Part shown: in pieces, positions 1-64,000 of the stretch
Numbering within the stretch: the stretch's first letter is position 1
Layout: every line of letters starts with the position of its first letter
DNA from: Rhodoplanes tepidamans
GTDB taxonomy: Bacteria > Pseudomonadota > Alphaproteobacteria > Rhizobiales > Xanthobacteraceae
Length of the DNA stretch: 64,000 nt
Reading direction: 5' to 3'
NCBI RefSeq assembly: GCF_030813915.1
Contig: NZ_JAUSUJ010000008.1
Span: forward strand, 124,001-188,000
The notes under the pieces: generated by a model
The model's database searches: none
The model's input: the letters and a program-made list of their open reading frames with translations, nothing else
What the model was told of the DNA's origin: nothing
Translations under genes and position numbers: made by a program

Positions 1-464
1 TCTTCTGTACCACCACGGACGGCCTGCTGCGCCCCACCGACCTGTTCGCCCGCACCGGCGGCGAGGAGTTCGCCTGCCTGCTGCCGGGCGCCTCCATCCT
101 CGAGGCCGTGCAGGTGGCGGATCGGATCCGGGTGCGGTTCGCGGCGCAGAGCCGCCGCCACGGATTCAAGGACGGGCTGACGGTGAGCATCGGCGCGGCG
201 ACCACCCTGACGTCCGGCCGCCGGCTCACCGCCCTGATGGGGAACGCCGACCGGGCCCTCTACGCGGCCAAGGCGAACGGCCGCAACCGGGTGGAGTGGA
301 GCCCGGACGAGGAATCGGCGCTCGTCGCCCTCCGCCGCAGGAGCCGCATCGCGGCCGGCCCCGGCGACACGGCCGACGACCGGCCCGACGGGGCGACCGC
401 GCACCGGACGCCCGCCCAGGCGGCCGAACGCAGGACCCGCGGCTCCGCCGCGCCGGCCTCGTGA
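1..464 (+). CDS. GGDEF diguanylate cyclase, C-terminal part (cut by window start)
   Basis: The reading frame is open from base 3 to a stop at 462-464; the start lies outside the window. The visible part is the second half of a GGDEF domain: an inhibitory-site RPTD motif, five residues, then the active-site GGEEF. The ending ADRALYAAKANGRNRV is typical of diguanylate cyclases, which make cyclic di-GMP from two GTP. A 50-residue Ala/Arg/Pro-rich tail follows. It is clearly a paralogue of the next gene (same RPTD, GGEEF and end of domain), so this is a tandem duplication. The sensor part cannot be seen. Confidence 0.9.
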   Translation, partial: FCTTTDGLLRPTDLFARTGGEEFACLLPGASILEAVQVADRIRVRFAAQSRRHGFKDGLTVSIGAATTLTSGRRLTALMGNADRALYAAKANGRNRVEWSPDEESALVALRRRSRIAAGPGDTADDRPDGATAHRTPAQAAERRTRGSAAPAS

Positions 465-626
465 CCGGCCGGCGCCTCGCATGGCTGAGCCGGTCCGCCC
501 GCATGGTTGACGAAACGTTGCACCCAGGCCGGCAAGTTTTAGTCAACCGAAAACGGGGCTCTCATCGGAATCGGCTAGAACGGATGCACCTCGCTGTGCA
601 ACATGCGCGGCGCGACCGGATCGTTC

Positions 627-1943
627 ATGCACATTGATCAGCCCACTCTCTTTGCCGTGACTGCCTTCGCCGCGGCGATCAGCGGGCTGATGCTGCTGTT
701 CGGCTGGCTGCAGGACCGGTCGTCGGCGACGCTCGCCTGGTGGGGCGGCGGGCTGCTGCTGGTCGTCGGCGGCACCGGGCTGGTGGTGCTGCGCGGCGTC
801 ATCCCGGACGAGATCTCGATCGTGATCGGCAACGCCGTCCAGCTGTTCGGCTACGGCATGCTGTGGACCGGCGCCCGCACCTTCGAGGGGCGGCGGCCCC
901 GGATCGCGGTGCTGCTCGTCGTCTCTCTCGCCTGGATGGTGGCGTGCCAGTTCGACTTCTACTGGACCGACATGCCGCTGCGCATCCGGGTGTCGGCGAC
1001 GCTGATCTCCTCCTACCTGCTGCTGACCGCCGCGGAATATGCGCGGCCGAAGAATCCGGAGCTGGTGTCGCGCTGGCCGACCATCTTCATCCTGCTGCTG
1101 CAGGCCGGCGGCGTGCTGATCCGCATCCCGCTCGCCGAGAAGCTGGTGTTCCCGGCGCCCGAGAACTCGTTCACGGCGACCCTGGTGCCGCTCGGCGCCG
1201 CCGGACTGGTGCTGTTCTCCTTCTCGCTCGCCTTCCTGGTGATGGCGATGTCGAAGGAGCGGCTGGTGCTCGAGCACAAGCGCACCGCACTGGTCGATCC
1301 GCTCACCGGGGTGGCCAACCGGCGGGCCTTCTTCGAGCGCGGCGAGCGCATCCTGCGCCGCGGGCTGGCCGACGGCGACACCGCCGCGCTGCTGATGATC
1401 GACATCGACAAGTTCAAGCACGTCAACGACACCTTCGGCCACCAGGCGGGCGACCGGGTGCTGTGCGCCTTCTGCGACACCGCGGCCCGCGTGCTGCGGC
1501 CGACCGACGTGCTCGGCCGCACCGGCGGCGAGGAGTTCGCCTGCCTGCTGCCCGGCGCGACGCCGGCCGAGGCGGCCGCGGTGGCGGACCGGATCCGCCT
1601 CGAGTTCGAGCAGTGCCGGCTCGATCTCGGCGCGGTGCGCCCGACATCGACGGTCAGCATCGGGGTGGCGACCACGGTGGATGTCGGCGGCAGCCTCGCG
1701 GCCCTGATGGGCGCCGCCGACCGGGCCCTCTACCGGGCCAAGGCGAACGGCCGCAACCGGGTCGAATCGGTGGGCGCCCTGAAGGCCGGGGCCCTGTCCG
1801 GCCCGGCCGCCGACCACCCGGCGGCGCAGCCCCCGTGGGGCGCGGGGATGCGGCGCGACGACGCCCGGGCGGCCCCCGGCGCCCGGCCGCACGGCGGCGA
1901 CGCCGCCGACCCGGGCCGCCGCGACGAATCCGCCGTCGCCTGA
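627..1943 (+). CDS. Membrane-bound GGDEF diguanylate cyclase
   Basis: The first 200 residues hold about six hydrophobic helices, with no recognised ligand-binding motif, and act as a membrane sensor or anchor. The GGDEF domain starts near DPLTGVANRR. It contains the metal-binding MIDIDKFKHVND stretch, an RPTD I-site (product inhibition expected) and the active-site GGEEF at residues 300-304. It should synthesise cyclic di-GMP at the inner membrane. A Pro/Ala-rich tail of about 60 residues follows. I chose ATG 627 because an ATG at 603 has no ribosome site and adds eight poor residues. PilZ-type proteins elsewhere in the window are possible effectors, but no link is shown. Confidence 0.9.
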   Translation: MHIDQPTLFAVTAFAAAISGLMLLFGWLQDRSSATLAWWGGGLLLVVGGTGLVVLRGVIPDEISIVIGNAVQLFGYGMLWTGARTFEGRRPRIAVLLVVSLAWMVACQFDFYWTDMPLRIRVSATLISSYLLLTAAEYARPKNPELVSRWPTIFILLLQAGGVLIRIPLAEKLVFPAPENSFTATLVPLGAAGLVLFSFSLAFLVMAMSKERLVLEHKRTALVDPLTGVANRRAFFERGERILRRGLADGDTAALLMIDIDKFKHVNDTFGHQAGDRVLCAFCDTAARVLRPTDVLGRTGGEEFACLLPGATPAEAAAVADRIRLEFEQCRLDLGAVRPTSTVSIGVATTVDVGGSLAALMGAADRALYRAKANGRNRVESVGALKAGALSGPAADHPAAQPPWGAGMRRDDARAAPGARPHGGDAADPGRRDESAVA

Positions 1944-1960
1944 CCGCTCGCACAGGCGGG

Positions 1961-1988
1961 TCGATTTTTCCCGCCGATCGTCTATAAG
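1961..1988 (+). promoter_or_regulatory. Possible tRNA-Arg promoter
   Basis: A TCGATT (1961-1966) and TATAAG (1983-1988) pair with 16 bases between lies in the gap between the cyclase stop and tRNA-Arg, followed by a G+C-rich discriminator. The -35 match is poor and the leader would be about 95 bases, so this is tentative. Confidence 0.3.
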
Positions 1989-2086
1989 GGGCCGGTTCCC
2001 GGCCGGCCCTGCCCGGTCGGCGGCCCCGCCCGGCCGACCCGTCCTCCCGGACGGCGCCGCGCCCGGCAGGACCGCCCCGGAACCAC

Positions 2087-2163
2087 GCGCTCGTAGCTCA
2101 GCCGGATAGAGCATCAGACTTCGAATCTGAGGGTCGGGAGTTCGAATCTCTCCGAGCGCGCCA
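2087..2163 (+). tRNA. tRNA-Arg (anticodon TCG)
   Basis: A full cloverleaf can be drawn. The acceptor stem is GCGCTCG (2087-2093) with CGAGCGC (2153-2159), discriminator G2160 and an encoded CCA at 2161-2163. The D-stem is GCTC/GAGC. The anticodon stem TCAGA/TCTGA (2114-2118, 2126-2130) carries the loop CTTCGAA, so the anticodon is TCG (2121-2123), which reads CGA. The T-arm contains TTCGAAT. A serine recombinase pseudogene reads into its 3' half from the opposite strand, so this tRNA has served as an integration site. Confidence 0.96.
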
Positions 2164-3353
2164 TTTCGGTACAAGGCTGGGAACGCCAAAACCCGCCGTT
2201 TTCCCGCCTGCGACGGCGACCAGGGTGCGCAGCAGTTCGCTTTTCGACCCCATGATCCGAACGTCCTTCGCGTCGCCCTCGACGCGCCGCGCGAACGCGC
2301 GGACATAGTCGCGGCGGGAGCCTCCGCTCTCGGTCCGCACGCGCCTGCGGGCCTGCCTGGCGAAGGTCGCGAGTGCCGGCGGGGTTGATGACAGGCCCCG
2401 CGCGGGAAGCGGCTTCCTCGGCCCGCTCCGCGTCGAGGCGGGCTTGGTCGCGGACGGCCTCGAGTTCGGCGATTCGATCCTCCAACAGCGGGTCGGTCAG
2501 GACGGCGATGCCGCTTTCGATCGCGTCGTAAAGGCGGCCGAGCTTCGCCTCGGCCTCGGCCGCGCACTTGCGCAGCGCGGCGATGTGGGCGGCCCGACGT
2601 TCCGCCCGCTCCTCCCGGCGGTCGAGCACCGTCGCCAGGATCGCTTCGAGGCGGACGGGCTGCAAAAGCCGGCGCTCGATGTGGTCGGCGACGAGGGTGT
2701 CGGGCTTCCGCGGCGCCGTCAGGGCCGGGCTGCGAGTTTCGAGCAGGGTCTGAACGGCCTCGAAGTCTGCCGGGTCAATGATCGGCGGCACGACCATTTC
2801 CACGACATCGGTCTCCGGCTTGCGCTCGCGCGTCTTCCGGAACTTGGCGTTGAACCGGTGCCGGCCGACATCGGTCGTGCGGGTCAGCACCTGGTGGACC
2901 GCCGCGATGCCCCGGCGAACGCCGTCGCGGGTCAGGATGCCGGCGGCGTTCGGGTGGTTGGTGATCGACTTCACCCCCATCGGCCCGGAGTTGCCGTCAC
3001 CCTCGCCGGCGAGGCGGAAGATCAGCCGCACGGTTTCGGCCCGGATGGGGTCGATGTCCAAAGTCTTCTCGGTCCGTTTGCCTCACCGCTCGCCGGTCTC
3101 GGCGATGCGGTAGCCGATCGGCGGTCGCGACCCGTTCCAGAACCCTTGGCGCGCGTTCTCCGTCGTCCCCCGCGGCGTGTGCTTGGCGTTCTCCTTGGAC
3201 TGGCACTCGTCGAGCAGCGTCATGATCTGCCGGATCATGTTGCTCATCGGATCGTCGCCGAGCTCCTGGGTGACGGAGATCAGCCGCACACCGTTCTTCG
3301 CGAGCCGGCGGACGTGGAACTCGAGCTGGAACTGGTCGCGGAAAGACCGCCTG
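2098..3353 (-). pseudogene. Large serine recombinase, multiply broken, integrated at tRNA-Arg
   Basis: The minus strand reads as the middle and C-terminal parts of a phage-type large serine recombinase: FRDQFQLEFHVRRLAKNG, then FWNGSRPPIGYRI, then the recombinase domain (TTDVGRHRFN, VPPIIDPADFEAVQTLL) and a coiled-coil region (RREERAERRAAHIAALRK). Four lesions are visible. The N-terminal resolvase domain with the catalytic serine is absent upstream of about 3353. A TGA (3083-3085) interrupts the frame after AETGER, and the frame continues as GKRTEKTLDIDP. The zinc-ribbon segment is missing near 2710. A frameshift lies near 2380. The C-terminus ARRDSNSRPSDSKSDALSG is translated from the tRNA gene itself and stops at 2098. 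It cannot encode an active enzyme. Confidence 0.85.
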
Positions 3354-3575
3354 ACGCAGGACCCGTTCTCCGGTCATCTCTTTGCTTTCCGCGACGAGAC
3401 GGCATTGGTGCGGACGATCCCGTTCTGGGACGGGAACGTCCTTTGCCTGATCACCAAACGGATAGACCAGGGAGGCTTCGTGCGGCCGGAGATGGCGGGG
3501 ATCGACGGCCCGACGCGCTCACATCGGCGCACCTCGCGATGGTGATCGATGACATCGGCGCTCTCCTGACCGTGT
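3354..3575 (+). pseudogene. IS66-family TnpB (Orf2) fragment, frameshifted
   Basis: The plus strand from 3360 encodes DPFSGHLFAFRDE, then IPFWDGNVLCLITKRIDQ and GGFVRPE. This matches the conserved core of the IS66 accessory protein TnpB (DPFSGH, WDG-LCL-KR, G-F-WP in the family). After about 3490 the frame is lost, but a second frame gives LTSAHLAMVIDD, which corresponds to the family's LTPAQLAMLLEG. The N-terminus, and tnpA and tnpC, are missing. It directly abuts the broken recombinase, and the IS insertion may be what removed the recombinase N-terminus. It is a relic, not a functional element. Confidence 0.7.
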
Positions 3576-4055
3576 TTGGAAGTCTGCGATCGCGGGTTTC
3601 CGCTGGAGACCCGGTGCAGAAACAAGCGAGGATTCTCCTTCGAGACGGCGGCAGCGCGTATCCTGGAACACGCGGCTCGATCTCGATGTGTTCGCCGAAG
3701 ACCGCCGCCATCTCTTTCCGGAGATCACCTCGATCCGATGAACCGTCCCCGCAGGCTCGAGCATAGGGTCGACTTCAAACACGAGCCGATCTCCGATTCA
3801 GACTCAGATCTTCAGGATCGATGGACTCCGTCCTCACGCCCCTCGCAGAAGGTGGGGCCAGAACGGCGATTTCCCTGCTCCGGCTAATACTGACTCGATG
3901 GGGTCGCGACAGCGCAACACACAGAGTTGATCGAGTCCGACGTCGGAGGCTCGCGGCTCCGGGCGCGTCCATGATTGCAATCCAGCGGTGTTTCGATGAC
4001 CCTGCACCGAGCTTCGGCAGTGGCCCGGGCGAGACGCGAAGCGGGGAGTGTGCGC
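3576..4055. other. Intergenic region with no recognisable gene
   Basis: This 480-base stretch between the IS66 relic and the sulfatase shows no open frame I can assign on either strand. Its sequence looks like decayed mobile DNA (short broken frames). It must hold the sulfatase promoter. A GGGAG ribosome site lies just before the sulfatase ATG at 4056. Confidence 0.5.
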
Positions 4056-5681
4056 ATGAGCGGAAATCTGTGGCGCTTGGCGACGGCAGCGACGACGTTG
4101 TTGACTCTCTCGTCGACCATAGGCGGCGCATCGGCGCAGCAGCCGGCCCCGCAACAGCGGCTCCAACAGCCGCAGGCGCAGCAACAACTGCCGCAGGCCC
4201 AACAGCAGCGGCCGAACATTCTCGTCATCTGGGGCGACGACATCGGGACCTGGAACATCAGTCACAACAACCGTGGCATGATGGGCTATCAGACGCCGAA
4301 CATCGACCGTATCGCGAAAGAAGGCATAGCCTTCACCGACTACTACGGCCAGCAGAGCTGTACCGCGGGGCGCGCCGCTTTCATCGGCGGCGCCGTGCCG
4401 GTGCGCACCGGCATGACGAAGGTCGGCTTGCCGGGCGCCAAGGAAGGCTGGCAGAAGAGCGATCCCACCATCGCCGCGCTGCTCAAGGCGCAAGGCTACG
4501 CCACCGGCCAGTTCGGCAAGAACCACTTCGGCGATCGCGACGAACATCTGCCGACGATGCACGGGTTCGACGAGTTCTTCGGCAACCTCTATCACCTCAA
4601 CGCCGAGGAGGAGCCGGAGAACCCGGACTATCCGAAGGATCCGGAATTCCGGAAAAAGTTCGGGCCGCGCGGCGTGCTGAAGACCAAAGCGGACGGCAAG
4701 GGCGGCCAGACCATCGAAGACACTGGTCCGCTCACCCGCAAGCGCATGGAGACGGTGGACGAGGAGACACTCGCGGCGGCGCTCGACTTCATCGACCGCC
4801 AGCACAAGGAGGGCAAGCCGTTCTTCGTGTGGTGGAACGCAACGCGCATGCATTTCCGCACGCATTTGAAAGCGGAGAGCCGCGGTGCTTCCGGACAGGA
4901 CGAATATGGCGACGGCATGGTCGAGCACGACCGTCACGTCGGCGCGCTGCTGGAGAAGCTCGACGACCTCGGCATCGCCAACAACACGGTCGTCTATTAC
5001 TCGACCGATAATGGTCCGCATTTCAACACCTGGCCGGACGCCGGCAACACGCCGTTCCGCAGCGAGAAGAACTCCAACTGGGAGGGTGCCTATCGCGTCC
5101 CGGCTTTCGCGCGCTGGCCAGGCAAATGGCAGGCGGGAGTCACGCTGAACGGCATCGTCGCGCACGAGGATTGGATGCCGACCTTCCTGGCAGCGGCCGG
5201 CATGCCCGACCTGAAGGACCGTCTCAAGAAGGGCGACGCGTTCGCCGGCCGGCAGTACCGCTTTTATATCGACGGCTACGACATGAACGACTACCTCGCC
5301 GGGAAAGCGAAGCAGTCGCCACGCCGGGAGTTCTGGTACGTCAATGACGAAGGCCAGATCGTCGCCGCCCGTCACGACGACTGGAAGGTCGTGTTCCTGG
5401 AGAACCGCGGGGTCGCGTTCGGCGTATGGCGCGAGCCTTTCGTCGAGCTGCGGGTCCCGCTTCTGTTCAACTTGCGGCGCGACCCGTTCGAGAAAGCGCA
5501 ACAAAACTCCAACACCTACAATGACTGGATGATCGACCGCGCGTTCGCGCTGGTGCCGATCCAGACCCTGGCGACGCAGTTCCTGCTGACCATGAAGGAC
5601 TTCCCGCCGAGCCAGTCGCCCGGCGCGTTCAACCTCAGCAAGATCGAGGAGCAGCTCCGCAGCGGCGCGAGCGGAAATTGA
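4056..5681 (+). CDS. Exported arylsulfatase
   Basis: This is a type I sulfatase that hydrolyses sulfate esters. It starts with a signal peptide (MSGNLWRLATAAT... cleaved near GGASA) and a Gln/Pro-rich linker to about residue 54, so it works in the periplasm or outside. The fold begins at RPNILVIWGDDIG with metal-binding aspartates at residues 61-62. The formylglycine motif is C102-TAGR, the C-x-A-x-R variant, so a formylglycine-generating enzyme elsewhere is needed. Later metal-site motifs include YYSTDNGPH. ATG 4056 was chosen over upstream starts because GGGAG precedes it and the signal peptide begins there. It is first in a module with a HAD phosphatase and an octaheme cytochrome. The substrate is unknown. 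Confidence 0.92.
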   Translation: MSGNLWRLATAATTLLTLSSTIGGASAQQPAPQQRLQQPQAQQQLPQAQQQRPNILVIWGDDIGTWNISHNNRGMMGYQTPNIDRIAKEGIAFTDYYGQQSCTAGRAAFIGGAVPVRTGMTKVGLPGAKEGWQKSDPTIAALLKAQGYATGQFGKNHFGDRDEHLPTMHGFDEFFGNLYHLNAEEEPENPDYPKDPEFRKKFGPRGVLKTKADGKGGQTIEDTGPLTRKRMETVDEETLAAALDFIDRQHKEGKPFFVWWNATRMHFRTHLKAESRGASGQDEYGDGMVEHDRHVGALLEKLDDLGIANNTVVYYSTDNGPHFNTWPDAGNTPFRSEKNSNWEGAYRVPAFARWPGKWQAGVTLNGIVAHEDWMPTFLAAAGMPDLKDRLKKGDAFAGRQYRFYIDGYDMNDYLAGKAKQSPRREFWYVNDEGQIVAARHDDWKVVFLENRGVAFGVWREPFVELRVPLLFNLRRDPFEKAQQNSNTYNDWMIDRAFALVPIQTLATQFLLTMKDFPPSQSPGAFNLSKIEEQLRSGASGN

Positions 5682-5758
5682 GGACGTGGCGGGCGGGGAT
5701 CGGATCCGGTCCCCGCCCGTCGAGCGATGCGGCGGGATACGGCTTGTCGGCGCATGGC

Positions 5759-6763
5759 ATGAAACAGGCGTTCTCGATCATCGTGGCCGCGGGCGTCGCG
5801 CTGCTGGCTGCGCTTTCGCTCGGCTGTGCTCTTGCGCAAGCGGACCCGCTGCCATCCTGGACCGATGGCACGGCGAAGGCTGCGATCGTCGACTTCGTCG
5901 CTCGTGCGACGACTCCAGGCAGCGCGGACCATGTCGCCCCTGCAGAGCGTGTCGCCGTGTTCGACAATGACGGCACGCTGTGGGCGGAAAAGCCGGTCTA
6001 TTTCCAGTTCATGTTCGCGATCGACAGGGTGCGGGCGCTCGCCGCGCAGAATCCGGAATGGAAGGTGAAGCAGCCTTTCAAGGCGGCGATCGAGGGTGAT
6101 GTCGACACGCTCGCGGCGTCCGGCGAGAAAGGCCTCGTCGAGCTGATCATGGCCACGCATACGGGCGTCACGACAGAGGCGTTCGGCGAGACGGTCGCCG
6201 ACTGGATCGCCGCCGCGCGGCATCCGCGGTTCGAGCGCCCCTACACCGAGCTCGCCTATCGGCCGATGCTCGAGCTGCTCGCGCTCCTGCGGGCGAACGG
6301 CTTCAAGACGTATATCGTGTCGGGCGGCGGCATCGAGTTCATGCGCGTGTGGACCGATCGCGTCTACGGCGTGCCGCCCGAGCAGGTGATCGGCTCCTCG
6401 ATCGTGACGCGGTTCGACGTCGAGAACGGCAAGCCCGTGCTGGTGCGCGAGGACAAGATCGATTTCGTCGACGACAAGGCGGGCAAGCCGGTCGGGATCC
6501 ACAAGTTCATCGGCCGGCGCCCGATCTTCGCCTTCGGCAATTCCGACGGCGACCTGCAGATGCTGCAATGGACCGCGGCAGGCGACGGGCCGCGCTTCAT
6601 GGGCCTCGTGCATCACACCGACGCCGAGCGCGAATGGGCCTATGATCGGGACTCGGCGGTCGGACGGCTCGACAAGGCGCTCGACGAAGCGCGGGCGAAG
6701 GGCTGGACGGTGATCGACATGAAGCGGGATTGGAAGCGGGTGTTCGCGTTCGAGCCGCAGTGA
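5759..6763 (+). CDS. Exported HAD-family hydrolase (phosphatase-like)
   Basis: A 334-residue protein with an N-terminal signal peptide (MKQAFSIIVAAGVALLAAL, cut near ALA-QA). The HAD motifs are in order: motif I FDNDGT (D69 nucleophile, D71), motif II SGGG (S188) and motif IV GNSDGD (260-265). It should hydrolyse a phosphate ester in the periplasm. The family resembles the phosphoserine-phosphatase branch of HAD hydrolases, but the substrate is unknown. I chose ATG 5759 because the signal peptide starts there; the upstream frame adds 27 unlikely residues. It lies 77 bases behind the sulfatase and one base before the cytochrome gene, so the three are probably co-transcribed. Confidence 0.85.
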   Translation: MKQAFSIIVAAGVALLAALSLGCALAQADPLPSWTDGTAKAAIVDFVARATTPGSADHVAPAERVAVFDNDGTLWAEKPVYFQFMFAIDRVRALAAQNPEWKVKQPFKAAIEGDVDTLAASGEKGLVELIMATHTGVTTEAFGETVADWIAAARHPRFERPYTELAYRPMLELLALLRANGFKTYIVSGGGIEFMRVWTDRVYGVPPEQVIGSSIVTRFDVENGKPVLVREDKIDFVDDKAGKPVGIHKFIGRRPIFAFGNSDGDLQMLQWTAAGDGPRFMGLVHHTDAEREWAYDRDSAVGRLDKALDEARAKGWTVIDMKRDWKRVFAFEPQ

Positions 6764-6764
6764 C

Positions 6765-9206
6765 ATGGACCGGCGGTGCAGCGGTGAGGCTCCGTCCGCC
6801 ACGCGGCCGACCGGCGATGTCGGCCGGAGGCCGGCCTCGCGGTATCGCGCCGGAGTCGAGCCGGCGCTGGCCGGGCTGCTCGGCGTCGCCCTGACGCTCC
6901 TCCTGATTGCGACGCATGTCGGCCCGGCTCGGCGAGACGGGCCTCGTTCCTGGCTGGCGGTGCGCGCCGAACCGACGCCCGCGGCTGCGGCGACCGGCGG
7001 GCCGGCCCATGTCGGCGAGTCGGTCTGCCGCGCGTGCCATGCCGGCGAGGCCGCTGCGTGGACGTCCTCCGACCATGCCCGCGCGATGGCGCATGCGAGC
7101 GAGTCGACGGTGCTCGGCGACTTCAACGACGCGCGCTTCACTTATGGTGACGTGACCAGTGTTTTTTTCCGGCGTGACGGCAAGTATTTCGTGCGCACCG
7201 ATGGGCCGGCCGGCGACCTCCAGGACTACGAGATCACGTTCACGTTCGGGGTCGAGCCGCTGCAGCAGTATCTGATCGCGTTGCCGGGCGGACGATTGCA
7301 GGCGCTATCGATCGCCTGGGATTCGCGCGCGAAGGAGCAGGGCGGCCGACGCTGGTTTCATCTCCATCCGGGCGAAAAGGTCGACCATCGCGATCCCCTG
7401 CACTGGACCGGCCTGCAGCAGAACTGGAACTACATGTGCGCGGAATGCCATTCCACTGGTCTGCGCCGCAATTACGATCCCGGATCGAAGACCTACGCGA
7501 CCACCTTCTCCGCGATCGACGTGTCCTGCGAGTCCTGCCACGGCCCCGGCGCACGGCATGTCGCCTGGGCGAAGCGCGAGCCGGGTTGGGAGGCGATCGA
7601 TGCGCAGGCCAAGGGCCTGATGATTCGTCTCGACGAGCGGCGCGGCGTCACGTGGGCGATCGATCCGCGGACCGGCAGCGCCGCCCGCAGCAAGCCGCGC
7701 CAGACGACTCGCGAGATAGAGACCTGCGCGCTCTGCCATGCGCGGCGCGCGCCGATCTGGGCGACGATCGAGCCGGGCGCACCGATCGGCGACAGCCACC
7801 GCGTCGCGCTGCTGGACGAAGGACTGTACTTTCCCGACGGGCAGAGTCGCGACGAGGTCTACGAGTACGGCTCGTTTCTGCAGAGCAAGATGTTCGCCGC
7901 GGGCGTGACCTGCAGCGACTGTCACGACCCGCACAGCCTGACGCTGCGCGCGAGCGGGAATGCCGTCTGCGTGCAGTGCCATGCACCGGAGAGGTTCGAG
8001 TCGGCCAGTCACCACCGGCACCGGCAGGGCTCGACCGCGGCGCAATGCGTGGCCTGCCACATGCCGGCGCGGACCTACATGGTCGTCGATCCGCGCCGTG
8101 ACCACGGCTTCCGGATTCCGCGTCCCGATCAGAGCGCCGCCCTGGGAACGCCCGACGCCTGCACGGCCTGCCACGCCGACAAGACCTCGCAATGGGCGGC
8201 CAAGCAGATCAGGGCGTGGCACGGCGCGCCGAGGCCCGGGTTCATTCGGTTCGGCGACGTGCTGCACGCCGGCTCGCGTGGCGCGCCTGGCGCGCGGGCG
8301 TCGCTGCTCGCGCTGGCGCAGGATCGGTCGCATCCCGCGATCGCGCGGGCGAGCGCGCTGGCGCGGCTGGACCGTATCGCCGATCCGGCCGCGCTCGCCG
8401 CCGTGCGCATGCTGCTGCGCGATTCCGATCCCCTGGTCAGACGCGCCGCGGCCGCAGCCTACACCGGCGCACCGACGCGGGCGCGCCGCGACGTGCTGTC
8501 TTTGCTCGACGACCCCGTCCGCGACGTGCGGCTCGAAGCGGCGCGCCAGGTCGCCGGCCTGCCGGCGGCGCTGATGAGCGCCGACGAGCAGAAGCAGCGC
8601 GATCGTGGCATCGAGGAATATGTCGCCTCCCTGCGCAGCAACGCCGACCGACCGGAAGCGCACCACAATCTCGGGCTGCTGCTCATGGATGTCGGCCGCC
8701 CGGCGGAGGCCGAATCGGAGCTGACGGCGGCGCTGACGCTCGATCCGTCCTTCGTGCCCGCCGCGGTCACGCTCGCCGACCTCCTTCGCGCGCTCGGACG
8801 CGACGCCGAGGCGGAACCTCTGCTGCGCGGGATGATCGAGAGGCAGCCGAACGCCGCGTCGCCGCATCACGCGCTGGGGTTGTGGCTCGTGCGCGCCAAC
8901 CGGCGCGCCGAAGCCATCGATGCGCTGAAACGCGCCGCCGATCTCGCGCCCGACGATCCACGGATGGCCTATGTCTACGCCGTCGCGCTCTCCGCGACCG
9001 ATCGCGCGAAGGCGCTCGCGACGCTCCGGGAGTCGCTGGCGCGGCATCCTCATGACCGCGAGACGCTGTCCGGGCTCGCAGCCTTCTCGCGCGACGCCGG
9101 CGCCCGCGACGACGCCCTGCACTACGCCGAGACACTGGCCGCCCTCGAGCCGGACGATCCGAGCGTGCGGGCATTCGTCAGGCAAATGCGGGGGGGCCCG
9201 AGATAG
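6765..9206 (+). CDS. Octaheme cytochrome c with HEAT and TPR repeats
   Basis: An 813-residue exported protein with a hydrophobic anchor near residues 33-50. Eight CxxCH haem motifs start at residues 88, 225, 255, 321, 383, 402, 428 and 466, all within the first 470 residues. Behind them come HEAT-like helical repeats (about 500-615; SHPAIARASALARL, DPLVRRAAAAAYTG) and then TPR units (about 630-810; EAHHNLGLLLMDVGRPAEAE). The haem part resembles multihaem cytochromes related to the c554/NrfA fold; the repeats suggest a partner-binding scaffold. It is likely periplasmic and membrane-tethered. It follows the HAD gene by a single base. The redox partner and reaction are unknown, and the pairing with a sulfatase and a phosphatase is unusual. 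Confidence 0.88.
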   Translation: MDRRCSGEAPSATRPTGDVGRRPASRYRAGVEPALAGLLGVALTLLLIATHVGPARRDGPRSWLAVRAEPTPAAAATGGPAHVGESVCRACHAGEAAAWTSSDHARAMAHASESTVLGDFNDARFTYGDVTSVFFRRDGKYFVRTDGPAGDLQDYEITFTFGVEPLQQYLIALPGGRLQALSIAWDSRAKEQGGRRWFHLHPGEKVDHRDPLHWTGLQQNWNYMCAECHSTGLRRNYDPGSKTYATTFSAIDVSCESCHGPGARHVAWAKREPGWEAIDAQAKGLMIRLDERRGVTWAIDPRTGSAARSKPRQTTREIETCALCHARRAPIWATIEPGAPIGDSHRVALLDEGLYFPDGQSRDEVYEYGSFLQSKMFAAGVTCSDCHDPHSLTLRASGNAVCVQCHAPERFESASHHRHRQGSTAAQCVACHMPARTYMVVDPRRDHGFRIPRPDQSAALGTPDACTACHADKTSQWAAKQIRAWHGAPRPGFIRFGDVLHAGSRGAPGARASLLALAQDRSHPAIARASALARLDRIADPAALAAVRMLLRDSDPLVRRAAAAAYTGAPTRARRDVLSLLDDPVRDVRLEAARQVAGLPAALMSADEQKQRDRGIEEYVASLRSNADRPEAHHNLGLLLMDVGRPAEAESELTAALTLDPSFVPAAVTLADLLRALGRDAEAEPLLRGMIERQPNAASPHHALGLWLVRANRRAEAIDALKRAADLAPDDPRMAYVYAVALSATDRAKALATLRESLARHPHDRETLSGLAAFSRDAGARDDALHYAETLAALEPDDPSVRAFVRQMRGGPR

Positions 9207-10406
9207 TCGGCTCGGAGCCGAGGCGGACGAATACGATCTCGATGCGCCGTCGCCGCTTTCGGGCGCCCGGGACGGGACTATGCGGCGTCGGCGGACGACC
9301 TCGTCGCATCGATCGTCGCGGCACGCGCGTTCCTGCTCCTCCCAGCCCTCGGGTTTCGGACCCATTCGTGGGCTTCGGCGGGCGACCGGTGGATCAGCGG
9401 ACTATTGAGGCCGAGGGCCTCGGCGCGGCTCTGCAACGGATCGATGTCGATCATCCTCGTTCTCCGTGAGGGCCTCGTTGGCTCGAGGCCATGGGGTGGA
9501 CCGGGATGTCGTGCGCGGTGACGAGGGCGGCAGCGTGACGGCGACCGGCGGGGTCGCGTGGCGGTGCTCACGGCGGCGCTCGAGCGCGAGAGGCTTGTCC
9601 GCGCAAATCTGCAGTTACAGGAAACAGTCGCTCGCGGAGTTCGGAGAATGATCGGACAACGGTGGGCACAAACGACGGTTCCGACGTCGTAGCCAGCATT
9701 GTCTCATAGCGCGAGGGCGAACGAATGATGCCCATCTTCATCGACCGTGGCCCGCCAGCTCATTCAAAGCCTTGTGCCGACAACGGTCGTCCTGAAGCGC
9801 TCCCCCGGTCGGGCTCGGGCGCGGTTCCGTCCCATGCGCCGACCACCTCCTTGCGACCGAACGGGTCCGGCGAGACCCGAAGCCCGCGCGACGCAGCCGC
9901 GCCGTGCAGGGCCGGGTGGCGTGCGGTCCGGCGCGGCGTCGCACCGGCGGCGAGGCTCTGAGCGGTCCGGAGCCCGCGAATGCCTTCGTGGCGCTTTAGC
10001 GGTTGGTGCGCGGCCGCAAGCTGCTCCGTCAAATCCCGCGATCGGCGAGCGCCGCCGATGTCGAGAAAGATCGCCGAACCGGGGCGATAATCAACGGAAC
10101 GGGATGTCGAAGTTGGCGCCGAAACGAGCATCCTGTGCCCCGGAGCCGTGATCGCGGAGAAGGCTGTTCGCCCAAGCCGTCGGCGGCGCGACGGCTGGTC
10201 CGGGGTCGCAGCCGGCCGCGGCCGGGACCGCGAGCGCTGCTGATTTCTCACGACGACACATCGGGATATCTCGAACAGAACGGGCCTTCTCCGACCCGGT
10301 GCGGCGAGAGAAGAAGCCGATCGTTTCCGCCGCGAGAAGGCATGGCACTTCTCTTGCTAGATCACGTCGGCGTCCCGATAGTCACGTGACCGAACGGAGA
10401 ACCCCC
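9207..10406. other. 1.2-kb region without a convincing gene
   Basis: No frame here shows a known domain, a good ribosome site or consistent coding character. The longest candidates (minus 9278-9571 and 9760-10251, plus 10003-10389) are Arg/Pro/Ala-rich, as expected for chance frames in G+C-rich DNA. The region may mark the right edge of the island that starts at tRNA-Arg, but I saw no duplicate of the tRNA 3' end. It must also contain the promoter of the following ABC operon. Confidence 0.45.
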
Positions 10407-11129
10407 GTGTCTCTTCCAGTCACCATCGCCGGGCTGTCGCACCGTTACGGCCGTCGCCTGGTTCTCGACGGCATCGATCTGACGGTCGCGGCCGGCGAAC
10501 GCGTCGCGCTCCTCGGTGCCTCGGGCGCCGGCAAGTCCACGCTCCTGCAGATCGTCGCCGGACTGGCGAAGCCGAGCGACGGCGTCGTCACGATCGGCGG
10601 ACGCCGGGTCGACGCTCCCCTGCCCGGCGTCACCATGATGCTGCAGCGGCCGGCCCTGCTGCCGTGGGCGACGGTGCGGCAGAACGTCGAGCTCGGCCTG
10701 CGCTTCTCCGGCCTGGCGCGGCGCGATCCCGACCTCGCGCGGATGCGCGTCAACACGCTGCTCGCCCAGATCGGGCTCGGCGATCGCGGCGACGCGCGAC
10801 CGACCGAGCTGTCCGGCGGCCAGCAGCAGCGCGTGGCGCTCGCCCGCGCCCTCGCCCCGAAGCCGGACGTGCTGCTGCTCGACGAGCCCTTCTCGGCGCT
10901 CGACATGGGCACCCGGGCGGCGCTGCGGGCCGACGTGCTGCGGCTCGCCACCGACGCCGGCACCACCCTGATCCTCGTGAGTCACGACCTGGCGGATGCC
11001 GAAGCCCTGTGCACGCGGGCCGTGCTGCTGTCCGGCCATCCGGGCCGGGTGGCCGAGGATCTCGCGATCGAGAACGGCATCGACGAGGCGACGCGCGGCC
11101 GGGTGGCCGCTCGCCTCGACGCGGCGTGA
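10407..11129 (+). CDS. ABC transporter ATPase, nitrate/sulfonate/taurine type
   Basis: A 240-residue ATPase of the SsuB/TauB/NrtD group. It contains Walker A GASGAGKST, a Q-loop (MLQRPALLPW), the signature LSGGQQQR, Walker B VLLLDEP and the switch histidine in LVSHD. It powers import with the binding protein (11171) and permease (12415) downstream. The start is taken at GTG 10407 because GGAGA sits six bases upstream and the protein then begins at the usual place; upstream extensions are Arg-rich and unsupported. It is first in a five-gene operon that also carries an OsmC-like protein and an acyl-CoA-dehydrogenase-like enzyme. The substrate cannot be read from the sequence. Confidence 0.9.
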   Translation: MSLPVTIAGLSHRYGRRLVLDGIDLTVAAGERVALLGASGAGKSTLLQIVAGLAKPSDGVVTIGGRRVDAPLPGVTMMLQRPALLPWATVRQNVELGLRFSGLARRDPDLARMRVNTLLAQIGLGDRGDARPTELSGGQQQRVALARALAPKPDVLLLDEPFSALDMGTRAALRADVLRLATDAGTTLILVSHDLADAEALCTRAVLLSGHPGRVAEDLAIENGIDEATRGRVAARLDAA

Positions 11130-11170
11130 CGCGACCATCCCCCGAACGACCACCCGGACCGGAGCCCCCG

Positions 11171-12418
11171 ATGCACGACGACGACGACGCGAGCGCCGAT
11201 CCGCCGCTCGCCCTCTCCCACGACTGGGTCCGGGCCGACTGGACCCGCCGCGCCACGCTCGACGCGCTGGCGCGCGGCGGGCTCGGCGCGATGCTGGCCG
11301 CGTCCGGCATCGCCGGCACGGCGCACGCCTCCACGGACGAGGTGGTGCGCATCGGCTACCTGCCGATCACCGACGCGGCGGCGCTGCTGGTCGCGCATGC
11401 GCAGGGCCTGTTCGAGGCCGAGGGCCTGAAGGTCGAGCCGCCGACGCCGGTGCGCAGCTGGTCGGCGCTGGTCGAGGGCTTCGCGGCCGGCCGCTTCAAC
11501 GTCGTCCACTTCCTCAAGCCCATCCCGGTGTGGATGCGCTACAACAACAAGTTCCCGGTGAAGCTGCTCGCCTGGGCCCACACCAACGGCTCCGGCCTCG
11601 TCGTCGGCAGCCACACCACGGTCCGCGAGTTCAAGGATCTGGGCGGCACCCGCATCGCCGTGCCGTTCTGGTACTCGATGCACAACGTGGTGCTGCAGTT
11701 CGGCCTGCGGCAGGTCGGGCTCACGCCGGTGATCAAGCCGGACGGCGCGCCCGTGGCGCCCGGCGAGGTGGCGCTGCAGATCCTGCCGCCGCCCGAGATG
11801 CCGGCCGCGCTCGCGGCGCGCAAGATCGACGGCTACATCGTCGCCGAGCCGTTCAACGCGCTCGGCGAGCTCAAGGTCGGCGCCCGCATGCTGCGCTTCA
11901 CCGGCGACATCTGGAAGAACCACCCCTGCTGCGTCGTCGCCGTGCACGAGCGCGACACGCAGGAGCGCCCGGCCTGGACCCAGAAGATCACCGACGCGAT
12001 CGTCGCCGCGCAGGTCTTCGCCTCCAAGAACAAGGCCGAGGTGGCGAAGCTCATCTCCAAGGACGGCAAGGGCTACCTGCCGGTGCCGGGCGAGGTGGTG
12101 CTGAAGGCGATGACCGACTACGGCCCCGCCTACGACGAGTCGGGCGCGGTCCGTCACCGCGACTGGAAGTCGGGCCGCATCGACTTCCAGCCGTGGCCCT
12201 ACCCGTCGGCGACGAAGCTGATCGTCCAGGCGATGCAGCAGACCGTGGTGGAAGGCGACACCGCGTTCCTGAAGGCGCTCGATCCGGAGTTCGTGGCGAA
12301 GGACCTCTACGATCTCCGCTTCGTCGAGGCGGCGCTGAAGAAGCATCCGGGCTGGATCGAGGACGCCAGCGTCGACCGCGCGAGCCCGTTCGTCCGCGAA
12401 GAGGTGCTGACGCTGTGA
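11171..12418 (+). CDS. Tat-exported ABC substrate-binding protein, NMT1/CmpA-like
   Basis: A 415-residue periplasmic binding protein. The N-terminus has a twin-arginine signal (TRRATLDALARGG, then a hydrophobic stretch ending GTAHA near residue 55). The mature part starts VRIGYLPITDAAALLVA, typical of the NMT1/SsuA/CmpA superfamily. LLAWAHTNGSGLVVG and VAEPFNALGE resemble nitrate/bicarbonate-type receptors (NrtA/CmpA) more than classic SsuA. The start ATG 11171 follows GGAGCCCCCG. Its stop TGA overlaps the permease start codon. Export by Tat suggests folding before export, perhaps with a bound cofactor, but none is visible. The ligand is unknown. Confidence 0.88.
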   Translation: MHDDDDASADPPLALSHDWVRADWTRRATLDALARGGLGAMLAASGIAGTAHASTDEVVRIGYLPITDAAALLVAHAQGLFEAEGLKVEPPTPVRSWSALVEGFAAGRFNVVHFLKPIPVWMRYNNKFPVKLLAWAHTNGSGLVVGSHTTVREFKDLGGTRIAVPFWYSMHNVVLQFGLRQVGLTPVIKPDGAPVAPGEVALQILPPPEMPAALAARKIDGYIVAEPFNALGELKVGARMLRFTGDIWKNHPCCVVAVHERDTQERPAWTQKITDAIVAAQVFASKNKAEVAKLISKDGKGYLPVPGEVVLKAMTDYGPAYDESGAVRHRDWKSGRIDFQPWPYPSATKLIVQAMQQTVVEGDTAFLKALDPEFVAKDLYDLRFVEAALKKHPGWIEDASVDRASPFVREEVLTL

Positions 12419-13248
12419 CCATCACGATCGCGGAGGAGCGCAGCCGCTGGCGTCGCGCCGGGCTGTCGCTCGACCAGCTCGGCTTCTATCTGCGCTGGGC
12501 GGCGCCGCCGGCGGCCGGCATCGCCGGCCTGCTCGCCCTGTGGTGGGTCGGCGGCTGGATCATCGCCGGCAACCCGCGGCTCTCGGCGTTCACCGGCTTC
12601 GCACCGGCGCCGGCGCTCGCCGCCTTCGCCGATCTGATCGTCTCGGGCGACGCCTGGAAGGCCGCCGCCCCCAGCCTGTCGCGGGTGCTGCAGGGGCTGT
12701 TCGTCGCCGCGCTGATCGGCATCCCGGTCGGCATCGCGCTCGGGCTCCTGCCGCTGCTCGAAAGGGCCGTGCAGCTGCCGTTCCAGATCCTCCGGATGGT
12801 CAGCCCGCTGTCGTGGATGCCGGTCGCCGTGCTCGCCTTCCCGAGCTGGAACGGCGCCATCGTGTTCCTGATCGCGGCGGCGGCGATCTGGCCGGTCGTG
12901 TTCGCCACCGCGGCCGGCGTGAAGCGCATCGATCCGGCCTGGATCGCGGTCGGCCGCACGCTCGGCGGCCACGGCCTCGCGCTGGTGCGGGTCGTCGTCG
13001 TGCGCGCGGTCGCGCCCGACATCCTCACCGGCTTCCGGCTCGCCCTCGGCGTCGCCTGGATCGTGCTGGTGCCGGCCGAGTTCCTCGGCGTGACCTCCGG
13101 CCTCGGCTACGCCATCAACGACGCGCGCGACACGCTCGAATACGACCGCCTCGCCGCCCTGGTGCTGCTGATCGGCCTGATCGGCTTCGCCCTCGACGCG
13201 CTGGCCGCCGCCCTGCTCGCCCGCGCCCGCTGGACCCCGACGGCCTGA
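12415..13248 (+). CDS. ABC transporter permease, SsuC/NrtB type
   Basis: A 277-residue inner-membrane permease with about six helices and the cytoplasmic coupling loop VGRTLGGHGLALVRVVV, which matches the EAA motif of the BPD_transp_1 family. It forms the channel for the ATPase at 10407 and the binding protein at 11171. The start codon is GTG 12415, which overlaps the preceding TGA (12416-12418), so the two are translationally coupled. The binding protein gene lies between ATPase and permease, an order often seen in nitrate/sulfonate-type importers. Confidence 0.9.
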   Translation: MTITIAEERSRWRRAGLSLDQLGFYLRWAAPPAAGIAGLLALWWVGGWIIAGNPRLSAFTGFAPAPALAAFADLIVSGDAWKAAAPSLSRVLQGLFVAALIGIPVGIALGLLPLLERAVQLPFQILRMVSPLSWMPVAVLAFPSWNGAIVFLIAAAAIWPVVFATAAGVKRIDPAWIAVGRTLGGHGLALVRVVVVRAVAPDILTGFRLALGVAWIVLVPAEFLGVTSGLGYAINDARDTLEYDRLAALVLLIGLIGFALDALAAALLARARWTPTA

Positions 13249-13310
13249 CCGCCGTCTTCACCCGCAAGACAGCCCTGCAAGCCCCCTGCAAGACACCACG
13301 AGGAGCCCCG

Positions 13311-13859
13311 ATGAGCACCGTCGTCGCCGTCAAGACCACGCCGGCTCCGTTCGAGCCGATCGACGCCGAGCGCCTGAAGGCGCTGGGCGACAAGGGCCGG
13401 TCCGACCCGTCGGCGGTCCGCACCGTCAAGGTGCGCACCGTCGCCGAGGGCAAGCGCTTCCGCCACCTCAACTACGTGCGGGATCTCGCCGCCCACATCG
13501 TCGACGAGCCGCCGGGGCTGCTCGGCGACGACACCGCGCCGAACCCGACCGAGGCGCTTCTCGCCGCGCTCGGCTCCTGCGTCGCGGTCGGCCTGCAGGC
13601 CAACGCGGTCGCCCGCGGCTGGACCATCCGCGCCATCGCGGTCGAGCTGGAGGGCGACATCAACATCACCTCGGTGTGGGGCACGGGCGACCTCTCGCCC
13701 AAGCCGGTCGGCCTCACCGCGATCCGGCTCAAGGCGCATCTCGACGTCGACGGCGCCACCGACGCCGAGATCGAGGAGGTGATCGCCCACGCGGCGGCCT
13801 GGTCGCCGGTGCTCGGCACCGTGAAGAACCCGGTCCCGGTCGAGGTCGTGCGCGCATGA
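13311..13859 (+). CDS. OsmC family protein
   Basis: A 182-residue protein of the OsmC/Ohr family. TAPNPTEALLAALGSCVAVGL contains the conserved family cysteine (LGSC), and AAAWSPVLGTVKNPV is the usual C-terminal motif. Members reduce organic hydroperoxides, or bind acyl or thiol compounds, in the cytoplasm. The second family cysteine (normally in CPV or SPV near the end) is Ser here (WSPV), so peroxidase chemistry may be impaired. The ATG follows GAGGAGCCCCG. Its stop overlaps the next start (ATGA). Placement in a transport operon with an ACAD-like flavoprotein suggests a part in processing the imported compound. Confidence 0.85.
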   Translation: MSTVVAVKTTPAPFEPIDAERLKALGDKGRSDPSAVRTVKVRTVAEGKRFRHLNYVRDLAAHIVDEPPGLLGDDTAPNPTEALLAALGSCVAVGLQANAVARGWTIRAIAVELEGDINITSVWGTGDLSPKPVGLTAIRLKAHLDVDGATDAEIEEVIAHAAAWSPVLGTVKNPVPVEVVRA

Positions 13860-14980
13860 GCATGGGGGTCGCGAGCACGGAGATCGAGATCGCCGCGCCG
13901 GCCCCGCCGGCGGCCGCCCCCCGCTCCGTCGCCGAGATCGTGGCTGGCGGCCTCGCGCCGCTCGCCCGCGCCGTCGACGAGGACGGGCTCTACCCCGAGC
14001 CGGTGATGCGCGAGCTCGGTGCCGCCGGCGCCTATGCGCACCACACCGGCGCGAACCCGGCCGGCGGCTTGATCGCCGCCGTCGCCGACATGGCGACGGC
14101 CGGGGCGGCCTGCGGCTCCACCGCCTTCTGCATGTGGTGCCAGGACGCCCTCGCCTGGTACCTGGCCCGCTCCGAGAACCCGGCCCCGCGGCAGACCTGG
14201 CTCGCCGCCGTGGCGGCGGGCCGGACGCTCGGCGGCACCGGCCTGTCGAACCCGATGAAGACGTTCTCCCGCCTCGACCGGCTGGCCTTCTCGGGCGTGC
14301 GGGCGCCGGGCGGCTGGCGCGTGTCCGGCCGGCTGCCATGGGTCTCCAATCTCGGGCCGGACCATCTGTTCGCCTCGATCTTTTCGGTGGAGGACGGCGA
14401 CGGCCGCATCATGGCGGTGTTCGACTGCGCAACGCCCGGCGTGTCGCTGGTCGAGGTCGGGCCGTTCCTGGCGCTCGAAGGCACCCGCACCTATGCGGTG
14501 CTGCTGCGCGACGTGTTCGTGCCGGACGATGCGGTGATCTCCGAGGACGCCGCCCGCTTCGTCCCGACCATCCGCCAGGGCTTCGTCCTGCTGCAGTTCG
14601 GCATGGCGCTGGGGGCGGCGCGGGCCGCCGCGGCGCTGATGCGCAAGGACAGCCGGCTCCTCGGCGACAAGCCGGCCGCCGTGCTGCCGCTCGACGCCGA
14701 CACCATCGAGGCGCGGGCCGAGGCGCTCGCCGAGACGGCCGCCGCCCTCGCGGCCCACCACGACGATCCCGGCCGCGAGGCGTTCCTCGCCGTCCTGAAG
14801 GCGCGGCTGGAAGGCTCCTGGCTGGCGCTCGAAGCCACCCAGGCGGCCGTGCTGCAGCTCGGCGCGCGCGGCTACATGCGCCGCTCCGAGGTGCATCGCC
14901 GCCAGCGCGAGGCACAGTTCGTCGCCATCGTCACGCCCTCGGTGAAGCACATCCTGACGGAGCTCTCGCGCGGGGCGTGA
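13856..14980 (+). CDS. Acyl-CoA dehydrogenase-like flavoprotein
   Basis: A 374-residue protein of the acyl-CoA dehydrogenase superfamily. There is an N-terminal helical domain (to about 110), a central beta domain (TGLSNPM..., WVSNLGPDHLF) and a C-terminal helical domain (LGARGYMRRSEVHRRQRE near 340). In similar loci, relatives such as SfnB or DszC-type enzymes are FMN- or FAD-dependent and act on organosulfur compounds. That role is an inference from context; I see no catalytic glutamate I could place with confidence. Its start overlaps the OsmC stop. A short G+C hairpin (14970-14992) right after the stop may help termination. Confidence 0.8.
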   Translation: MSMGVASTEIEIAAPAPPAAAPRSVAEIVAGGLAPLARAVDEDGLYPEPVMRELGAAGAYAHHTGANPAGGLIAAVADMATAGAACGSTAFCMWCQDALAWYLARSENPAPRQTWLAAVAAGRTLGGTGLSNPMKTFSRLDRLAFSGVRAPGGWRVSGRLPWVSNLGPDHLFASIFSVEDGDGRIMAVFDCATPGVSLVEVGPFLALEGTRTYAVLLRDVFVPDDAVISEDAARFVPTIRQGFVLLQFGMALGAARAAAALMRKDSRLLGDKPAAVLPLDADTIEARAEALAETAAALAAHHDDPGREAFLAVLKARLEGSWLALEATQAAVLQLGARGYMRRSEVHRRQREAQFVAIVTPSVKHILTELSRGA

Positions 14981-15142
14981 GGCCCGCCCCGCCGTGACGA
15001 TCCTGCGTCGCGGTCGGGCGCGCGACGCCGCGGCCGAGGCTTCGCCCACCGGTCCCGACGGGTCCCGTCTCGAGGCGGCCCGGCCCACGGCCGCCCCCCG
15101 GCCGCGCCGTTCCAACGATCGGCGCGCCGTCGCGGGCGATCG

Positions 15143-15679
15143 TCAATGCTGCTCGCGCCCCAGCCAGGGCGCCAGATCCGTGATGGCGGCGTCGACGCGG
15201 GCGACGATCTCCGGCGCGACCAGCTCTCCCTGGGCGAAGTGCCGCTCCGACGCGTAGACGGCCGTCGCCACCGTGTGGGCCGCGAAGAAGCCGAACAGCG
15301 GACGCATCGCGTGCTCGACGACGAGCGCGTGCCGATCGCCGCCCCCGGATGCGGCGATCAGGATCGGCTTGCGGGCCAGGCAGTCGGGCCGCAGCAGGTC
15401 GATGACGTGCTTGAACATACCGGAGTAGGATCCCTTGTAGACGGGACTGGCGAACACGACCGCATTGGCGCCCTCGATCTCGTTCAGGATCGCCTGTGCC
15501 TCCGGCGAGAGGTCGTCGCGCTGCAGCGCGATCCCGGCCGGCGTCACGATGTCGAGGAGATCGTAGATCGGCCCGGTCACGCCGTAACGCGCCCCGACCT
15601 GCCGCATGACGTACTCGGTGAGGTTGCGCGTCTTGGAGGGTCGCTGGTAGTTGCCGACGAAGGCGACGATGCGGGACAT
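15143..15679 (-). CDS. NAD(P)H-dependent FMN reductase
   Basis: A 178-residue flavodoxin-like reductase. It begins IVAFVGNYQRPSKTRNL, the FMN phosphate-binding region of SsuE/MsuE-type enzymes, and continues with VVFASPVYKGSYSGMFKHVID, the conserved flavin-contact segment. Such enzymes supply free FMNH2 to luciferase-like monooxygenases. It is the last gene of the ribose-type ABC operon on the minus strand, 21 bases after the second permease. A luciferase-like monooxygenase lies nearby at 21695. Together these suggest a two-component flavin monooxygenase. Confidence 0.9.
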   Translation of the reverse strand: MSRIVAFVGNYQRPSKTRNLTEYVMRQVGARYGVTGPIYDLLDIVTPAGIALQRDDLSPEAQAILNEIEGANAVVFASPVYKGSYSGMFKHVIDLLRPDCLARKPILIAASGGGDRHALVVEHAMRPLFGFFAAHTVATAVYASERHFAQGELVAPEIVARVDAAITDLAPWLGREQH

Positions 15680-15700
15680 CGATACAGCTCCGGGTTGATG

Positions 15701-16684
15701 TCAGCGCGTCCCGCGGCCGAGCACACGCTCGCCGGTCCGTGCCAGACGATACAGTGACGCCTCGAGGCCCCGTGCATCGAGGAACGCGACGGTGAGCAGC
15801 AGCCCGCCGATGGCGATGTCGTGCAGGTACGGCTTCACGCCGAGCGAGATGAGTCCCGACCGCAGCAGGCAGAACACCAGCGCGCCGCCGGCGATTCCGA
15901 CCGGGGAGCCCTTGCCGCCCGACAACGAGACCCCGCCGATGATCGCCGCGACCGTGGCCGGCACCAGCGCGTCGGAGAGCGCGATCGGCGACGCCGCCGC
16001 CAGCCCGTAGCTCAACAGCGAGCCGGACAGCGCGACCAGCATGCCCGAGACGGCGAAGGTACCGATCAGCATCAGGTCGACCGGAACACCGGCCGTCCGG
16101 GCCGCCGCCCGGCCGCTGCCGGTCGCGACGAGGTCGCGCCCGAGCCGCGATACCGCGAACCCCGCGCCGAGGATCACGAAGATCGCCACGGCGGTCAGAC
16201 TGCGCATCGACAGCACGCCGAGGATCGGCGCGTTCACGGCCGTCGCGACCTCGATCCGGTCGTAGCCGATGGTCGTGTTCCCGGTCAGCATGTAGGCGAG
16301 GCCGCTGCAGATCAGCAGCCCGGCCAGCGTGACGCCGATCGAGCTGATCCCCGTGCGCACCATGGCGATCGCCTGCGCGGCGCCGAGCAGCGCGCCGAGC
16401 AGCACGGCGGCGGCGATGCCCAGCGCCGGATGATCCGCGCCGAGCAGGACCGCGACGCAGCCGGCCAGGCTCATGGCTCCGCCGATCGAGAGGTCGAACT
16501 CTCCGGCGATCATGACCAAGCCGAGGGCGAGCGCGAGGGGACCGATCGTCGCGAAGAGCTGCATGACGCTGAAGGCGGTCGCTACGCTCAGGAACCGCCC
16601 CTGTTCGGCGTCCAGCAGCGCGAACGCGACGAACACGGCCAGGAGCACGCAGAAGGGCCGGGCGACGGCGGAGATCGGCGTCAC
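15701..16684 (-). CDS. Ribose-type ABC transporter permease (second)
   Basis: A 327-residue permease of the RbsC/AraH/XylH group with eight or more helices. GLVMIAGEFDLSIGGAM is the family motif G-DLS-G; TAAIGG-type VAAIIGGVSLSGGKGS is also characteristic. It pairs with the permease encoded just upstream. The start is taken as GTG 16684, which overlaps the TGA of that gene (16681-16683), so the two are coupled. A longer start at 16765 would overlap the first permease by 85 bases and is unlikely. The transported compound is unknown; the family carries pentoses and other small polar molecules. Confidence 0.88.
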   Translation of the reverse strand: MTPISAVARPFCVLLAVFVAFALLDAEQGRFLSVATAFSVMQLFATIGPLALALGLVMIAGEFDLSIGGAMSLAGCVAVLLGADHPALGIAAAVLLGALLGAAQAIAMVRTGISSIGVTLAGLLICSGLAYMLTGNTTIGYDRIEVATAVNAPILGVLSMRSLTAVAIFVILGAGFAVSRLGRDLVATGSGRAAARTAGVPVDLMLIGTFAVSGMLVALSGSLLSYGLAAASPIALSDALVPATVAAIIGGVSLSGGKGSPVGIAGGALVFCLLRSGLISLGVKPYLHDIAIGGLLLTVAFLDARGLEASLYRLARTGERVLGRGTR

Positions 16685-17661
16685 GAACGCCTCCCATGCA
16701 GCAGAAGGATGAGCAGCACGATCAGCCCGACGGCCAGAGCCTGCGCCGACGTCGAGAAGCCCCACAGGATCAGAACGCCCTGCACGATCGAGATCGTCAG
16801 CACGCCGCCCGCCGTGCGCAAGGCGGAGCCGCGCCCGCCTTCGATGGCATTGCCGCCGACGATCACGGCGCTGATCGCCGCATAGTCGAGGCCGATGCCG
16901 TGCTCCATGTCCCCCGAGGCGTGCCTCGCCGCGATCAGCACGGCGGCGATCCCGGTGAACAGCCCCGCCGCGACATAGACCCAGGTGATGGTGCCGGGAA
17001 CGTCGATCCCGGCGGCCGTCGCCGCGCGCTCGTTGGCGCCTATCATGATCGCGTGGCGGCCCATGCGCGTCAGCGAGAGCAGTCCCTGGGCCAGCAGCAC
17101 CGACGCCGCGAAGGCGAGGAGCGGAATCGGCAGGCCGGCGACCCGTCCCTTGAAGACGTCGAGCTCGGTCGCGGTCGGGTAGATGCCTCGCCCGCCGGTC
17201 GCCCAGTTGGCGACGCCGTAGATCAGCGACAGCATCGCCAGGCTCACGATCACGGGGTTGGCGCGGAAGTAGCCGACGATCCAGCCCTGAACGCCGGTGA
17301 TCGCCATGCTGAACAGCAGAGCGAGCCCGACCGCCGGCCAGAGGCCGTGATCCAGGCTCGCCATCAGCACGATCGTGGTCGCCGAAAGCGTCGCTCCGAG
17401 GCTGAACGAGACGATGTTGCCGCTCAGCGTTATGAACGTCATCGCGACGGCGACGCAGCCGACGAGCGACATCGAGGTGAGCAGCGAGAGCAGGTTGATG
17501 GACGAGAAGAAGCCGGGCGTGACGGCGACGGCGGCGACCATCGCCAGGCCGAGCACCGACCGGACGGCGGCGGGGACGGCCGCATGCGGCAGGCCGGGGA
17601 TGCGCAGCGCCATGGTCCGCTGCTGGTCTCTAATGTCGGGCATGGGCCGCACGAACGTCAT
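16681..17661 (-). CDS. Ribose-type ABC transporter permease (first)
   Basis: A 326-residue RbsC-like permease with LSGNIVSFSLGATLS in the position of the family motif. The expected Asp of DLS is replaced (FSL), whereas the second permease keeps DLS. The remaining signature IISAVIVGGNAIEGGRGS is intact. The importer is therefore a heterodimer. The start is uncertain: ATG 17661 overlaps the ATPase gene by 32 bases, while ATG 17643 or 17613 would also work and none has a strong ribosome site. It is third in the operon binding protein, ATPase, permease, permease, FMN reductase. Confidence 0.87.
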   Translation of the reverse strand: MTFVRPMPDIRDQQRTMALRIPGLPHAAVPAAVRSVLGLAMVAAVAVTPGFFSSINLLSLLTSMSLVGCVAVAMTFITLSGNIVSFSLGATLSATTIVLMASLDHGLWPAVGLALLFSMAITGVQGWIVGYFRANPVIVSLAMLSLIYGVANWATGGRGIYPTATELDVFKGRVAGLPIPLLAFAASVLLAQGLLSLTRMGRHAIMIGANERAATAAGIDVPGTITWVYVAAGLFTGIAAVLIAARHASGDMEHGIGLDYAAISAVIVGGNAIEGGRGSALRTAGGVLTISIVQGVLILWGFSTSAQALAVGLIVLLILLLHGRRS

Positions 17662-19201
17662 CGGTCGGGAGCTCTTCCGGGTGAGTGATGTCCAACAGGA
17701 GATGCTCGATGCTCAGATGCGCACGATCGATCCGCCGGATCTGCGCGCCCCGGAACATCGTCACGGCGTAGTCCGCGAGGCCGAGCACCTCCTCCAGGTC
17801 GGTGCAGGTCATCACGATGGCGTAGCCGCTCTCGCAGAACTCACGCATCATGCGGTAGAGATCGGCGCGCGCACCGACGTCGACGCCCCGCGTCGGCTCG
17901 ATCATCGCCAGGATGCCGTTCGGCCGATTGTCGACGCAGCGACCGAACGCCACCTTCTGCTGGTTGCCCCCACTGAGCTGAGCGACGGCCGATGGCAGCC
18001 GGCTGGAATGGAGCCCGACATGGGCGGCCAGTGCCCGCGCGACACGTCGCAGCCGGAAGGGCGACAGGAGCCCTGCCGTGGAGAGCGCGCCGAGCCGCGT
18101 CGCGGTCAGATTGTCCCGCACCGGCAGCTCGAGAAAGACGCCCTCCTGCGCGCGATCGCCGGAGACGTACATGATTCCCGCCTCGGCCGCGCGCTGCGGC
18201 GAGCCGAGCGACAGCCGCCGTCCGTCGACGCGGACGGAGCCGGTGGCGTTGTAGATCAGGCCGGCCAGGGCCTGGACCACCTCGGGGGCACCCGACCCGA
18301 TCTGCCCCACGATGCAGGTGATCGCCCGGCGCGGCACCTCGAGGTCGAAGGCCTTCACGATGCCGGGCACCCGGAGATTCTCGATCACCAGCGCCGGAGC
18401 GTCGTGGGACGAGGCGTGGGACGGATACAGATCCGCCAGCGGCCGTCCCAGCATGGATTCGACCAGTGACTCCCGGTCGAACTCACGGGCCGGCCGCGCC
18501 GCGACGAGCCGGCCGTTCCTCAGCACGGTCACCGAATCGCAGAGCTCGAACACCTCGGCGAGGCGATGCGTGATGTAGATGACCGATCGCCCCTCCCGGC
18601 GCAGCGCGGCGAGCGCCGCGAAGAGCCGGTGGATGTCGCGGTCGGAGAGCGTCGCCGTCGGCTCGTCGAGGATGAGCAGCCGCGCATCGCGCACCAGCAT
18701 CCGGGCGATCTCGACGAGCTGCTTCTGGCCCATCTCCAGCCCGGAGACCCGCTGGTCCAGGCCGATATGCGAGGCGCCGAGCATGTCGAGCGCCCGCTGG
18801 GCGTCCCTCGCCAGCAGCGCCTTGCGGGGAAACAGCGGCGCACGCGCGGACCCGAGCCAGATATTGTCCAGCACCGTCAGGTCCGGACAGAGGCTCAGCT
18901 CCTGCGACACGATCGCGATCCCGTTCGCCTCCGCCGACTGCGGCGACGAGATCTGGACCGGCCTCCCGTCGATCGCGACGGTCCCGGTGTCGGGCTGGTG
19001 CGTTCCGGTGAGGATCTTCACCAGCGTGCTCTTTCCCGACCCGTTCTCGCCGCACAGAGCGTGGATCTCGCCCGGCTGCACGGTCAGGCCGACCTCGTAG
19101 AGGGCCCGGACCGCGCCGAACCGCTTGGAGATCCCCGTCGCGGTCAGTCGGGGCGGAGGCGAGGTGCGGGACACCTCCGGCCGCCGATCGATCATGTGCA
19201 T
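17630..19201 (-). CDS. Ribose-type ABC transporter ATPase, two fused domains
   Basis: A 523-residue RbsA/AraG-type protein with two ATPase domains. The first has Walker A GENGSGKST, signature LEMGQKQLVEIAR and Walker B LLILDEPTA. The second is the usual degenerate half, with GQIGSGAPE at the Walker A position, signature LSGGNQQKVAFGR and IEPTRGVDVGA at Walker B (LDEPT changed to MIEPT). Asymmetric domains are normal in this family. The gene follows the binding protein gene by about 26 bases on the same strand. Confidence 0.93.
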   Translation of the reverse strand: MHMIDRRPEVSRTSPPPRLTATGISKRFGAVRALYEVGLTVQPGEIHALCGENGSGKSTLVKILTGTHQPDTGTVAIDGRPVQISSPQSAEANGIAIVSQELSLCPDLTVLDNIWLGSARAPLFPRKALLARDAQRALDMLGASHIGLDQRVSGLEMGQKQLVEIARMLVRDARLLILDEPTATLSDRDIHRLFAALAALRREGRSVIYITHRLAEVFELCDSVTVLRNGRLVAARPAREFDRESLVESMLGRPLADLYPSHASSHDAPALVIENLRVPGIVKAFDLEVPRRAITCIVGQIGSGAPEVVQALAGLIYNATGSVRVDGRRLSLGSPQRAAEAGIMYVSGDRAQEGVFLELPVRDNLTATRLGALSTAGLLSPFRLRRVARALAAHVGLHSSRLPSAVAQLSGGNQQKVAFGRCVDNRPNGILAMIEPTRGVDVGARADLYRMMREFCESGYAIVMTCTDLEEVLGLADYAVTMFRGAQIRRIDRAHLSIEHLLLDITHPEELPTDDVRAAHARH

Positions 19202-19227
19202 GTCGCAGCGCCTGGTCGCGTTCGATG

Positions 19228-20226
19228 TCAGTACGAGCAGGCCTGCGCGGTCGTGCCGAGATTGGCCCTGGTGACGGGCTCGGTGGGAAGGAACACGCGA
19301 CGCTCCACCTTGCCGCCTTCGAAATACGTCTTCGCGGTCTCGGCTGCGCGCCTACCCTCCTCGATGGGAAGCACGAACACCGTCGCCGCCATCTTGCCGG
19401 ACTGGATGTTCTTGATCCCGGGCGCCTGACAGTTTCCGCCGACGACGATCAGGCCGCCCTTGTCCGGCCCGATCTTGACGCCGGCCGCCTCCGCGGCCTG
19501 GATCGCGCCGTTGGCGAGGCTGTCGTTCATTCCGTAAAGCCCGTCGAGCCCTCCCTGGCCGGCGAACCGGGCCAGCAACTGCCCGGTGCTGCGCTCCGCC
19601 TGGACGGGATTCCATTTCACGTCCTCGGTGACGACCACCTGCAGGCCCGGGTGCCTCGTCATCTCCTCGCGGAACGCCCGCTCGCGGATCACGGCCTTGC
19701 CCTCGGCCATCGATCCGGCGATCACGGCGATCCTGGCCTGGGTCCGGCCCGCGCTCTTCAGCGCCTCCGCCAGCGAGGACGCCGCCAGCTGTCCGAGCTT
19801 CGCGTCGTCGTATCCGATGTAGCTCGCGTAGAGCGCGTCGTTCGCCGTGGAGGCCTCCAGCGGCACGACCACCAGGAAGACCGGAATGCCGGCCGCCTTG
19901 GCCCGCGTCAGCGGCGGTACGATCGCCTTCTGGCTGATCGTCTGCACGACGAACAGATCGAACTTCTGCGCGATGGCGTCGTCGATCTGCTGGCCCTGGA
20001 GCGCCGGATCGAACGGGCTGGAGAAGACCGTCACGGACATGCCCATGGCGGTGGCCGCGGTCTCGAAGCCCTTGCTGAGGGCGCCGAGATACTTGTCCTG
20101 CGTCGGTCCCATGAACATGGCGACGCGCTTGCCCTTGGCGGTTCGATCCTGTGCGGCGGCGAGCTGCGGAGCTCCCAGGGCCGCCAGGATCGCCAGCAGA
20201 CACCAGACCAGTCCAGCCTTGCGCAT
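19228..20226 (-). CDS. Periplasmic sugar-type ABC substrate-binding protein
   Basis: A 332-residue type I periplasmic binding protein (Peripla_BP_4 family, like RbsB). The signal peptide is MRKAGLVWCLLAILAALG, ending near LAAAQ. The mature part includes QGQQIDDAIAQKFDLFVVQ, FLVVVPLEASTANDALYASY and GLYGMNDSLANGAIQAAEAAG, the family's ligand and hinge segments. It is the first gene of the importer operon. The AraC-type regulator lies 150 bases upstream in the same orientation. The ligand is unknown; sequence identity alone cannot decide between a sugar and another polar compound. Confidence 0.9.
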   Translation of the reverse strand: MRKAGLVWCLLAILAALGAPQLAAAQDRTAKGKRVAMFMGPTQDKYLGALSKGFETAATAMGMSVTVFSSPFDPALQGQQIDDAIAQKFDLFVVQTISQKAIVPPLTRAKAAGIPVFLVVVPLEASTANDALYASYIGYDDAKLGQLAASSLAEALKSAGRTQARIAVIAGSMAEGKAVIRERAFREEMTRHPGLQVVVTEDVKWNPVQAERSTGQLLARFAGQGGLDGLYGMNDSLANGAIQAAEAAGVKIGPDKGGLIVVGGNCQAPGIKNIQSGKMAATVFVLPIEEGRRAAETAKTYFEGGKVERRVFLPTEPVTRANLGTTAQACSY

Positions 20227-20376
20227 GTCCGTCCTCCGTGAGCCTCGCCCGTCTTCGCGGGTCTGCGGCGATCAGGAGGACGTTCTTCCCGCGGGTTTTC
20301 AAGCCTTCCGCGGGGTCAGTGCGCTCCACCGCAAGCCGTCATGCGCTCGCACGACGGTCTCGCACGCGAGGTGGAC

Positions 20377-21339
20377 CTACCCCTGCTCCGTGGCCGGGGT
20401 CGCCGCGGCCCGCACCTCGCTCGGCGAGACGGCGAACTCGAGCTTGAAGGCGTTGGCGAAGTGCGCCGGATTGCGGAACCCGTTTCGATAGGCAATTTCC
20501 TTCACCGCGATCCGGCGGCAGAGATCGCTCGTCAAGTCCTCGTAGGATCGCGTGAGACGCCGCTTGCGGACGTAGTCGCCGACCGTCTGGCCCGAGCCGC
20601 GGAAGACGCTGTGCAGGTATCGTACCGAGATACCCGAAGCCGCCGCGATGCTCTCCGGATCGAGATCCGGATCTGCGAGATTGCTCTCGATGAAGGCGAT
20701 GCAGCGCCGGTAGACGGCGGACTGAACCGCCGATCCCTCGATATGCAGCTCCCGATGGCTGCTCTCCAGGATGGAGCCGATCATGTCGGTGATCTGCACG
20801 GCCAGGCGGTCTGCCAGGGGGGCCGGGATCGCGTCGGTCTCGCGCGAGAGCGATTCGACGAAGTCGGACAGGATGCGGTTGAGGCCCCGCTGCTCGTCCA
20901 GACGACGCGCGATGTAGCGGCGTGGATCACGCAGGCGCGTGGACAGGAGTCCGGCCGGGAAGCAGATGTTGACGACCTCGGTCGGGACGCGGTGCCGGTA
21001 GTCGTAGGGCGCGCTGGCATCGAAGAGCGTGCACGTTCCCGGCTCGAGTTCGCATTCGCGGTTGCCCTGCGAAATGCTCAGCGTGCCCGACCGGAGCATC
21101 ACGAAGAGGAGCCGCTCCTCGGTATCGCCGATCAGGTGCGACTTGCGGCGACTCCCCAGTTCGTCGCTGCTGCGCACGCGAGTGATGGCGAGCCTGCCGA
21201 GCGAGGCGCTTCGGATGTCGCCGAAGAACCGCCTCTCGTCCGCGATCGAGATGTCGGCGGGCCCGAACAGCCTGGAAATGAAACTCTGCCAGCGTTGCCG
21301 GGACTCTCTCGATCCCTGGCAGCTCAGATATTCCGCCAC
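20377..21339 (-). CDS. AraC-family regulator with NahR/FeaR-type sensor half
   Basis: A 320-residue regulator. The N-terminal 200 residues resemble the AraC_binding_2 domain (LLFVMLRSGTLSISQGNR, TLFDASAPYDYRHR). The C-terminal AraC DNA-binding domain holds two helix-turn-helix motifs: LDPESIAAASGISVRYLHSV and RIAVKEIAYRNGFRNPAHFA. It is divergent from the luciferase-like monooxygenase at 21695 and upstream of the ABC/FMN-reductase operon, so it probably controls both in response to the imported compound or a product. Confidence 0.9.
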   Translation of the reverse strand: MAEYLSCQGSRESRQRWQSFISRLFGPADISIADERRFFGDIRSASLGRLAITRVRSSDELGSRRKSHLIGDTEERLLFVMLRSGTLSISQGNRECELEPGTCTLFDASAPYDYRHRVPTEVVNICFPAGLLSTRLRDPRRYIARRLDEQRGLNRILSDFVESLSRETDAIPAPLADRLAVQITDMIGSILESSHRELHIEGSAVQSAVYRRCIAFIESNLADPDLDPESIAAASGISVRYLHSVFRGSGQTVGDYVRKRRLTRSYEDLTSDLCRRIAVKEIAYRNGFRNPAHFANAFKLEFAVSPSEVRAAATPATEQG

Positions 21340-21694
21340 CTTGGTCTCCCCTTCATCCCGGGGCTTGATGCCCCTTTTCGATGATGTTGGATCGAGCCTA
21401 CCCCGACACGGGCGAACGGGGAACCTGCAATGAGCCGCAGACAGGCCGGCGCGGCGTCGGCGGACGCTGCGTGCACTCTCGGCGCCCCTACCATGGCACC
21501 GCGCAGCGTCGATCGTCGTTTCTCGTCGCCCACCGCGGACGACGACGACCGTGCCGGGCGCACGACCCGCGCGGCCCGACGTTTGTTTCTGCGCGCGCAG
21601 GAAGACGATCGCGGCAGCGCAGGATCACCGCCGCCACGTTGACCTCCGCCCGCCGATCCTGAGCACTGGCGATCCTCATCAGGGAGGATCGCAC
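21340..21694. promoter_or_regulatory. Divergent intergenic region between AraC regulator and monooxygenase
   Basis: These 355 bases separate two divergent starts. Both promoters and the AraC site are expected here. I see a good ribosome site (AGGGAGG, 21680-21686) for the monooxygenase, but no operator repeat I would defend. No gene is visible in it. Confidence 0.5.
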
Positions 21695-22816
21695 ATGTAC
21701 GCCACCAGAAGCCGGCTCGAGACCAATCCCGCCTTCAACGACCGAAAGCTGAAGCTCGGCACCTTTCAGACCAATCTCGACAGCGGCTGCGTCATGTCGT
21801 CCCTCGAGGACCGGCTGCACATCACGTGGCCCAACACCCGCGAGCTCGCCCGTTACGCCGATCAGATGGAGTTCGAGGCGATCGTACCGGTGGCGCGATG
21901 GCGCGGGTTCGGCGGCAAGAACAATCCGCAGGGTCCCGGGTTCGAGACCTACGCCTGGGCAGCCGGCATCGGCGCCAGCACGACGAAGTCGGGCGTGTTC
22001 GCGACATCGCACATCTCGATGCACCACCCGATCACCGCGGCCAAGCAGTCCGCCGTCATCGACCACATCACCGAGGGGCGGTACACGCTGAACATCGTCA
22101 CCGGCTGGAACAAGCCCGAGATCGACATGTTCGGTGCGCCGATGCTGGATCACGACGAGCGCTACGACTGCGCCGAGGAGTGGCTGACGATCGTCAAGCG
22201 CCTGTGGACCGAGGACGACGAGTTCGACTTCGACGGGAAGTATTATCAGATCAAGAAGGGTTACCTGCAGCCGAAACCCATCCAGGGCCCCTATCCGGCC
22301 ATCATGAACGCCGGAGGATCGGAGCGCGGCAAGCACTTCGCGAGCAAGTACTGCGATCTCGTCTACCTGGCCCTGAAGTCGCGGAAGTTCGACGACTGCA
22401 AGGCCCAGATCGATAGTTACCGCTCGCTGGCCCGCGAGGAGTACGGCCGCGACATCGGCGTCTGGAGCCTGGCCTATTGCGTCCAGGCGGAGACCGAAAA
22501 GGAAGCGCAGGCGTTTCACGACCTCTACGTCGACCAGCTCGGTGACTGGGAGGCGGTGGAGAACGTGATCCAGACCATGGAGATCAACGCCAAGACCTTC
22601 CCGCCCGGCGCGTTGTCGCAGCTGAAGCAGCGGTTCATCGCCGGTTGGAGCGGCTACCCCCTGATCGGCACGAAGGAGCAGATCGTCGACGGACTCGGCC
22701 AGCTGTCCGCGATGGGCCTCGACGGCGTTTTGCTGTCGTGGCCGCGCTACCAGGCCGGCATGCGCGAGTTCATGGAGCAGACCTACCCGCTCGTGGTTCA
22801 AGCCGGCCTGCGATGA
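21695..22816 (+). CDS. LLM-class (luciferase-like) flavin-dependent monooxygenase
   Basis: A 373-residue member of the bacterial luciferase-like family. It opens with KLKLGTFQTN, then WPNTRELARYADQMEFEAI, YTLNIVTGWNKPEIDMFG and KPIQGPYPAIMNAGGSERG, the motifs that shape the FMNH2 pocket. It resembles enzymes that split C-S or N-heterocycle bonds (the SfnG, RutA and SsuD groups), but it cannot be assigned to one by eye. ATG 21695 follows AGGGAGG. FMNH2 would come from the reductase at 15143. Control by the divergent AraC protein is likely. Confidence 0.88.
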   Translation: MYATRSRLETNPAFNDRKLKLGTFQTNLDSGCVMSSLEDRLHITWPNTRELARYADQMEFEAIVPVARWRGFGGKNNPQGPGFETYAWAAGIGASTTKSGVFATSHISMHHPITAAKQSAVIDHITEGRYTLNIVTGWNKPEIDMFGAPMLDHDERYDCAEEWLTIVKRLWTEDDEFDFDGKYYQIKKGYLQPKPIQGPYPAIMNAGGSERGKHFASKYCDLVYLALKSRKFDDCKAQIDSYRSLAREEYGRDIGVWSLAYCVQAETEKEAQAFHDLYVDQLGDWEAVENVIQTMEINAKTFPPGALSQLKQRFIAGWSGYPLIGTKEQIVDGLGQLSAMGLDGVLLSWPRYQAGMREFMEQTYPLVVQAGLR

Positions 22817-23011
22817 CCCCGCGAGCTGCCGCGCGGGCTCCGCCTCGCCTCACGTGAAGGTGATCCACGTCGGGGCCGGCTCGGCGCCGCACCGGACCAG
22901 AAGGTCGGCCGGTGCGGCGCTGGCGCTTCCGGTGCCGGCCCCGTGCCCCGGCTCTGCGGCGGATCGGGCCCGCGGCCCGAGACGCCTTGACCGGAGCACG
23001 CTGCGCTTCGC

Positions 23012-23452
23012 TCACGCCAGCGTGCCGTGGCGGTGCGGCTCGGCGAGGATCTCGATCACCCGGCACTCGGCGACCCGGCCGCAGGCGCACTCCTCCACCA
23101 TGCGGGTCAGCTCCGCCTCCAGCGCCTTCAGCTTGGCGATCCGGACCCGCACCTCGGCGAGCCGCGCCTGCGCGATGGCGTCGGCGGAGGCGCAGGACCG
23201 GTCGGGATGGTCCTGCAGCGACAGCAGCGTGCGGATCGCCTCGACGTCGAAGCCGAGCTCGCGGGCGTGGCGGACGAAGGCGAGCCGGCGCAGATCGGTG
23301 CGTGTATACAGCCGCCGGTTCCCCTCGGTGCGGGCCGGCGCCGCCAGCAGGCCGATCTGCTCGTAGTAGCGGATGGTCGGCACCTTCACGCCGCTGCGCT
23401 TCGCCGCCTCGCCGATCGGCACCGCCTCCTCGACCGCGCTCTTCTCCGTCAT
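23012..23452 (-). CDS. MerR-family heavy-metal regulator (CadR/PbrR/ZntR-like)
   Basis: A 146-residue MerR regulator with an N-terminal winged helix (PIGEAAKRSGVKVPTIRYYE, GLLAAPARTEGNRRLY), a dimerisation helix and a metal loop. Cysteines in HPDRSCASADAI and in ECACGRVAECRVIEIL fit the CadR/PbrR pattern for Cd, Pb or Zn. It lies divergent from a P-type metal ATPase. A MerR-type promoter with a long spacer sits between them, so it should repress and, with metal, activate that gene by twisting the DNA. Confidence 0.92.
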   Translation of the reverse strand: MTEKSAVEEAVPIGEAAKRSGVKVPTIRYYEQIGLLAAPARTEGNRRLYTRTDLRRLAFVRHARELGFDVEAIRTLLSLQDHPDRSCASADAIAQARLAEVRVRIAKLKALEAELTRMVEECACGRVAECRVIEILAEPHRHGTLA

Positions 23453-23457
23453 GGGCC

Positions 23458-23488
23458 TTGCTCCTCTAGTCGCTAGAGGATGTAGGAC
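23458..23488 (+). promoter_or_regulatory. MerR-type promoter and operator of the metal ATPase
   Basis: A -35 TTGCTC (23458-23463) and a -10 TAGGAC (23483-23488) are 19 bases apart, the overlong spacer typical of MerR-controlled promoters. Between them lies a perfect inverted repeat CCTCTAG-TCG-CTAGAGG (23463-23479). It is read towards the ATPase start at 23516. Confidence 0.88.
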
Positions 23489-23515
23489 GGGGCCCTGACT
23501 TGGGAAGGGCCTTCG

Positions 23516-25672
23516 ATGTCGGACGTGGTCGAGACGCGCTATCGGGTGACCGGAATGGACTGCGGCAGCTGCGCCGCCAAGGTGCAGACGGCGGTGAGCC
23601 GGATGCCGGGGGTCGCGGACGTGGCGGTGTCGGTCGCCACCGGCACCATGACGGTGACGCATCCGCCCGGTGCGGCGTCGCTGGGCGCCCTGCGGACGAG
23701 TCTGACGGCGCTCGGCTACGACGTCGCCCCGCTCGACGTCCCGGCCGACGCCGCCCCGGGACCGGACAGCGGCCATGCCGACGGCCATGGCCACGCCCAC
23801 GCGGCCGAGGACGGCCCGTGGTGGCGGACCCGCAAGGCCGCGCTGACCATCGCCTGCGGGCTCGCGCTCGCCGCCGCCTATGCGGTCGGCCGGCTGGTGC
23901 CGGCGGTCGAGACCGCGGCGTTCCTGGCGGCGCTGGCGATCGGGCTCGTGCCGATCGCCAGGCGCGCCGTCGCCGCCGCGCGGTCCGGCACGCCGTTCTC
24001 GATCGAGATGCTGATGACCATCGCGGCGGTCGGCGCCGTCGCGATCGGCGCCGGCGAGGAGGCCGCCATGGTGGTGTTCCTGTTCCTGGTCGGCGAGCTC
24101 CTGGAGGGCGTCGCCGCCGGCCGGGCGCGCGCCAGCATCCGCGGTCTCTCCGCCCTGGTGCCGAAGACCGCGCTGGTCGAGCGCGGCGGCCGCACCGAGG
24201 AGGTGCCGGCCGACAGCCTCGCGGTCGGCGCCGTCGTCATGGTGCGGCCGGGCGACCGCATCGCCGCCGACGGCGTCGTCGTCGACGGGACCGCGGCCGT
24301 CGACGAGGCGCCGGTCACCGGCGAGAGCCTGCCGGCGCAGAAGAAGCCCGGCGACACCGTGTTCGCCGGCACCATCGCGACCGACGCGGTGCTGCGCGTG
24401 CGGGTGACGGCGGCCGCCGCCGACAACACCATCGCCCGCGTGGTGAGGCTGGTCGAGGAGGCACAGGAGGCCAAGGCGCCGACCGAGCGCATCATCGACC
24501 GCTTCTCGCGCTGGTACACGCCGGCCGTGGTGGCGGTCGCGGCCGCCGTCGCGCTGGTCCCGCCGCTGCTGCTCGGGGCCGCCTGGGACGCCTGGATCTA
24601 CAAGGGGCTCGCCCTGCTGCTGATCGGCTGTCCCTGCGCCCTGGTGATCTCGACCCCGGCGGCGATCGCGGCCGCCCTGTCGGCCGGCGCCCGCCACGGG
24701 CTGCTGGTCAAGGGCGGCGCCGTGCTGGAGACGCTCGGCAAGGTCACCCATGCGGCGCTCGACAAGACCGGCACGCTGACCGAGGGACGGCCGCGCGTGA
24801 CCGACCTCGTCGCCTGCGGCCGCGGCGAGCGGCAGGTGCTGTCCATGGCGGCGGCGCTCGAGGCCGGCTCCAGCCATCCGCTGGCGCTGGCGATCCTGGC
24901 CCGGGCCAAGGCCGACGGCGCACCGGTGCCGCCCGCCGCCGAGCTCAAGGCCGTTCCCGGCGAGGGCGTGACCGGCCGGCTCGGCGGCGAGGCGCTGTTC
25001 CTCGGCTCCGCCCGAAGCGCCGCGGCGCGCACAACCTTGACGGACGCGCAGCGAGAGCGTGTCGCCGCCTTCGAGCGCGAGGGCAAGACCGTGGCGGTGC
25101 TGCTCGCCGGCGACGCGGTCGCCGGCCTGATCGCCATGCGCGACGAGCCGCGCCCGGACGCCAGGGCCGGGCTGGCCGCCCTGAAGACCGCCGGCATCGC
25201 CCCGGTCATGCTGACCGGCGACAACCCGACGACGGCCGCCGCGGTGGCGGCCGATCTCGGCATCGCCGCCCATGGCGGGCTCCTGCCGCAGGACAAGCAG
25301 CGCATCGTCCGCGAGCTGCAGGCGAACGGCCATGCGGTCGCTAAGGTCGGCGACGGCATCAACGACGCCCCGGCACTCGCCGCCGCCGACGTCGGCATCG
25401 CCATGGGCGGCGGCACCGACGTGGCGCTGGAGACGGCCGACGCCGCCGTGCTGCACGGCCGCGTCATGGACGTCGCCCGGATGATCGCGCTGTCGCGCGC
25501 CGCCATGGCCAACATCCGCCAGAACATCGGGATCGCGCTCGGCCTGAAGGCCGTGTTCCTGGTCACCACCGTCGCCGGGATCACCGGACTGTGGCCGGCG
25601 ATCCTCGCCGACACCGGCGCCACCGTGCTGGTGACGGCGAACGCGATGCGGCTTTTGGCGTGGCGGATGTGA
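23516..25672 (+). CDS. zntA: P1B-type Zn/Cd/Pb-exporting ATPase
   Basis: A 718-residue metal-exporting P-type ATPase. In order: an HMA domain with MDCGSC (Cys16, Cys19), a His-rich linker (HADGHGHAHA), transmembrane helices, the actuator TGES, the metal site CPC at residues 372-374, phosphorylation site DKTGT (D416), HP motif SSHPLA, and GDGINDAPAL. Near the C-terminus NIRQNIGIALGLK and ILADTGATVL hold the Lys and Asp that define the Zn/Cd/Pb (ZntA) group. Copper ATPases lack these. It is controlled by the divergent MerR regulator. Confidence 0.95.
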   Translation: MSDVVETRYRVTGMDCGSCAAKVQTAVSRMPGVADVAVSVATGTMTVTHPPGAASLGALRTSLTALGYDVAPLDVPADAAPGPDSGHADGHGHAHAAEDGPWWRTRKAALTIACGLALAAAYAVGRLVPAVETAAFLAALAIGLVPIARRAVAAARSGTPFSIEMLMTIAAVGAVAIGAGEEAAMVVFLFLVGELLEGVAAGRARASIRGLSALVPKTALVERGGRTEEVPADSLAVGAVVMVRPGDRIAADGVVVDGTAAVDEAPVTGESLPAQKKPGDTVFAGTIATDAVLRVRVTAAAADNTIARVVRLVEEAQEAKAPTERIIDRFSRWYTPAVVAVAAAVALVPPLLLGAAWDAWIYKGLALLLIGCPCALVISTPAAIAAALSAGARHGLLVKGGAVLETLGKVTHAALDKTGTLTEGRPRVTDLVACGRGERQVLSMAAALEAGSSHPLALAILARAKADGAPVPPAAELKAVPGEGVTGRLGGEALFLGSARSAAARTTLTDAQRERVAAFEREGKTVAVLLAGDAVAGLIAMRDEPRPDARAGLAALKTAGIAPVMLTGDNPTTAAAVAADLGIAAHGGLLPQDKQRIVRELQANGHAVAKVGDGINDAPALAAADVGIAMGGGTDVALETADAAVLHGRVMDVARMIALSRAAMANIRQNIGIALGLKAVFLVTTVAGITGLWPAILADTGATVLVTANAMRLLAWRM

Positions 25673-25685
25673 GGACCGGCGGGCG

Positions 25686-26543
25686 TCAGCCGCCGGCGGC
25701 GCCGACCGCCCGGCGGGCGCCGCGCCCGACCCGCTCGGACAGGCGCTCCGCGCGTCCGGCATCGATATGGCGGTAGCGCGCCACGGCGAACTGGAACAGC
25801 CCGAAGGCGAACAGGCCGAGCGCCGTCGCGGCGAGCAGGATCCAGCCGTAGGGCTGCTCCTGGAGCGTCCGCAGGGCACCGGCGAGACCGCGCGCATCGC
25901 GCGCGTCGGCCGTCACGGCGGCGATCACCAGGAACACGCCGATGAGAACGAACACCACGGCCCGCGCCGTCATTCCGGCGCGTCCGAGCGGCACGACCCA
26001 GCGGGCCGCGGCGTCGTCGCAGGCGAGGCCCTCGTCGATGTCGCTCCGCCAGGCCTTCACGGCGACACCGATGCCGGCCGCGGCGATCCCCAGCCCCACG
26101 GCGCCGAGCAGCCACTGCCCCAGCGGCACCGCGAGAACCGACGCCGTCCAGTCGCGCGCCGACGCCTCGCCGTCACCGCCGCCGGCCGCATAGCCGAGCG
26201 CCCAGCCCAGGGTGCTGAACGCCAGCGCGGCGTTCATGACGGCCGACACCCCCCAGCCGGCACGACGCAGCAGCGCCTTGCGGTCACGCCCGAGATGGTC
26301 GGCGTCGAAGACGGACTGCAGCACCCGCCAGGCGGCGAAGCACAGGAGGCCGGCCGAGACGATCGCCAGCCACACCGTGCCGAGCGGCTGCTCCAGCAGC
26401 GTCTGCAGCGCCCCCTTGGAGCCGGTCGTCTCGCCGCCGCGGCCGAGCGCGGCCATCACGGCGAGGCCGCCGACGAGCAGATAGACGACACCCCGGGCCG
26501 CATAGCCCAGACGTGCAAGGCGCTCGGCGGATTGGTCCTGCAT
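25686..26543 (-). CDS. DUF1206 membrane protein
   Basis: A 285-residue integral membrane protein made of three repeats of a two-helix DUF1206 unit (ARLGYAARGVVYLLVGGLA, RRAGWGVSAVMNAALAF, GRAGMTARAVVFVLIGVFL), giving about six helices. The function of the family is not known. It is convergent with the metal ATPase (13 bases between stops), and nothing links it to metal transport. Start ATG 26543 gives a family-like N-terminus (MQDQSAERLARLGY). Confidence 0.88.
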   Translation of the reverse strand: MQDQSAERLARLGYAARGVVYLLVGGLAVMAALGRGGETTGSKGALQTLLEQPLGTVWLAIVSAGLLCFAAWRVLQSVFDADHLGRDRKALLRRAGWGVSAVMNAALAFSTLGWALGYAAGGGDGEASARDWTASVLAVPLGQWLLGAVGLGIAAAGIGVAVKAWRSDIDEGLACDDAAARWVVPLGRAGMTARAVVFVLIGVFLVIAAVTADARDARGLAGALRTLQEQPYGWILLAATALGLFAFGLFQFAVARYRHIDAGRAERLSERVGRGARRAVGAAGG

Positions 26544-26708
26544 GGCGGTCCTCGACGGCTGCGGTGCGAGGACAACGCGAGGTGCACGACGCTGTTCCTG
26601 AGCGCGAGCCGCAGGCTCGGAGAGCCAGGGCTGTTGCCCCGGGTCGGGCCGGACCGGTCCGCACCTGCTCCTGACGAATGCACCTGCTCCGGACAAATAC
26701 CGAGTCCC

Positions 26709-26753
26709 TTGCGGCCGACGTCCGGCAGGCGTAATTGACTGACTGGTCAGTCA
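26709..26753 (+). promoter_or_regulatory. Promoter and TetR operator of the efflux operon
   Basis: A -35 TTGCGG (26709-26714) and -10 TAATTG (26732-26737) have a 17-base spacer. A perfect inverted repeat TGACTGAC-TG-GTCAGTCA (26736-26753) starts in the -10 box and covers the predicted transcription start, an ideal position for repression by the TetR protein encoded directly downstream. Confidence 0.85.
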
Positions 26754-26765
26754 TAGGAGATGCCG

Positions 26766-27536
26766 ATGGCGGCTCCGAAGAAACCGGGACGCGCGGCCGC
26801 GGCGACCTCGCAACGCTCTCTCCCGGTGTCCGCAACCGCCGGGCCCGTCGTTCCGGTACCTGCGGGCACCCGAGCGACCCGTTCCGAGGTCACGCCCGAC
26901 CCGCGCGACGCCCGCGCCGAGAAGGCCGCGCAGCGGCGCGAGGCGATCCTCAAGGCCGCCCTCGACGAGTTCAGCGACCGCGGCTTCGCGGCGGCGCGGC
27001 TCGACGACGTGGCGAAGCGGGCCGGCGTCGCCAAGGGCACCATCTACCTCTACTTCGAGGACAAGGAGGCGCTGTTCCAGGAGCTGATCACGACCATGAT
27101 GGGCCCGCTGATCGCCGACCTGAAGGCGCTGTCGACCCAGGGCCTGCCGCCGCGTGCCGCGCTGGAGCGCCTCCTCGCCGTGTTCGCCAGGGAGGTCCTG
27201 GGCACCGAGCGGCGTCGGGTGTTGCGGCTGGTGCTGTCCGACGGGCCGCGCTTCCCGCGCGTCGCCGAGTTCCACTACCGCCAAGTCGTCGAGCCGGCGC
27301 TCGGGGCCATCCGGAGCCTGCTCGCCCGCGCCGCCGCGCGCGGCGAGGTGCACCCGCGGCTCGCCGAGTTCCCCCAGCTCGTCATCGCGCCGGGCCTCAT
27401 GGCCGTGGTCTGGGCGAGCCTGTTCGACCGCTTCGCCCCGCTCGATCCGGAGACGCTGCTGCGTGCCCATCTCGACGTCCTGTTCGGCTCGGGAGCCGAG
27501 CGCTCGGGAGCCGAGCGTCCGGGAGCCACGCCATGA
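26766..27536 (+). CDS. TetR-family repressor of the efflux operon
   Basis: A 256-residue TetR regulator with a disordered Ala/Pro/Arg-rich N-terminal extension of about 50 residues. The helix-turn-helix is ALDEFSDRGFAAARLDDVAK plus AGVAKGTIYLYFEDKEALF. The C-terminal effector domain resembles TetR_C_33 (AefR-like) proteins. ATG 26766 is preferred over ATG 26760 because the AGGAG at 26755-26759 touches the latter. The C-terminal end has a 15-base tandem repeat encoding GSGAERSGAERPGA (27486-27527). Its stop overlaps the start of the HlyD gene, so regulator and transporter form one operon under the palindromic operator. Confidence 0.9.
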   Translation: MAAPKKPGRAAAATSQRSLPVSATAGPVVPVPAGTRATRSEVTPDPRDARAEKAAQRREAILKAALDEFSDRGFAAARLDDVAKRAGVAKGTIYLYFEDKEALFQELITTMMGPLIADLKALSTQGLPPRAALERLLAVFAREVLGTERRRVLRLVLSDGPRFPRVAEFHYRQVVEPALGAIRSLLARAAARGEVHPRLAEFPQLVIAPGLMAVVWASLFDRFAPLDPETLLRAHLDVLFGSGAERSGAERPGATP

Positions 27537-28330
27537 CCGGTCCCCTGCTCCGCCCCCTCCTGCGGCTCGGCGCCGTGGCGCTCCTGGCGGCCGCCCTCGC
27601 CGCCTGCGACGGCGCGCCGAAGACTTATCAGGGCTGGATCGAAGCCAACCTGATCTTCGTCGGGCCCGACGAGGCCGGCCGGGTCGAGACGCTGTCGGTG
27701 CGCGAGGGCGACAAGGTCGAGGCCAAGGCGCCGCTGTTCACGGTCGACGACGCGCTGCAGCGCGCCGAGGTGAACATGTACGAGGCGCAGCTGGAGAATG
27801 CCCAGCAGGCCTACGACCGCGCCGAGACGCTGCTGAAGACCAAGACCGGCACCCAGAAGGCCTTCGACGAGGCCGAAGCCGCGCTGCGCACCGCCAGGGC
27901 GCGGCTCGTCACCGCCAAGACGCATCTCGACCGCCGGGTGCTGGCGAGCCCGGTGACCGGCACGGTGCAGCAGGTCTATTTCCGCCCCGGCGAGATGGTC
28001 TCGGCCGGCAAGCCGGTGCTCGCCATCCTGCCGCCCGGCAACCTGAAGGTCCGCTTCTACGTGCCGCAGGAGATGCTGCCGCGCCTCGCCTACGGCGACA
28101 CGGTGCGGGTGCGCTGCGACGGCTGCGCCGGCGACATCACCGCGAAGGTGAGCTTCATCGCGCGCTCGGCCGAGTTCACGCCGCCCGTCATCTACAGCCT
28201 CCAGGAGCGCGACAAGCTCGTCTTCCTGATCGAGGCGATCCCGGACAGGCCCGAGGCGCTGCGCGTCGGCCAGCCGGTCGACGTCGCGCTCGCCGCGACG
28301 CCGCCGGCGACCACGGGGGCGTTGCGATGA
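27533..28330 (+). CDS. HlyD-family membrane fusion lipoprotein
   Basis: A 265-residue adaptor with a lipoprotein signal (LLAAALAACDG, Cys at the lipobox). It has a biotinyl-lipoyl-like half (VGPDEAGRVETLSVREGDKV), a coiled-coil hairpin (AEVNMYEAQLENAQQAYDRA... to RARLVTAKTHLDRR) and the second lipoyl half (ASPVTGTVQQVYFRPGEMV). It should link the ABC exporter encoded downstream to an outer-membrane channel, as in the YhiI/YbhG systems. No TolC-like gene is present in this cluster. It overlaps its neighbours by four bases on both sides. Confidence 0.9.
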   Translation: MTGPLLRPLLRLGAVALLAAALAACDGAPKTYQGWIEANLIFVGPDEAGRVETLSVREGDKVEAKAPLFTVDDALQRAEVNMYEAQLENAQQAYDRAETLLKTKTGTQKAFDEAEAALRTARARLVTAKTHLDRRVLASPVTGTVQQVYFRPGEMVSAGKPVLAILPPGNLKVRFYVPQEMLPRLAYGDTVRVRCDGCAGDITAKVSFIARSAEFTPPVIYSLQERDKLVFLIEAIPDRPEALRVGQPVDVALAATPPATTGALR

Positions 28331-29295
28331 CCATCCCCGCCCCGGCCGCCGACGACCCGCATTCGATCGCGATCGACGTGGAGGGACTGACGAAGTCGTT
28401 CGGCGACACCGTGGTGGTGAAGAACCTCACCATGCAGGTGCGGCGCGGGCTGATCTACGGCTTCCTCGGCCCCAACGGCTCCGGCAAGACGACGACGATC
28501 CGCATGCTGTGCGGGCTGCTGACGCCCGATTCCGGCCGCGGCACCTGTCTCGGCTACGACATCCGCACCGACGCCGCCGAGATCAAGCGGCATGTCGGCT
28601 ACATGACGCAGCGCTTCAGCCTCTACCAGGACCTCTCGGTGCGCGAGAACCTGGAATTCGTCGCCCGCGTCTACGGCCTGCCCGACCCGCGCGCGGCGGC
28701 CCGCGAGGCGATCACCCGCCTCGGGCTGGAGGGCCGCGCCGAGCAGCTCGCCGGGGCGCTGTCGGGCGGCTGGAAGCAGCGCCTCGCGCTCGGCGCCTGC
28801 ACGCTGCCCGACCCGCAGCTCCTGCTGCTCGACGAGCCGACCGCCGGCGTCGACCCCAAGGCCCGGCGCGAGTTCTGGAACGAGATCCACGCGCTCGCCG
28901 CCCAGGGCCTCACCGTGCTGGTGTCGACCCACTACATGGACGAGGCCGAGCGCTGCCACGAGATCGCCTACATCGCCTATGGGGACCTGCTCGCCCAGGG
29001 CACCGTGAGCGAGGTGATCGCCGCCTCGCATCTCACCACCTGGACCGTGTCCGGGCCGAACCTGGTGGCGCTCGCGGAGACGCTGTCGAAGCGCGACGGC
29101 ATCACCATGGTGGCGCCGTTCGGCACCAGCCTGCACGTCTCCGGGCCGGACCGCGCCAAGGTCGACGCGGTGATCGCCGAGTTCCGGACCGACCCGGCCC
29201 TCACCTTCGAGCCGGCCGAGCCCTCGCTCGAGGACGTGTTCATCGACCTGATGGGGCGCGCGCAAGGAGGCGCCGCGCCGGCGAGGCCGTCATGA
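28327..29295 (+). CDS. ABC exporter ATPase (YbhF/CcmA-like)
   Basis: A 322-residue ATPase with Walker A GPNGSGKTTT, signature LSGGWKQRLALG, Walker B LLLLDEPTAGVDP and the switch histidine in STHYMDEAERC. The C-terminal extension ends with PSLEDVFIDLMG, typical of ATPases of ABC-2 type exporters. A single ATPase domain is present, whereas E. coli YbhF has two. It energises the permease at 29292. The substrate is likely a drug-like compound or toxic metabolite, inferred only from the TetR-HlyD-ABC layout. Confidence 0.92.
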   Translation: MTIPAPAADDPHSIAIDVEGLTKSFGDTVVVKNLTMQVRRGLIYGFLGPNGSGKTTTIRMLCGLLTPDSGRGTCLGYDIRTDAAEIKRHVGYMTQRFSLYQDLSVRENLEFVARVYGLPDPRAAAREAITRLGLEGRAEQLAGALSGGWKQRLALGACTLPDPQLLLLDEPTAGVDPKARREFWNEIHALAAQGLTVLVSTHYMDEAERCHEIAYIAYGDLLAQGTVSEVIAASHLTTWTVSGPNLVALAETLSKRDGITMVAPFGTSLHVSGPDRAKVDAVIAEFRTDPALTFEPAEPSLEDVFIDLMGRAQGGAAPARPS

Positions 29296-30458
29296 GCGGG
29301 ACCGCACCCGCTCCGGCGCGGCGGCGCGAGCCGGGCCGCACCCGCATGTTCCTGCGCCGGATCGGCGCCATGCTCCTGAAGGAGGTGCTGCAGCTGCGGC
29401 GGGACCGGGTGTCGCTCGCCACCATGATCACGATTCCGCTGATGCAGCTCCTGCTGTTCGGCTACGCCATCAACACCCAGCCGCGCAACCTGCCGACCGC
29501 CGTGCTGCTGCAGGAGAACAGCGACGTCGGCCGCTCGATCCTGCGGGCGATGGAGAACACCCGGTACTTCACCATCGTGAAGCAGACGCGCGACGAGCAG
29601 GAGTTCGACCGGCTGCTGCAGTCCGGCACGGTGCTGTTCGGGGTGGAGATCCCGGCGAACTTCGAGCGCGACCTGCGGCGCGGCGACCGCCCCGCCCTGC
29701 TGGTCGCGGCCGACGCCACCGACCCGGTCGGCTCGGGCTCGGCGCTGGCGGCGCTCAACACCCTCACCACCACGGCGCTGCGCTGGGACCGCGCGATCCC
29801 GGACACCACGTCGCCGCCCTTCGAGGTGCGGGCGCACGCCCGCTACAATCCGGCCGCGGTGAGCCAGCTCAACATCGTGCCGGGCCTGCTCGGCACCATC
29901 CTGACGCTCACCATGCTGATCTTCACGGCGCTCGCGGTGACCCGCGAGACCGAGCGCGGCACCATGGAGACGCTGCTCGCCATGCCGATCACGCCGGTCG
30001 AGATCATGCTCGGCAAGATCGCGCCCTACGTGGTGATCGGCTTCCTGCAGGGCTCGCTGATCGTCGGCGCCGGGGCGCTCCTGTTCGCCGTGCCGATCTT
30101 CGGCAACCTCGCCCTGCTCGCCGTGCTGACGACGCTGTTCATCGCGACCAACCTGTCGGTCGGCTACACCTTCTCGACGCTGGCGCAGAACCAGCTCCAG
30201 GCCATGCAGATGGCGATGATGTACTTTCTGCCCAACCTGCTGCTGTCCGGCTTCCTGTTCCCGTTCGCCGGCATGCCGCAATGGGCGCAGTGGATCGGCG
30301 AGACGCTGCCGCTCACCCACTACCTGCGCATCGTCCGCTCGATCATGCTCAAGGGCTCGACGCTGGCGGACCTGCGCTACGACACGCTCTCCCTCGTCGT
30401 CCTGATGCTGGTGGCGATGACGATCGCGGTGACCCGGTTCAGGCGGACGCTGGATTGA
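29292..30458 (+). CDS. ABC-2 type exporter permease (YbhS/YhhJ-like)
   Basis: A 388-residue permease of the ABC2_membrane_3 type. One N-terminal helix (ATMITIPLMQLLLFGYAIN) is followed by a large periplasmic domain (about 60-190) and five C-terminal helices beginning NIVPGLLGTILTLTMLIF. RGTMETLLAMPITPVEIMLGK is the characteristic cytoplasmic loop. Only one permease gene is present, so the exporter is presumably a homodimer, unlike E. coli YbhR/YbhS. It is the last gene of the operon. Confidence 0.92.
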   Translation: MSGTAPAPARRREPGRTRMFLRRIGAMLLKEVLQLRRDRVSLATMITIPLMQLLLFGYAINTQPRNLPTAVLLQENSDVGRSILRAMENTRYFTIVKQTRDEQEFDRLLQSGTVLFGVEIPANFERDLRRGDRPALLVAADATDPVGSGSALAALNTLTTTALRWDRAIPDTTSPPFEVRAHARYNPAAVSQLNIVPGLLGTILTLTMLIFTALAVTRETERGTMETLLAMPITPVEIMLGKIAPYVVIGFLQGSLIVGAGALLFAVPIFGNLALLAVLTTLFIATNLSVGYTFSTLAQNQLQAMQMAMMYFLPNLLLSGFLFPFAGMPQWAQWIGETLPLTHYLRIVRSIMLKGSTLADLRYDTLSLVVLMLVAMTIAVTRFRRTLD

Positions 30459-30533
30459 GAGGGCTGCGCCTCCTTTGCTCGCAGCGCAGTTCCGGCCGTG
30501 AGTCATACCGCATTCGGCTGATCAGCTCGGTGG

Positions 30534-30670
30534 TCATTCCGGGGGGCGCACTCGGGTCGGTGCTTTGCGCCGCCCGAGCACAGGCTCCGCGCCGAACCCG
30601 GACTCCAGCCGAGAACTCGGAGATTGTCGCTGGATTCCGGGTTCGCGGCTCCGCCGCGCCCCGGAATGAC
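30534..30670. repeat. Nested palindromic intergenic repeat, copy 1
   Basis: Outer arms TCATTCCGGGG (30534) and CCCCGGAATGA (ending 30669) enclose inner arms CGAACCCGGACTCCAG and CTGGATTCCGGGTTCG. This copy has one mismatch in the inner arm and an additional G+C hairpin (30550-30590) inserted. A closely matching copy is at 61825-61930. Dispersed elements of this look are common in Bradyrhizobium-like genomes. It lies just downstream of the exporter operon and could also act as its terminator. Confidence 0.8.
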
Positions 30671-30696
30671 GGCGAACGGATCGCCCGGAAGCAGTA

Positions 30697-31164
30697 TCAG
30701 TACCGCACCTTGTCGTCCTTCGCCTCCCACGCCCGGAACACCTCGGCCGCCTCCTCGGCGGCGAGGCGGCGGAGCGGCAGGACGCGCGCCTCCAGGGGGC
30801 GGGCGACCTCCTCGTAGAGCGCGTGGTCGTCGAAGCCGATCGCCGCCGCGCCGGCGCGGTCGTTGGCGTAGACGATCTCTTTCACGCGAGCCCACCAGAT
30901 CGCGGAAAGGCACATCGGGCACGGCTCGCAGCTCGTGTAGACGACGGCGCCGTCGAGCACGTGGGTGCCGAGCCGCCGGCAGGCGTCGCGGATCGCCACC
31001 ACCTCGGCATGGGCCGTCGGGTCGCCGTCCGGGACGACGCGGTTGGCGCCTTCGCCGACGATCACCCCGTCGCGCACCACCACGGCGCCGAACGGCCCGC
31101 CGCCGGTCGCGACCGAGTCCCTGGACAGCGCGATGGCGCGCCGCATGAAGTCGAGCTCGTCCAC
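30697..31164 (-). CDS. guaD: Guanine deaminase, cytidine-deaminase fold
   Basis: A 155-residue zinc deaminase. The zinc site is H52 in TAHAE (E54 is the proton shuttle) and C82/C85 in SCEPCPMC. The overall pattern, including FDDHALYEEVARP and the C-terminal Tyr (DKVRY), matches Bacillus subtilis GuaD better than TadA: GuaD's C-terminus reaches the active site of its partner. It should convert guanine to xanthine in purine salvage. It is 24 bases upstream, in operon sense, of nothing obvious: the methyltransferase gene precedes it on the same strand (gap 31165-31188). A related nucleoside deaminase remains possible. Confidence 0.85.
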   Translation of the reverse strand: MDELDFMRRAIALSRDSVATGGGPFGAVVVRDGVIVGEGANRVVPDGDPTAHAEVVAIRDACRRLGTHVLDGAVVYTSCEPCPMCLSAIWWARVKEIVYANDRAGAAAIGFDDHALYEEVARPLEARVLPLRRLAAEEAAEVFRAWEAKDDKVRY

Positions 31165-31188
31165 GTCCCCCTCCCGCCGGCGCTCCGG

Positions 31189-32280
31189 CTACCCCGCCTT
31201 GTCGAACACCATCACCTTGGAGACGAAGGCGTTCACGTCGCGCACGGGAACCAGCCCGCAGCCGGCCGCCATGGCGGAGAAGTCCTCGTCCAGGTACCCG
31301 CGATAATACGGCTCGTGATAGTTCTGGGGGAAGCGCTCCAGCAGGCCGTCATAGGCCGGGTCGTCGCCGCGCTGGAGCGAGTCGACCAGCACCAGCCGGC
31401 CGCCCGGCCTCAGCACCCGGGCGCACTCGGCCATCACGACGCGGCGCACCTTGGCCGGCAGCTCGTGCATCATGAAGACGCTGGTCACCGCGTCGACGCT
31501 CGCATCCGCCGCCGGGATCGCCTCGGCATTGCCGACCGCCACCGCGACCTTGCGCCAGCGTCGCAGATGGCGCTGCGCGTGCCGCACATAGGCCTCGGAG
31601 AGATCGAGGCCGAGCGCCGGCAGGCGCGGCCACGCCTGCTTCAGGCAGTCGAGGAAGCGGCCGGTGCCGCAGCCGATGTCGATCAGCCGGAGCCGGCGCT
31701 GGTCACGCCCGGCGAACACCTCGTGCAGGGGCGGCAACGCCTGGCGCCGCATCGCATTGGCGGTGCCGTTGAACAGCACCTCGACCTGGGTGTCGTAGCG
31801 CTCGGCCGACTCCTCCGTCATCCAGCCGCCCGACTGGAAGTGGAAGTTCTGCAGGTAGTAGGCCGGCCGGCCGCGGCGCGGCGCCTCGGCGAGCACGTCG
31901 CGGACGCCATTACGCTCGCGGCGGGCATGGATCTCCGGCAGGTCGGCGAAGAACAGGCGGGAGCGTTCCAGGAGGGTCGGCAGCGACCCGTCGTGGTCGT
32001 CCGGCACCGGGTAGATCCCCGCCTCGACATTGGCGAGGTCCTGCCGCAGCAGCCGCGCCAGGTCGGCATAGAGGCGCCGGCTGCCCGGCAGCGACGCCGG
32101 ACCGGGCGACGGGCCGGCCACCGGCGGGGCGCCGCCGCGATCGCGCGGCGGTGCGCGGCGGCGCACCTGCGCCTGCAGGCGGCGCATGACGACACCGTGG
32201 CCGGCGAACCAGGCGAGACGCGGCAGCTGGCGGGCCGCATAGGCGACGCGGGTGCCGAGGACGGTGACGGGATCGGGCAT
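31189..32280 (-). CDS. Class I SAM-dependent methyltransferase
   Basis: A 363-residue protein. The first 180 residues contain an N-terminal extension (DLANVEAGIYPVPDD, YYLQNFHFQSGGWMTEESA). The methyltransferase domain follows, with motif I LIDIGCGTGRFL (199-210), the acidic loop LGLDLSEAYVRHA and the post-motif FMMHELPAK plus CARVLRPGGRLVLVDS. The N-terminal segment resembles that of methyltransferases acting on lipids or quinone-like substrates, but the substrate is unknown. Start ATG 32280 gives MPDPVTVLG. It is likely co-transcribed with the deaminase gene downstream. Confidence 0.85.
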   Translation of the reverse strand: MPDPVTVLGTRVAYAARQLPRLAWFAGHGVVMRRLQAQVRRRAPPRDRGGAPPVAGPSPGPASLPGSRRLYADLARLLRQDLANVEAGIYPVPDDHDGSLPTLLERSRLFFADLPEIHARRERNGVRDVLAEAPRRGRPAYYLQNFHFQSGGWMTEESAERYDTQVEVLFNGTANAMRRQALPPLHEVFAGRDQRRLRLIDIGCGTGRFLDCLKQAWPRLPALGLDLSEAYVRHAQRHLRRWRKVAVAVGNAEAIPAADASVDAVTSVFMMHELPAKVRRVVMAECARVLRPGGRLVLVDSLQRGDDPAYDGLLERFPQNYHEPYYRGYLDEDFSAMAAGCGLVPVRDVNAFVSKVMVFDKAG

Positions 32281-32411
32281 CGGGGGGGCTCCGGACCGGG
32301 GACACGCGAGGCATATGGAGGCCGCAGCGGCGGCCCGGAAGCCCTGTGGTATCCGGCGGGGCGCCGGGCCGTGCAGGCTGCCCCCGCGCGCGTAGGCTGC
32401 CCTCGCGCGCG

Positions 32412-33362
32412 TCAGCGGTGCTCCGGCCGCCGCGCGCCGGCGCCACGCGCCCGCGGGCGGCGCACCGGCCGGGCCGGCGCCGGCGGGTGCGACTGCGCCA
32501 CCTCGGCCGCGATGGCGGCGACGGCGCGCACCAGCCGGCGCTCCGGCGTCGGCCGCCAGCATGCCGCGAAGCGCAGGTCGGCCAGCACCGCGCCGGTGCG
32601 CACCACCTCGAGCTCGCCGTCGGCGATCTCGCGGGCGACCGCGGCCGGCGGCACGCAGGCGACCGCGAGACCGTCGACCGCCATGCGGACGATCGGCGCC
32701 AGCGTGGCGCTGGCGTGCAGGCGCAGATCGGCGATGTCGGCGAAGACGGCGCGGACGCGCGCGTGGATCTCGCCGCCGCGGGCGAAGGTGGCGAGCGGGT
32801 ACGCCGCCACCCGGGCGAGCGGCACGCGCCGGCCGCCCAGCCCCAGCCGCGGGCTCGCCACCATGCCCATCGGAAAGCTGCACAGCTCGTGCACCTCGAG
32901 ACCCGGATGGCTCAGCGGCAGCAGCAGGAAGCCGATGTCGATCTCGTCGGCGTGCAGCTTCTCCTCCAGCGAGGGCGAGGCACCGGCGTCGATCTCCAGG
33001 ACGAGGCGCGGATGGCGCTCGTCGAGCAGCCGCATGAAGTCCTGCAGCCAAGTGTGGACGATGGTCTCGACGACGCCGAGCCGGATCAGCCCGTGCACGG
33101 CCTCGGGCGCCGCGATGGCGTGGTGCATGGCGTCGTGCAGCGCCAGCATCCGCTCGACATGGGCGAGGAGATCGCGCCCCCGCTCGGTGCAGGCGACGCT
33201 GCGCCGGGTGCGTTCGAGCAGCTGCACGCCGAGCTCGCGTTCGAGCTGCACGACCCGCTGCGACACCGCCGGCTGGGTCACGTTGAGCCGCGCCGCGGCG
33301 CGGTGAAATCCGCCCAGCCGCGCCACCCAGTAGAAGGCCTGCAGGAGCCGGACGTCGAGCAC
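32412..33362 (-). CDS. LysR-family regulator
   Basis: A 316-residue LysR regulator with an N-terminal winged helix (LLQAFYWVARLGGFHRAAAR, LNVTQPAVSQRVVQLE) and a LysR substrate-binding domain (LIRLGVVETIVHTWL to about residue 290). A basic Pro/Arg-rich tail ends the protein. The start is GTG 33362. It is divergent from the DctP-like gene at 33535, which it may control through a TGATC-N6-GATCA repeat in between. The inducer is unknown. Confidence 0.9.
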   Translation of the reverse strand: MLDVRLLQAFYWVARLGGFHRAAARLNVTQPAVSQRVVQLERELGVQLLERTRRSVACTERGRDLLAHVERMLALHDAMHHAIAAPEAVHGLIRLGVVETIVHTWLQDFMRLLDERHPRLVLEIDAGASPSLEEKLHADEIDIGFLLLPLSHPGLEVHELCSFPMGMVASPRLGLGGRRVPLARVAAYPLATFARGGEIHARVRAVFADIADLRLHASATLAPIVRMAVDGLAVACVPPAAVAREIADGELEVVRTGAVLADLRFAACWRPTPERRLVRAVAAIAAEVAQSHPPAPARPVRRPRARGAGARRPEHR

Positions 33363-33385
33363 GGGACCGTCTCGATAAGCGTGGA

Positions 33386-33401
33386 TGATCAGAACAGATC
33401 A
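33386..33401. promoter_or_regulatory. Possible LysR operator
   Basis: An inverted repeat TGATC-AGAACA-GATCA lies 24 bases upstream of the LysR start in the divergent gap (33363-33534). A TTGACG (33413-33418) facing the DctP-like gene is a candidate -35 box with a poor -10. The placement fits LysR autoregulation and divergent control, but it is inferred only from symmetry. Confidence 0.45.
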
Positions 33402-33534
33402 AGAATGATAATTTGACGGGATCGGACCGTCCAGTGTCTGGTCGTGCGGTCGTCGTCCGCGACGGCGACGGCCGGACACGCGCCGGCGAGACACGCTCCC
33501 GGCACCCCACGTTCCCGGCCAGAGGAGGACGGAG

Positions 33535-34530
33535 ATGCGGACCACCCTGATCGGCCGCCTGCTGGCGGCGCTCGTCGCCTGCGCGGCCGGCCCGGCCCTC
33601 GGCGAGACCGTGCTGCGGCTGAGCGAGCCGGCCGGCCCGGGCGGGCCGGAGGCCGCGGCGCTCGCGGTGTTCCGGGACGAGGTCGCGGCGCGCTCGGCCG
33701 GCCGGCTGCGGATCGAGGTGCGCCTGCAGGACGAGCTCGGCGGCCTCGCCGCGCCGGTCGACGGCCTCGCGGCCGGCCCGATCGACCTCTACACCGGCCC
33801 GCTCGCCACCTTCCGGCACCTCGCTCCCGCCGAGCTCGCGCCGCTGTCGCTGCCCTGGCTGCTCCAGGACGAAGCGCAGCTGCGCCGCTTCCTCGCCGGG
33901 CCGGTCTTCCAGCGGGCCGAGCGCCGGCTGCGCGAGCACGGCATCAGGCTGGTCTCGACGGCGTTCACCGGGCTGCACGCGCCGGTGCGCGTCATCGTCG
34001 CCACCCGCCGGCTGACCGCGGCGGACGACCTGTCCGGCCTGCGCGTCCGGGTGGCGGCCGACGATCTGGCCCAGCGGAGCTGGCGGGCCGTGGGTGCCGC
34101 TCCGATGGCGCTGCCGTGGAGCGAGACGTATCTCGCGCTGCGGCGCAGGGCCGCCGAGGCGGCCGAGCTGCCGCTCGGCGAGCTGCGCGCCGCCCGGTTC
34201 GCCGCGGTGGCGCCGTTCGTCGCCACGGCCGGCCTGGCGCCGCGGCTGTGGCCGATGGTGATCGGCGAGCGCCGGTGGGCGGCGCTGCCGGCCGCCGACC
34301 GGGCCGTCCTGGTGGCGGCGGCCGACGCGGCCGGCCGCATCTATTCCCGTGTCGCCGAGGACGCGGCGCGGCACGAGCTCGCCGCGATGACGAGCCGCGC
34401 GACGTCCGGCCCGGTCCGGCTCGACACCACCGTCCTGCGACGGCGTCTCGATCCGCTGTGGCACGATCTGGTGACGCGCGGCGCGCTCGCCCCCGAGATG
34501 ATGGAGATCATGGCGGCGCAGGCGCCATGA
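33535..34530 (+). CDS. TRAP-type (DctP-like) periplasmic solute-binding protein
   Basis: A 331-residue exported protein. The signal peptide is MRTTLIGRLLAALVACAAG, cut near ALGE. The DctP fold is recognisable from LRLSEPAGPGGPEAAAL, IDLYTGPLATFRHLAP and the substrate-arginine region LSGLRVRVAADDL. It binds an organic acid-like ligand. No TRAP membrane subunits (DctQ/DctM) lie next to it, so it is either an orphan receptor working with a transporter elsewhere or a sensor accessory protein. GGAGGACGGAG supplies the ribosome site. Confidence 0.82.
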   Translation: MRTTLIGRLLAALVACAAGPALGETVLRLSEPAGPGGPEAAALAVFRDEVAARSAGRLRIEVRLQDELGGLAAPVDGLAAGPIDLYTGPLATFRHLAPAELAPLSLPWLLQDEAQLRRFLAGPVFQRAERRLREHGIRLVSTAFTGLHAPVRVIVATRRLTAADDLSGLRVRVAADDLAQRSWRAVGAAPMALPWSETYLALRRRAAEAAELPLGELRAARFAAVAPFVATAGLAPRLWPMVIGERRWAALPAADRAVLVAAADAAGRIYSRVAEDAARHELAAMTSRATSGPVRLDTTVLRRRLDPLWHDLVTRGALAPEMMEIMAAQAP

Positions 34531-34628
34531 CGGTGGCGGACGGCCCTCTCCCGGCCGCCACGGGCCGTCGGCCGGCGCGAGCCGGCCGCGACGGCGATTG
34601 GTCCCCGGCACGCGGCGGACCGAACGGG

Positions 34629-34660
34629 CGAAGGGCCGCTGCGGCGGCAGCGGCCCTTCG
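34629..34660. terminator. Bidirectional hairpin terminator
   Basis: A perfect 14-base stem (CGAAGGGCCGCTGC at 34629-34642 with its complement at 34647-34660) and a four-base loop lie between two convergent genes (stops at 34530 and 34715). The flanks have few T residues, so termination strength is uncertain. Confidence 0.7.
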
Positions 34661-34714
34661 TTCGATGTCCCTGCCCGATCGGTGCGGCCGACCGGCTCCG
34701 GCCGAGCCGTCGAC

Positions 34715-36040
34715 TCAGAGCATGCGGCGCAGCTCGGTCGTCGACGGCGCCTTGCGGGCCTTGAGATAGCGCACCGCACGTTCGGTCGCGTCGCCCGAGA
34801 CGGTGATGTAGCGCTCGAACGCCGCCTTGTAGTCGACCCGGGCGTTGCGGGTCATCAGCACCGTGAACACGCTCTTGGCATCCGGCCAGCCGAGCCCGGC
34901 GGCCTTGCACAGCACCAGGGCGCCGTCCTCGAAGCCGAGCCGGACCAGATTGCGCACCGCCTCGGCGGGCACACGGGTGAGCCGGGCGAGCGCCTCGGTC
35001 GTGTCGTCGAGCCGGCCGTCGCGGGCGGCGGCGACGAGCTGGCTGCGCAGCGTGGCGGTGTTGTCCTCGCGGTCCTTCTCGGTCGGCCGGGTGCGCGAGA
35101 CGGCACGGTTCGGCTTCTCCTCCTCCTCGGCCGTCTCGGCCGGCGGGATCATGCACTGCGCCATGCGGCGCCGAACGTCCGGATCGGGATCGCGCAGCAG
35201 CTGCTGGCGCACCGGCTCGGCGACGAGCCGCACCAGCGCCGCGAACATGTCGGCCGGCAGCTCGCGGCGATGGACGATGTGCTTGGCGAGCTCCTCGTCC
35301 TGGCGGGCGCGGCCGGCGAGCCGCTGGAAGCCGCCGCGCGAGATCTGGGCGCCGTCGTTGGCGGCGACGCGGTGCGTCACCGCGGTGTCGCCGCGCTCGA
35401 CCAGCACGTCGGTGACCTTCTCGGGCACCATGATGCGGCCGGCGAGCGCCAGGAGGTGCCCCTGGCTCTTGGAGCGGGCGATGCGGACCAGGAAATCCTC
35501 GGCCAGGATCGGCGAGCGCTCCAGCACCGGACCCGACACGGTGATGTCGTCGTCCTCGGCGAGCCGGTGGATCACCTTGACGGGCGGCCGCTGCACCGGC
35601 GCGATGCGCAGGCTGAGCTGCGCCATGGCGGTGTCGGTGGTGTTGTCGAGCAGGTGGTGCATCACCGTGTCGAACAGCTCGAGCTGTTGCTCCGTGTAGG
35701 CGTGGACGCCGCGCAGGAAGAGCTCGGCGACCCGCAGCACGTCGTCGCCCCGTTCGGCGCTGCGCAGCGCCTGCGGGTCCGGCAGCAGGCTCTCGTCGAG
35801 CTCGCCGTCCGTGAAGGCGACGCCGACCCGGTGGCGCTCCCGCCAGGCGATGGCGCATTCGCGGGTGTCGCCGTCGAACGACAGGCTGAACGTCTCCGGA
35901 AGGCTGTCGATGTCGGAGACGAGGACGCAGGCGCCGCCGCGCGACACGTTGAGGACCGCACAGTCGCGGACGAGGTCCTCGCCGGTGATCTGACCCATCT
36001 TGAGCGTCAGGTAACGCGGGTACTGGCGGTTCTGCGTCAT
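34715..36040 (-). CDS. PilZ-like domain plus DUF2336 protein
   Basis: A 441-residue cytoplasmic protein. The N-terminal 80 residues look like a PilZ domain (RQYPRYLTLKMGQI, VLNVSRGGACVLVSD, with the D/N-x-S-x-x-G motif as NVSRGG). The rest is DUF2336, an alpha-helical HEAT-like family found in alphaproteobacteria (AELFLRGVHAYTEQQLELF, LVRLVAEPVRQQLLRDPDPD). It probably responds to cyclic di-GMP; the output is unknown. ATG 36040 has GGGAG seven bases before it. It is divergent from msrB. Confidence 0.82.
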   Translation of the reverse strand: MTQNRQYPRYLTLKMGQITGEDLVRDCAVLNVSRGGACVLVSDIDSLPETFSLSFDGDTRECAIAWRERHRVGVAFTDGELDESLLPDPQALRSAERGDDVLRVAELFLRGVHAYTEQQLELFDTVMHHLLDNTTDTAMAQLSLRIAPVQRPPVKVIHRLAEDDDITVSGPVLERSPILAEDFLVRIARSKSQGHLLALAGRIMVPEKVTDVLVERGDTAVTHRVAANDGAQISRGGFQRLAGRARQDEELAKHIVHRRELPADMFAALVRLVAEPVRQQLLRDPDPDVRRRMAQCMIPPAETAEEEEKPNRAVSRTRPTEKDREDNTATLRSQLVAAARDGRLDDTTEALARLTRVPAEAVRNLVRLGFEDGALVLCKAAGLGWPDAKSVFTVLMTRNARVDYKAAFERYITVSGDATERAVRYLKARKAPSTTELRRML

Positions 36041-36273
36041 GGCCACACTCCCGTCGGGACCGCCACTGCGACCCCCACCGATGCAACCCTGCCATCACGG
36101 TCATGACATTCCGTAAAGTGAACGCGGAGGATTTGTATCAATGTGCGGCACACGGGGGCGGTGCCGCGCCGAACACCGCCGCACCGCCGAGAACGGCCGG
36201 ACCGGTGCGAAGCCGCGCCGGCGCCCCTACATGAAGGCGGTCGCGCCGCGCCGGCGCCCGCAGGAGACCCCCG

Positions 36274-36687
36274 ATGGATACCCCGACGGCCACCAAGACC
36301 TTCCCGGTGACCCGCACCGACGCGGAGTGGCGCCGCCTGCTCACCCCCGAGCAGTACCAGGTGATGCGCCGGCACGGCACCGAAGCGCCCGGCAGCTGCT
36401 CGCTCCTGCACGAGAAGCGCCCCGGCGCCTTCGTGTGCGCCGGCTGCGGCCAGCGACTGTTCGTCGGCAAGACCAAGTTCGAGAGCGGCACCGGCTGGCC
36501 GAGCTTCAACGATCCGGTGCCGGGCTCGGTCGAGACCGACACCGACCGCAGCTGGGGCATGGTGCGCACCGAGGTCCACTGCAGCCGCTGCGGCAGCCAT
36601 CTCGGCCACGTCTTCCCCGACGGCCCGCCCCCCACCGGCCTGCGCTACTGCATCAACGGCGTCGCGCTGACCTTCGAGGCGGAGTGA
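36274..36687 (+). CDS. msrB: Peptide methionine-R-sulfoxide reductase
   Basis: A 137-residue MsrB that reduces methionine-R-sulfoxide in proteins. The structural zinc is held by C55/C58 (CAGC) and C103/C106 (CSRC). The catalytic cysteine is C126 in RYCINGVAL. SGTGWPSF and GHVFPDGPPPTGLR are family signatures. There is no signal peptide, so it acts in the cytoplasm. A hairpin (36721-36729 with 36735-36743) after the stop is a possible terminator. Confidence 0.95.
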   Translation: MDTPTATKTFPVTRTDAEWRRLLTPEQYQVMRRHGTEAPGSCSLLHEKRPGAFVCAGCGQRLFVGKTKFESGTGWPSFNDPVPGSVETDTDRSWGMVRTEVHCSRCGSHLGHVFPDGPPPTGLRYCINGVALTFEAE

Positions 36688-37004
36688 GTCTGACATGGGC
36701 GGGGGGACACCCGCGGAGGGGCGAGACGGCTTCCCCGTCTCGCGGCTGAGTGCCCCGGACGAGGCGCGTCAGGTCGGAGACCTGATGCGCCGCCGGGCAG
36801 GGGCCGCGTGCGCCACGGCACGGAATCCTCGCGCCGCCCCGTCCGACCGCCCTGGGTCACGGGCCACGGCGCGATGCGCCGCGCCCGGGACACGAGTCCC
36901 GTTTCGGAGCGCGGCAACCGCGCCGCCGAATTTCTGGGTCGGGAGCCATCACGCCAGTCACTTGGCGGCATCCTCGGTGCGCTCGGTCGGCCGCACGGCA
37001 CACG
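36688..37004. other. Non-coding stretch after msrB
   Basis: It contains a nine-base hairpin (GCGAGACGG at 36721-36729, loop CTTCC, complement at 36735-36743) that may end msrB transcription. The rest has only short chance frames with no recognisable product. Confidence 0.5.
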
Positions 37005-37032
37005 AGAAAAGGGCCCCGCTCGCGCGAGGCCC
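37005..37032 (-). terminator. Second rho-independent terminator after the transglutaminase-like gene
   Basis: On the minus strand the stem GGGCCTCGC-GCGA-GCGGGGCCC (one G-T pair) is followed by TTTTCT. It lies behind the hairpin at 37043-37072, so the gene ending at 37187 has two terminators in a row. Confidence 0.75.
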
Positions 37033-37072
37033 GAAAAAGGGTGCGGCCGACCGTTGGGGGACGGTCGGCCGC
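37033..37072 (-). terminator. First rho-independent terminator after the transglutaminase-like gene
   Basis: A perfect 12-base stem (GCGGCCGACCGT at 37043-37054 with its complement at 37061-37072) and a six-base loop, followed on the minus strand by CACCCTTTTTC. It is 115 bases after the stop at 37187. Confidence 0.8.
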
Positions 37073-37186
37073 GCGCAACCCGGTCTGGGACGGGGAGGGG
37101 TGGGGACGTGACCGGACTGCGAAACTCCTGATCCTTGGTCGTCGCCCGGGGGCGACAGGTTCACGGGGGCATCCCCGTGGTTCGAA

Positions 37187-37804
37187 CTACCGCGGCGCGG
37201 CGGTCGACACCGCCGGGCGGCCGTCGCCGAGCGCGACCCAGGTGTTGGGGTCCGACTGCGCCTGGCGCTTCACGAAGCGATAGCCGGTGTCGTTCCAGGC
37301 GAGGATCTCGTCGACTTGGTTGTCGAGCACGAACTCGCCCTTGTCGGTCTTCACGGTCAGCACCGCGTGGCCCTCGTCCTTGCGGTCGCGCACGACCGTG
37401 ATCAGCAGCGCCTCGCGGGGCCAGCCGGCGTCGAGCAGCATGCGCCGCTTCAGCAGCACGTAGTCCTCGCAGTCGCCGTAGCCGTCGTCCGGATAGGACC
37501 ACTTCTCGACGACGCCCCAGTGATCCATGTCGGTCAGGGGCTTGATGGTCTCGTTGACCCACCGGTTGACGCGCACCAGGTCGCGCCAGGCCCGCGACGA
37601 CAGCACCACGTCGCGCGGGGTGGACGGGGCCGCGGCGCAGTCGCGCGGCCGGTCGGCGCAGAACGAAACCCAGCCGATCGGCGGACGCGCCGTGTCGTGC
37701 ACGGAGGCGTAGAGAGGGCGGTCGAGCGCTTCGGCCTGCCCGACCAGGACCCCGACCAGAGCGGCGGTCCATACGGCAGCCAGACCTCGTCTGGGACATT
37801 TCAT
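37187..37804 (-). CDS. Transglutaminase-like cysteine peptidase (BTLCP family)
   Basis: A 205-residue exported protein with signal peptide MKCPRRGLAAVWTAALVGVL ending near AEALD. The catalytic triad of the bacterial transglutaminase-like cysteine peptidase family is visible: C112 in GDCEDYV, H146 in EGHAVL and D161 in VLDNQ. Family members act in the periplasm, the best-known relative being LapG, which cleaves adhesins under cyclic di-GMP control; no LapD or adhesin is seen here. ATG 37804 has GGAGGGG about eight bases before it. Two tandem terminators follow. Confidence 0.88.
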   Translation of the reverse strand: MKCPRRGLAAVWTAALVGVLVGQAEALDRPLYASVHDTARPPIGWVSFCADRPRDCAAAPSTPRDVVLSSRAWRDLVRVNRWVNETIKPLTDMDHWGVVEKWSYPDDGYGDCEDYVLLKRRMLLDAGWPREALLITVVRDRKDEGHAVLTVKTDKGEFVLDNQVDEILAWNDTGYRFVKRQAQSDPNTWVALGDGRPAVSTAAPR

Positions 37805-37849
37805 TGTCGACCCCTCCGTCCTCACAGGGTCGAATGTCCCATACAACCT

Positions 37850-37990
37850 TTGAATTGCCGCTAAGTCGATCGTTTAAACTCGATCCAATACTGCGACAAT
37901 ACTTCTATTCATTCAATTCAAATGAAGCGAAACTTCTCGTAAAATCATAACTACTCGGATTTGATTCAATTTTTATCGATCGATGCAGAA
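37850..37990. other. A+T-rich island
   Basis: About 140 bases are strikingly A+T-rich (for example the run from 37895 to 37980, with ATTCATTCAATTCAAATG), in a genome otherwise near 70% G+C. It lies upstream of the transglutaminase-like gene. It most likely holds that gene's promoter and perhaps binding sites for a nucleoid protein. The remainder up to 38391 contains no gene I recognise. Confidence 0.65.
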
Positions 37991-38391
37991 GCGATGGCAA
38001 TACAAGGGGTTGACCGCCCTGCCCCACCCCGGCCGCATTCGCCTCGTCGCCACGGCGCGGCCCCGGCGAGGCGCGGCGGGCGGTCCTCTGCCGCGCGGCG
38101 CGATGCAGCCGGCCTGCCGGAGCGGCGCTCCGCGCGGCACGCTTTGTTTACCAGAGGTGGAGGATTCGACCGGTTCCGGCCGCGAGCAGCCCGCTCGTCA
38201 CACCCGGGCCGTCGCCGTCGAGACGCGCTTCGGTGCCGGCGGGGCGCAGCTCGGGAATCTCACGATCCGTCGCTTCGGGCCGCGGGCTCTCGGCGCATGG
38301 CCTTTCCGCGGTTGCTCCGCGACGGTGCGCGGGGCCCGGCCGTATGCGGACCCCAGGTGCCTTCCCGCTCCGACCGTGGCGGACTGGACCG

Positions 38392-39006
38392 CTACGGGTG
38401 CAGGCTTTCCTCGATGAAGTCGGGATGCTGCAGCCGGGTGAACTCGACCGCGAAGCCTTCCTCGAGATGGCGCACCACCCGGCCCTGGATCTTGCCGATC
38501 ATGATCAGGGCGCCGATCGCCGGCTTCTGATCGGTGGCGACCGCCGCGCCGGACAGCGACGCGTCGATGATGCGCACCCGCAGGTTCAGCCCGTTCGGCA
38601 TGACGATGTGGGTGAACGGATTGTGCGGGACGAAGCGGCCGTGGCGGCGATCCTCGGGCAGGTTGAGGATGTCGCGGTTGGCGAGCCAGGTGAGCTGGGC
38701 GGCGAGCTTGTCGCGCTTGCGCGGTGTCGCCGAGAACGTCATGGCGAAGCCGGTCGGGAAGATGCGGGTGACCGCACCCTCCAGCCGGCCGACATGGTCG
38801 ACATAGGCGACGACGCGCTCGCCTTGAGCGCCGGCGACCGGCGCGATCATCGCGAGCCCGCCCGGCGACATGTTGACGACCTGGCAGGGATACTCCCGCC
38901 GGTCGGCCAGCATGTAGCGGCCGAGGAGGTTGACCGTGACGCGCTGGAACCGACGCCGCTCGTCGGCGAGCGCCCGGAGACTCGCCTTGCGCTCCGCCAG
39001 TGCCAT
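38392..39006 (-). CDS. Tandem PilZ-domain protein
   Basis: A 204-residue cytoplasmic protein with two PilZ-like domains. The first (RRRFQRVTVNLLGRYMLADR, NMSPGGLAM) has Asn in place of the Asp of the cyclic di-GMP motif. The second (RRHGRFVPHNP, DASLSGAAV) keeps the R-x-x-x-R and D-x-S-x-x-G elements. It is therefore a likely cyclic di-GMP receptor with one working domain. ATG 39006 was chosen, giving MALAERKASLRAL; the upstream extension is unsupported. Neighbours give no hint of its target. Confidence 0.85.
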   Translation of the reverse strand: MALAERKASLRALADERRRFQRVTVNLLGRYMLADRREYPCQVVNMSPGGLAMIAPVAGAQGERVVAYVDHVGRLEGAVTRIFPTGFAMTFSATPRKRDKLAAQLTWLANRDILNLPEDRRHGRFVPHNPFTHIVMPNGLNLRVRIIDASLSGAAVATDQKPAIGALIMIGKIQGRVVRHLEEGFAVEFTRLQHPDFIEESLHP

Positions 39007-39353
39007 CGATCGAATTCTCCCGAACGTGTCCCCCGACCTTAGGGGCGGAGCGTTAACGAGCCCTTGAGGACGCGGCCGGCCGCACCGCCGTCGTAGCCCG
39101 GGCGGAGGATGCCGGCACGCGCCGCGCCCCGCGGGCGGGTCGAATCGAACGAGCGGACGGCGAGGGGAAACCAAGGGGGCAGCGGAGCGGCGCCGAGGGG
39201 GACGTCTCGGGCAGCCGCTCCGCCGCTGGCGCGGGCAAGGCCGGACCCCGAAGGCATGGGGTCCGCCCGCGCAACGCAGGCCCGACGGACGCGTCCGGAG
39301 CTGGGGGGCGACAGCACCGCGTCCGCCGGCGGCCGGTCGAAGAGGGAGATGAC
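39007..39353. other. Intergenic region upstream of TetR promoter
   Basis: About 350 bases with no gene seen. It must hold the promoter of the PilZ gene on the minus strand. The right end joins the operator-promoter of the TetR gene. Confidence 0.5.
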
Positions 39354-39424
39354 CGAACCGTTCGGTTCGATTGACTAACCGATCCGAGCCGGGATATCAA
39401 GAGAGAACCGAACCGTTCGGTTCG
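39354..39424 (+). promoter_or_regulatory. Promoter flanked by two identical TetR operators
   Basis: The 16-base palindrome CGAACCGTTCGGTTCG occurs twice, at 39354-39369 and 39409-39424. Between them lie -35 TTGACT (39371-39376) and -10 TATCAA (39395-39400), spacer 18. The second copy covers the expected transcription start. The TetR gene at 39526 is the first gene read from it. Confidence 0.88.
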
Positions 39425-39525
39425 TTTTTTAGCTATGCGTGCCCCTGCCCCGCCGTTCCGGCGCACGGCCGGGGCCGGCCAGCTTGGCGATGCGCCGGAC
39501 GCACCGGCGCGGCCCGAGGAACACC

Positions 39526-40287
39526 ATGAGCGAGGATCCCCACGGCGCGGCCACGGCGACGCGCCACCCGACCGACCCGGCTCTCCCCCCGTCCCCGCCG
39601 GGCTGCCCGAGCCCGGCCGCCGCGCGCCCCGAGGTCCGGCGCGGCCGGCCGCCGGCCGGAACCGATCCGGCGAAGCGGCGGCAGATCCTGGAGGGGGCGG
39701 CCCGGATCTTCTCGGCCATGGGCTTCGACGCCGCCTCGATGAACGACATCGCCCGCGAGGCCGGCGTCTCCAAGGGCACCCTCTATGTGTATTTCGAGCA
39801 CAAGGAGGAGCTGTTCTGCGCGCTGATCTCCGACCAGCGCCACAAGCACATCGAGGACCTGTTCTCGCTGATCGACGACGGTCCCGACATCCGCGCCACG
39901 CTCACCCGCTTCGGCATCGCCTACATGACGCTGCTCACCTCCGACTGGGCGGTGCGGGTCCAGCGGGTGGTGCTCGGGGTGACGGAGCGGATGCCGGAGG
40001 TCGGCCGCGGCTTCTTCACCGAGGGGCCGGGGTGCGGAATCTCGATCCTGGCCGACTACTTCGAGCGGATGACCCGGCGCGGGCTCCTGGCCGTGGAGGA
40101 CACGCTTCTCGCCTCGTGGCAGTTCAGCGAGCTGTGCCAGGCCGGCCTGCTGCGGCCGCGACTCTACCGGCGTGTCGACGCCCCCCCGAGCGCGGCGGAG
40201 ATCGCGCGCGTCGTGGGCCACGCGGTCGAGATGTTCCTGCGCTATTACGAGCCCGGTCCGTCCGCGGTCCCGCCGCCGGCCGTCTGA
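39526..40287 (+). CDS. TetR-family regulator
   Basis: A 253-residue TetR regulator with a Pro/Ala-rich N-terminal tail of about 40 residues. The helix-turn-helix is IFSAMGFDAASMNDIAREAG plus VSKGTLYVYFEHKEELF. The ligand domain resembles TetR_C_7 (AcrR-type) proteins (RFGIAYMTLLTSDWAVRVQR). ATG 39526 follows GAGGA. Two identical palindromes around its promoter point to tight autoregulation. No transporter or enzyme lies next to it in the same direction, so its other target must be elsewhere. Confidence 0.9.
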   Translation: MSEDPHGAATATRHPTDPALPPSPPGCPSPAAARPEVRRGRPPAGTDPAKRRQILEGAARIFSAMGFDAASMNDIAREAGVSKGTLYVYFEHKEELFCALISDQRHKHIEDLFSLIDDGPDIRATLTRFGIAYMTLLTSDWAVRVQRVVLGVTERMPEVGRGFFTEGPGCGISILADYFERMTRRGLLAVEDTLLASWQFSELCQAGLLRPRLYRRVDAPPSAAEIARVVGHAVEMFLRYYEPGPSAVPPPAV

Positions 40288-40863
40288 TCAGGGCGCCCGG
40301 CCCCCCTCGAGGACGACGAGGCGCGGGCGCCGCCGCTCCGGCACCGGCGCCGGCACGAGGCTCGGCGCGCCGCCCGGGGTGAGATTGCGGAAGGTGCCGA
40401 TCCGCACGGCGCGCACCGGCTCGATGCCCAGCCAGTACGGCACCTGCACGGGCGCCAGCAGCCCGAGCAGCCGCTCGTGCAGCGAGGTCCGGTGGGCCAG
40501 CGGCAGCAGCACCAGCTCGAGCGGCAGCGGCGGCTCCGACGCGGTGAGGCCGACGGCGCCGGCGACGATGCCGACCGCCTCGTCGGCGACCCCGGCGAGC
40601 AGCGCCTGCACCAGCGCCCGGCTCTCCCCGTCCCACAGCTCGACGAACGGCGCGTGCTTGAGCTCGCGGCCGAACAGCCCGCACAGCCGGGTGCCGGCGA
40701 GCCGGAACGGATACCCGCCGGCGGGATCGAAGGTGAGGACGAAGCTGTCGCCGAGGACCTTGCGCAGCGCGCCCGGGTCGAGCTCGTCGCGATCGGGCGC
40801 CGCCCGGACGCCGCGCAGCGTCGTCCAGTAACGGAACAGCTCGCGGCTCGACGGGTGCTTCAT
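40288..40863 (-). CDS. PAS_5 domain protein
   Basis: A 191-residue protein of the alphaproteobacterial PAS_5 family. LDPGALRKVLGDSFVLTFD, YPFRLAGTRLCGLFGRELK and FVELW are the conserved segments. Its role is unknown; proteins of this family are short stand-alone PAS folds with no output domain. It is convergent with the TetR gene, the two stops being adjacent (40287/40288). Confidence 0.82.
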   Translation of the reverse strand: MKHPSSRELFRYWTTLRGVRAAPDRDELDPGALRKVLGDSFVLTFDPAGGYPFRLAGTRLCGLFGRELKHAPFVELWDGESRALVQALLAGVADEAVGIVAGAVGLTASEPPLPLELVLLPLAHRTSLHERLLGLLAPVQVPYWLGIEPVRAVRIGTFRNLTPGGAPSLVPAPVPERRRPRLVVLEGGRAP

Positions 40864-41256
40864 GGCGCTCGATCTGCTGGGTCGCAGCGGGCCAAGCCCC
40901 GGCGACCTGTCCGGACTCGGGACGATCGCCTTTGGTGTCCGCCCCGACTCGGCCCCCGCAGCAGTCCCCGTGCCTTTCTTAGCTGCTGCCGCTGCGGCCC
41001 GGGCGTTTACGTCCGATCAAGGTTAACGCCGACCCGGTCGGCGGCCCGCCGACGCGCCCGGACGGCCCGGCTCCCCCACCCGTGGCGCCTCCGCGCGGCT
41101 CGGCCGCGGCCGGCTCGGCTGCGGCATTTCGACGTGCAGCGAAGAGCTTGGGCGGTTGTCCTCATTGTTCACACGAAAATTCTTCGGAGCCCCCGGCGCG
41201 CCCCGCTTGCAGCGGCGGGACGCACGTCCTATCAGAGCGGGCCACCCAGGGACTTC
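40864..41256. other. Divergent intergenic region, PAS_5 and rhomboid genes
   Basis: 393 bases, no gene visible. A moderately A+T-rich part near 41155-41185 (CATTGTTCACACGAAAATTC) may be the rhomboid promoter. Confidence 0.45.
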
Positions 41257-41991
41257 ATGTCGCGACGCACCGAGCCCATCCTCAACCTGCCGACCGTGAT
41301 CGCCGGCCTGATCGCTGCGTTCGGCCTCGTGCACGCGTTCCGCGAGCTGGTGCTGACGCCGTCCCAGGACGTCGACTTCCTGCTGCTGTTCGCCTTCATC
41401 CCGGCCCGCTACGCGCCGCTGCCGGGAATCGACATCGCCCTGCCGGGCGGGCTCGCGGCCGACATCTGGACCTTCGTCTCCTACGCCTTCCTCCACGGCG
41501 ACCTCACCCATCTCGGCGTCAACGTGCTGTGGCTGCTGCCCTTCGGCAGCGCGGTGGCGCGCCGCTTCGGCACCGCCCGCTTCGTCGCCTTCTTCGCCGC
41601 CACGGCGGCCGCCGGCGCCCTGCTCCACCTCGCGACCCATGCCGGCGAGCTCCTGCCGATGATCGGAGCCTCGGCGGCGATCTCCGGCTTCATGGCGGCA
41701 GCGATGCGCTTCGTCTTCCAGGTCGGCGGGCCGCTCGGGGTGTTCCGCAACACCGACCACACCGCCTATCTGGTCCCGGCGGCCCCGCTCGCCGCGACCC
41801 TGAAGGATCCCCGCATCCTCGGCTTCCTGATCGTCTGGTTCGGGCTCAACATCCTGTTCGGGCTGGGCTCCGTCGGGATGCTCGGGGTCGACCAGCCGGT
41901 CGCCTGGCAGGCCCATATCGGCGGATTCGTCGCCGGACTGCTGCTGTTCCCGGTGTTCGACCCGGTGCCGCTGCCGCGCGCCGCCGACTGA
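41257..41991 (+). CDS. Rhomboid-family intramembrane serine protease
   Basis: A 244-residue membrane protein with six or seven helices. The catalytic dyad is S139 in GASAAISG and H220 in AHIGGFVAG. FVSYAFLHGDLTHLGVNVLWL carries the family's H-x-x-x-H-x-x-x-N pattern. It cleaves membrane-spanning substrates within the inner membrane; the substrate is unknown. The ATG at 41257 follows AGGGACTTC. It stands alone, with the CBS gene 250 bases downstream. Confidence 0.92.
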   Translation: MSRRTEPILNLPTVIAGLIAAFGLVHAFRELVLTPSQDVDFLLLFAFIPARYAPLPGIDIALPGGLAADIWTFVSYAFLHGDLTHLGVNVLWLLPFGSAVARRFGTARFVAFFAATAAAGALLHLATHAGELLPMIGASAAISGFMAAAMRFVFQVGGPLGVFRNTDHTAYLVPAAPLAATLKDPRILGFLIVWFGLNILFGLGSVGMLGVDQPVAWQAHIGGFVAGLLLFPVFDPVPLPRAAD

Positions 41992-42241
41992 TCCGGCAGC
42001 GGGCCGCACCCGCCGGCCGGGACTGCCGGCCGGCACCGTCCCGCCGGAACGGCGCCACCCTGCAGCCCTGCCGTGCAGCGCCGCCTTGCCCGCCTCTCCG
42101 AAACGGCGGATGATCACCCCATCGGTCGCGTTCGCCGGGAACCGGAGAGCGGCCTTCGGGCTTGTCGCTCCAGTCCCCGCCCCTGCGGCCGGTCAACGGC
42201 AGATGCGCCGGCCGCGACAGGCGGGCGCCAGGGAGGCAGAC

Positions 42242-42673
42242 GTGACCGTCAGGACGATTCTCGCCCGCAAGGGCACCGATGTCGTCACCATCGACCCCGC
42301 CGCGGCGGTCGGGGCCGCCGCGAAGCTCCTCTCCGAGCGCGGGATCGGCGCCGCGGTGGTGACCGGGACCGAAGGCCGCACCATCGGCATCGTGTCGGAG
42401 CGCGACATCGTCAAGGCGATCGCGACGCACGGCGCCGCCGTGCTGGACACGCCGGTCTCCGAGATCATGACCCGCAAGGTGGTCACCTGCGGCCAGCAGG
42501 ACACCATCGGCGAGCTGATGCAGCAGATGACCGAGGGCAAGTTCCGCCACGTGCCGGTCGTCGAGCAGGACCGCCTGGTCGGCATCGTCTCGATCGGCGA
42601 CGTGGTGAAGTCGCGGCTCGAGCAGATGGAGCAGGAGTCGAACGCCCTGCGCGACTACATCCGCACGGCGTGA
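42242..42673 (+). CDS. CBS-domain pair protein
   Basis: A 143-residue cytoplasmic protein made of two CBS domains (residues about 8-65 and 75-130), with TIGIVSERDIVKAI and LVGIVSIGDVVKSR as the paired motifs. Such proteins bind adenine nucleotides and act as energy sensors. The start is GTG 42242, preceded by AGGGAGG. There is no partner domain. Confidence 0.92.
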   Translation: MTVRTILARKGTDVVTIDPAAAVGAAAKLLSERGIGAAVVTGTEGRTIGIVSERDIVKAIATHGAAVLDTPVSEIMTRKVVTCGQQDTIGELMQQMTEGKFRHVPVVEQDRLVGIVSIGDVVKSRLEQMEQESNALRDYIRTA

Positions 42674-42701
42674 CGGGCGCTGCCGGAGGCCCCGGTGACC
42701 G

Positions 42702-42743
42702 TCATTCGGGAGCGCGGACCGCGGGTCCGCGAGCTCGGATTCC
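42702..42743. repeat. Possible decayed copy of the intergenic palindrome
   Basis: TCATTCGGGAGCGC at the left, a hairpin GCGGACC-GCG-GGTCCGC (42714-42730), then CTCGGATTCC. It resembles half of the nested repeat at 61825. It may also serve as the terminator of the CBS gene. Confidence 0.35.
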
Positions 42744-42812
42744 AAGTCCCCTGAGAGTTCGGTTCGGGATCGGCGCGCCGCGCCGGGCCGACCGCGCGAT
42801 CCCCGACCCACG

Positions 42813-42842
42813 AAAAAGCCCCGGCGTCGCCGACGCCGGGGC
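42813..42842 (-). terminator. Rho-independent terminator of the chemoreceptor gene
   Basis: On the minus strand an 11-base stem (GCCCCGGCGTC paired with GACGCCGGGGC, three-base loop; 42818-42842) is followed by TTTTT. It lies 27 bases after the chemoreceptor stop. Confidence 0.92.
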
Positions 42843-42869
42843 CTGGTGATCGGACGTGCCGAGGCGCTC

Positions 42870-44849
42870 TCAGGCGGCCCGCACGGTGCTCAGGAACTGC
42901 TGCAGCTCCGTCTTGAGATGCTCGCTCTCGCGCGTCAGCGAGTTGGCGGCGGTGAGCACCTGGGCCGACGACGACCCGGTCTCGCTGGCGCCGCGGCTGA
43001 CGTCGACGATGTTGTTGGCGACGTCCGTGGTGCCGCGCGCCGCCTGCTGGACGTTGCGGGCGATCTCCTGGGTTGCCGCCCCCTGCTGCTCGACCGAGGC
43101 GGCGATGTTGGCGGCGATCTCCGACACCCGGTTGATGGTGCGGCCGATCTCCTTGATGGCCGCGACCGAGTCCGCGGTCGCCGCCTGCATGCCGTTGATC
43201 TGGGCCGAGATCTCGTCGGTCGCCTTAGCCGTCTGGGCGGCCAGCGCCTTGACCTCCTGGGCGACGACCGCGAAGCCCTTGCCAGCCTCGCCGGCGCGCG
43301 CCGCCTCGATGGTGGCGTTGAGGGCGAGCAGGTTGGTCTGCTCGGCGATCGCGGTGATGAACTTGACCACGTCGCCGATCCGGTTGGCGAGCTGCGACAG
43401 CTCGTTGATGCGGGTGTCGGTGCGCACCGCCTGCTCGACCGCCTGGGCCGCGATGGTGCTCGACTCCTGCACCTGGCGGGCGATCTCGGCGACCGACGCG
43501 GCGAGCTCCTCGGCCGAGGAGGCGACCGTCTGGACGTTCGCCGAGGCCTGGGTCGAGGCGCTCGCCACCGTGTTGGACAGGCGCTGGGTGGTCTCCGCCG
43601 TCGCGGTGAGGCGACGCGCCTCCGCCTCGAGCTGGCTGGCCGCGCTCGACACCATCCCGACGATGTTGCCGACCGCCGACTCGAAGCCGTCGGCGAGCTT
43701 GGTCATCTCGACCTTCCGGGCGGCGGCGGCGCCGCGCGAGGCCTCCTCGCGCTCCTCCGCCTCGTGCCGCGCCTTCTCGACCGCCACGACCTTGAAGCGC
43801 TCCACCGCCTTGGCCATGTCGCCGATCTCGTCGCGACGGCCGAGCCCCGGCAGGGCGACTTCCATGTGGCCCTCGGCGAGCTCGCGCATCGCCTTGGTCA
43901 TCGCCTTCAGGGGCCGGGCGAGGCTCGATCCGATCAGGAAGCCAATCGCGGCCACCGCCACGAAGGCGATGCCGATGGCGATCAGGATCTGCCGGCGGGT
44001 GTCCTCGCGCGCCTCGGCGTTCTTGGCCGTCGCGTCGTCATAGAGCTTGTCGAGCGAGGTCTTGATCTGGTCGACCACCGGGGAGACGTTGCCGAACTCG
44101 ACCTTGGTCAGCGTGGTGGCCAGCTCGATCGCCTCGGCGGCCTTGATCCATTCGTTGAAGTCGCGCTCGTAAGAGGTCAGCCGATCGAGCATCTGCTTCT
44201 TGGTCGAGGCCGGCAGCGCGGCCGACTGGAAGGAGCTGACGAAGGCCGCCAGCGCCTTCTTGAAGCTGGTCTGCGAGAGGCCGTCCTGGCGCAGCATGTA
44301 TTCGCGCTCGTAGCGACGCACCGGATGGATGCCGGCGACCAGACGGGCGTCGTCGAACTTGTCGAGCTCGTTCTCGATCTGCCGCACCGTGTTGCGCAGC
44401 GCCCCTTCGAGGCCGCCGTCGTTGGAGAGGCCCATGGTCCGCTTGGCGGCGACCGCGGTGGCGAAGTGGCCGGCGTAACGCTCCATGCCGGCCCGCGCCT
44501 TGCCGGCCTTCTCGGCGAGATCGGCCTCGCCCATCTCGGCCAGCTTTCCCTGCAGGTCCTTGAAGCCGGCGAGCAACTTGGCGACCGCCTGCTCGTGATC
44601 CTTCAGCCGCATCTCGTCGCCGGTCAGCATGAACTCCTTCTCGGCGTCGCGGGCCTGGAACATCGCGGCGGAGACCCCGGTCGCCAGCGTGGCGACGGCG
44701 CTCGCGCGGTCGGCGGCGCGCTCGTAGCGCTCCTGCGTGCTCGCGCCGAGGAGATAGAATCCACCGACGAAACAGAGGCCGAGCAGACCCACGGCGCCGA
44801 TCGACGCGATCTTCAGCTGAAGGCTCATGCGGAAGGAAGGAAGCGACAT
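42870..44849 (-). CDS. Methyl-accepting chemotaxis protein
   Basis: A 659-residue chemoreceptor. It has a first membrane helix (residues about 16-35), a long helical periplasmic sensor (about 36-285; [19 protein letters not shown] is typical of HBM/helical-bimodular-like sensors), a second helix ([20 protein letters not shown]), HAMP, and the cytoplasmic signalling domain with its hairpin tip ([20 protein letters not shown]). The C-terminus lacks the CheR-docking pentapeptide. The ligand is unknown. No che genes are nearby, so it is an orphan receptor. It has its own strong terminator. Confidence 0.95.
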
Positions 44850-45153
44850 GGTTGGCCCCGGTATTCCGACTGCGACGGACTAGTCCTCCCATGCCTGGGT
44901 TAAAAACCTGTTGTTGCAGAGCCGCCGCACTGTGGCCGACGTGATTTTGCCGGCATTTCATTACCTTCAGGCTGCACGAGCTCGTCACGAATATTCTCGT
45001 GAAATGCGAGTTTCGACGTATTCGTGCCGGATGGTTTCCGCTTCCCCACCGTTTTCGGGCTAGCCGCACGGCGATTTTCGACGTTTTTTCACGACCCGCT
45101 CCCAACCGCGCCGAAACCCCTTAGGATTTCCTCGAATCGCCCGGGAGGACCAC
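44850..45153. other. Divergent intergenic region, chemoreceptor and transglycosylase genes
   Basis: About 300 bases with no gene. It is less G+C-rich than average near 44940-45010 and should contain both promoters. An inverted motif CACGAG...CTCGTG (44976 and 44994) is visible, its meaning unclear. Confidence 0.5.
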
Positions 45154-46413
45154 GTGCGCCCTGACGACCCGAAGAGTGCCGGACCCGACACCCTGACCCG
45201 TCGCCGCCTTCTCCTCGGCGTCGGCGGTCTCGCGGCCGTGGCGGCCGCCCCGGCCGCCGCCGTCGCGGCGAGCCCGTCCTTCGAGCAGTGGCGCGCCGCC
45301 TTCAGGGCGAAGGCGCTGCGCCGCGGCATCTCGGAGGCGACCTGGGACCGGGTGATGACCGGCCTGAAGCCGGACACCAGCGTCTACGCCCTGCAGCGCG
45401 CCCAGCCGGAGTTCCAGGAGGCGCTCTGGCAGTACCTGAACCGGCGCGTCTCCGACTGGCGCATCATCACCGGGCGGCAGCGCGCCGTGGAGCAGAAGGC
45501 ACTGCTGGAGCGGATCGAGCGCGAGTACCGGGTCGACCGCTTCATCGTGCTGGCGCTGTGGGGGGTCGAGTCGAGCTACGGCGACGTCATCGACAATCGC
45601 AAGTACATGCGCCCGGTGCTGCCGGCCCTGGTGGCGCTCGCCTGGGGCGAGCCGCGCCGCCGCGCCTACTGGGAACAGGAGCTGCTCAACGCCCTCGTCA
45701 TCGTCGACCGCGGCTGGGGCACGCCGCAGGAGATGATCGGCTCGTGGGCCGGCGCCATGGGTCACACCCAGTGGATGCCCGAGGTGTGGCTCAACATGGG
45801 GGTCGATTTCGACGGCGACGGACGCATCTCGCCGTTCGGCCGGCCCGACGACGCGCTCGCCGGCGCCGCCCGCTATCTGCTGCAGCGCGGCAAGTACCAG
45901 CAGGGCGAGGCGTGGGGATGCGAGGCGCGGCTGCCGGCCGGCTTCAACAGCCGCCTCGCCGACCGCAAGACCTACCGGTCCTATGCGAAGTGGGCCGAGC
46001 TCGGGGTGACCCGGGCCGACGGCGCCGCCTTCGCCCATCCCGGCCACCAGGTCCGGCTCGCCGTGCCGGTCGCCGGCGGCCCGGCCTTCCTGATCGGCCG
46101 GAACTTCCAGTCGATCTACTCGTACAATCCGGCCTTCTCCTACGCGCTGGCGATCGTCCATCTGGCCGACCGGCTGCGCGGCCGGGGACCGCTCGTCCAG
46201 CCCTTCCCGGGCGGCGAGCGCACCCCGACGCTGGCCGAGGTGCAGGAGATCCAGCGCCGCCTCACCGCCGCCGGCTTCGACACCGACGGCACCGACGGCC
46301 GGGTCGGCCGCGACACCATGCGGGCCGTGGCGGCGTTCCAGCGCAGGACCGGGATGGAGGTCGACGGCTATGCCGGCCTGAAGGTGCTGGCCCGCCTGCG
46401 CCAGGGCGGGTGA
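45154..46413 (+). CDS. Lytic murein transglycosylase (MltB family) with peptidoglycan-binding domain
   Basis: A 419-residue exported enzyme that cleaves peptidoglycan to 1,6-anhydro products. It has a Tat-type signal (LTRRRLLLGVGGLAAVA), an SLT_2/MltB catalytic domain with E139 in WGVESSYG and AGAMGHTQWMP, and a C-terminal PG_binding_1 domain (about 345-415; EIQRRLTAAGFDTDGTDGRV). The start is GTG 45154, preceded by GGGAGG. There is no lipobox, so it is likely soluble in the periplasm, unlike E. coli MltB. Confidence 0.92.
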   Translation: MRPDDPKSAGPDTLTRRRLLLGVGGLAAVAAAPAAAVAASPSFEQWRAAFRAKALRRGISEATWDRVMTGLKPDTSVYALQRAQPEFQEALWQYLNRRVSDWRIITGRQRAVEQKALLERIEREYRVDRFIVLALWGVESSYGDVIDNRKYMRPVLPALVALAWGEPRRRAYWEQELLNALVIVDRGWGTPQEMIGSWAGAMGHTQWMPEVWLNMGVDFDGDGRISPFGRPDDALAGAARYLLQRGKYQQGEAWGCEARLPAGFNSRLADRKTYRSYAKWAELGVTRADGAAFAHPGHQVRLAVPVAGGPAFLIGRNFQSIYSYNPAFSYALAIVHLADRLRGRGPLVQPFPGGERTPTLAEVQEIQRRLTAAGFDTDGTDGRVGRDTMRAVAAFQRRTGMEVDGYAGLKVLARLRQGG

Positions 46414-46488
46414 GGACCGTCGGCTCTGTTGCGCCGCGTCACGCGATCGGATTTGCTTGGCGTCCCTTCAGTGCAGGACCCCCGATCG

Positions 46489-48306
46489 ATGACCTCCCAT
46501 GACGTTTCCGGCCGGCCCGCCTCCCGGGCCGCAGAGGCCGGACCTTCCGCCGTCGAGCGCCCCGCCGGCGGCGGCAGCAACGCCCCGCAGTTCGGCAGCG
46601 ACGTCGTCGCCGACATGCTGCGCAGCCTCGACATTCCGTGGATCGCCCTCAACCCGGGCGCCAGCTATCGCGGCCTGCACGACAGCCTGGTCAACCATCT
46701 CGGCAACGCGGCGCCGCAGATGCTGCTCTGCCTGCACGAGGAGTCGGCCGTGGCGATCGCCCACGGCTGGGCCAAGGTGACGGACCGCGCCATGGCGGTC
46801 GCGGTGCACTCCAATGTCGGCCTGATGCACGCCACCATGGGCATCTTCAACGCGTGGTGCGACCGCATGCCGATGCTGATCCTCGGCGCCACCGGCCCGA
46901 TGGACGCCGCCAGGCGCCGGCCGTGGATCGAGTGGATCCACACGGCGCGAGACCAGGCCGCCCTGGTGCGTCACTACACCAAGTGGGACGACCAGCCGTC
47001 CTCGCCGGCCGCGGCGCGGGAATCGCTGATGCGCGCCTGGTGGCTCGCCAACAGCACCCCGAAGGCACCGACCTACGTGGTGCTCGACGTCGAGCTGCAG
47101 GAGGCGCCGCTGCCGGCCCCCCTGCCCCCGCTCGACACGGCGCGCTTCGTGCCGGCGATCGACTCCGGGCCGCCGGCGGACGCCGTCGCGCGCGCCGCCG
47201 CGCTCCTCGCCAGGGCCGAGCGGCCGCTGATCCTCGCCGGCCGCGTCTCCCGCGACCTCGCCGCCTGGGACCGCCGCGTCGCCCTGGCCGAGGCGCTGCA
47301 GGCCCGGGTCGCGACCAACCTGAAGGCCGCCGCCGCCTTTCCGACCGACCACCCGCTGCACGCCTTCCCGGCCGCGACCTTCCCGGGCGAGGCGATGACG
47401 GCGGCGATGCGCGAGGCCGACGTCATCCTGAGCCTCGACTGGATCGACCTCGCCGGCACCCTGAAGGCCCTCGGCGCCCCGCCGGCCGCGACCGTGATCC
47501 AGGCCTCGCTCGACCACCAGCTCCACAACGGCTGGAGCATGGACCACCAGGGACTGCCGCCCGTCGACCTGATGATCGCCGCCGACCCGGATGCCACCGT
47601 GGCGGCGCTGCTCGCCGCGCTCGGCGACCGCGCCAGGCCGGCGGCCGCGCTGGCGCCCCCCGTGGCGCCCGCGGCCGGCGCGCCGGCGCCGGCCGAGGGA
47701 CCGATCTCGGTGGAGAACCTCGCCCGCACGCTGCGGGCGGCGCTCGGCGACGCGCCGGCGGCGCTCGCCCACACCACCATCTCGTGGCAGGGCCAGTGGT
47801 GGCCGTTCCGCCATCCGCTCGACTTCCTCGGCTCGGACGGCGGCGGCGGCCTCGGCGCCGGACCGGGGCTCGCGGTCGGGGCGGCGCTGGCGCTGAAGGA
47901 CACCGACCGGCTGGCCGTCGCGGTGTGCGGTGACGGCGACTTCCTGATGGGCGTGACGGCGATCTGGACCGCCGTGCACTACCGGCTGCCGCTGCTGATC
48001 GTCGTCGCCAACAACCGCTCCTTCTACAACGACGAGGTCCACCAGGAGCGGGTCGCGCTGATGCGCGGCCGGCCGGTCGAGAACAAGTGGATCGGCCAGC
48101 GCATCGACGATCCCGACATCGACCTCGCCGCGATGGCGCGGGCGCAGGGCGCCACCGGATTCGGCCCGGTGCGGCGCGGCGACGCCCTCGCCCCGACGCT
48201 GTCCCAGGCCGTCGCGGCGGCGCGGGCCGGCGATGTCGTGGTCGTCGACGTGCGGGTCGAGCCCGGCTACGGGGCGGTCGCGGCAGCGCTCACCCGGGCG
48301 CCGTAA
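46489..48306 (+). CDS. Thiamine-diphosphate enzyme, acetolactate synthase/decarboxylase-like
   Basis: A 605-residue ThDP enzyme. The N-terminal pyrimidine-binding domain has the catalytic glutamate in CLHEESAVAIAHG; a central domain follows. The C-terminal domain holds the Mg-ThDP motif from GDGD (481-484) to NN (508-509). It resembles acetolactate synthase large-subunit-like and benzoylformate decarboxylase-like proteins, but the strongly Trp-rich segments (ISWQGQWWPFRHPLDF, EWIHTARDQAALVRHYTKW) are unusual for true acetolactate synthases. No small subunit is nearby. Substrate unknown; a 2-oxo acid decarboxylase or carboligase is likely. Confidence 0.85.
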   Translation: MTSHDVSGRPASRAAEAGPSAVERPAGGGSNAPQFGSDVVADMLRSLDIPWIALNPGASYRGLHDSLVNHLGNAAPQMLLCLHEESAVAIAHGWAKVTDRAMAVAVHSNVGLMHATMGIFNAWCDRMPMLILGATGPMDAARRRPWIEWIHTARDQAALVRHYTKWDDQPSSPAAARESLMRAWWLANSTPKAPTYVVLDVELQEAPLPAPLPPLDTARFVPAIDSGPPADAVARAAALLARAERPLILAGRVSRDLAAWDRRVALAEALQARVATNLKAAAAFPTDHPLHAFPAATFPGEAMTAAMREADVILSLDWIDLAGTLKALGAPPAATVIQASLDHQLHNGWSMDHQGLPPVDLMIAADPDATVAALLAALGDRARPAAALAPPVAPAAGAPAPAEGPISVENLARTLRAALGDAPAALAHTTISWQGQWWPFRHPLDFLGSDGGGGLGAGPGLAVGAALALKDTDRLAVAVCGDGDFLMGVTAIWTAVHYRLPLLIVVANNRSFYNDEVHQERVALMRGRPVENKWIGQRIDDPDIDLAAMARAQGATGFGPVRRGDALAPTLSQAVAAARAGDVVVVDVRVEPGYGAVAAALTRAP

Positions 48307-48417
48307 TGCCTCCGGCCGGCGGCGCGCGATCGTGCCGTCGGCCGGTCCGCCGTTTTCGACGCTCACCCTTGAGGACTATCGCGGTTGCGTTAGAATAACC
48401 TCGAAGGGGAGGTCGCC

Positions 48418-48684
48418 ATGGGACTGGTCGCCACCACCTTGGTGTCCGAAACTGCGGTCCACGCGCGCTTCTCGGACCGGCCGGATTTGACCGCCGCCAC
48501 CCAGTGGTTCGAGTTCCAGGTGCCGCTCGCGGAGCTGGACATCGTCGAGCCACGGCCGGTCCATCCGCGCAACTCACAGACGCGCTTCATCAGCGCGGCC
48601 AAGCTCGCCGCGCTGCGCCACCTCTACAAGATGATCGGCGCCGAGATCGTCCGGCTGCAGGACGAGCTGCGCAAGCCGGAGTGA
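48418..48684 (+). CDS. Small protein of unknown function (88 residues)
   Basis: A strong ribosome site (GGGGAGG, 48408-48414) precedes the ATG. The protein is balanced in composition, unlike chance frames here: MGLVATTLVSETAVHARFSD at the start, a WFEFQVPLAEL strand-like segment, and a C-terminal helix (AAKLAALRHLYKMIGAEIVR). I do not recognise a family. It has its own gap of 111 bases after the ThDP gene and is followed by a decarboxylase remnant on the other strand. Confidence 0.7.
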   Translation: MGLVATTLVSETAVHARFSDRPDLTAATQWFEFQVPLAELDIVEPRPVHPRNSQTRFISAAKLAALRHLYKMIGAEIVRLQDELRKPE

Positions 48685-48700
48685 TCCGGCGGGTCTCGCC

Positions 48701-48928
48701 TCAGGACTTGAAGGTTGCCCAGGTCGACGGGTGGAACAGCTCGTCGACCGACAGGCGTCGCGACGACAGCCCCTGAGTGTGGTGATGGTGCAGGAAGGCG
48801 TCGAGCGTCGTCCGGTTGGCCTCTACGCCATAGGGCCAGAAGGCGCGGATCGGACGGGGGTGGCGGCCGCGGCGCGCGCGACCGGCGGCCAGTATGGCGA
48901 GGGACTTCCGGCCGCGATAGCGCTCCGT
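48701..48928 (-). pseudogene. C-terminal remnant of a 4,5-dihydroxyphthalate decarboxylase-like protein
   Basis: Minus-strand reading up to the stop at 48701-48703 gives about 75 residues without a start codon. It includes FWPYGVEANRTTLDAF, then HHHHTQGLSSRRLSVDELFH and PSTWATFKS. This is the usual C-terminal end of 4,5-dihydroxyphthalate decarboxylase-type proteins (PYG-x-AN-x-xT...LS-x-x-LF-PS). A stop closes the frame at 48929-48931, and the other 250 or so residues of the family are absent. It is a gene relic, probably from a lost aromatic-acid pathway. Confidence 0.62.
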
Positions 48929-49046
48929 TCACCATGACGCCGCTCGCCCGGACGGCGGCGGCCCGAGGCCGCTAAGATGGGGGTCGCCTGCCGCACCGGG
49001 CGAGCCGCCGGTGCACATCCCCGTCGATGCGAGACCGAGCCGCGCC

Positions 49047-49505
49047 ATGCGACGAGTCACGACTGCCCTGATCGTCATGGCCGCGACCGTGGCGGCCGCC
49101 GTCGCGGCGCCCGGCGGCGGCGTGGTCGCCGACGACCTCGCGCTCTACAACGCGGCGGTCGGCGACGCCGAGGCCCGCAACCGCGCCGCCCTGCTCGCCA
49201 TCGCCGAGCGCGACCGCCCACGGGCCCGTGCCGCGCTCGCGGCACTGCGCGAGGCGTTCACGGCGCTGGCGGATCGTTTCGGCAAGTCGCACATCCTCGC
49301 CCTGAAGGGCGAGCCGGACGGAGTCACCATCATGGTCGACGTGCCGATGCGCATCGTCACGGCGCAGATGATGATCGACTTCGGCCGTCCCGACGTCGCC
49401 GCCTCGTCGCTGCTCGCGGTGTGCCGGCTCCTGGTCTCGCTGCACGTCCCGCCGGATCCGTCGGCGTCCGCCGCGTGCGAGGCGGACCGGCCCGACCGGC
49501 CCTGA
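49047..49505 (+). CDS. Exported protein of unknown function
   Basis: A 152-residue protein with a clear signal peptide (MRRVTTALIVMAATVAAAVA). The mature part is helical (LYNAAVGDAEARNRAALLAI, ARAALAALREAFTALADRF) and ends with a short acidic/Pro tail. ITAQMMIDF-type segments and DVPMRIVTAQ are not from any family I know. The start at ATG 49047 is set by the signal peptide; the ribosome site is weak. Its single cysteine pair (C134, C147 approximately) might form a disulfide. Confidence 0.65.
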   Translation: MRRVTTALIVMAATVAAAVAAPGGGVVADDLALYNAAVGDAEARNRAALLAIAERDRPRARAALAALREAFTALADRFGKSHILALKGEPDGVTIMVDVPMRIVTAQMMIDFGRPDVAASSLLAVCRLLVSLHVPPDPSASAACEADRPDRP

Positions 49506-49537
49506 CCGGCACGGCCCGCGGTTCGCTCGCGGTCGCG

Positions 49538-49882
49538 TCAGAACCCGTCGCGCCGGCGTGCGCTCGCGGCGACGCGCTTGACGATTCGACGCAGGCGGCG
49601 GCCGGGCGACGCCGGCGCCGCCTCGCCGCTGCTCCGGCCGCGCCGCCGTCGCGGCTCCATGCCCCTCGCCGGCGGATCCGGATGGCGACGCTTCAGCCGG
49701 CCGATGATCTCGTCGACCACGAGATCGAGAAGCGCGCGCGCGAGGCCGGCCCGGTCCTCCGACCGGCGGTCGTCGCGACCGCCATCGATCTCGCCGGGCG
49801 CTGCGACGGCGTCGGCCCGATCGGACCCGGATCGCGACTCGCGCCGCCCGACCGGACGGCCGCGGTCGTCCAACTCCGTCAT
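49538..49882 (-). CDS. Small basic protein of unknown function (114 residues)
   Basis: ATG 49882 is preceded by AGGAGG with ideal spacing, the best reason to call it. The protein starts MTELDDRGRPVGRRESR, has one hydrophobic helix-like segment (LARALLDLVVDEIIGRLKRR) and a very Arg-rich C-terminus (RRLRRIVKRVAASARRR). It has no recognised domain. It could be a nucleic-acid- or membrane-associated small protein. Confidence 0.6.
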   Translation of the reverse strand: MTELDDRGRPVGRRESRSGSDRADAVAAPGEIDGGRDDRRSEDRAGLARALLDLVVDEIIGRLKRRHPDPPARGMEPRRRRGRSSGEAAPASPGRRLRRIVKRVAASARRRDGF

Positions 49883-50119
49883 GTTGGCCTCCTGCCGCAT
49901 GTCACCGGTGCGCGATCGGGACACGCGCCCCTTCGGGACGCGACGATCGTTCGCATCGGCAGAGTGCCGCCGGGCAGCCAGCCCAATCATCCCGGCGACC
50001 GTTCAATCGGCGAAGTATAGCGGGCGACTCGACGGCCGGGATCACCGTACCGTTGCGGCGTCCGGTCGCTGTGCGGTGCGAAAATCGGCGACCTTCGTCA
50101 TCCCGCTGTCATATGCGGG

Positions 50120-50539
50120 CTATTCCGGCTCGGCGCCGCCCCGGCTGCGCTCCGCCCGCTCGGGCGGCTGACGGTAGTTGATGACGACGCAGGCCGCCGC
50201 CAGCACCAGAATGGCGACGCTCTCGTACAGCAGATTGACGGGCGGCTGATCCTTGCCCTGCAGGATCACCAGCCGCGCCAGCGCCGTGATGGCGATGAAC
50301 AGCGGCAGCGTGATCGGGATCTTCTTGCTGTCGTAATAGACGCCGACCATGGCGAGGACCTCGACATAGATGAACATCAGGAGCAGGTCCTCGAGCGCGA
50401 CCTTGATGCCGAGGACGAGGGCGTAGACCTCCTGGGCCATCGCCACCACGGTGAAGAATGCGATGCCGAGCAGGAACGCGTTCTCCACCTGATGGATGAC
50501 CCGGCTGGTCAGGCCGGTGCGGAAATTCGTCTTCACCAT
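50120..50539 (-). CDS. PsiE-family membrane protein
   Basis: A 139-residue protein with four hydrophobic helices matching the phosphate-starvation-inducible PsiE family (VENAFLLGIAFFTVVAMAQE, LLLMFIYVEVLAMVGVYY, PLFIAITALARLVIL, LLYESVAILVLAAACVVI). The function of the family is unknown. ATG 50539 was chosen; the upstream frame adds 32 residues rich in Arg. No pho box was sought in detail or seen. Confidence 0.82.
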   Translation of the reverse strand: MVKTNFRTGLTSRVIHQVENAFLLGIAFFTVVAMAQEVYALVLGIKVALEDLLLMFIYVEVLAMVGVYYDSKKIPITLPLFIAITALARLVILQGKDQPPVNLLYESVAILVLAAACVVINYRQPPERAERSRGGAEPE

Positions 50540-50706
50540 ATCGATCAGCCTTTGCTGGCGGCCACGCCGGAAAATCCGGAGGACCTCGCGGCCCGCCGGT
50601 ATCGCATGGTGGAGCGGAACGAAGCCCGGGCTCAAGCCCGCCCGCGGTCGCAGGCCGCAGCGGCGCCACGCCGTCGGCCGAAGCGCCGCCGCCGCTATCG
50701 CGAGGC

Positions 50707-51150
50707 TTACGCGGATCGCGCGATCGACTGCGGGGTGGCCGCCTCGAAGCGCGCACGCAGGGCGGCGAGATCGATCGGCTTGGTCAGCGGCGCGAGCAGA
50801 TCGAGGTCGCGGCTGCGACCCGTCTCGGCGACGGCCCGGACGCTCGCCTCGTCCATGCCGCTGACGACCAGGACGGGTTTGTCGAAGCCGAGCCTGGCGA
50901 GCGCATCGAGCACGTCGTGCGCGCCGCGCGGGCCGAGATTGATGTCGAGCGTGACCAGGTCGAAGGCGTGCGATCCGAGCAGGAGCTCCGCGTCCTCCAC
51001 GGTCGCGGCCCCGATCGCGGCGAGGCCGGCCCGGTCGGCCACCCGGCAGATGATGGTGCGGGTGGTGGCGTCGTCGTCGATGACGAGGACGGTTCTCCTG
51101 GACTGGGCACGTTGCGGCGCGGGCTTCGGCGGGCAGGCGGAAACGGGCAA
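50707..51150 (-). CDS. Stand-alone response-regulator receiver domain
   Basis: A 147-residue CheY-like protein. Acidic residues D25-D27 (VIDDD), the phosphoacceptor D69 (VTLDINLG), the conserved Ser in VVSGMD and K124 (LTKPID) are all present, so it can be phosphorylated. There is no output domain. No histidine kinase is adjacent. It may feed a phosphorelay or act by protein contact. Confidence 0.92.
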   Translation of the reverse strand: MPVSACPPKPAPQRAQSRRTVLVIDDDATTRTIICRVADRAGLAAIGAATVEDAELLLGSHAFDLVTLDINLGPRGAHDVLDALARLGFDKPVLVVSGMDEASVRAVAETGRSRDLDLLAPLTKPIDLAALRARFEAATPQSIARSA

Positions 51151-51346
51151 GACGGGTGTCCTCCGAATCGGGCGGGCGACGTCCGCTTGTCTCGTTTACC
51201 AGTACAGTTGCAAACGAAATGTAGACGCGGACGACAAAGAGTATCCGCGGAAATACAAAGACATGTTCGGGCGAATACCTCCGTGGGGCGTGCCGCCACC
51301 ACCGCGGGGAGCGGACCGCGGCGCACCGCCGCGTCGCCCCGCCGTA

Positions 51347-51550
51347 TCAGCCCGGCGCCCCCGTCCCGCCGTGCTTGGCGTGCCATTTGGGGCCCGGGCC
51401 GCGCATGTAGTGCGCCTCCGGCCGGTACGGGTCGGCGAGCGAGAGTAGGCTGCGCCGGCACTGCGCCGCGACCACGCTCCACCGCGCCCGGGCGCGCGAG
51501 ACGGTGCGGACCAGCGGAACGAAACCGAGCGTGAGACAGGGCCCGCCCAT
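51347..51550 (-). CDS. Small protein of unknown function (67 residues)
   Basis: ATG 51550 has GAGGAG six bases upstream and lies ten bases after the stop of the zinc-ribbon gene, so the pair is probably one transcript. The protein (MGGPCLTLGFVPLVRTVSRA... ending YMRGPGPKWHAKHGGTGAPG) shows no known domain. Confidence 0.5.
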   Translation of the reverse strand: MGGPCLTLGFVPLVRTVSRARARWSVVAAQCRRSLLSLADPYRPEAHYMRGPGPKWHAKHGGTGAPG

Positions 51551-51560
51551 CGCCGGCTCC

Positions 51561-51794
51561 TCAGTGGGCCCGGCGGCGCGGCGCCGGACGATGCGCCCGC
51601 ACCCGCATCACGACGTCGAAATAGGCGCCGCTCCGATCGGCCGGGTGCGGCTGCCGGGTTCCGCAGGTGCGGCAGACGAGAAGCGCCGCCGTCTTCCGCC
51701 GCGTCGCCGCACACGGGGTGGCGACCGGAGCCAGCGCTTCGTCGCAGACGGCGCACAGCGCGGGCGATGACATCGTGTCGTCGGGGGTCGACAT
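51561..51794 (-). CDS. Small zinc-ribbon protein (77 residues)
   Basis: Two Cys pairs, CAVC near residue 16 and CRTC near residue 43, form a likely zinc ribbon; the tail is basic (VRAHRPAPRRRAH). ATG 51794 has an AGG-rich leader. The role is unknown; it could bind nucleic acid or protein. It precedes the 67-residue gene in the same direction. Confidence 0.55.
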   Translation of the reverse strand: MSTPDDTMSSPALCAVCDEALAPVATPCAATRRKTAALLVCRTCGTRQPHPADRSGAYFDVVMRVRAHRPAPRRRAH

Positions 51795-52007
51795 CGACCT
51801 GGTCCTTTCGCGAACCACCCACCAGCATCAGGGTCGGAAGTGAATCATCCTCCTCGTATGGCGAAAATCGGGATCAGCCCGCTTCGTAGGATTGCGAAGT
51901 GGTTAACCGGCGACGGGAGGAACGCCCTACCTCCCGGCGGGCGCGCAGGGGCGCGCGCCCGCTTTGCATGACAAGGCGGCGGTCGTGGGGCGGCCGCCCG
52001 CCGCGGA

Positions 52008-54230
52008 TCAGAACCGCAGCGTGGCGAAGGCGCGAAAGCTGCGGCCCGGCAGCAGGACCTCGTCCTTGCGGAACGACACGCTGTTGCGGATGTCGTCGTT
52101 CAGGAGATTGTCGCCGACCGCGCCGACCGTGAAGCCGGTGAAGGGCGAGCGCGGATCGAGGATCTTGCCGGTGTAGCTCAGCTCCGCCTTGAGCTGGTTG
52201 TAGCCGGGCGTGGCGGTCTCGTTCTCGCCGGGGTCGTCCTGGGCGAAGGCATGGATGAAGTTGACGCGGGCGAGCCAGTTGGCGTCGCGCCACGAGAGGC
52301 CGCCGCCGAGCCGCATCGGCGGGATGCGCGGCACGTTGGTGCCGTCCGTGAAGGTGGCGCGCAGATAATCGTACTGTCCCTCCACCGTGACGATGCCGCC
52401 GAAGAGCTGCGCCACGTCGACCTGCGAGTACAGCTCGACGCCGCGGAAGTCCGCGTCGAGCTGGGTGTAGGTGACCTGCAGGAACTCGCCGTCCGGGTCG
52501 CCGCAGGTGTCGAACTCCTCGCCGCAGCGGTTGCCGGTGAACTGACGGAAGATGTAGCCGTCGAAATAGCGCCAGTAGGCGTTGGCCTCGAAGCGCCACA
52601 TGCCGGTCTGCTTCTTGAACCCGAGCTCGACGGCGTTCATCTTCTCCTTCTTCAGGTTGGCGTCGCCGATCTCGAACGTGCCGGTGGCGTCGTGGGCGCC
52701 CTTGGCGTAGAGCTCGAGCGGTCCCGGCGCGCGCTCCTTGTGCTCGAGCGTCAGGCTCGCCGTCACGTCCCACGGCAGATCCTTCACCAGCGCGGCGCTG
52801 ACGCTGACCGGCAGGAAGTCGCGCGACGTGTCCGCCGAGGTGATGTCGGCGGGCGGCAGCAGCGCCGAGAACGTCGTCGCAGTGCCGTCGACCTTCACGT
52901 ACTCGATGCGACCGGCCGCGACGACCGACCAGGTCGGTGCGAAACGGAGCTGCTCGAGCGCGTAGGCGGCGGCCCGGTTCGTGGTGCTCGGGCCGATCAG
53001 TCCGCCCGCCTCGCCGGCGCTGTCGATGTCGCGATGGCCCGTGTCGGCACCGATCACGCCGGTGAGCAGGCCGAGCCCGGTCACGACCGGCACGTGGGCC
53101 AGCTCGGCCCGCGCCTCCTGCTGGCGGTTGACGAAGGTCGCCCGGACGGCGTCCACCCCGTCCTCGCCGAGACCGATCTCGTCGTGCTTGTAGTTGGTGG
53201 CGCCGACCCACCAGCGGAACGCCTCGAACGGACCGCCGTCCATGCGCCACTCGCCGCGGCCCGTGACCTTGGTCTGGTTCATCTTGATGCGCGTGTCGTT
53301 CTCCGCGCTCTCGGTGCCGGGGACGTGATAGAGGCTCTCGTAGTGCTGGATCGCGAAGCCGGCGAAGCCGTTGTCGAAAAAGCGCGTGACGCCCGCGGAC
53401 TCGCCGCTGTTGTTCAGCTTGCTGTTGAGCTGAACGCCGCCCGGGATCTGATAGTCGAGCGCGCGGCGGCCGAAGGCGTCCACATGGACCACGGTGTTGC
53501 CGTGGGCGGCGTCGAGCAGGATGGCGCCGTCGTAGCTCTTGTCCACGGTGGCGGCGGAGCCGCGGATCTCGCCGTGGATGCCCTGCTGCGGGAGCACGTC
53601 GGGGATGCGGTCGTTGGAGGCGCTGGCGATGCCGCCGATCGCCTGCGACGAGTAGCGCAGCGTGCCGGGGCCCCGGATGATCTCGATCTTCTTCGACGCC
53701 AGGGGGTCGATCGGCACGCCGTGGTCCTCGCCGAGATCCGACACGTCGTGCGATCCGATGCCGTTCTCCTGGACCCGCACCCGCACCGATTCGAGGCCGC
53801 GGATCACCGGCCGGCTGGCGCCGGGCGCGAAGGTGGTCGAGGTGACGCCGGGGCGGGTGAACAGCACGTCGCCGAGCTGGGCGGCCGGGTCGCGGATGAT
53901 CTGGCTCTCGGTCGCCGTGGTGGCGGGTCCGGTCGAGGTGGCCTGCACGCCGGCCGGCGTTCCCTGCAGGGCGGTGGTCACCGGCTCGTTCCAGCGTGGT
54001 CCGGACGGCACCGCGGGCGCCGCGACCGCGGCCGCGGGGGCCGGGGTCGCGGTCGCCGCGGGCGCGGGTCGCGGGCGGGGACGCGCGCGCACCGTGGGGG
54101 CAGGCTTGGGCCGCGGCTTCGGCTGTGCCACCGTGACGGCGGGCAGGTCGCCCGCCGTCTGTGCGAGGCCCTCGCCGCCGAGAACGAGCATGCTGGCGGC
54201 TCCGAGGAGCCAGAGACGAGCGACCTTCAT
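52008..54230 (-). CDS. TonB-dependent outer-membrane receptor (ZnuD-like)
   Basis: A 740-residue receptor. After a signal peptide (MKVARLWLLGAASMLVLGG, cut near GLAQ) comes a TonB-box-like LPAVTVA, an unusual Pro/Arg/Ala-rich linker (residues about 32-75), a plug domain (DVLFTRPGVTSTTFAPGASR, VRVQENGIGSHDVSDLGEDH, IEIIRGPGTLRYSS) and a barrel ending in LPGRSFRAFATLRF with the terminal Phe. The plug sequence DVSDLGEDHGVPIDPL and a Cys-containing loop (CGEEFDTC) resemble ZnuD-type zinc receptors. Zinc is therefore the favoured ligand but is not proven. It is divergent from TonB. Confidence 0.9.
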   Translation of the reverse strand: MKVARLWLLGAASMLVLGGEGLAQTAGDLPAVTVAQPKPRPKPAPTVRARPRPRPAPAATATPAPAAAVAAPAVPSGPRWNEPVTTALQGTPAGVQATSTGPATTATESQIIRDPAAQLGDVLFTRPGVTSTTFAPGASRPVIRGLESVRVRVQENGIGSHDVSDLGEDHGVPIDPLASKKIEIIRGPGTLRYSSQAIGGIASASNDRIPDVLPQQGIHGEIRGSAATVDKSYDGAILLDAAHGNTVVHVDAFGRRALDYQIPGGVQLNSKLNNSGESAGVTRFFDNGFAGFAIQHYESLYHVPGTESAENDTRIKMNQTKVTGRGEWRMDGGPFEAFRWWVGATNYKHDEIGLGEDGVDAVRATFVNRQQEARAELAHVPVVTGLGLLTGVIGADTGHRDIDSAGEAGGLIGPSTTNRAAAYALEQLRFAPTWSVVAAGRIEYVKVDGTATTFSALLPPADITSADTSRDFLPVSVSAALVKDLPWDVTASLTLEHKERAPGPLELYAKGAHDATGTFEIGDANLKKEKMNAVELGFKKQTGMWRFEANAYWRYFDGYIFRQFTGNRCGEEFDTCGDPDGEFLQVTYTQLDADFRGVELYSQVDVAQLFGGIVTVEGQYDYLRATFTDGTNVPRIPPMRLGGGLSWRDANWLARVNFIHAFAQDDPGENETATPGYNQLKAELSYTGKILDPRSPFTGFTVGAVGDNLLNDDIRNSVSFRKDEVLLPGRSFRAFATLRF

Positions 54231-54397
54231 TTTCCGGGTTCCCTGCATCGAACTTGTTATGTTATTACGTTTGGCATGACCCTGCTCGTCAACGGCAGTG
54301 TGCGGCCTCTGCGCCGATCGGCGCCCTGCTGTGATCGAGTCGACACACCCCCGACCGCCGGCCCCGCCGGTGGCATTTCTGCGCGTCCGGCTTTCCC
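54231..54397. promoter_or_regulatory. Divergent promoter region with a Zur-like half site
   Basis: Close to the receptor start lies the A+T-rich stretch GTTATGTTATTACGT (54257-54271) in very G+C-rich surroundings. The left half GTTATGTTAT equals half of the Zur/Fur-type palindromes of alphaproteobacteria; the right half is degenerate. Metal-dependent control of the receptor and TonB is plausible. Confidence 0.45.
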
Positions 54398-55282
54398 ATG
54401 ACCCTCACTGCGCAACGGGACGAGCCGGCCGCTCCAGCGCCCGGCGACACGACGCACTGGCGCGCCGCCGTCCTGCTCGCGATCGCCCTGCATGCGGCGG
54501 TGGCCGGCGCCCTGTTCGCGCGTCCGGCGGCACCCCCGCCGGCCGAGGACGGCGGCGCCCCGGTGATCGTCATCGAGCTCGCCGTCGTCGCGGCGGCCCC
54601 CGAGGCGGCGCCGGCCGACCTCGCCCCCGGCCCGACCGCCGAATCGGCCGCCGAGACGCCGCCGCCCCTCGAGCCCCCGCCCGCCGCCGAGGTCACCCCG
54701 CCCGACCCGCCGCCGGAACCGCCGGCCGAGACCCCGCCGGCGGAGACGATCGAGCCGCCGCCGCAGCCGGAGAAGCCGCCGGAGCCGGAGAAGCCGATCG
54801 ACCCGGACGGCATCCCGGAGCCCGACCGGCCGCCGCCCCCGCCTCCTCCGCCACCGCCGCCCGCGGCCGAGGAGCCGCCGGCCGCCACGGCACCGCCGAG
54901 CGCCGCGCAGCCGGCCCCGAAGCCCGCCGCGGCCGCCCCCGGCAGCGTGGCGCAGGTGCCGCCGGCGGTCGTCACCCGCTGGCAGACCCTGCTGCTGGCC
55001 GAGCTGAACCGGAAGAAGCGCTATCCGGCGGCGGCGCGCGGCCGCGCCGGCACGGCCCGGGTCGCCTTCACGATCGACCACGATGGCCGGGTCGTCAGCC
55101 GGTCGATCGCGACGAGCTCGGGCTCGCCGGCGCTCGACGCCGAGGCACTCGCCCTGCTCGACCGCGCCTCGCCGCTGCCGGTGCCGCCGGCCGAGCTCGC
55201 CGCGGCGGCGCTGTCCTTCGTGGTGCCGATCCGCTTCACCGCGGCCAGCGGCGCATCCAGCGGCGGTCGATCCAATCCTTGA
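54398..55282 (+). CDS. tonB: Energy transducer TonB
   Basis: A 294-residue TonB protein. An N-terminal membrane anchor (WRAAVLLAIALHAAVAGALF), a long Pro/Glu/Ala-rich spacer with a run of about 11 prolines (residues 142-152 approximately) that spans the periplasm, and a C-terminal domain (RKKRYPAAARGRAGTARVAF, VVSRSIATSSGSPALDAEA). It drives the receptor encoded divergently at 52008. ExbB/ExbD are not in the window. Its 3' end overlaps the oxidoreductase gene on the other strand by 47 bases. Confidence 0.92.
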   Translation: MTLTAQRDEPAAPAPGDTTHWRAAVLLAIALHAAVAGALFARPAAPPPAEDGGAPVIVIELAVVAAAPEAAPADLAPGPTAESAAETPPPLEPPPAAEVTPPDPPPEPPAETPPAETIEPPPQPEKPPEPEKPIDPDGIPEPDRPPPPPPPPPPPAAEEPPAATAPPSAAQPAPKPAAAAPGSVAQVPPAVVTRWQTLLLAELNRKKRYPAAARGRAGTARVAFTIDHDGRVVSRSIATSSGSPALDAEALALLDRASPLPVPPAELAAAALSFVVPIRFTAASGASSGGRSNP

Positions 55283-56387
55283 GACGCCACAGCCAGGCGC
55301 CTTCCGCCGCGAAGGCGCCGCGCGAGGCGACCGCCCGGCCGTCGCCGGTCGCGATCAGCGCCAGATGGCGGCGCTGCGGCCGCCATGGGCGCAGCGGCTC
55401 GCCGCGCGCCCGCGCCCGCAGGTTGGCGGCGAGCGGCGGCCCGGCCCGCACCGCGTAGACGCCGGCCTTCTCGCGCGGCGTCTCCATCAGGGCGGCGCAG
55501 TCGCCGGCCGCGAAGACGTCGGGGTCGCCGACCGACTGGAGCGTCGGCCCGACCGCGACGAAGCCGCCGGAGTCGAGCGCGAGGCCGGTGTCGGCGAGCC
55601 AGCGCGGCGCCGCCGCGTGGGTCGTCACCAGCACGGCGTCGGCCGGGATGCGGTCGCCGGTGTCGGCGACGATCGCGTCCTGCCGGACCGCCGCGACGCT
55701 CCAGTGCTCGTAGAGGACGACGCCGTGCGCGGCGAGCGCCCGGCGCAGCGCCGCCTGCACCCGCGCATTGTGGGTGGCGAGCAGCGTCCCGGCGGTCACC
55801 AGGGCGAAGCCGAGCCGGCCCGGATCGCGGCCGTCCTCGGCGGCGTCGGCGACGAGGCGGGCGCGCAGCGCGAGCATCAGCTCGACCCCGCCGGCACCGC
55901 CGCCGACCACGACGATCCGCCGCGGCCTGCCCGGCCCCCGGCAGCGCTCCCGCAGCGCCTCGACCTTCTCCAGCAGGCGGCCGATCGGCTTGACGGCGAT
56001 CGCGTGGGTGGCGGCGCCGTCGATCGCCGCGAGATCGGGGCAGATGCCGACGTCGAGCGAGACGAGCCCGTAAGGGAGCGGCGGCCCGGCCGCGAGCCGG
56101 ACCCGCCGGGCGGCGCGGTCGAGACCGACGGCACTGTCGTGAACCAGCCGGGCGCCGGCCCGCGCGGCGAGCGGAGCGAGCGCGACATGCGCCTCCGCGG
56201 CCGTGTAGCGGCCGGCGACGACGCCCGGCACCATGCCCGAATAGGGCGTCGCGAGATCGCGGGTGACGAGGGTCAGCCGGACGCCGGGCTCCGGTCGCGC
56301 CGCGAAGGCGCCGAGCACCTGGACATGGGCGTGGCCGCCGCCGACCAGCACGAGGTCGAGCGGCTCTCGGGCGTCTGGCTCTGGCAT
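55236..56387 (-). CDS. FAD/NAD(P)-dependent oxidoreductase of the type fused to SelD
   Basis: A 383-residue flavoprotein. LVLVGGGHAHVQVL is the FAD-binding start, TPYSGMVPGVVAGRYTAAEA follows, and VVVGGGAGGVELMLALRAR is the NAD(P) site. The C-terminus with RGEPLRPWRPQRRHLAL and AWLWRLKDWIDRRWMR is characteristic of the oxidoreductase domain usually fused in front of selenide, water dikinase (SelD) in many proteobacteria. Here it stops without any SelD domain. The NDH-2-like fold implies a pyridine nucleotide:acceptor reaction; the acceptor is unknown. Confidence 0.85.
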   Translation of the reverse strand: MPEPDAREPLDLVLVGGGHAHVQVLGAFAARPEPGVRLTLVTRDLATPYSGMVPGVVAGRYTAAEAHVALAPLAARAGARLVHDSAVGLDRAARRVRLAAGPPLPYGLVSLDVGICPDLAAIDGAATHAIAVKPIGRLLEKVEALRERCRGPGRPRRIVVVGGGAGGVELMLALRARLVADAAEDGRDPGRLGFALVTAGTLLATHNARVQAALRRALAAHGVVLYEHWSVAAVRQDAIVADTGDRIPADAVLVTTHAAAPRWLADTGLALDSGGFVAVGPTLQSVGDPDVFAAGDCAALMETPREKAGVYAVRAGPPLAANLRARARGEPLRPWRPQRRHLALIATGDGRAVASRGAFAAEGAWLWRLKDWIDRRWMRRWPR

Positions 56388-56450
56388 GCCGCGAGCCTAG
56401 CACGCCGGCCGGCCGCGACCCCGGCCCGGATCAGAATTCGTCGCGACGCC

Positions 56451-56867
56451 TCACGCCTTCTCGAAGCGGATCGGCTGGGCGCCCTCCCACAGGGCGAGCT
56501 TGCCGAGCTCCGGCAGCTTGTCGAGGTTCGACGTGATGGTGACGAAGTGGTTGCCGGCGAGCTGGCCGACCTTGCTGGCGAAACGCACGCCGCCATAGGC
56601 GAGCAGGATCTCGGTCTCGCTGAGGCCGCCCGGATAGAGGATGAACTGGCCCGGCGCCGGGAAGCTCGTGTGGTTCTCGTAGTCGACCCCGAACGAGTAG
56701 TCGCCGAGCGGGATCCACACGCCCTCGCCGCTCCAGCGGACATGCACCACCTTGCTGACATAGGGCATGCGGCTCTCGAACGCCGCGCAGGTCTTGGGCG
56801 CGGCGGCGCGCTCGAACCGCGCGTCGAACGTGAAGGGACCGGCAGTGATCTTCAGGAGGTCGCTCAT
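56451..56867 (-). CDS. DUF3830 (cyclophilin-like) protein
   Basis: A 138-residue protein of the DUF3830 family. GPFTFDARFERAAAPKTCAA and VHVRWSGEGVWIPLGDYSF with GQFILYPGGLSETEILLAYG are the conserved segments. The family adopts a cyclophilin-like barrel, but its activity is unknown. ATG 56867 is preceded by CCCAGATG context with no strong ribosome site. It is divergent from the Crp/Fnr gene. Confidence 0.82.
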   Translation of the reverse strand: MSDLLKITAGPFTFDARFERAAAPKTCAAFESRMPYVSKVVHVRWSGEGVWIPLGDYSFGVDYENHTSFPAPGQFILYPGGLSETEILLAYGGVRFASKVGQLAGNHFVTITSNLDKLPELGKLALWEGAQPIRFEKA

Positions 56868-57045
56868 CTGGGGGCTCGAATCCGTGCAGGCTGGAAAAAG
56901 TCGAAGGTCGGGCGTGCGCCGACGGCGCCGCGTGGGTCCCGCTTGGTAGCGGACCTCGGGCCGCGATGCCAGCCCCGCCGCCGCCCGCGCTTGAGGCGGG
57001 CCGGTCCGCACTGGTAGACCTCGACCGGACGACGAGGATCCTCGC

Positions 57046-57723
57046 ATGAACCCACGCGGCGACACCTGGATGGCCCTGTTCCCGCCGCTCGCCGGTCTGC
57101 CGGAGGCGGAGCGCGGGATGCTGGCCACGCGCGCCGCGGCGGCGGCCCTGCCGGCCGGCACCACGGTGTTCGAGCCGCAGCAGGCGTGCGGGGCGTTCCT
57201 GTTCGTCACCCGCGGCAGCGTGCGGGTCTACCAGCTCGACCAGGACGGCAACGAGATCGTGCTCTACCGGCTCGGTCCGGGCAGCATCTGCATCCTCACC
57301 ACCATGGCGCTGCTCGCCGCCGACCGCTACAGCGCCTATGCGGTGACCGAGACCGAGGTCGAGGCCGTCGCCCTGCCGGGCCCCACCTTCGACGACCTGA
57401 TGGGCCGCTCGCCGCGCTTCCGCGGCTTCGTGTTCCTGGCGCATGCGGAGCGGATGGCCGACCTCATGCGGGTGATTCAGAACGTCACCTTCGAATCGAT
57501 CGAATCCCGCCTCGCCGCCCGCCTGCTCGCGCTCGCCGCCGACCGCGGCACGCTCTCGATCACGCATCAGCAGCTCGCCGCCGAGATCGGCAGTGCCCGC
57601 GAGGTGGTGAGCCGCCATCTGAAGGCGTTCGAGCGGCGCGGTTGGGTGTCGCTGGCGCGCAACCGCATCGAGGTGAGGAACGCCGCCTCCCTGCGCGGCG
57701 CCGCCGGCGACGCCGACGCGTGA
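57046..57723 (+). CDS. Crp/Fnr-family regulator
   Basis: A 225-residue regulator with a cyclic-nucleotide-binding fold (TVFEPQQACGAFLFVTRGSV, IVLYRLGPGSICILTTMALL) and a C-terminal helix-turn-helix (SITHQQLAAEIGSAREVVSR). It lacks the N-terminal Cys cluster of Fnr. Cysteines at CGAFLF and SICIL in the sensor may respond to redox or sulfur, which is speculative. It precedes the DUF2892 gene, with paired GTCAC palindromes in between as possible binding sites. Confidence 0.9.
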   Translation: MNPRGDTWMALFPPLAGLPEAERGMLATRAAAAALPAGTTVFEPQQACGAFLFVTRGSVRVYQLDQDGNEIVLYRLGPGSICILTTMALLAADRYSAYAVTETEVEAVALPGPTFDDLMGRSPRFRGFVFLAHAERMADLMRVIQNVTFESIESRLAARLLALAADRGTLSITHQQLAAEIGSAREVVSRHLKAFERRGWVSLARNRIEVRNAASLRGAAGDADA

Positions 57724-57802
57724 TCGTTTCGTCGCAGCCGTCCGAAAAACCGCGACGGCACGCGCCGAGCTGCGCTACAATGCCACCATCGGAGAGATCG
57801 CT

Positions 57803-57840
57803 GTCACGGTGACGGCGAAGGGATCCCTCGTCACCGTGAC
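57803..57840. promoter_or_regulatory. Paired palindromic boxes upstream of the DUF2892 gene
   Basis: GTCACGGTGAC (57803-57813) and GTCACCGTGAC (57830-57840) are each symmetric and together form a 12-base inverted repeat, with centres 27 bases apart. Such paired palindromes suit a dimeric regulator. The Crp/Fnr protein encoded just before is the obvious candidate. Confidence 0.65.
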
Positions 57841-57919
57841 TTCGTCACAGACGACAGGCGCCGATGCGCCTACGTCTCCGCCTCATCGAATTGCATCGAA
57901 CCGAGCGAGGGACAAGGAC

Positions 57920-58111
57920 ATGACGAAGAACATGGGAATGATGGACCGCGCGATCCGCGCCATCGTCGGACTGGGCCTGGTCTACTGGGCGCTGACCGGC
58001 GGGCCCGTGTGGGCCTGGATCGGCCTTCTGCCGCTGTTCACCGCGGCCGTCGCCTACTGCCCGGCCTACACGGTGTTCGGCATCAGCACCTGCCCGGCCA
58101 CCAAGAGCTGA
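57920..58111 (+). CDS. DUF2892 membrane protein (first)
   Basis: A 63-residue protein with two helices (AIRAIVGLGLVYWAL and VWAWIGLLPLFTAAVAYC) ending CPAYTVFGISTC, the family pattern. DUF2892 proteins are small inner-membrane proteins often encoded with rhodaneses and persulfide-responsive genes; their exact role is unknown. A similar but distinct member is at 62396. ATG 57920 follows AAGGAC. The 14-base tandem repeats downstream lie outside the coding region. Confidence 0.88.
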   Translation: MTKNMGMMDRAIRAIVGLGLVYWALTGGPVWAWIGLLPLFTAAVAYCPAYTVFGISTCPATKS

Positions 58112-58180
58112 TCGGCTCCGCGCCTATCACCGGAGACGCCCACGACCGCCGGACGGGTCCATCCCCCCGTTCGGCGATTG

Positions 58181-58251
58181 TCGTTTTTGCACAGTCGTTA
58201 TTGCACAGTCATTTTCGTACTGTCGTTTTCGCGCGGTCGTTGTTCGATCTG
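58181..58251 (+). repeat. Five imperfect 14-base tandem repeats
   Basis: Units start at 58181, 58195, 58209, 58223 and 58237. The first two are TCGTTTTTGCACAG and TCGTTATTGCACAG; later ones drift (TCATTTTCGTACTG, TCGTTTTCGCGCGG, then a 15-base unit). The array lies in the 313-base gap (58112-58424) between two convergent genes, which shows no other feature I can support. It is T-rich on the plus strand and could be a protein-binding array or a slippage product. Confidence 0.8.
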
Positions 58252-58424
58252 TCGCGTCCGACACCGTCGCACCGTGCTCTGTCGGACGGCTCGCGCCTGC
58301 CACCGGCGACGTGATGCCGGTGCCGCGTGCCCTCGGGACGTGACGGTTGTCGCGCGCGCGACACACCTCCGGTGCCCCCGACACGATGCATCGCGCCGGG
58401 GTCCGGAGACGGCCAGCCCGCAGA

Positions 58425-58835
58425 TCAGCCGCAGCCGCAGCTGCAGCCGCCCTCGCGGCCGTGACCGTGGTCGTGGTCGTGGTCGTGACCATGATCGTGA
58501 CACTGCGCGGCGGCGGCCGCGAGCGTGCCGGCCGCCCAGCGGGCGACCGCGGTCGCCGGATCGCGTTCCGTCGTGAGCACCGCCTGCACCCCGTGCTCGG
58601 CGAGGCGCCGGACGAAGCCGGCGCCGGCGCTGCCGGCGATCACGGCCTTCACCTGGAAGAGCGGGTGCGGCCCGTCGCAGCGAAACTCGTGGATGGTGAG
58701 ATCGCCGGGCAGGTCGAGGCGTGCGACCTCGCGCGGCGGCACGCCGTCGTCCGCCTCGAACACCAGGAAGCGGCTCGCCTTGCCGGCATGCCCCGTCACG
58801 TTCTGGAAGTCGTCGCTCGCCACCGCGACACGCAT
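58425..58835 (-). CDS. NifX/NifB-type dinitrogenase cofactor-family protein with His/Cys tail
   Basis: A 136-residue protein. Residues 1-105 match the dinitrogenase iron-molybdenum cofactor (Nitro_FeMo-Co) family (VAVASDDFQNVTGHAGKASR, VIAGSAGAGFVRRLAEHG). The C-terminus is an unusual metal-binding tail: CHDHGHDHDHDHGHGRE, then CSCGCG. There are no nif genes here, so nitrogen fixation should not be inferred. It probably handles an iron-sulfur or other metal cluster. It sits 9 bases downstream of the Rieske gene and is probably co-transcribed with it. Confidence 0.82.
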   Translation of the reverse strand: MRVAVASDDFQNVTGHAGKASRFLVFEADDGVPPREVARLDLPGDLTIHEFRCDGPHPLFQVKAVIAGSAGAGFVRRLAEHGVQAVLTTERDPATAVARWAAGTLAAAAAQCHDHGHDHDHDHGHGREGGCSCGCG

Positions 58836-58844
58836 CTCGTCACC

Positions 58845-59378
58845 TCACGCTTCGCCGATCCGGATGGTGGTGTCGTCCACGAAGGCGTAGGGCGGCACCG
58901 GAAGATTGGTCGCGGCCGGCCCGTGACGGACGCGGCCGGACGCGTCGTACTGCGAGCCGTGGCACGGGCAGAACCAGCCGCCCCAGTCGCCCTGCTTGCC
59001 GAGCGGGATGCAGCCGAGATGCGTGCAGCTCGCATAGACGACGAGCCACTGCGCCTTGCCGGCCTTCACGCGGTCGGCGTCGGACTGCGGATCCATCAGG
59101 TCGGAGAGCCTGGTGGCCTCCTCCTTGGCGATCTCGTCCGGGGTGCGGTGGCGGATGAAGATCGGCTTGCCGCGCCAGATGAGGCTGATGATCTGGCCTT
59201 CCGCGATCGGCGCCAGGCTGACCTCGATCGGCACGCCCGAGGCGATGGTCTCGCGATCGGGATTCATCTGGGCGATCAGCGGCCACGCGGCCGCGCCGAC
59301 CCCGATGGCACCGACCGCGCCGGTGGCGAGAAAGAGGAAGTCGCGACGACTCTGATCGGGTGCTGCAATGCTGGTCAT
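58845..59378 (-). CDS. petA: Rieske iron-sulfur protein (bc1-type)
   Basis: A 177-residue Rieske subunit. The Tat-type signal anchor (SRRDFLFLATGAVGAIGVGA) is followed by the cluster-binding motifs C118-T-H120-L-G-C123 and C137-P-C139-H140-GSQYD. Length and motifs match the ubiquinol-cytochrome c reductase iron-sulfur subunit. The usual cytochrome b and c1 genes do not follow; a NifX-like gene does, so this may be an orphan or second copy. ATG 59378 follows GAGGACTTG. Confidence 0.9.
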   Translation of the reverse strand: MTSIAAPDQSRRDFLFLATGAVGAIGVGAAAWPLIAQMNPDRETIASGVPIEVSLAPIAEGQIISLIWRGKPIFIRHRTPDEIAKEEATRLSDLMDPQSDADRVKAGKAQWLVVYASCTHLGCIPLGKQGDWGGWFCPCHGSQYDASGRVRHGPAATNLPVPPYAFVDDTTIRIGEA

Positions 59379-59590
59379 GGCACAAGTCCTCGTGCGGCGC
59401 GCGAAGCACCGAAAATCATGCGGAGTGATGCATGCTATGTAATAACGTGCATATGTTCCGTCAACCGCAACACTTCGTTATGGCCCATAGCCGCGCGCCG
59501 GAGTCGCCGGCTGATCTGGATCAACGACGCGCCTCGCGCGGCCGACCCAAGGTGCGGCCAACCAGTCCCACAGCACGGGGGGAAAGCGTC

Positions 59591-60550
59591 GTGCCAGCCC
59601 TTCTGCGGATCGTGGCGCTCGCCGGATCGCTGCTTCTCTCCGTCCAGGCGTTCGCCGGTCCGATCGTCGACGCGGCCCAGGTGGCCGAGGCGATCGCCCG
59701 CGGGGCGATCGTGTGGGACGCGCGTGACGCGACATCGTTCCGCCAGGCGCACCTCCCCGGCGCCGTGACCGTGGCCGAGACGGAGCGCGCGCTGCGGCTT
59801 CCGACCGTCCAGGAGTTCAACGAGCTGATGCGGGTCGAGCGCGCCTTCTCGGACGCCGGGCTCGACCTCGGCCGCGAGATCGTCGTCTACGCCAACCGCG
59901 GCAGCCCGCTCGCCTACGCGGCCTTCGCGGCCGCGCAGTATTTCGGCGCCCGCAAGGTCAGCGTGTTCCACGACGGCATCGAAGGCTGGCACGACTCCGG
60001 CCGCGCCATCGAGACCGGCGACGGCCGGCGCACGCCCGCCGCGGTGCGGATCGCACCCGACCCGCGCCTGTCGATCACCACCGACGAGCTGAAGGCGCGC
60101 GTCGGCCGGCCCGACGTGCAGATCGTCGACGTCCGCACGCCGGCCGAGTATGCGGGGCGCGACATCCGCGCGGCCCGCGGCGGCCACATCCCGGGCGCCG
60201 TGAGCATCCCCTACGAATGGAACTGGGTCGATCCCGACGCCAACGCCAAGCTCGTCCGCCGCCAGGTGGCCGATACCCGCGGCATGGCGCTGAAGCCGCG
60301 CGTCGAGCTGCGCCGGCTCTATGCCGGGCTCGACCCGCGCAAGGAGACGATCGTCTACTGCCAGACCGGCGGCCGCGCCTCCGAAACCTTCGGGGTGCTG
60401 AAGGAGCTCGGCTTCGAGACGGTGCGGCTGTACAAGCACTCCTGGTCGGTGTGGGCGTCGCGGCCCGACACCCCGGTCGCGACCGGCGACGGGCCGCAGA
60501 CCTGCTGCGCCACCGGCCCGCTGCCGGCCGCCCAGCAGCCGGTGCACTGA
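59591..60550 (+). CDS. Periplasmic double-rhodanese sulfurtransferase
   Basis: A 319-residue protein with signal peptide (VVPALLRIVALAGSLLLSVQ, cut near AFAG) and two rhodanese domains. The first has Asn where the catalytic Cys should be (VVYANRGSP), as in thiosulfate sulfurtransferases. The second keeps Cys in YCQTGGRASE. The tail carries a CC pair (QTCCATG). It should move sulfur from thiosulfate or persulfide to an acceptor in the periplasm. GTG 59591 is chosen because GGGGGAAAG precedes it and the signal peptide begins there; upstream ATGs lack support. Divergent from the Rieske gene. Confidence 0.87.
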   Translation: MPALLRIVALAGSLLLSVQAFAGPIVDAAQVAEAIARGAIVWDARDATSFRQAHLPGAVTVAETERALRLPTVQEFNELMRVERAFSDAGLDLGREIVVYANRGSPLAYAAFAAAQYFGARKVSVFHDGIEGWHDSGRAIETGDGRRTPAAVRIAPDPRLSITTDELKARVGRPDVQIVDVRTPAEYAGRDIRAARGGHIPGAVSIPYEWNWVDPDANAKLVRRQVADTRGMALKPRVELRRLYAGLDPRKETIVYCQTGGRASETFGVLKELGFETVRLYKHSWSVWASRPDTPVATGDGPQTCCATGPLPAAQQPVH

Positions 60551-60620
60551 CGACGCGGATTCCGTTTCTCCCTCCGGCCGCGACTCCCCTAAAGTCTCCG
60601 TCCCGCCGGCCGGAGACCGC

Positions 60621-61808
60621 ATGGATTCGAAGCCCCCCGACACGCCGCGCTCCGGGCCGGCGATCCTGGCCGCGCTCGCCGCCCTGTTCGTCGGGGTCGG
60701 GCTGGCGCGCTTCGCGTACACGCCGCTGCTGCCCGCCGTGGTGGCGGCCGGCTGGTTCGGGCCGGACCAGGCCGCCTATCTGGGCGCCGCCAATCTCGGC
60801 GGCTACCTGGTCGGCGCCCTCGCCGGACGCCGGCTCGCGGCGCGCGCCTCGCGCGCCGCCCCGACCCTGATGCTGGTGACGGGCGCGACCTTCGTGGCCT
60901 GCGCGGCGCCCCTGCCCTTCGCCTGGTTCGTCGGCTGGCGCTTCGTCTCCGGCCTCACCGGCGGCGCCCTGATGGTGATCGCGGCGCCGGCCGCCCTGCG
61001 GGTGGTACCGCCGGCACGGCGGGGCCTCGCCGGCGGGCTGATCTTCGCCGGCGTCGGCCTCGGCATCGCCGGCTCCGGCCTGCTGGTGCCGCAGCTGCTG
61101 AAGATCGGCCTCGGCGAGACCTGGGCGGCGATCGGCCTCCTCGCCGTCGTCGTGACGCTCGCCACCTGGCGCGGCTGGCCGACCGACGTTCAGCCGCCCC
61201 GCGAGAGCGCGGCGGCCGCCGCCGCAGCCGGCCCGTGGCCGCCGTCCGCCACGATGCTGATCGTCGTCTACGGCGTGATCGCCGCCGGCCTGGTGCCCCA
61301 CATGGTGTTCCTGGTCGACTTCATCGCCCGCGGCCTGGGCGCCGGCATCACGGCGGGCTCGACCTGGTGGGCCGTGTTCGGGGCGAGCGCCACGGTGGGG
61401 CCGGCGATCTTCGGGGCGCTCGCCGACCGCATCGGCTTCGGCCGCGCGCTCGCCTTCGCGCTGACCCTGCAGATCGGCGCGATCGGCATCCTGCTGGTGT
61501 CGAGCGGACCGCTGGCCCTCGCCGTCACCAGCATCGTGGTCGGCGCCTATGTGCCGGGCTCGGCGCCGCTGGTGCTCGGGCGCCTGCGCGAGATCTTCCA
61601 CGATCCGGCCCGCCAGCAGCTGGCCTGGAGCCGCGGCACCGTGGTGTTCTCGCTCGGCCAGGCGGCCGGCGCCTGGCTGCTCTCGGTGGTCTTCGCCCAC
61701 ACGGGCGACCACCGCGTCCTGTTCGGCTTCGGCGCCGCCGCCTTCGCGACGGCGCTCCTGCTCGACCGGGTGGCGGCGATCCTCGAGGGACGGCGACGCA
61801 GCGGCTGA
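60621..61808 (+). CDS. YbfB/YjiJ-family MFS transporter
   Basis: A 395-residue transporter with 12 helices. The start GLARFAYTPLLPAVVAAGWF is the hallmark of the YbfB/YjiJ group (MFS_4). Substrates of this group are unknown; some are linked to sulfur-compound or toxin export. It follows the rhodanese by 70 bases in the same direction. A nested palindromic repeat follows directly after its stop. Confidence 0.9.
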   Translation: MDSKPPDTPRSGPAILAALAALFVGVGLARFAYTPLLPAVVAAGWFGPDQAAYLGAANLGGYLVGALAGRRLAARASRAAPTLMLVTGATFVACAAPLPFAWFVGWRFVSGLTGGALMVIAAPAALRVVPPARRGLAGGLIFAGVGLGIAGSGLLVPQLLKIGLGETWAAIGLLAVVVTLATWRGWPTDVQPPRESAAAAAAAGPWPPSATMLIVVYGVIAAGLVPHMVFLVDFIARGLGAGITAGSTWWAVFGASATVGPAIFGALADRIGFGRALAFALTLQIGAIGILLVSSGPLALAVTSIVVGAYVPGSAPLVLGRLREIFHDPARQQLAWSRGTVVFSLGQAAGAWLLSVVFAHTGDHRVLFGFGAAAFATALLLDRVAAILEGRRRSG

Positions 61809-61824
61809 GCGAAACCCCGGCAGC

Positions 61825-61930
61825 TCATTCCGGGGCGCTGCGAAGCAGCGAACCCGGAATCCAGCCATCCACATCGAGATCGTCTCTGGATTCCGGGTTC
61901 GCGAGCCTTCGGCCCGCGCCCCGGAATGAC
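61825..61930. repeat. Nested palindromic intergenic repeat, copy 2
   Basis: Outer arms TCATTCCGGGGCGC (61825-61838) and its complement (61916-61929), inner arms CGAACCCGGAATCCAG (61849-61864) and its complement (61886-61901), both perfect. It would fold into a long stem with an internal bulge. Copy 1 is at 30534. It lies between convergent genes and may terminate both. Confidence 0.88.
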
Positions 61931-61941
61931 CGCGACCGGCC

Positions 61942-62292
61942 TCAGTCCTTCTTCGGCGCGATCTGGCCCCAGGCCTCGACGGCGTGCGAGGCGTACATGA
62001 CGCTCGGGCCGGCGCCCATGTAGACGGCCATGCCGAGCGTCTCCATCAGCTCTTCCTTGGTGGCGCCCTGCTCGATCGCCGCCTTGACGTGGAAGGCGAT
62101 GCAGTCGTCGCAGCGGATGGCGACGCCGATGGCCAGCGCGATCAGCTCCTTGGTCTTGGTGTCGAGCGCCTTGGGGGCGAGCGCCGCCTGCGCCATCGCC
62201 GAGAAGCCCTTCATGACGTCGGGGGCGCCGCCGCGCAGGTCCTTCAGGCTGACGCCCAGCTCCTTCATCAGTTCGGGCCAGTTGGTCTTCAC
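61942..62292 (-). CDS. Carboxymuconolactone decarboxylase-family protein (AhpD-like)
   Basis: A 116-residue protein with the CMD-family active site C61-DDC64-IAFH68 (RCDDCIAFHVKAA), which gives alkylhydroperoxidase-like thiol chemistry rather than decarboxylation. DTKTKELIALAIGVAI precedes it. Members reduce peroxides or act in thiol redox. It is 100 bases downstream of the DUF2892 gene on the same strand, so both are probably controlled by the ArsR-type repressor divergent from them. Confidence 0.9.
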   Translation of the reverse strand: MKTNWPELMKELGVSLKDLRGGAPDVMKGFSAMAQAALAPKALDTKTKELIALAIGVAIRCDDCIAFHVKAAIEQGATKEELMETLGMAVYMGAGPSVMYASHAVEAWGQIAPKKD

Positions 62293-62395
62293 GATTGTTC
62301 TCCTGAGTCTTTTCTGAACGATTCTGGCGCCGGCCGTCGGATGACGACCGGTCGCAGGTCACGGCCGGGAGCCGCCGTCCCGGCCGTCCGCCGGG

Positions 62396-62599
62396 TCACT
62401 CGAACGCGCAGCCCGGCCGGATCCCAACCTTCTTGAACACGATAGCGGCCGGACAGAAGCCGGTGAACGCCGCCTGCAGCATATTGGCCCCGACGAAAAC
62501 GGTGAGCAGCAGCCACCACGGGCTGACGAAGGCGGCGAGCGCGGCGCTGAGAAGAACCATGGTCCCGGCGACGGCCAGCACGGCACGGTCGATGGTCAT
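62396..62599 (-). CDS. DUF2892 membrane protein (second)
   Basis: A 67-residue protein with two helices (VLAVAGTMVLLSAALAAF, WWLLLTVFVGANMLQAAF) and the family end GFCPAAIVFKKVGIRPGC. Its two cysteines (in GFCP and PGC) resemble those of persulfide-linked DUF2892 proteins next to BigR regulators. It is divergent from the ArsR gene, whose operator lies at 62648-62681. Confidence 0.88.
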   Translation of the reverse strand: MTIDRAVLAVAGTMVLLSAALAAFVSPWWLLLTVFVGANMLQAAFTGFCPAAIVFKKVGIRPGCAFE

Positions 62600-62647
62600 A
62601 GGTAGAGCTCCTGATCTCGGTCCGGCGCCGCGGGACGCGATCGCCTG

Positions 62648-62681
62648 TTGCGTTCATATCTGCTTTTGCATATATTCGCAA
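62648..62681 (+). promoter_or_regulatory. Promoter and operator of the BigR-like ArsR gene
   Basis: -35 TTGCGT (62648-62653) and -10 TATATT (62671-62676) are 17 bases apart. The same bases form an imperfect inverted repeat (TTGCGTTCATAT and ATATATTCGCAA, nine of 12 matching, 10-base centre). The expected transcription start falls at the ATG (62684), so the message would be leaderless. Confidence 0.75.
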
Positions 62682-62683
62682 CT

Positions 62684-63052
62684 ATGAAAGAACGAGACGC
62701 CGATCCCCTGTTCGCGGCCGCCGAGGCGTGCACGCTGCTGCGCGCCCTGGCGAGCCCGCACCGGCTGATGATGGTGTGCGCCATGCTGGAGCGCGAGCGC
62801 TCGGTCGGCGAGCTCGCCGAATCGCTCGGCATGCGCATCGCCAACGTGTCCCAGCACCTCACCCTGCTGCGCAAGGACGGGCTCGTGACGGCGCGCCGCG
62901 ACGGGCAGACCGTCTGGTACGCCATCGCGAGCCCCGCGGCCCGCGACCTCCTCACCGCCCTGCACGGCATCTACTGCGCGGCGGTGCCCGCCGGCCCCTC
63001 CGCAGCCCCCGCCCGAAAGCCTGCCCGTACCGTGAAAAGGACCGCCCCATGA
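62684..63052 (+). CDS. ArsR-family repressor, BigR/SqrR (persulfide sensor) type
   Basis: A 122-residue ArsR protein. The winged helix includes SVGELAESLGMRIANVSQHL and DGLVTARRDGQTVWYAI. Cysteines C32 (LMMVCAML) and C98 (GIYCAAV) sit at the two positions that form the tetrasulfide link in BigR/SqrR/YgaV sensors; a third, C16, is extra. It lacks the ELCVC metal motif of ArsR arsenic sensors. It should repress its neighbours until reactive sulfur species appear. It overlaps the RND adaptor gene by four bases. Confidence 0.87.
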   Translation: MKERDADPLFAAAEACTLLRALASPHRLMMVCAMLERERSVGELAESLGMRIANVSQHLTLLRKDGLVTARRDGQTVWYAIASPAARDLLTALHGIYCAAVPAGPSAAPARKPARTVKRTAP

Positions 63053-64000
63053 CCGCGCCCGGGATCGCGCCCGACGCCCCCCGCTCCTGCCGGTTCCGCC
63101 GCCGGCCGACCGCGCCGCAGACGCCGCCGCAGCGCCCCGAGCGCCCGGCCGGAGCGCCGGTGCCGCGGCTCGCCGATCCCGGCCTGCCGCGCCTCGGCGA
63201 CAGGGAGAAGGCGGTGGTGCGGGCCGTGGTGCTGTCGGTCCTGCTCGGCGTGTCGACGACGGCGACGCGCGCCGACACCGTCACGGTCGCGGCGATGCCG
63301 GTGCACGACGAGAAGGCCGTGTTCGCCACCGTCGAGAGCGCCAATGTGGTGCCGGCCCGCGCCCGCATCGGCGGCACCGTGGTGCGGCTCGCGGTGAAGT
63401 ACGGCGACGAGGTGAAGCAGGGCCAGGCGATCGCGACGGTCGGCGACGACAAGCTGATGCTGCAGACCCGCTCGCTCGACGCCCAGATCGCCGGGCTGGA
63501 GGCCCAGCTGGCGCAGGCGACCGTCGACCTCGAGCGCACCCAGAGCCTGTTCGACAAGGGCACGGTGGCGCGCTCGCGCCTCGACGAGGTGCGCACCGCC
63601 TTCAACGTCGCCGACAACTCGCTGAAGTCGCGCCGGGCCGAGCGCTCGGTGGTCGAGCAGCAGCTCGCCGAGGGCACCGTCCTGGCGCCGACGGCCGGCC
63701 GCGTCCTCAAGGTGCCGGTGCTGCCCGGCACCGTGATCCTGGCCGGTGAGACCGTCGCCCAGATCGCCGAGGCGAACTTCGTGCTGCGCCTGCGGGTGCC
63801 CGAGCGCCACGCCAAGTTCCTGAAGATCGGCGACCCGGTGCGGATCGACGGCGAGGCGCTCGGCCGGGGCGAGGCCCTGTTTGGCAAGGTGCGGCTGATC
63901 TATCCGCAGATCGAGGACGGCCGGGTCGTCGCCGACGCGTCGGTGGAGGGCCTCGGCGACTACTTCGTCGGCGAGCGCATCCGCGTGTGGGTGTCGGCCG
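63049..64000 (+). CDS. RND efflux periplasmic adaptor subunit (cut by window end)
   Basis: The frame opens at ATG 63049 (ATGA overlap with the ArsR stop) and runs to the window end (317 codons seen). After a basic, Pro-rich leader and a hydrophobic export segment (VVRAVVLSVLLGVSTTAT, cut near ATRAD), it has a lipoyl half (VPARARIGGTVVRLAVKYGD), an alpha-hairpin (LDAQIAGLEAQLAQATVDLE), the second lipoyl half (GTVLAPTAGRVLKVPVLPG) and a beta-barrel (VLRLRVPERHAKFLKIGD). It should connect an RND pump, probably encoded beyond the window, to an outer channel. The long Arg/Pro leader before the signal is odd; a later start is possible. Confidence 0.87.
   Translation, partial: MTAPGIAPDAPRSCRFRRRPTAPQTPPQRPERPAGAPVPRLADPGLPRLGDREKAVVRAVVLSVLLGVSTTATRADTVTVAAMPVHDEKAVFATVESANVVPARARIGGTVVRLAVKYGDEVKQGQAIATVGDDKLMLQTRSLDAQIAGLEAQLAQATVDLERTQSLFDKGTVARSRLDEVRTAFNVADNSLKSRRAERSVVEQQLAEGTVLAPTAGRVLKVPVLPGTVILAGETVAQIAEANFVLRLRVPERHAKFLKIGDPVRIDGEALGRGEALFGKVRLIYPQIEDGRVVADASVEGLGDYFVGERIRVWVSA

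Follow-up and report, generated by a model that had tools for sequence, protein, structure and literature searches.

Why should a sulfatase and a phosphatase, both exported, be encoded beside a cytochrome with eight haems? The question is raised by three neighbouring genes in the window, the 64,000-nucleotide stretch of Rhodoplanes tepidamans DNA analysed here (Table 1). The reading that we prefer, at roughly even chances, is a horizontally moved periplasmic operon in which the cytochrome is the redox partner of exported sulfatases. That the cytochrome is functionally coupled to sulfatases in some form is, in our judgement, probable.

Table 1. Features of the window around the three genes.
Feature	Position	Strand	Basis
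tRNA-Arg (tcg), probable integration site	2087..2163	+	tRNA call; flank comparison
Serine recombinase remnant, one open piece	2117..3061	-	PF07508 E 2.6e-11
Variable segment (8.1 kb) between tRNA-Arg(tcg) and ABC ATPase gene, containing the trio	2166..10302		flank comparison with G001
Exported sulfatase	4056..5681	+	ATG 4056, stop 5679-5681, 541 aa
Exported HAD-type acid phosphatase	5759..6763	+	ATG 5759, stop 6761-6763, 334 aa
Membrane-anchored octahaem c-type cytochrome with HEAT and TPR repeats	6765..9206	+	ATG 6765, stop 9204-9206, 813 aa
Octahaem core, residues 72-500	6978..8264	+	profile A2 matches to PDB multihaem proteins
HEAT and TPR repeat arm	8265..9203	+	HEAT_2 E 3.2e-4 (below cut-off); TPR_2 E 2.1e-14
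ABC ATPase, NMT1-like binding protein, permease, OsmC, acyl-CoA dehydrogenase-like, FMN reductase	10299..15679		family matches

The three genes

The identities proposed by a first-pass annotation are borne out by Pfam and PDB matches and by motif counts. The sulfatase is of the S1 formylglycine type, with a PF00884 domain (E 3.9e-49), a match to PDB 7aj0 (E 2.8e-54) and, at 4359-4373, C102-T-A-G-R, which has the form C/S-x-P/A-x-R. The phosphatase combines a match to PF12710 (E 4.2e-14, over the cut-off) and to PDB 4ovy (E 2.4e-121) with the DxDGT nucleophile motif, D69-N-D71-G-T at 5963-5977; its score against TIGR01488 (class IB) is under the model cut-off. Its homologue in S. meliloti is probably SMa1682, which one report calls a nonspecific acid phosphatase (PMC12542648).

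Export had been claimed for all three proteins. Signal sequences and motifs were assigned by eye, and on this basis the sulfatase and the phosphatase have Sec-like N termini and the cytochrome one of the signal or anchor type. The positions of the genes were verified in the window, where the gaps of 77 bases and 1 base agree with the close spacing first described. Scanning 3400-10400 gave no sigma-70-like promoter and 2 terminator-like sites, against 3.6 expected, none of them between the genes. Judged from this layout, co-transcription of the trio is plausible.

A variable segment at a tRNA gene

The genes had also been suspected of being island cargo, and comparison with related genomes supports this. 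The flanks match genome G001 at 87-95% DNA identity, the segment itself has no blastn match there, and it is missing at the corresponding tRNA-Arg of both G001 and G004. Positions 2176-12000 contain no direct repeat (at least 12 bases) of the tRNA-Arg end, such as would be expected at the far border of the island. Further pieces of the serine recombinase can be seen by eye in other frames.

Positions 10303-14984 are common to the window and G001. The genes of this neighbourhood appear to be of an organosulfur-uptake type; their binding protein is encoded by 2 of 6 genomes in this genus, and the cluster therefore does not belong to the genus core.

The cytochrome

The cytochrome has eight CXXCH motifs, at residues 88, 225, 255, 321, 383, 402, 428 and 466. 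Chance would supply a mean of 0.016 and a maximum of 2 (10,000 residue shuffles). Pfam matches are to Cytochrome_C554, C7 and TPR, and in an NCBIfam scan a short CXXCH domain was the one model to exceed its cut-off. The N terminus (about residues 31-52) looks, by eye, like an uncleaved membrane anchor. HEAT_2 exceeds the Pfam cut-off in the homologues L082, L094 and L105, though not in the window protein; among six homologues scanned, TPR repeats are found in all and HEAT repeats in four. The repeat arm likely serves protein-protein contact.

By sequence, the core falls within the NrfA/HAO/OcwA-type multihaem superfamily. Over the haem core, profile A2 matches PDB 6i5b (E 7.2e-22), which we take to be OcwA, an electrode-reducing cytochrome, as well as 6qvm (E 7.4e-12) and MccA 4rkm (E 3.8e-8), and three stretches of the core pass. 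What it shares with OcwA-type and NrfA-type proteins is a resemblance in the haem stretches at the two domain ends and a CXXCHMP motif with a following His. Unlike these proteins, the window cytochrome has eight CXXCH sites, an additional HEAT-TPR arm and a linkage to sulfatases. PF02335 (cytochrome c552) matches homologues L094, L098 and L101, over the Pfam cut-off in L098 only.

Two known enzymes can be set aside. NrfA, the ammonia-forming nitrite reductase, has five haems and a full-length family match, while the window protein has eight CXXCH and only partial, weak matches. MccA is an octahaem sulfite reductase with a CX15CH haem site; here all eight sites are CXXCH, and the best stretch spans profile positions 7-57 only.

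The cytochrome could still be an octahaem reductase or oxidase of some other sulfur or nitrogen oxyanion, with the sulfatase merely sharing its niche. In a family of 28 proteins all eight haems are invariant in every member and seven candidate distal histidines are conserved, so that one haem is possibly open, and the remote similarity of the profile to MccA and NrfA points the same way. Yet Met376 and Met439 are invariant and could serve as ligands to the eighth haem, the motifs are all CXXCH, and no oxyanion pathway family is found among recurrent neighbours. We consider this explanation very improbable.

Conservation of the trio

Other genomes do keep the trio. The same order is found on plasmids of Rhizobium, Sinorhizobium and Ensifer, and the members are rearranged in a further genome and on a Pseudoalteromonas plasmid. 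An example is the SMa1683/SMa1682 region of S. meliloti pSymA, whose order is that of the window; its sulfatase is of another type (CTPGR, 34% identity to that of the window), with two-component genes upstream. On other S. meliloti plasmids the phosphatase gene adjoins the cytochrome gene. Across the Rhizobiaceae trios, phosphatases are 62-65% identical to the window counterpart and sulfatases merely 32-34%.

A phosphatase homologue is present in 7 of 31 cytochrome loci. The first-pass annotation holds as to a conserved three-gene set. Its further proposal, that a single sulfated and phosphorylated substrate is broken down to supply the cytochrome with electrons, is more speculative: the cytochrome adjoins sulfatases of various types, in most cases with no phosphatase.

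Linkage of cytochrome and sulfatase

The pairing of cytochrome and sulfatase is a stronger pattern than the full trio. A PF00884 match lies within 5 kb at 12 of 19 cytochrome places outside the window (15 genomes), where 0.37 would be expected; ten of the 15 genomes have such a linked sulfatase (P ~7e-17 under random positions). At E<=1e-30, PF00884 is found in 9/9 cytochrome genomes of the class draw and in 201/385 genomes overall. Among hand-picked annotated plasmid loci, 11 of 12 have a sulfatase within 5 kb of the cytochrome. All 20 linked sulfatases examined have, by eye, a signal or anchor at the N terminus.

The remaining seven of the 19 places have no sulfatase within 5 kb, and four of them are on contigs under 8 kb. 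Cytochromes without a nearby sulfatase despite full flanks are those of G036, G175:C104 (split frame) and G068 (partial match). Most sulfatase genomes in the draw are without such a cytochrome, which therefore is not generally required. No sulfatase-cytochrome fusion was found among the loci examined.

The linked sulfatases carry the motifs CTAGR, CTAAR, CTPGR, CTPSR, CSPSR, CSPTR and CGPSR, so the cytochrome is not restricted to CxAxR sulfatases. By itself, the linkage fits direct partnership and shared regulation alike. Periplasmic genes regulated by stress or nutrients may simply travel together on plasmids and islands under common regulation, with no biochemical coupling. The trio's occurrence on plasmids and in a variable segment is consistent with this, as is a related sensor-kinase gene near the cytochrome in L044, L094, L098 and L108. 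However, the link spans families, two classes, several sulfatase types and both orientations, which is unexpected under passive hitch-hiking, and we regard mere co-location as unlikely.

The tie to several kinds of sulfatase hints at a redox step in sulfatase biology. A similar arrangement has been described in Verrucomicrobia, where planctomycete-specific cytochromes (PSCyt) lie beside sulfatase genes and sulfatase genes often adjoin c-type cytochrome genes of unknown function (PMC5615132). As described there, PSCyt and PSD are separate domain families; the window cytochrome is proteobacterial and has a multihaem C554/C7-type core with TPR repeats. Among the matches listed in a literature search, titles and the opening parts of abstracts held no description of a cytochrome-sulfatase association.

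Possible reactions

The preferred reading, a mobile operon with the cytochrome as redox partner, draws directly on the conserved trio, the sulfatase linkage, the invariant haems and the absence of the segment from relatives. Going by their families, the sulfatase and acid phosphatase would work outside the cytoplasm, releasing nutrients by cleaving sulfate esters and phosphate esters, a role that fits the adjoining organosulfur-type uptake genes. The membrane-anchored haem chain would exchange electrons, in one direction or the other, with a sulfatase-linked reaction in the periplasm, and the HEAT-TPR arm may dock a protein partner.

Alternatively, the hydrolases may free an alcohol, phenol or sugar whose oxidation sends electrons through the cytochrome to respiration or an outside acceptor. 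Resemblance of the haem core to 6i5b would suit such a role, and so would certain neighbours. In Methylosinus the cytochrome gene is followed by genes for 2Fe-2S and molybdopterin-binding proteins, and in P. carrageenovora it is flanked by sugar-pathway genes. Among the 31 loci, four have an aldehyde dehydrogenase (L044, L083, L101, L102), four a short-chain dehydrogenase (L083, L084, L101, L106) and three an SMP-30/gluconolactonase (L045, L076, L101). These recurrent families nevertheless occur in a minority of loci, none adjoins the window trio, and by family type they are NAD(P)-linked and cytoplasmic. Neighbour clusters of at least three loci include no exported, cytochrome-linked dehydrogenase family, and several sulfatase types imply no evident common product. 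We think product oxidation rather doubtful.

A possible role in sulfatase maturation

The cytochrome-linked reaction that we rank first, although we still put it as improbable, is one on which every formylglycine sulfatase depends, whatever its substrate: the active-site cysteine must be oxidized to formylglycine, and the cytochrome would carry out or assist this step. A role of the cytochrome in maturation is possible, and it might bear on the activation of exported sulfatases where no known maturase is encoded.

The genome of the window has one clear sulfatase, and the sulfatase query finds only itself there at E<=1e-3. Neither a profile search nor the Cys-pair motif revealed an FGE in this genome, and no match to anSME exceeded the cut-off. 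The phosphatase and the cytochrome match neither FGE (PF03781) nor anSME (TIGR03942); if one of them acts in maturation, it would do so in a novel way.

Genome searches for maturases and the cytochrome score just the few best candidates per genome. Within this scope, FGE (profile A1, at least 247 bits) occurs in 2/9 cytochrome genomes versus 31/201 sulfatase genomes, and is not rarer in the former. Known maturases accompany the cytochrome in G068 and G081 (FGE) and in G004 (anSME). Among 60 sulfatase regions examined, 45 are from genomes without such an FGE. Eleven of these genomes (G353, G085, G384, G206, G425, G289, G185, G111, G308, G077 and G368) have exported-type formylglycine-motif sulfatases and neither FGE, anSME nor cytochrome (the last two at E<=1e-40); export was assigned by eye, several being Tat-like or anchored, and G353 and G368 are only 83% complete. 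Because of these eleven, the maturase gap of the window's genome is not specific, and at genome level the cytochrome as a general substitute for FGE or anSME is unsupported.

A narrower proposal, made by analogy, is that the cytochrome might activate sulfatases in a third way, beside those of FGE and anSME: it would dock newly exported sulfatases and take up electrons as the active-site cysteine turns into formylglycine, a MauG-like strategy. MauG, a periplasmic c-type haem enzyme, oxidizes residues of a partner protein and so builds the partner's cofactor. It differs in being dihaem and in its target, and the likeness is one of analogy alone. We rate the proposal as a long shot. If true, the island would equip a genome that has neither FGE nor anSME with both a sulfatase and the means to mature it.

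Two observations fit it. One is that the searches of the window's genome gave no maturase, and the other comes from Skermanella, where two operons (L095 and L099) encode a sulfatase followed by a phosphatase, as in the window, each from the matching family. In both, FGE occupies the cytochrome's place, and the L095 enzyme, with its signal sequence, is of the exported type and contains the Cys pair.

The sulfatase-cytochrome association

The finding of interest is a broader association between sulfatases and the octahaem cytochrome. Counting cytochrome-type matches only, with the many TPR-only matches dropped, there are, apart from the window, 19 cytochrome places spread over 15 genomes. A sulfatase domain (PF00884) lies within 5 kb at 12 of these places, at distances of 0.4-3.1 kb. 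Sulfatase numbers and genome sizes predict 0.37 such places (Poisson-binomial P about 7e-17), and by genome 10 of the 15 have PF00884 nearby (P about 4e-15); both values are a guide only, because the null assumes random positions and independent places.

Four of the seven misses are on contigs shorter than 8 kb (G005, G059 and two in G044 that are probably parts of a single gene on separate contigs). Three hits, in G066, are on short contigs as well. The true misses are G036, G175:C104 (a split frame, with the nearest sulfatase 9.6 kb off) and G068 (a partial match). Of 12 hand-chosen annotated plasmid loci, all but the one of Alloyangia (11 of 12) lie within 5 kb of a sulfatase. In a class draw of 385 genomes, PF00884 is matched at E<=1e-30 in all nine cytochrome genomes, against 201 of 385 overall.

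Among the hosts of cytochrome loci are methanotrophs, rhizobia, roseobacters, Vibrio and P. carrageenovora, which degrades carrageenan. Twenty linked sulfatases were read; they have about 470-630 or 750-900 residues (some lengths being stop to stop), occur in both orientations and begin with a signal or anchor, as judged by eye. Their motifs are CTAGR, CTAAR, CTPGR, CTPSR, CSPSR, CSPTR and CGPSR; the formylglycine motif is the feature common to all. The nearest described parallel found is in Verrucomicrobia, where PSCyt genes of unknown function often adjoin sulfatase genes (PMC5615132).

The trio and its conservation

The sulfatase, HAD phosphatase and cytochrome genes have the positions and spacing given in the first-pass annotation, as confirmed on the sequence.

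Features of the window and of compared loci
Feature	Position	Description
Sulfatase	4056-5681 (+)	PF00884 E 3.9e-49; Sec-like signal; motif C102TAGR
HAD protein	5759-6763 (+)	PF12710 E 4.2e-14; DNDGT motif; solved relative 4ovy E 2.4e-121
Cytochrome	6765-9206 (+)	eight CXXCH, then HEAT and TPR repeats
tRNA-Arg(tcg) and adjoining serine-recombinase remnant	2087-3061	site content differs in G001 and G004
Tandem GGDEF genes before the tRNA	603-1940; G000:C8:123163-124425	G001 and G004 have a related pair at the matching position
FGE genes, Skermanella	L095:10906-11940; L099:10543-11577	directly after a sulfatase-HAD pair, in the cytochrome's slot
anSME over cut-off	G004:C8:90000-103000 (L233)	beside a CTAGR sulfatase; the stretch also has two large CSPTR sulfatases
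Short FGE-family fragment	G125:C1:1408989-1411144	a HAD homologue, interrupted in frame by one stop, lies about 1 kb away
Type I phosphodiesterase	L045:3296-5050	the copy scanned

That annotation had proposed a periplasmic module. The trio is a real, conserved and mobile module; substrate-coupled electron transfer by it is a hypothesis. The order sulfatase-HAD-cytochrome recurs on three Rhizobiaceae replicons: Rhizobium johnstonii pRL11, S. meliloti pSymA and one of Ensifer canadensis. All three genes are together but rearranged in G066, where the cytochrome is divergent from sulfatase-HAD, and on a plasmid of Pseudoalteromonas shioyasakiensis. Identity of the three annotated Rhizobiaceae trios to the window is 62-65% for the HAD, 38-39% for the cytochrome and merely 32-34% for the sulfatase; the type of sulfatase thus varies among trios. 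HAD and cytochrome matches are at most 600 bases apart in 16 of 16 plasmid records common to both sets, among the matches listed (of 146 cytochrome and 216 HAD records). These are all Rhizobium or Sinorhizobium, and therefore not independent events.

Of the 31 cytochrome loci that were compared, one being the window's, 23 have the sulfatase cluster. The HAD is less constant, with a homologue in 7; in L105 it is about 7 kb from the cytochrome. Of 10 HAD loci from a scan of genome contigs, 7 lie near a sulfatase and not one has a gene with at least three CXXCH, so that sulfatase and HAD also occur without the cytochrome. The class draw has the cytochrome in 9 genomes, the HAD in 9 and both in 3 (G000, G066 and G125), unlinked in G125. 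The G125:C1 locus looks like a decaying sulfatase-associated locus.

In S. meliloti, SMa1682, named a nonspecific acid phosphatase, is listed with genes that go up in a phbC phaR mutant (PMC12542648); the arylsulfatase SMa1683 is at -5.0 in a tolC mutant expression table (PMC2912261); and SMa1686 is reported to be RirA-regulated (PMC4560400). SMa1682 is probably the trio HAD, judging by its neighbouring number and its name, since the pSymA sequences examined (strains 2011 and 1021) are unannotated.

The cytochrome protein

The window cytochrome has eight CXXCH, where 10,000 residue shuffles gave 0.016 on average and never more than 2. All eight are invariant in 28 of 28 members, the other 27 being 38-59% identical to the window over the core. 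Outside them, seven His are conserved, two of these in 27 of 28 members (104, 213, 265, 390, 416, 419 and 447), and no member departs from Met376 or Met439. With seven His and two invariant Met for eight haems, one haem may have Met as a ligand or an open site.

The core profile matches PDB 6i5b (OcwA) at E 7.2e-22. It also matches cytochrome cf (6qvm), MccA (4rkm) and, weakly, NrfA. Among NCBIfam models, only a short CXXCH domain is over cut-off in the window cytochrome. A UshA-like (seleno)protein model is matched by all 28 members at E<=0.01, in the window member far below cut-off and in the C-terminal part; this is possibly another pairing of ester hydrolase and haem. The N terminus resembles a membrane anchor. 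The HEAT match in the window cytochrome is sub-threshold. In six homologues scanned, TPR follows the core in all and HEAT is present in four (none in L101 and L107).

The variable segment at tRNA-Arg

The suggestion that the trio is island cargo held up. In G001, of the same genus, the flanks are collinear with the window (DNA identity 87% for GGDEF, 95% for tRNA-Arg and 87-88% for the ABC cluster). The tRNA-to-ABC distance is 2.95 kb there against 8.14 kb in the window, and the intervening G001 DNA has no match to the window. G004 has the left flank (GGDEF, tRNA-Arg) with different DNA beyond, and the ABC cluster was not found in it. Collinear flanks, differing content between them and a recombinase remnant thus place the trio in a variable segment at tRNA-Arg, whose exact far border was not found. 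In G001, G002 and G003 the cytochrome query gives nothing but TPR-type matches.

Behind the trio are genes for an NMT1-type ABC transporter, OsmC, an acyl-CoA dehydrogenase-like protein and an FMN reductase, inferred to be of organosulfur-uptake type. They are shared with G001 up to 14984, but of 6 genomes of the genus only 2 gave a match to the NMT1-type binding protein.

A possible role in sulfatase maturation

A role for the cytochrome in sulfatase maturation is possible. MauG is a precedent for this idea. In the window's genome one sulfatase is clear, and a second PF00884 match is on C5 (E 3.5e-16); an FGE profile had no match there at E<=1e-30, nor did any anSME match exceed its cut-off. 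The Skermanella FGE that was read (L095) carries a signal sequence as well as the catalytic Cys pair, and is probably periplasmic.

The Cys pair is the mark of a true FGE. It is found in 3 of 33 stretches read (G068, G081 and G417), which are part of the FGE-family matches found. A weaker match in G066 (E 3.1e-35) and a sub-threshold one in G425 are without it. At genome level the maturation idea gained nothing. FGE at 247 bits or more is found in 2 of 9 cytochrome genomes against 31 of 201 sulfatase genomes, and anSME in G004 only, of 45 genomes searched. Eleven genomes have exported-type, motif-bearing sulfatases with no FGE, anSME or cytochrome found (G353, G085, G384, G206, G425, G289, G185, G111, G308, G077 and G368; loci L159, L167-L171, L173, L174, L178, L181, L185-L187 and L195). 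A maturase gap therefore exists but is wider than the cytochrome. It may reflect either an unknown route of maturation or maturases missed by the searches.

Other neighbours of the cytochrome

Families in at least 3 of the 31 loci were counted as recurrent, ignoring spurious antisense frames and naming each family from one member. None was judged to approach the sulfatase cluster and the HAD. They include an ABC ATPase type (7 loci), aldehyde dehydrogenase, short-chain dehydrogenase and sensor kinase (4 each) and SMP-30/gluconolactonase (3). A MoxR/DUF58/VWA-type gene cluster is near the cytochrome in four loci (L045, L080, L082 and L105), and a type I phosphodiesterase in four (L045, L081, L082 and L106).
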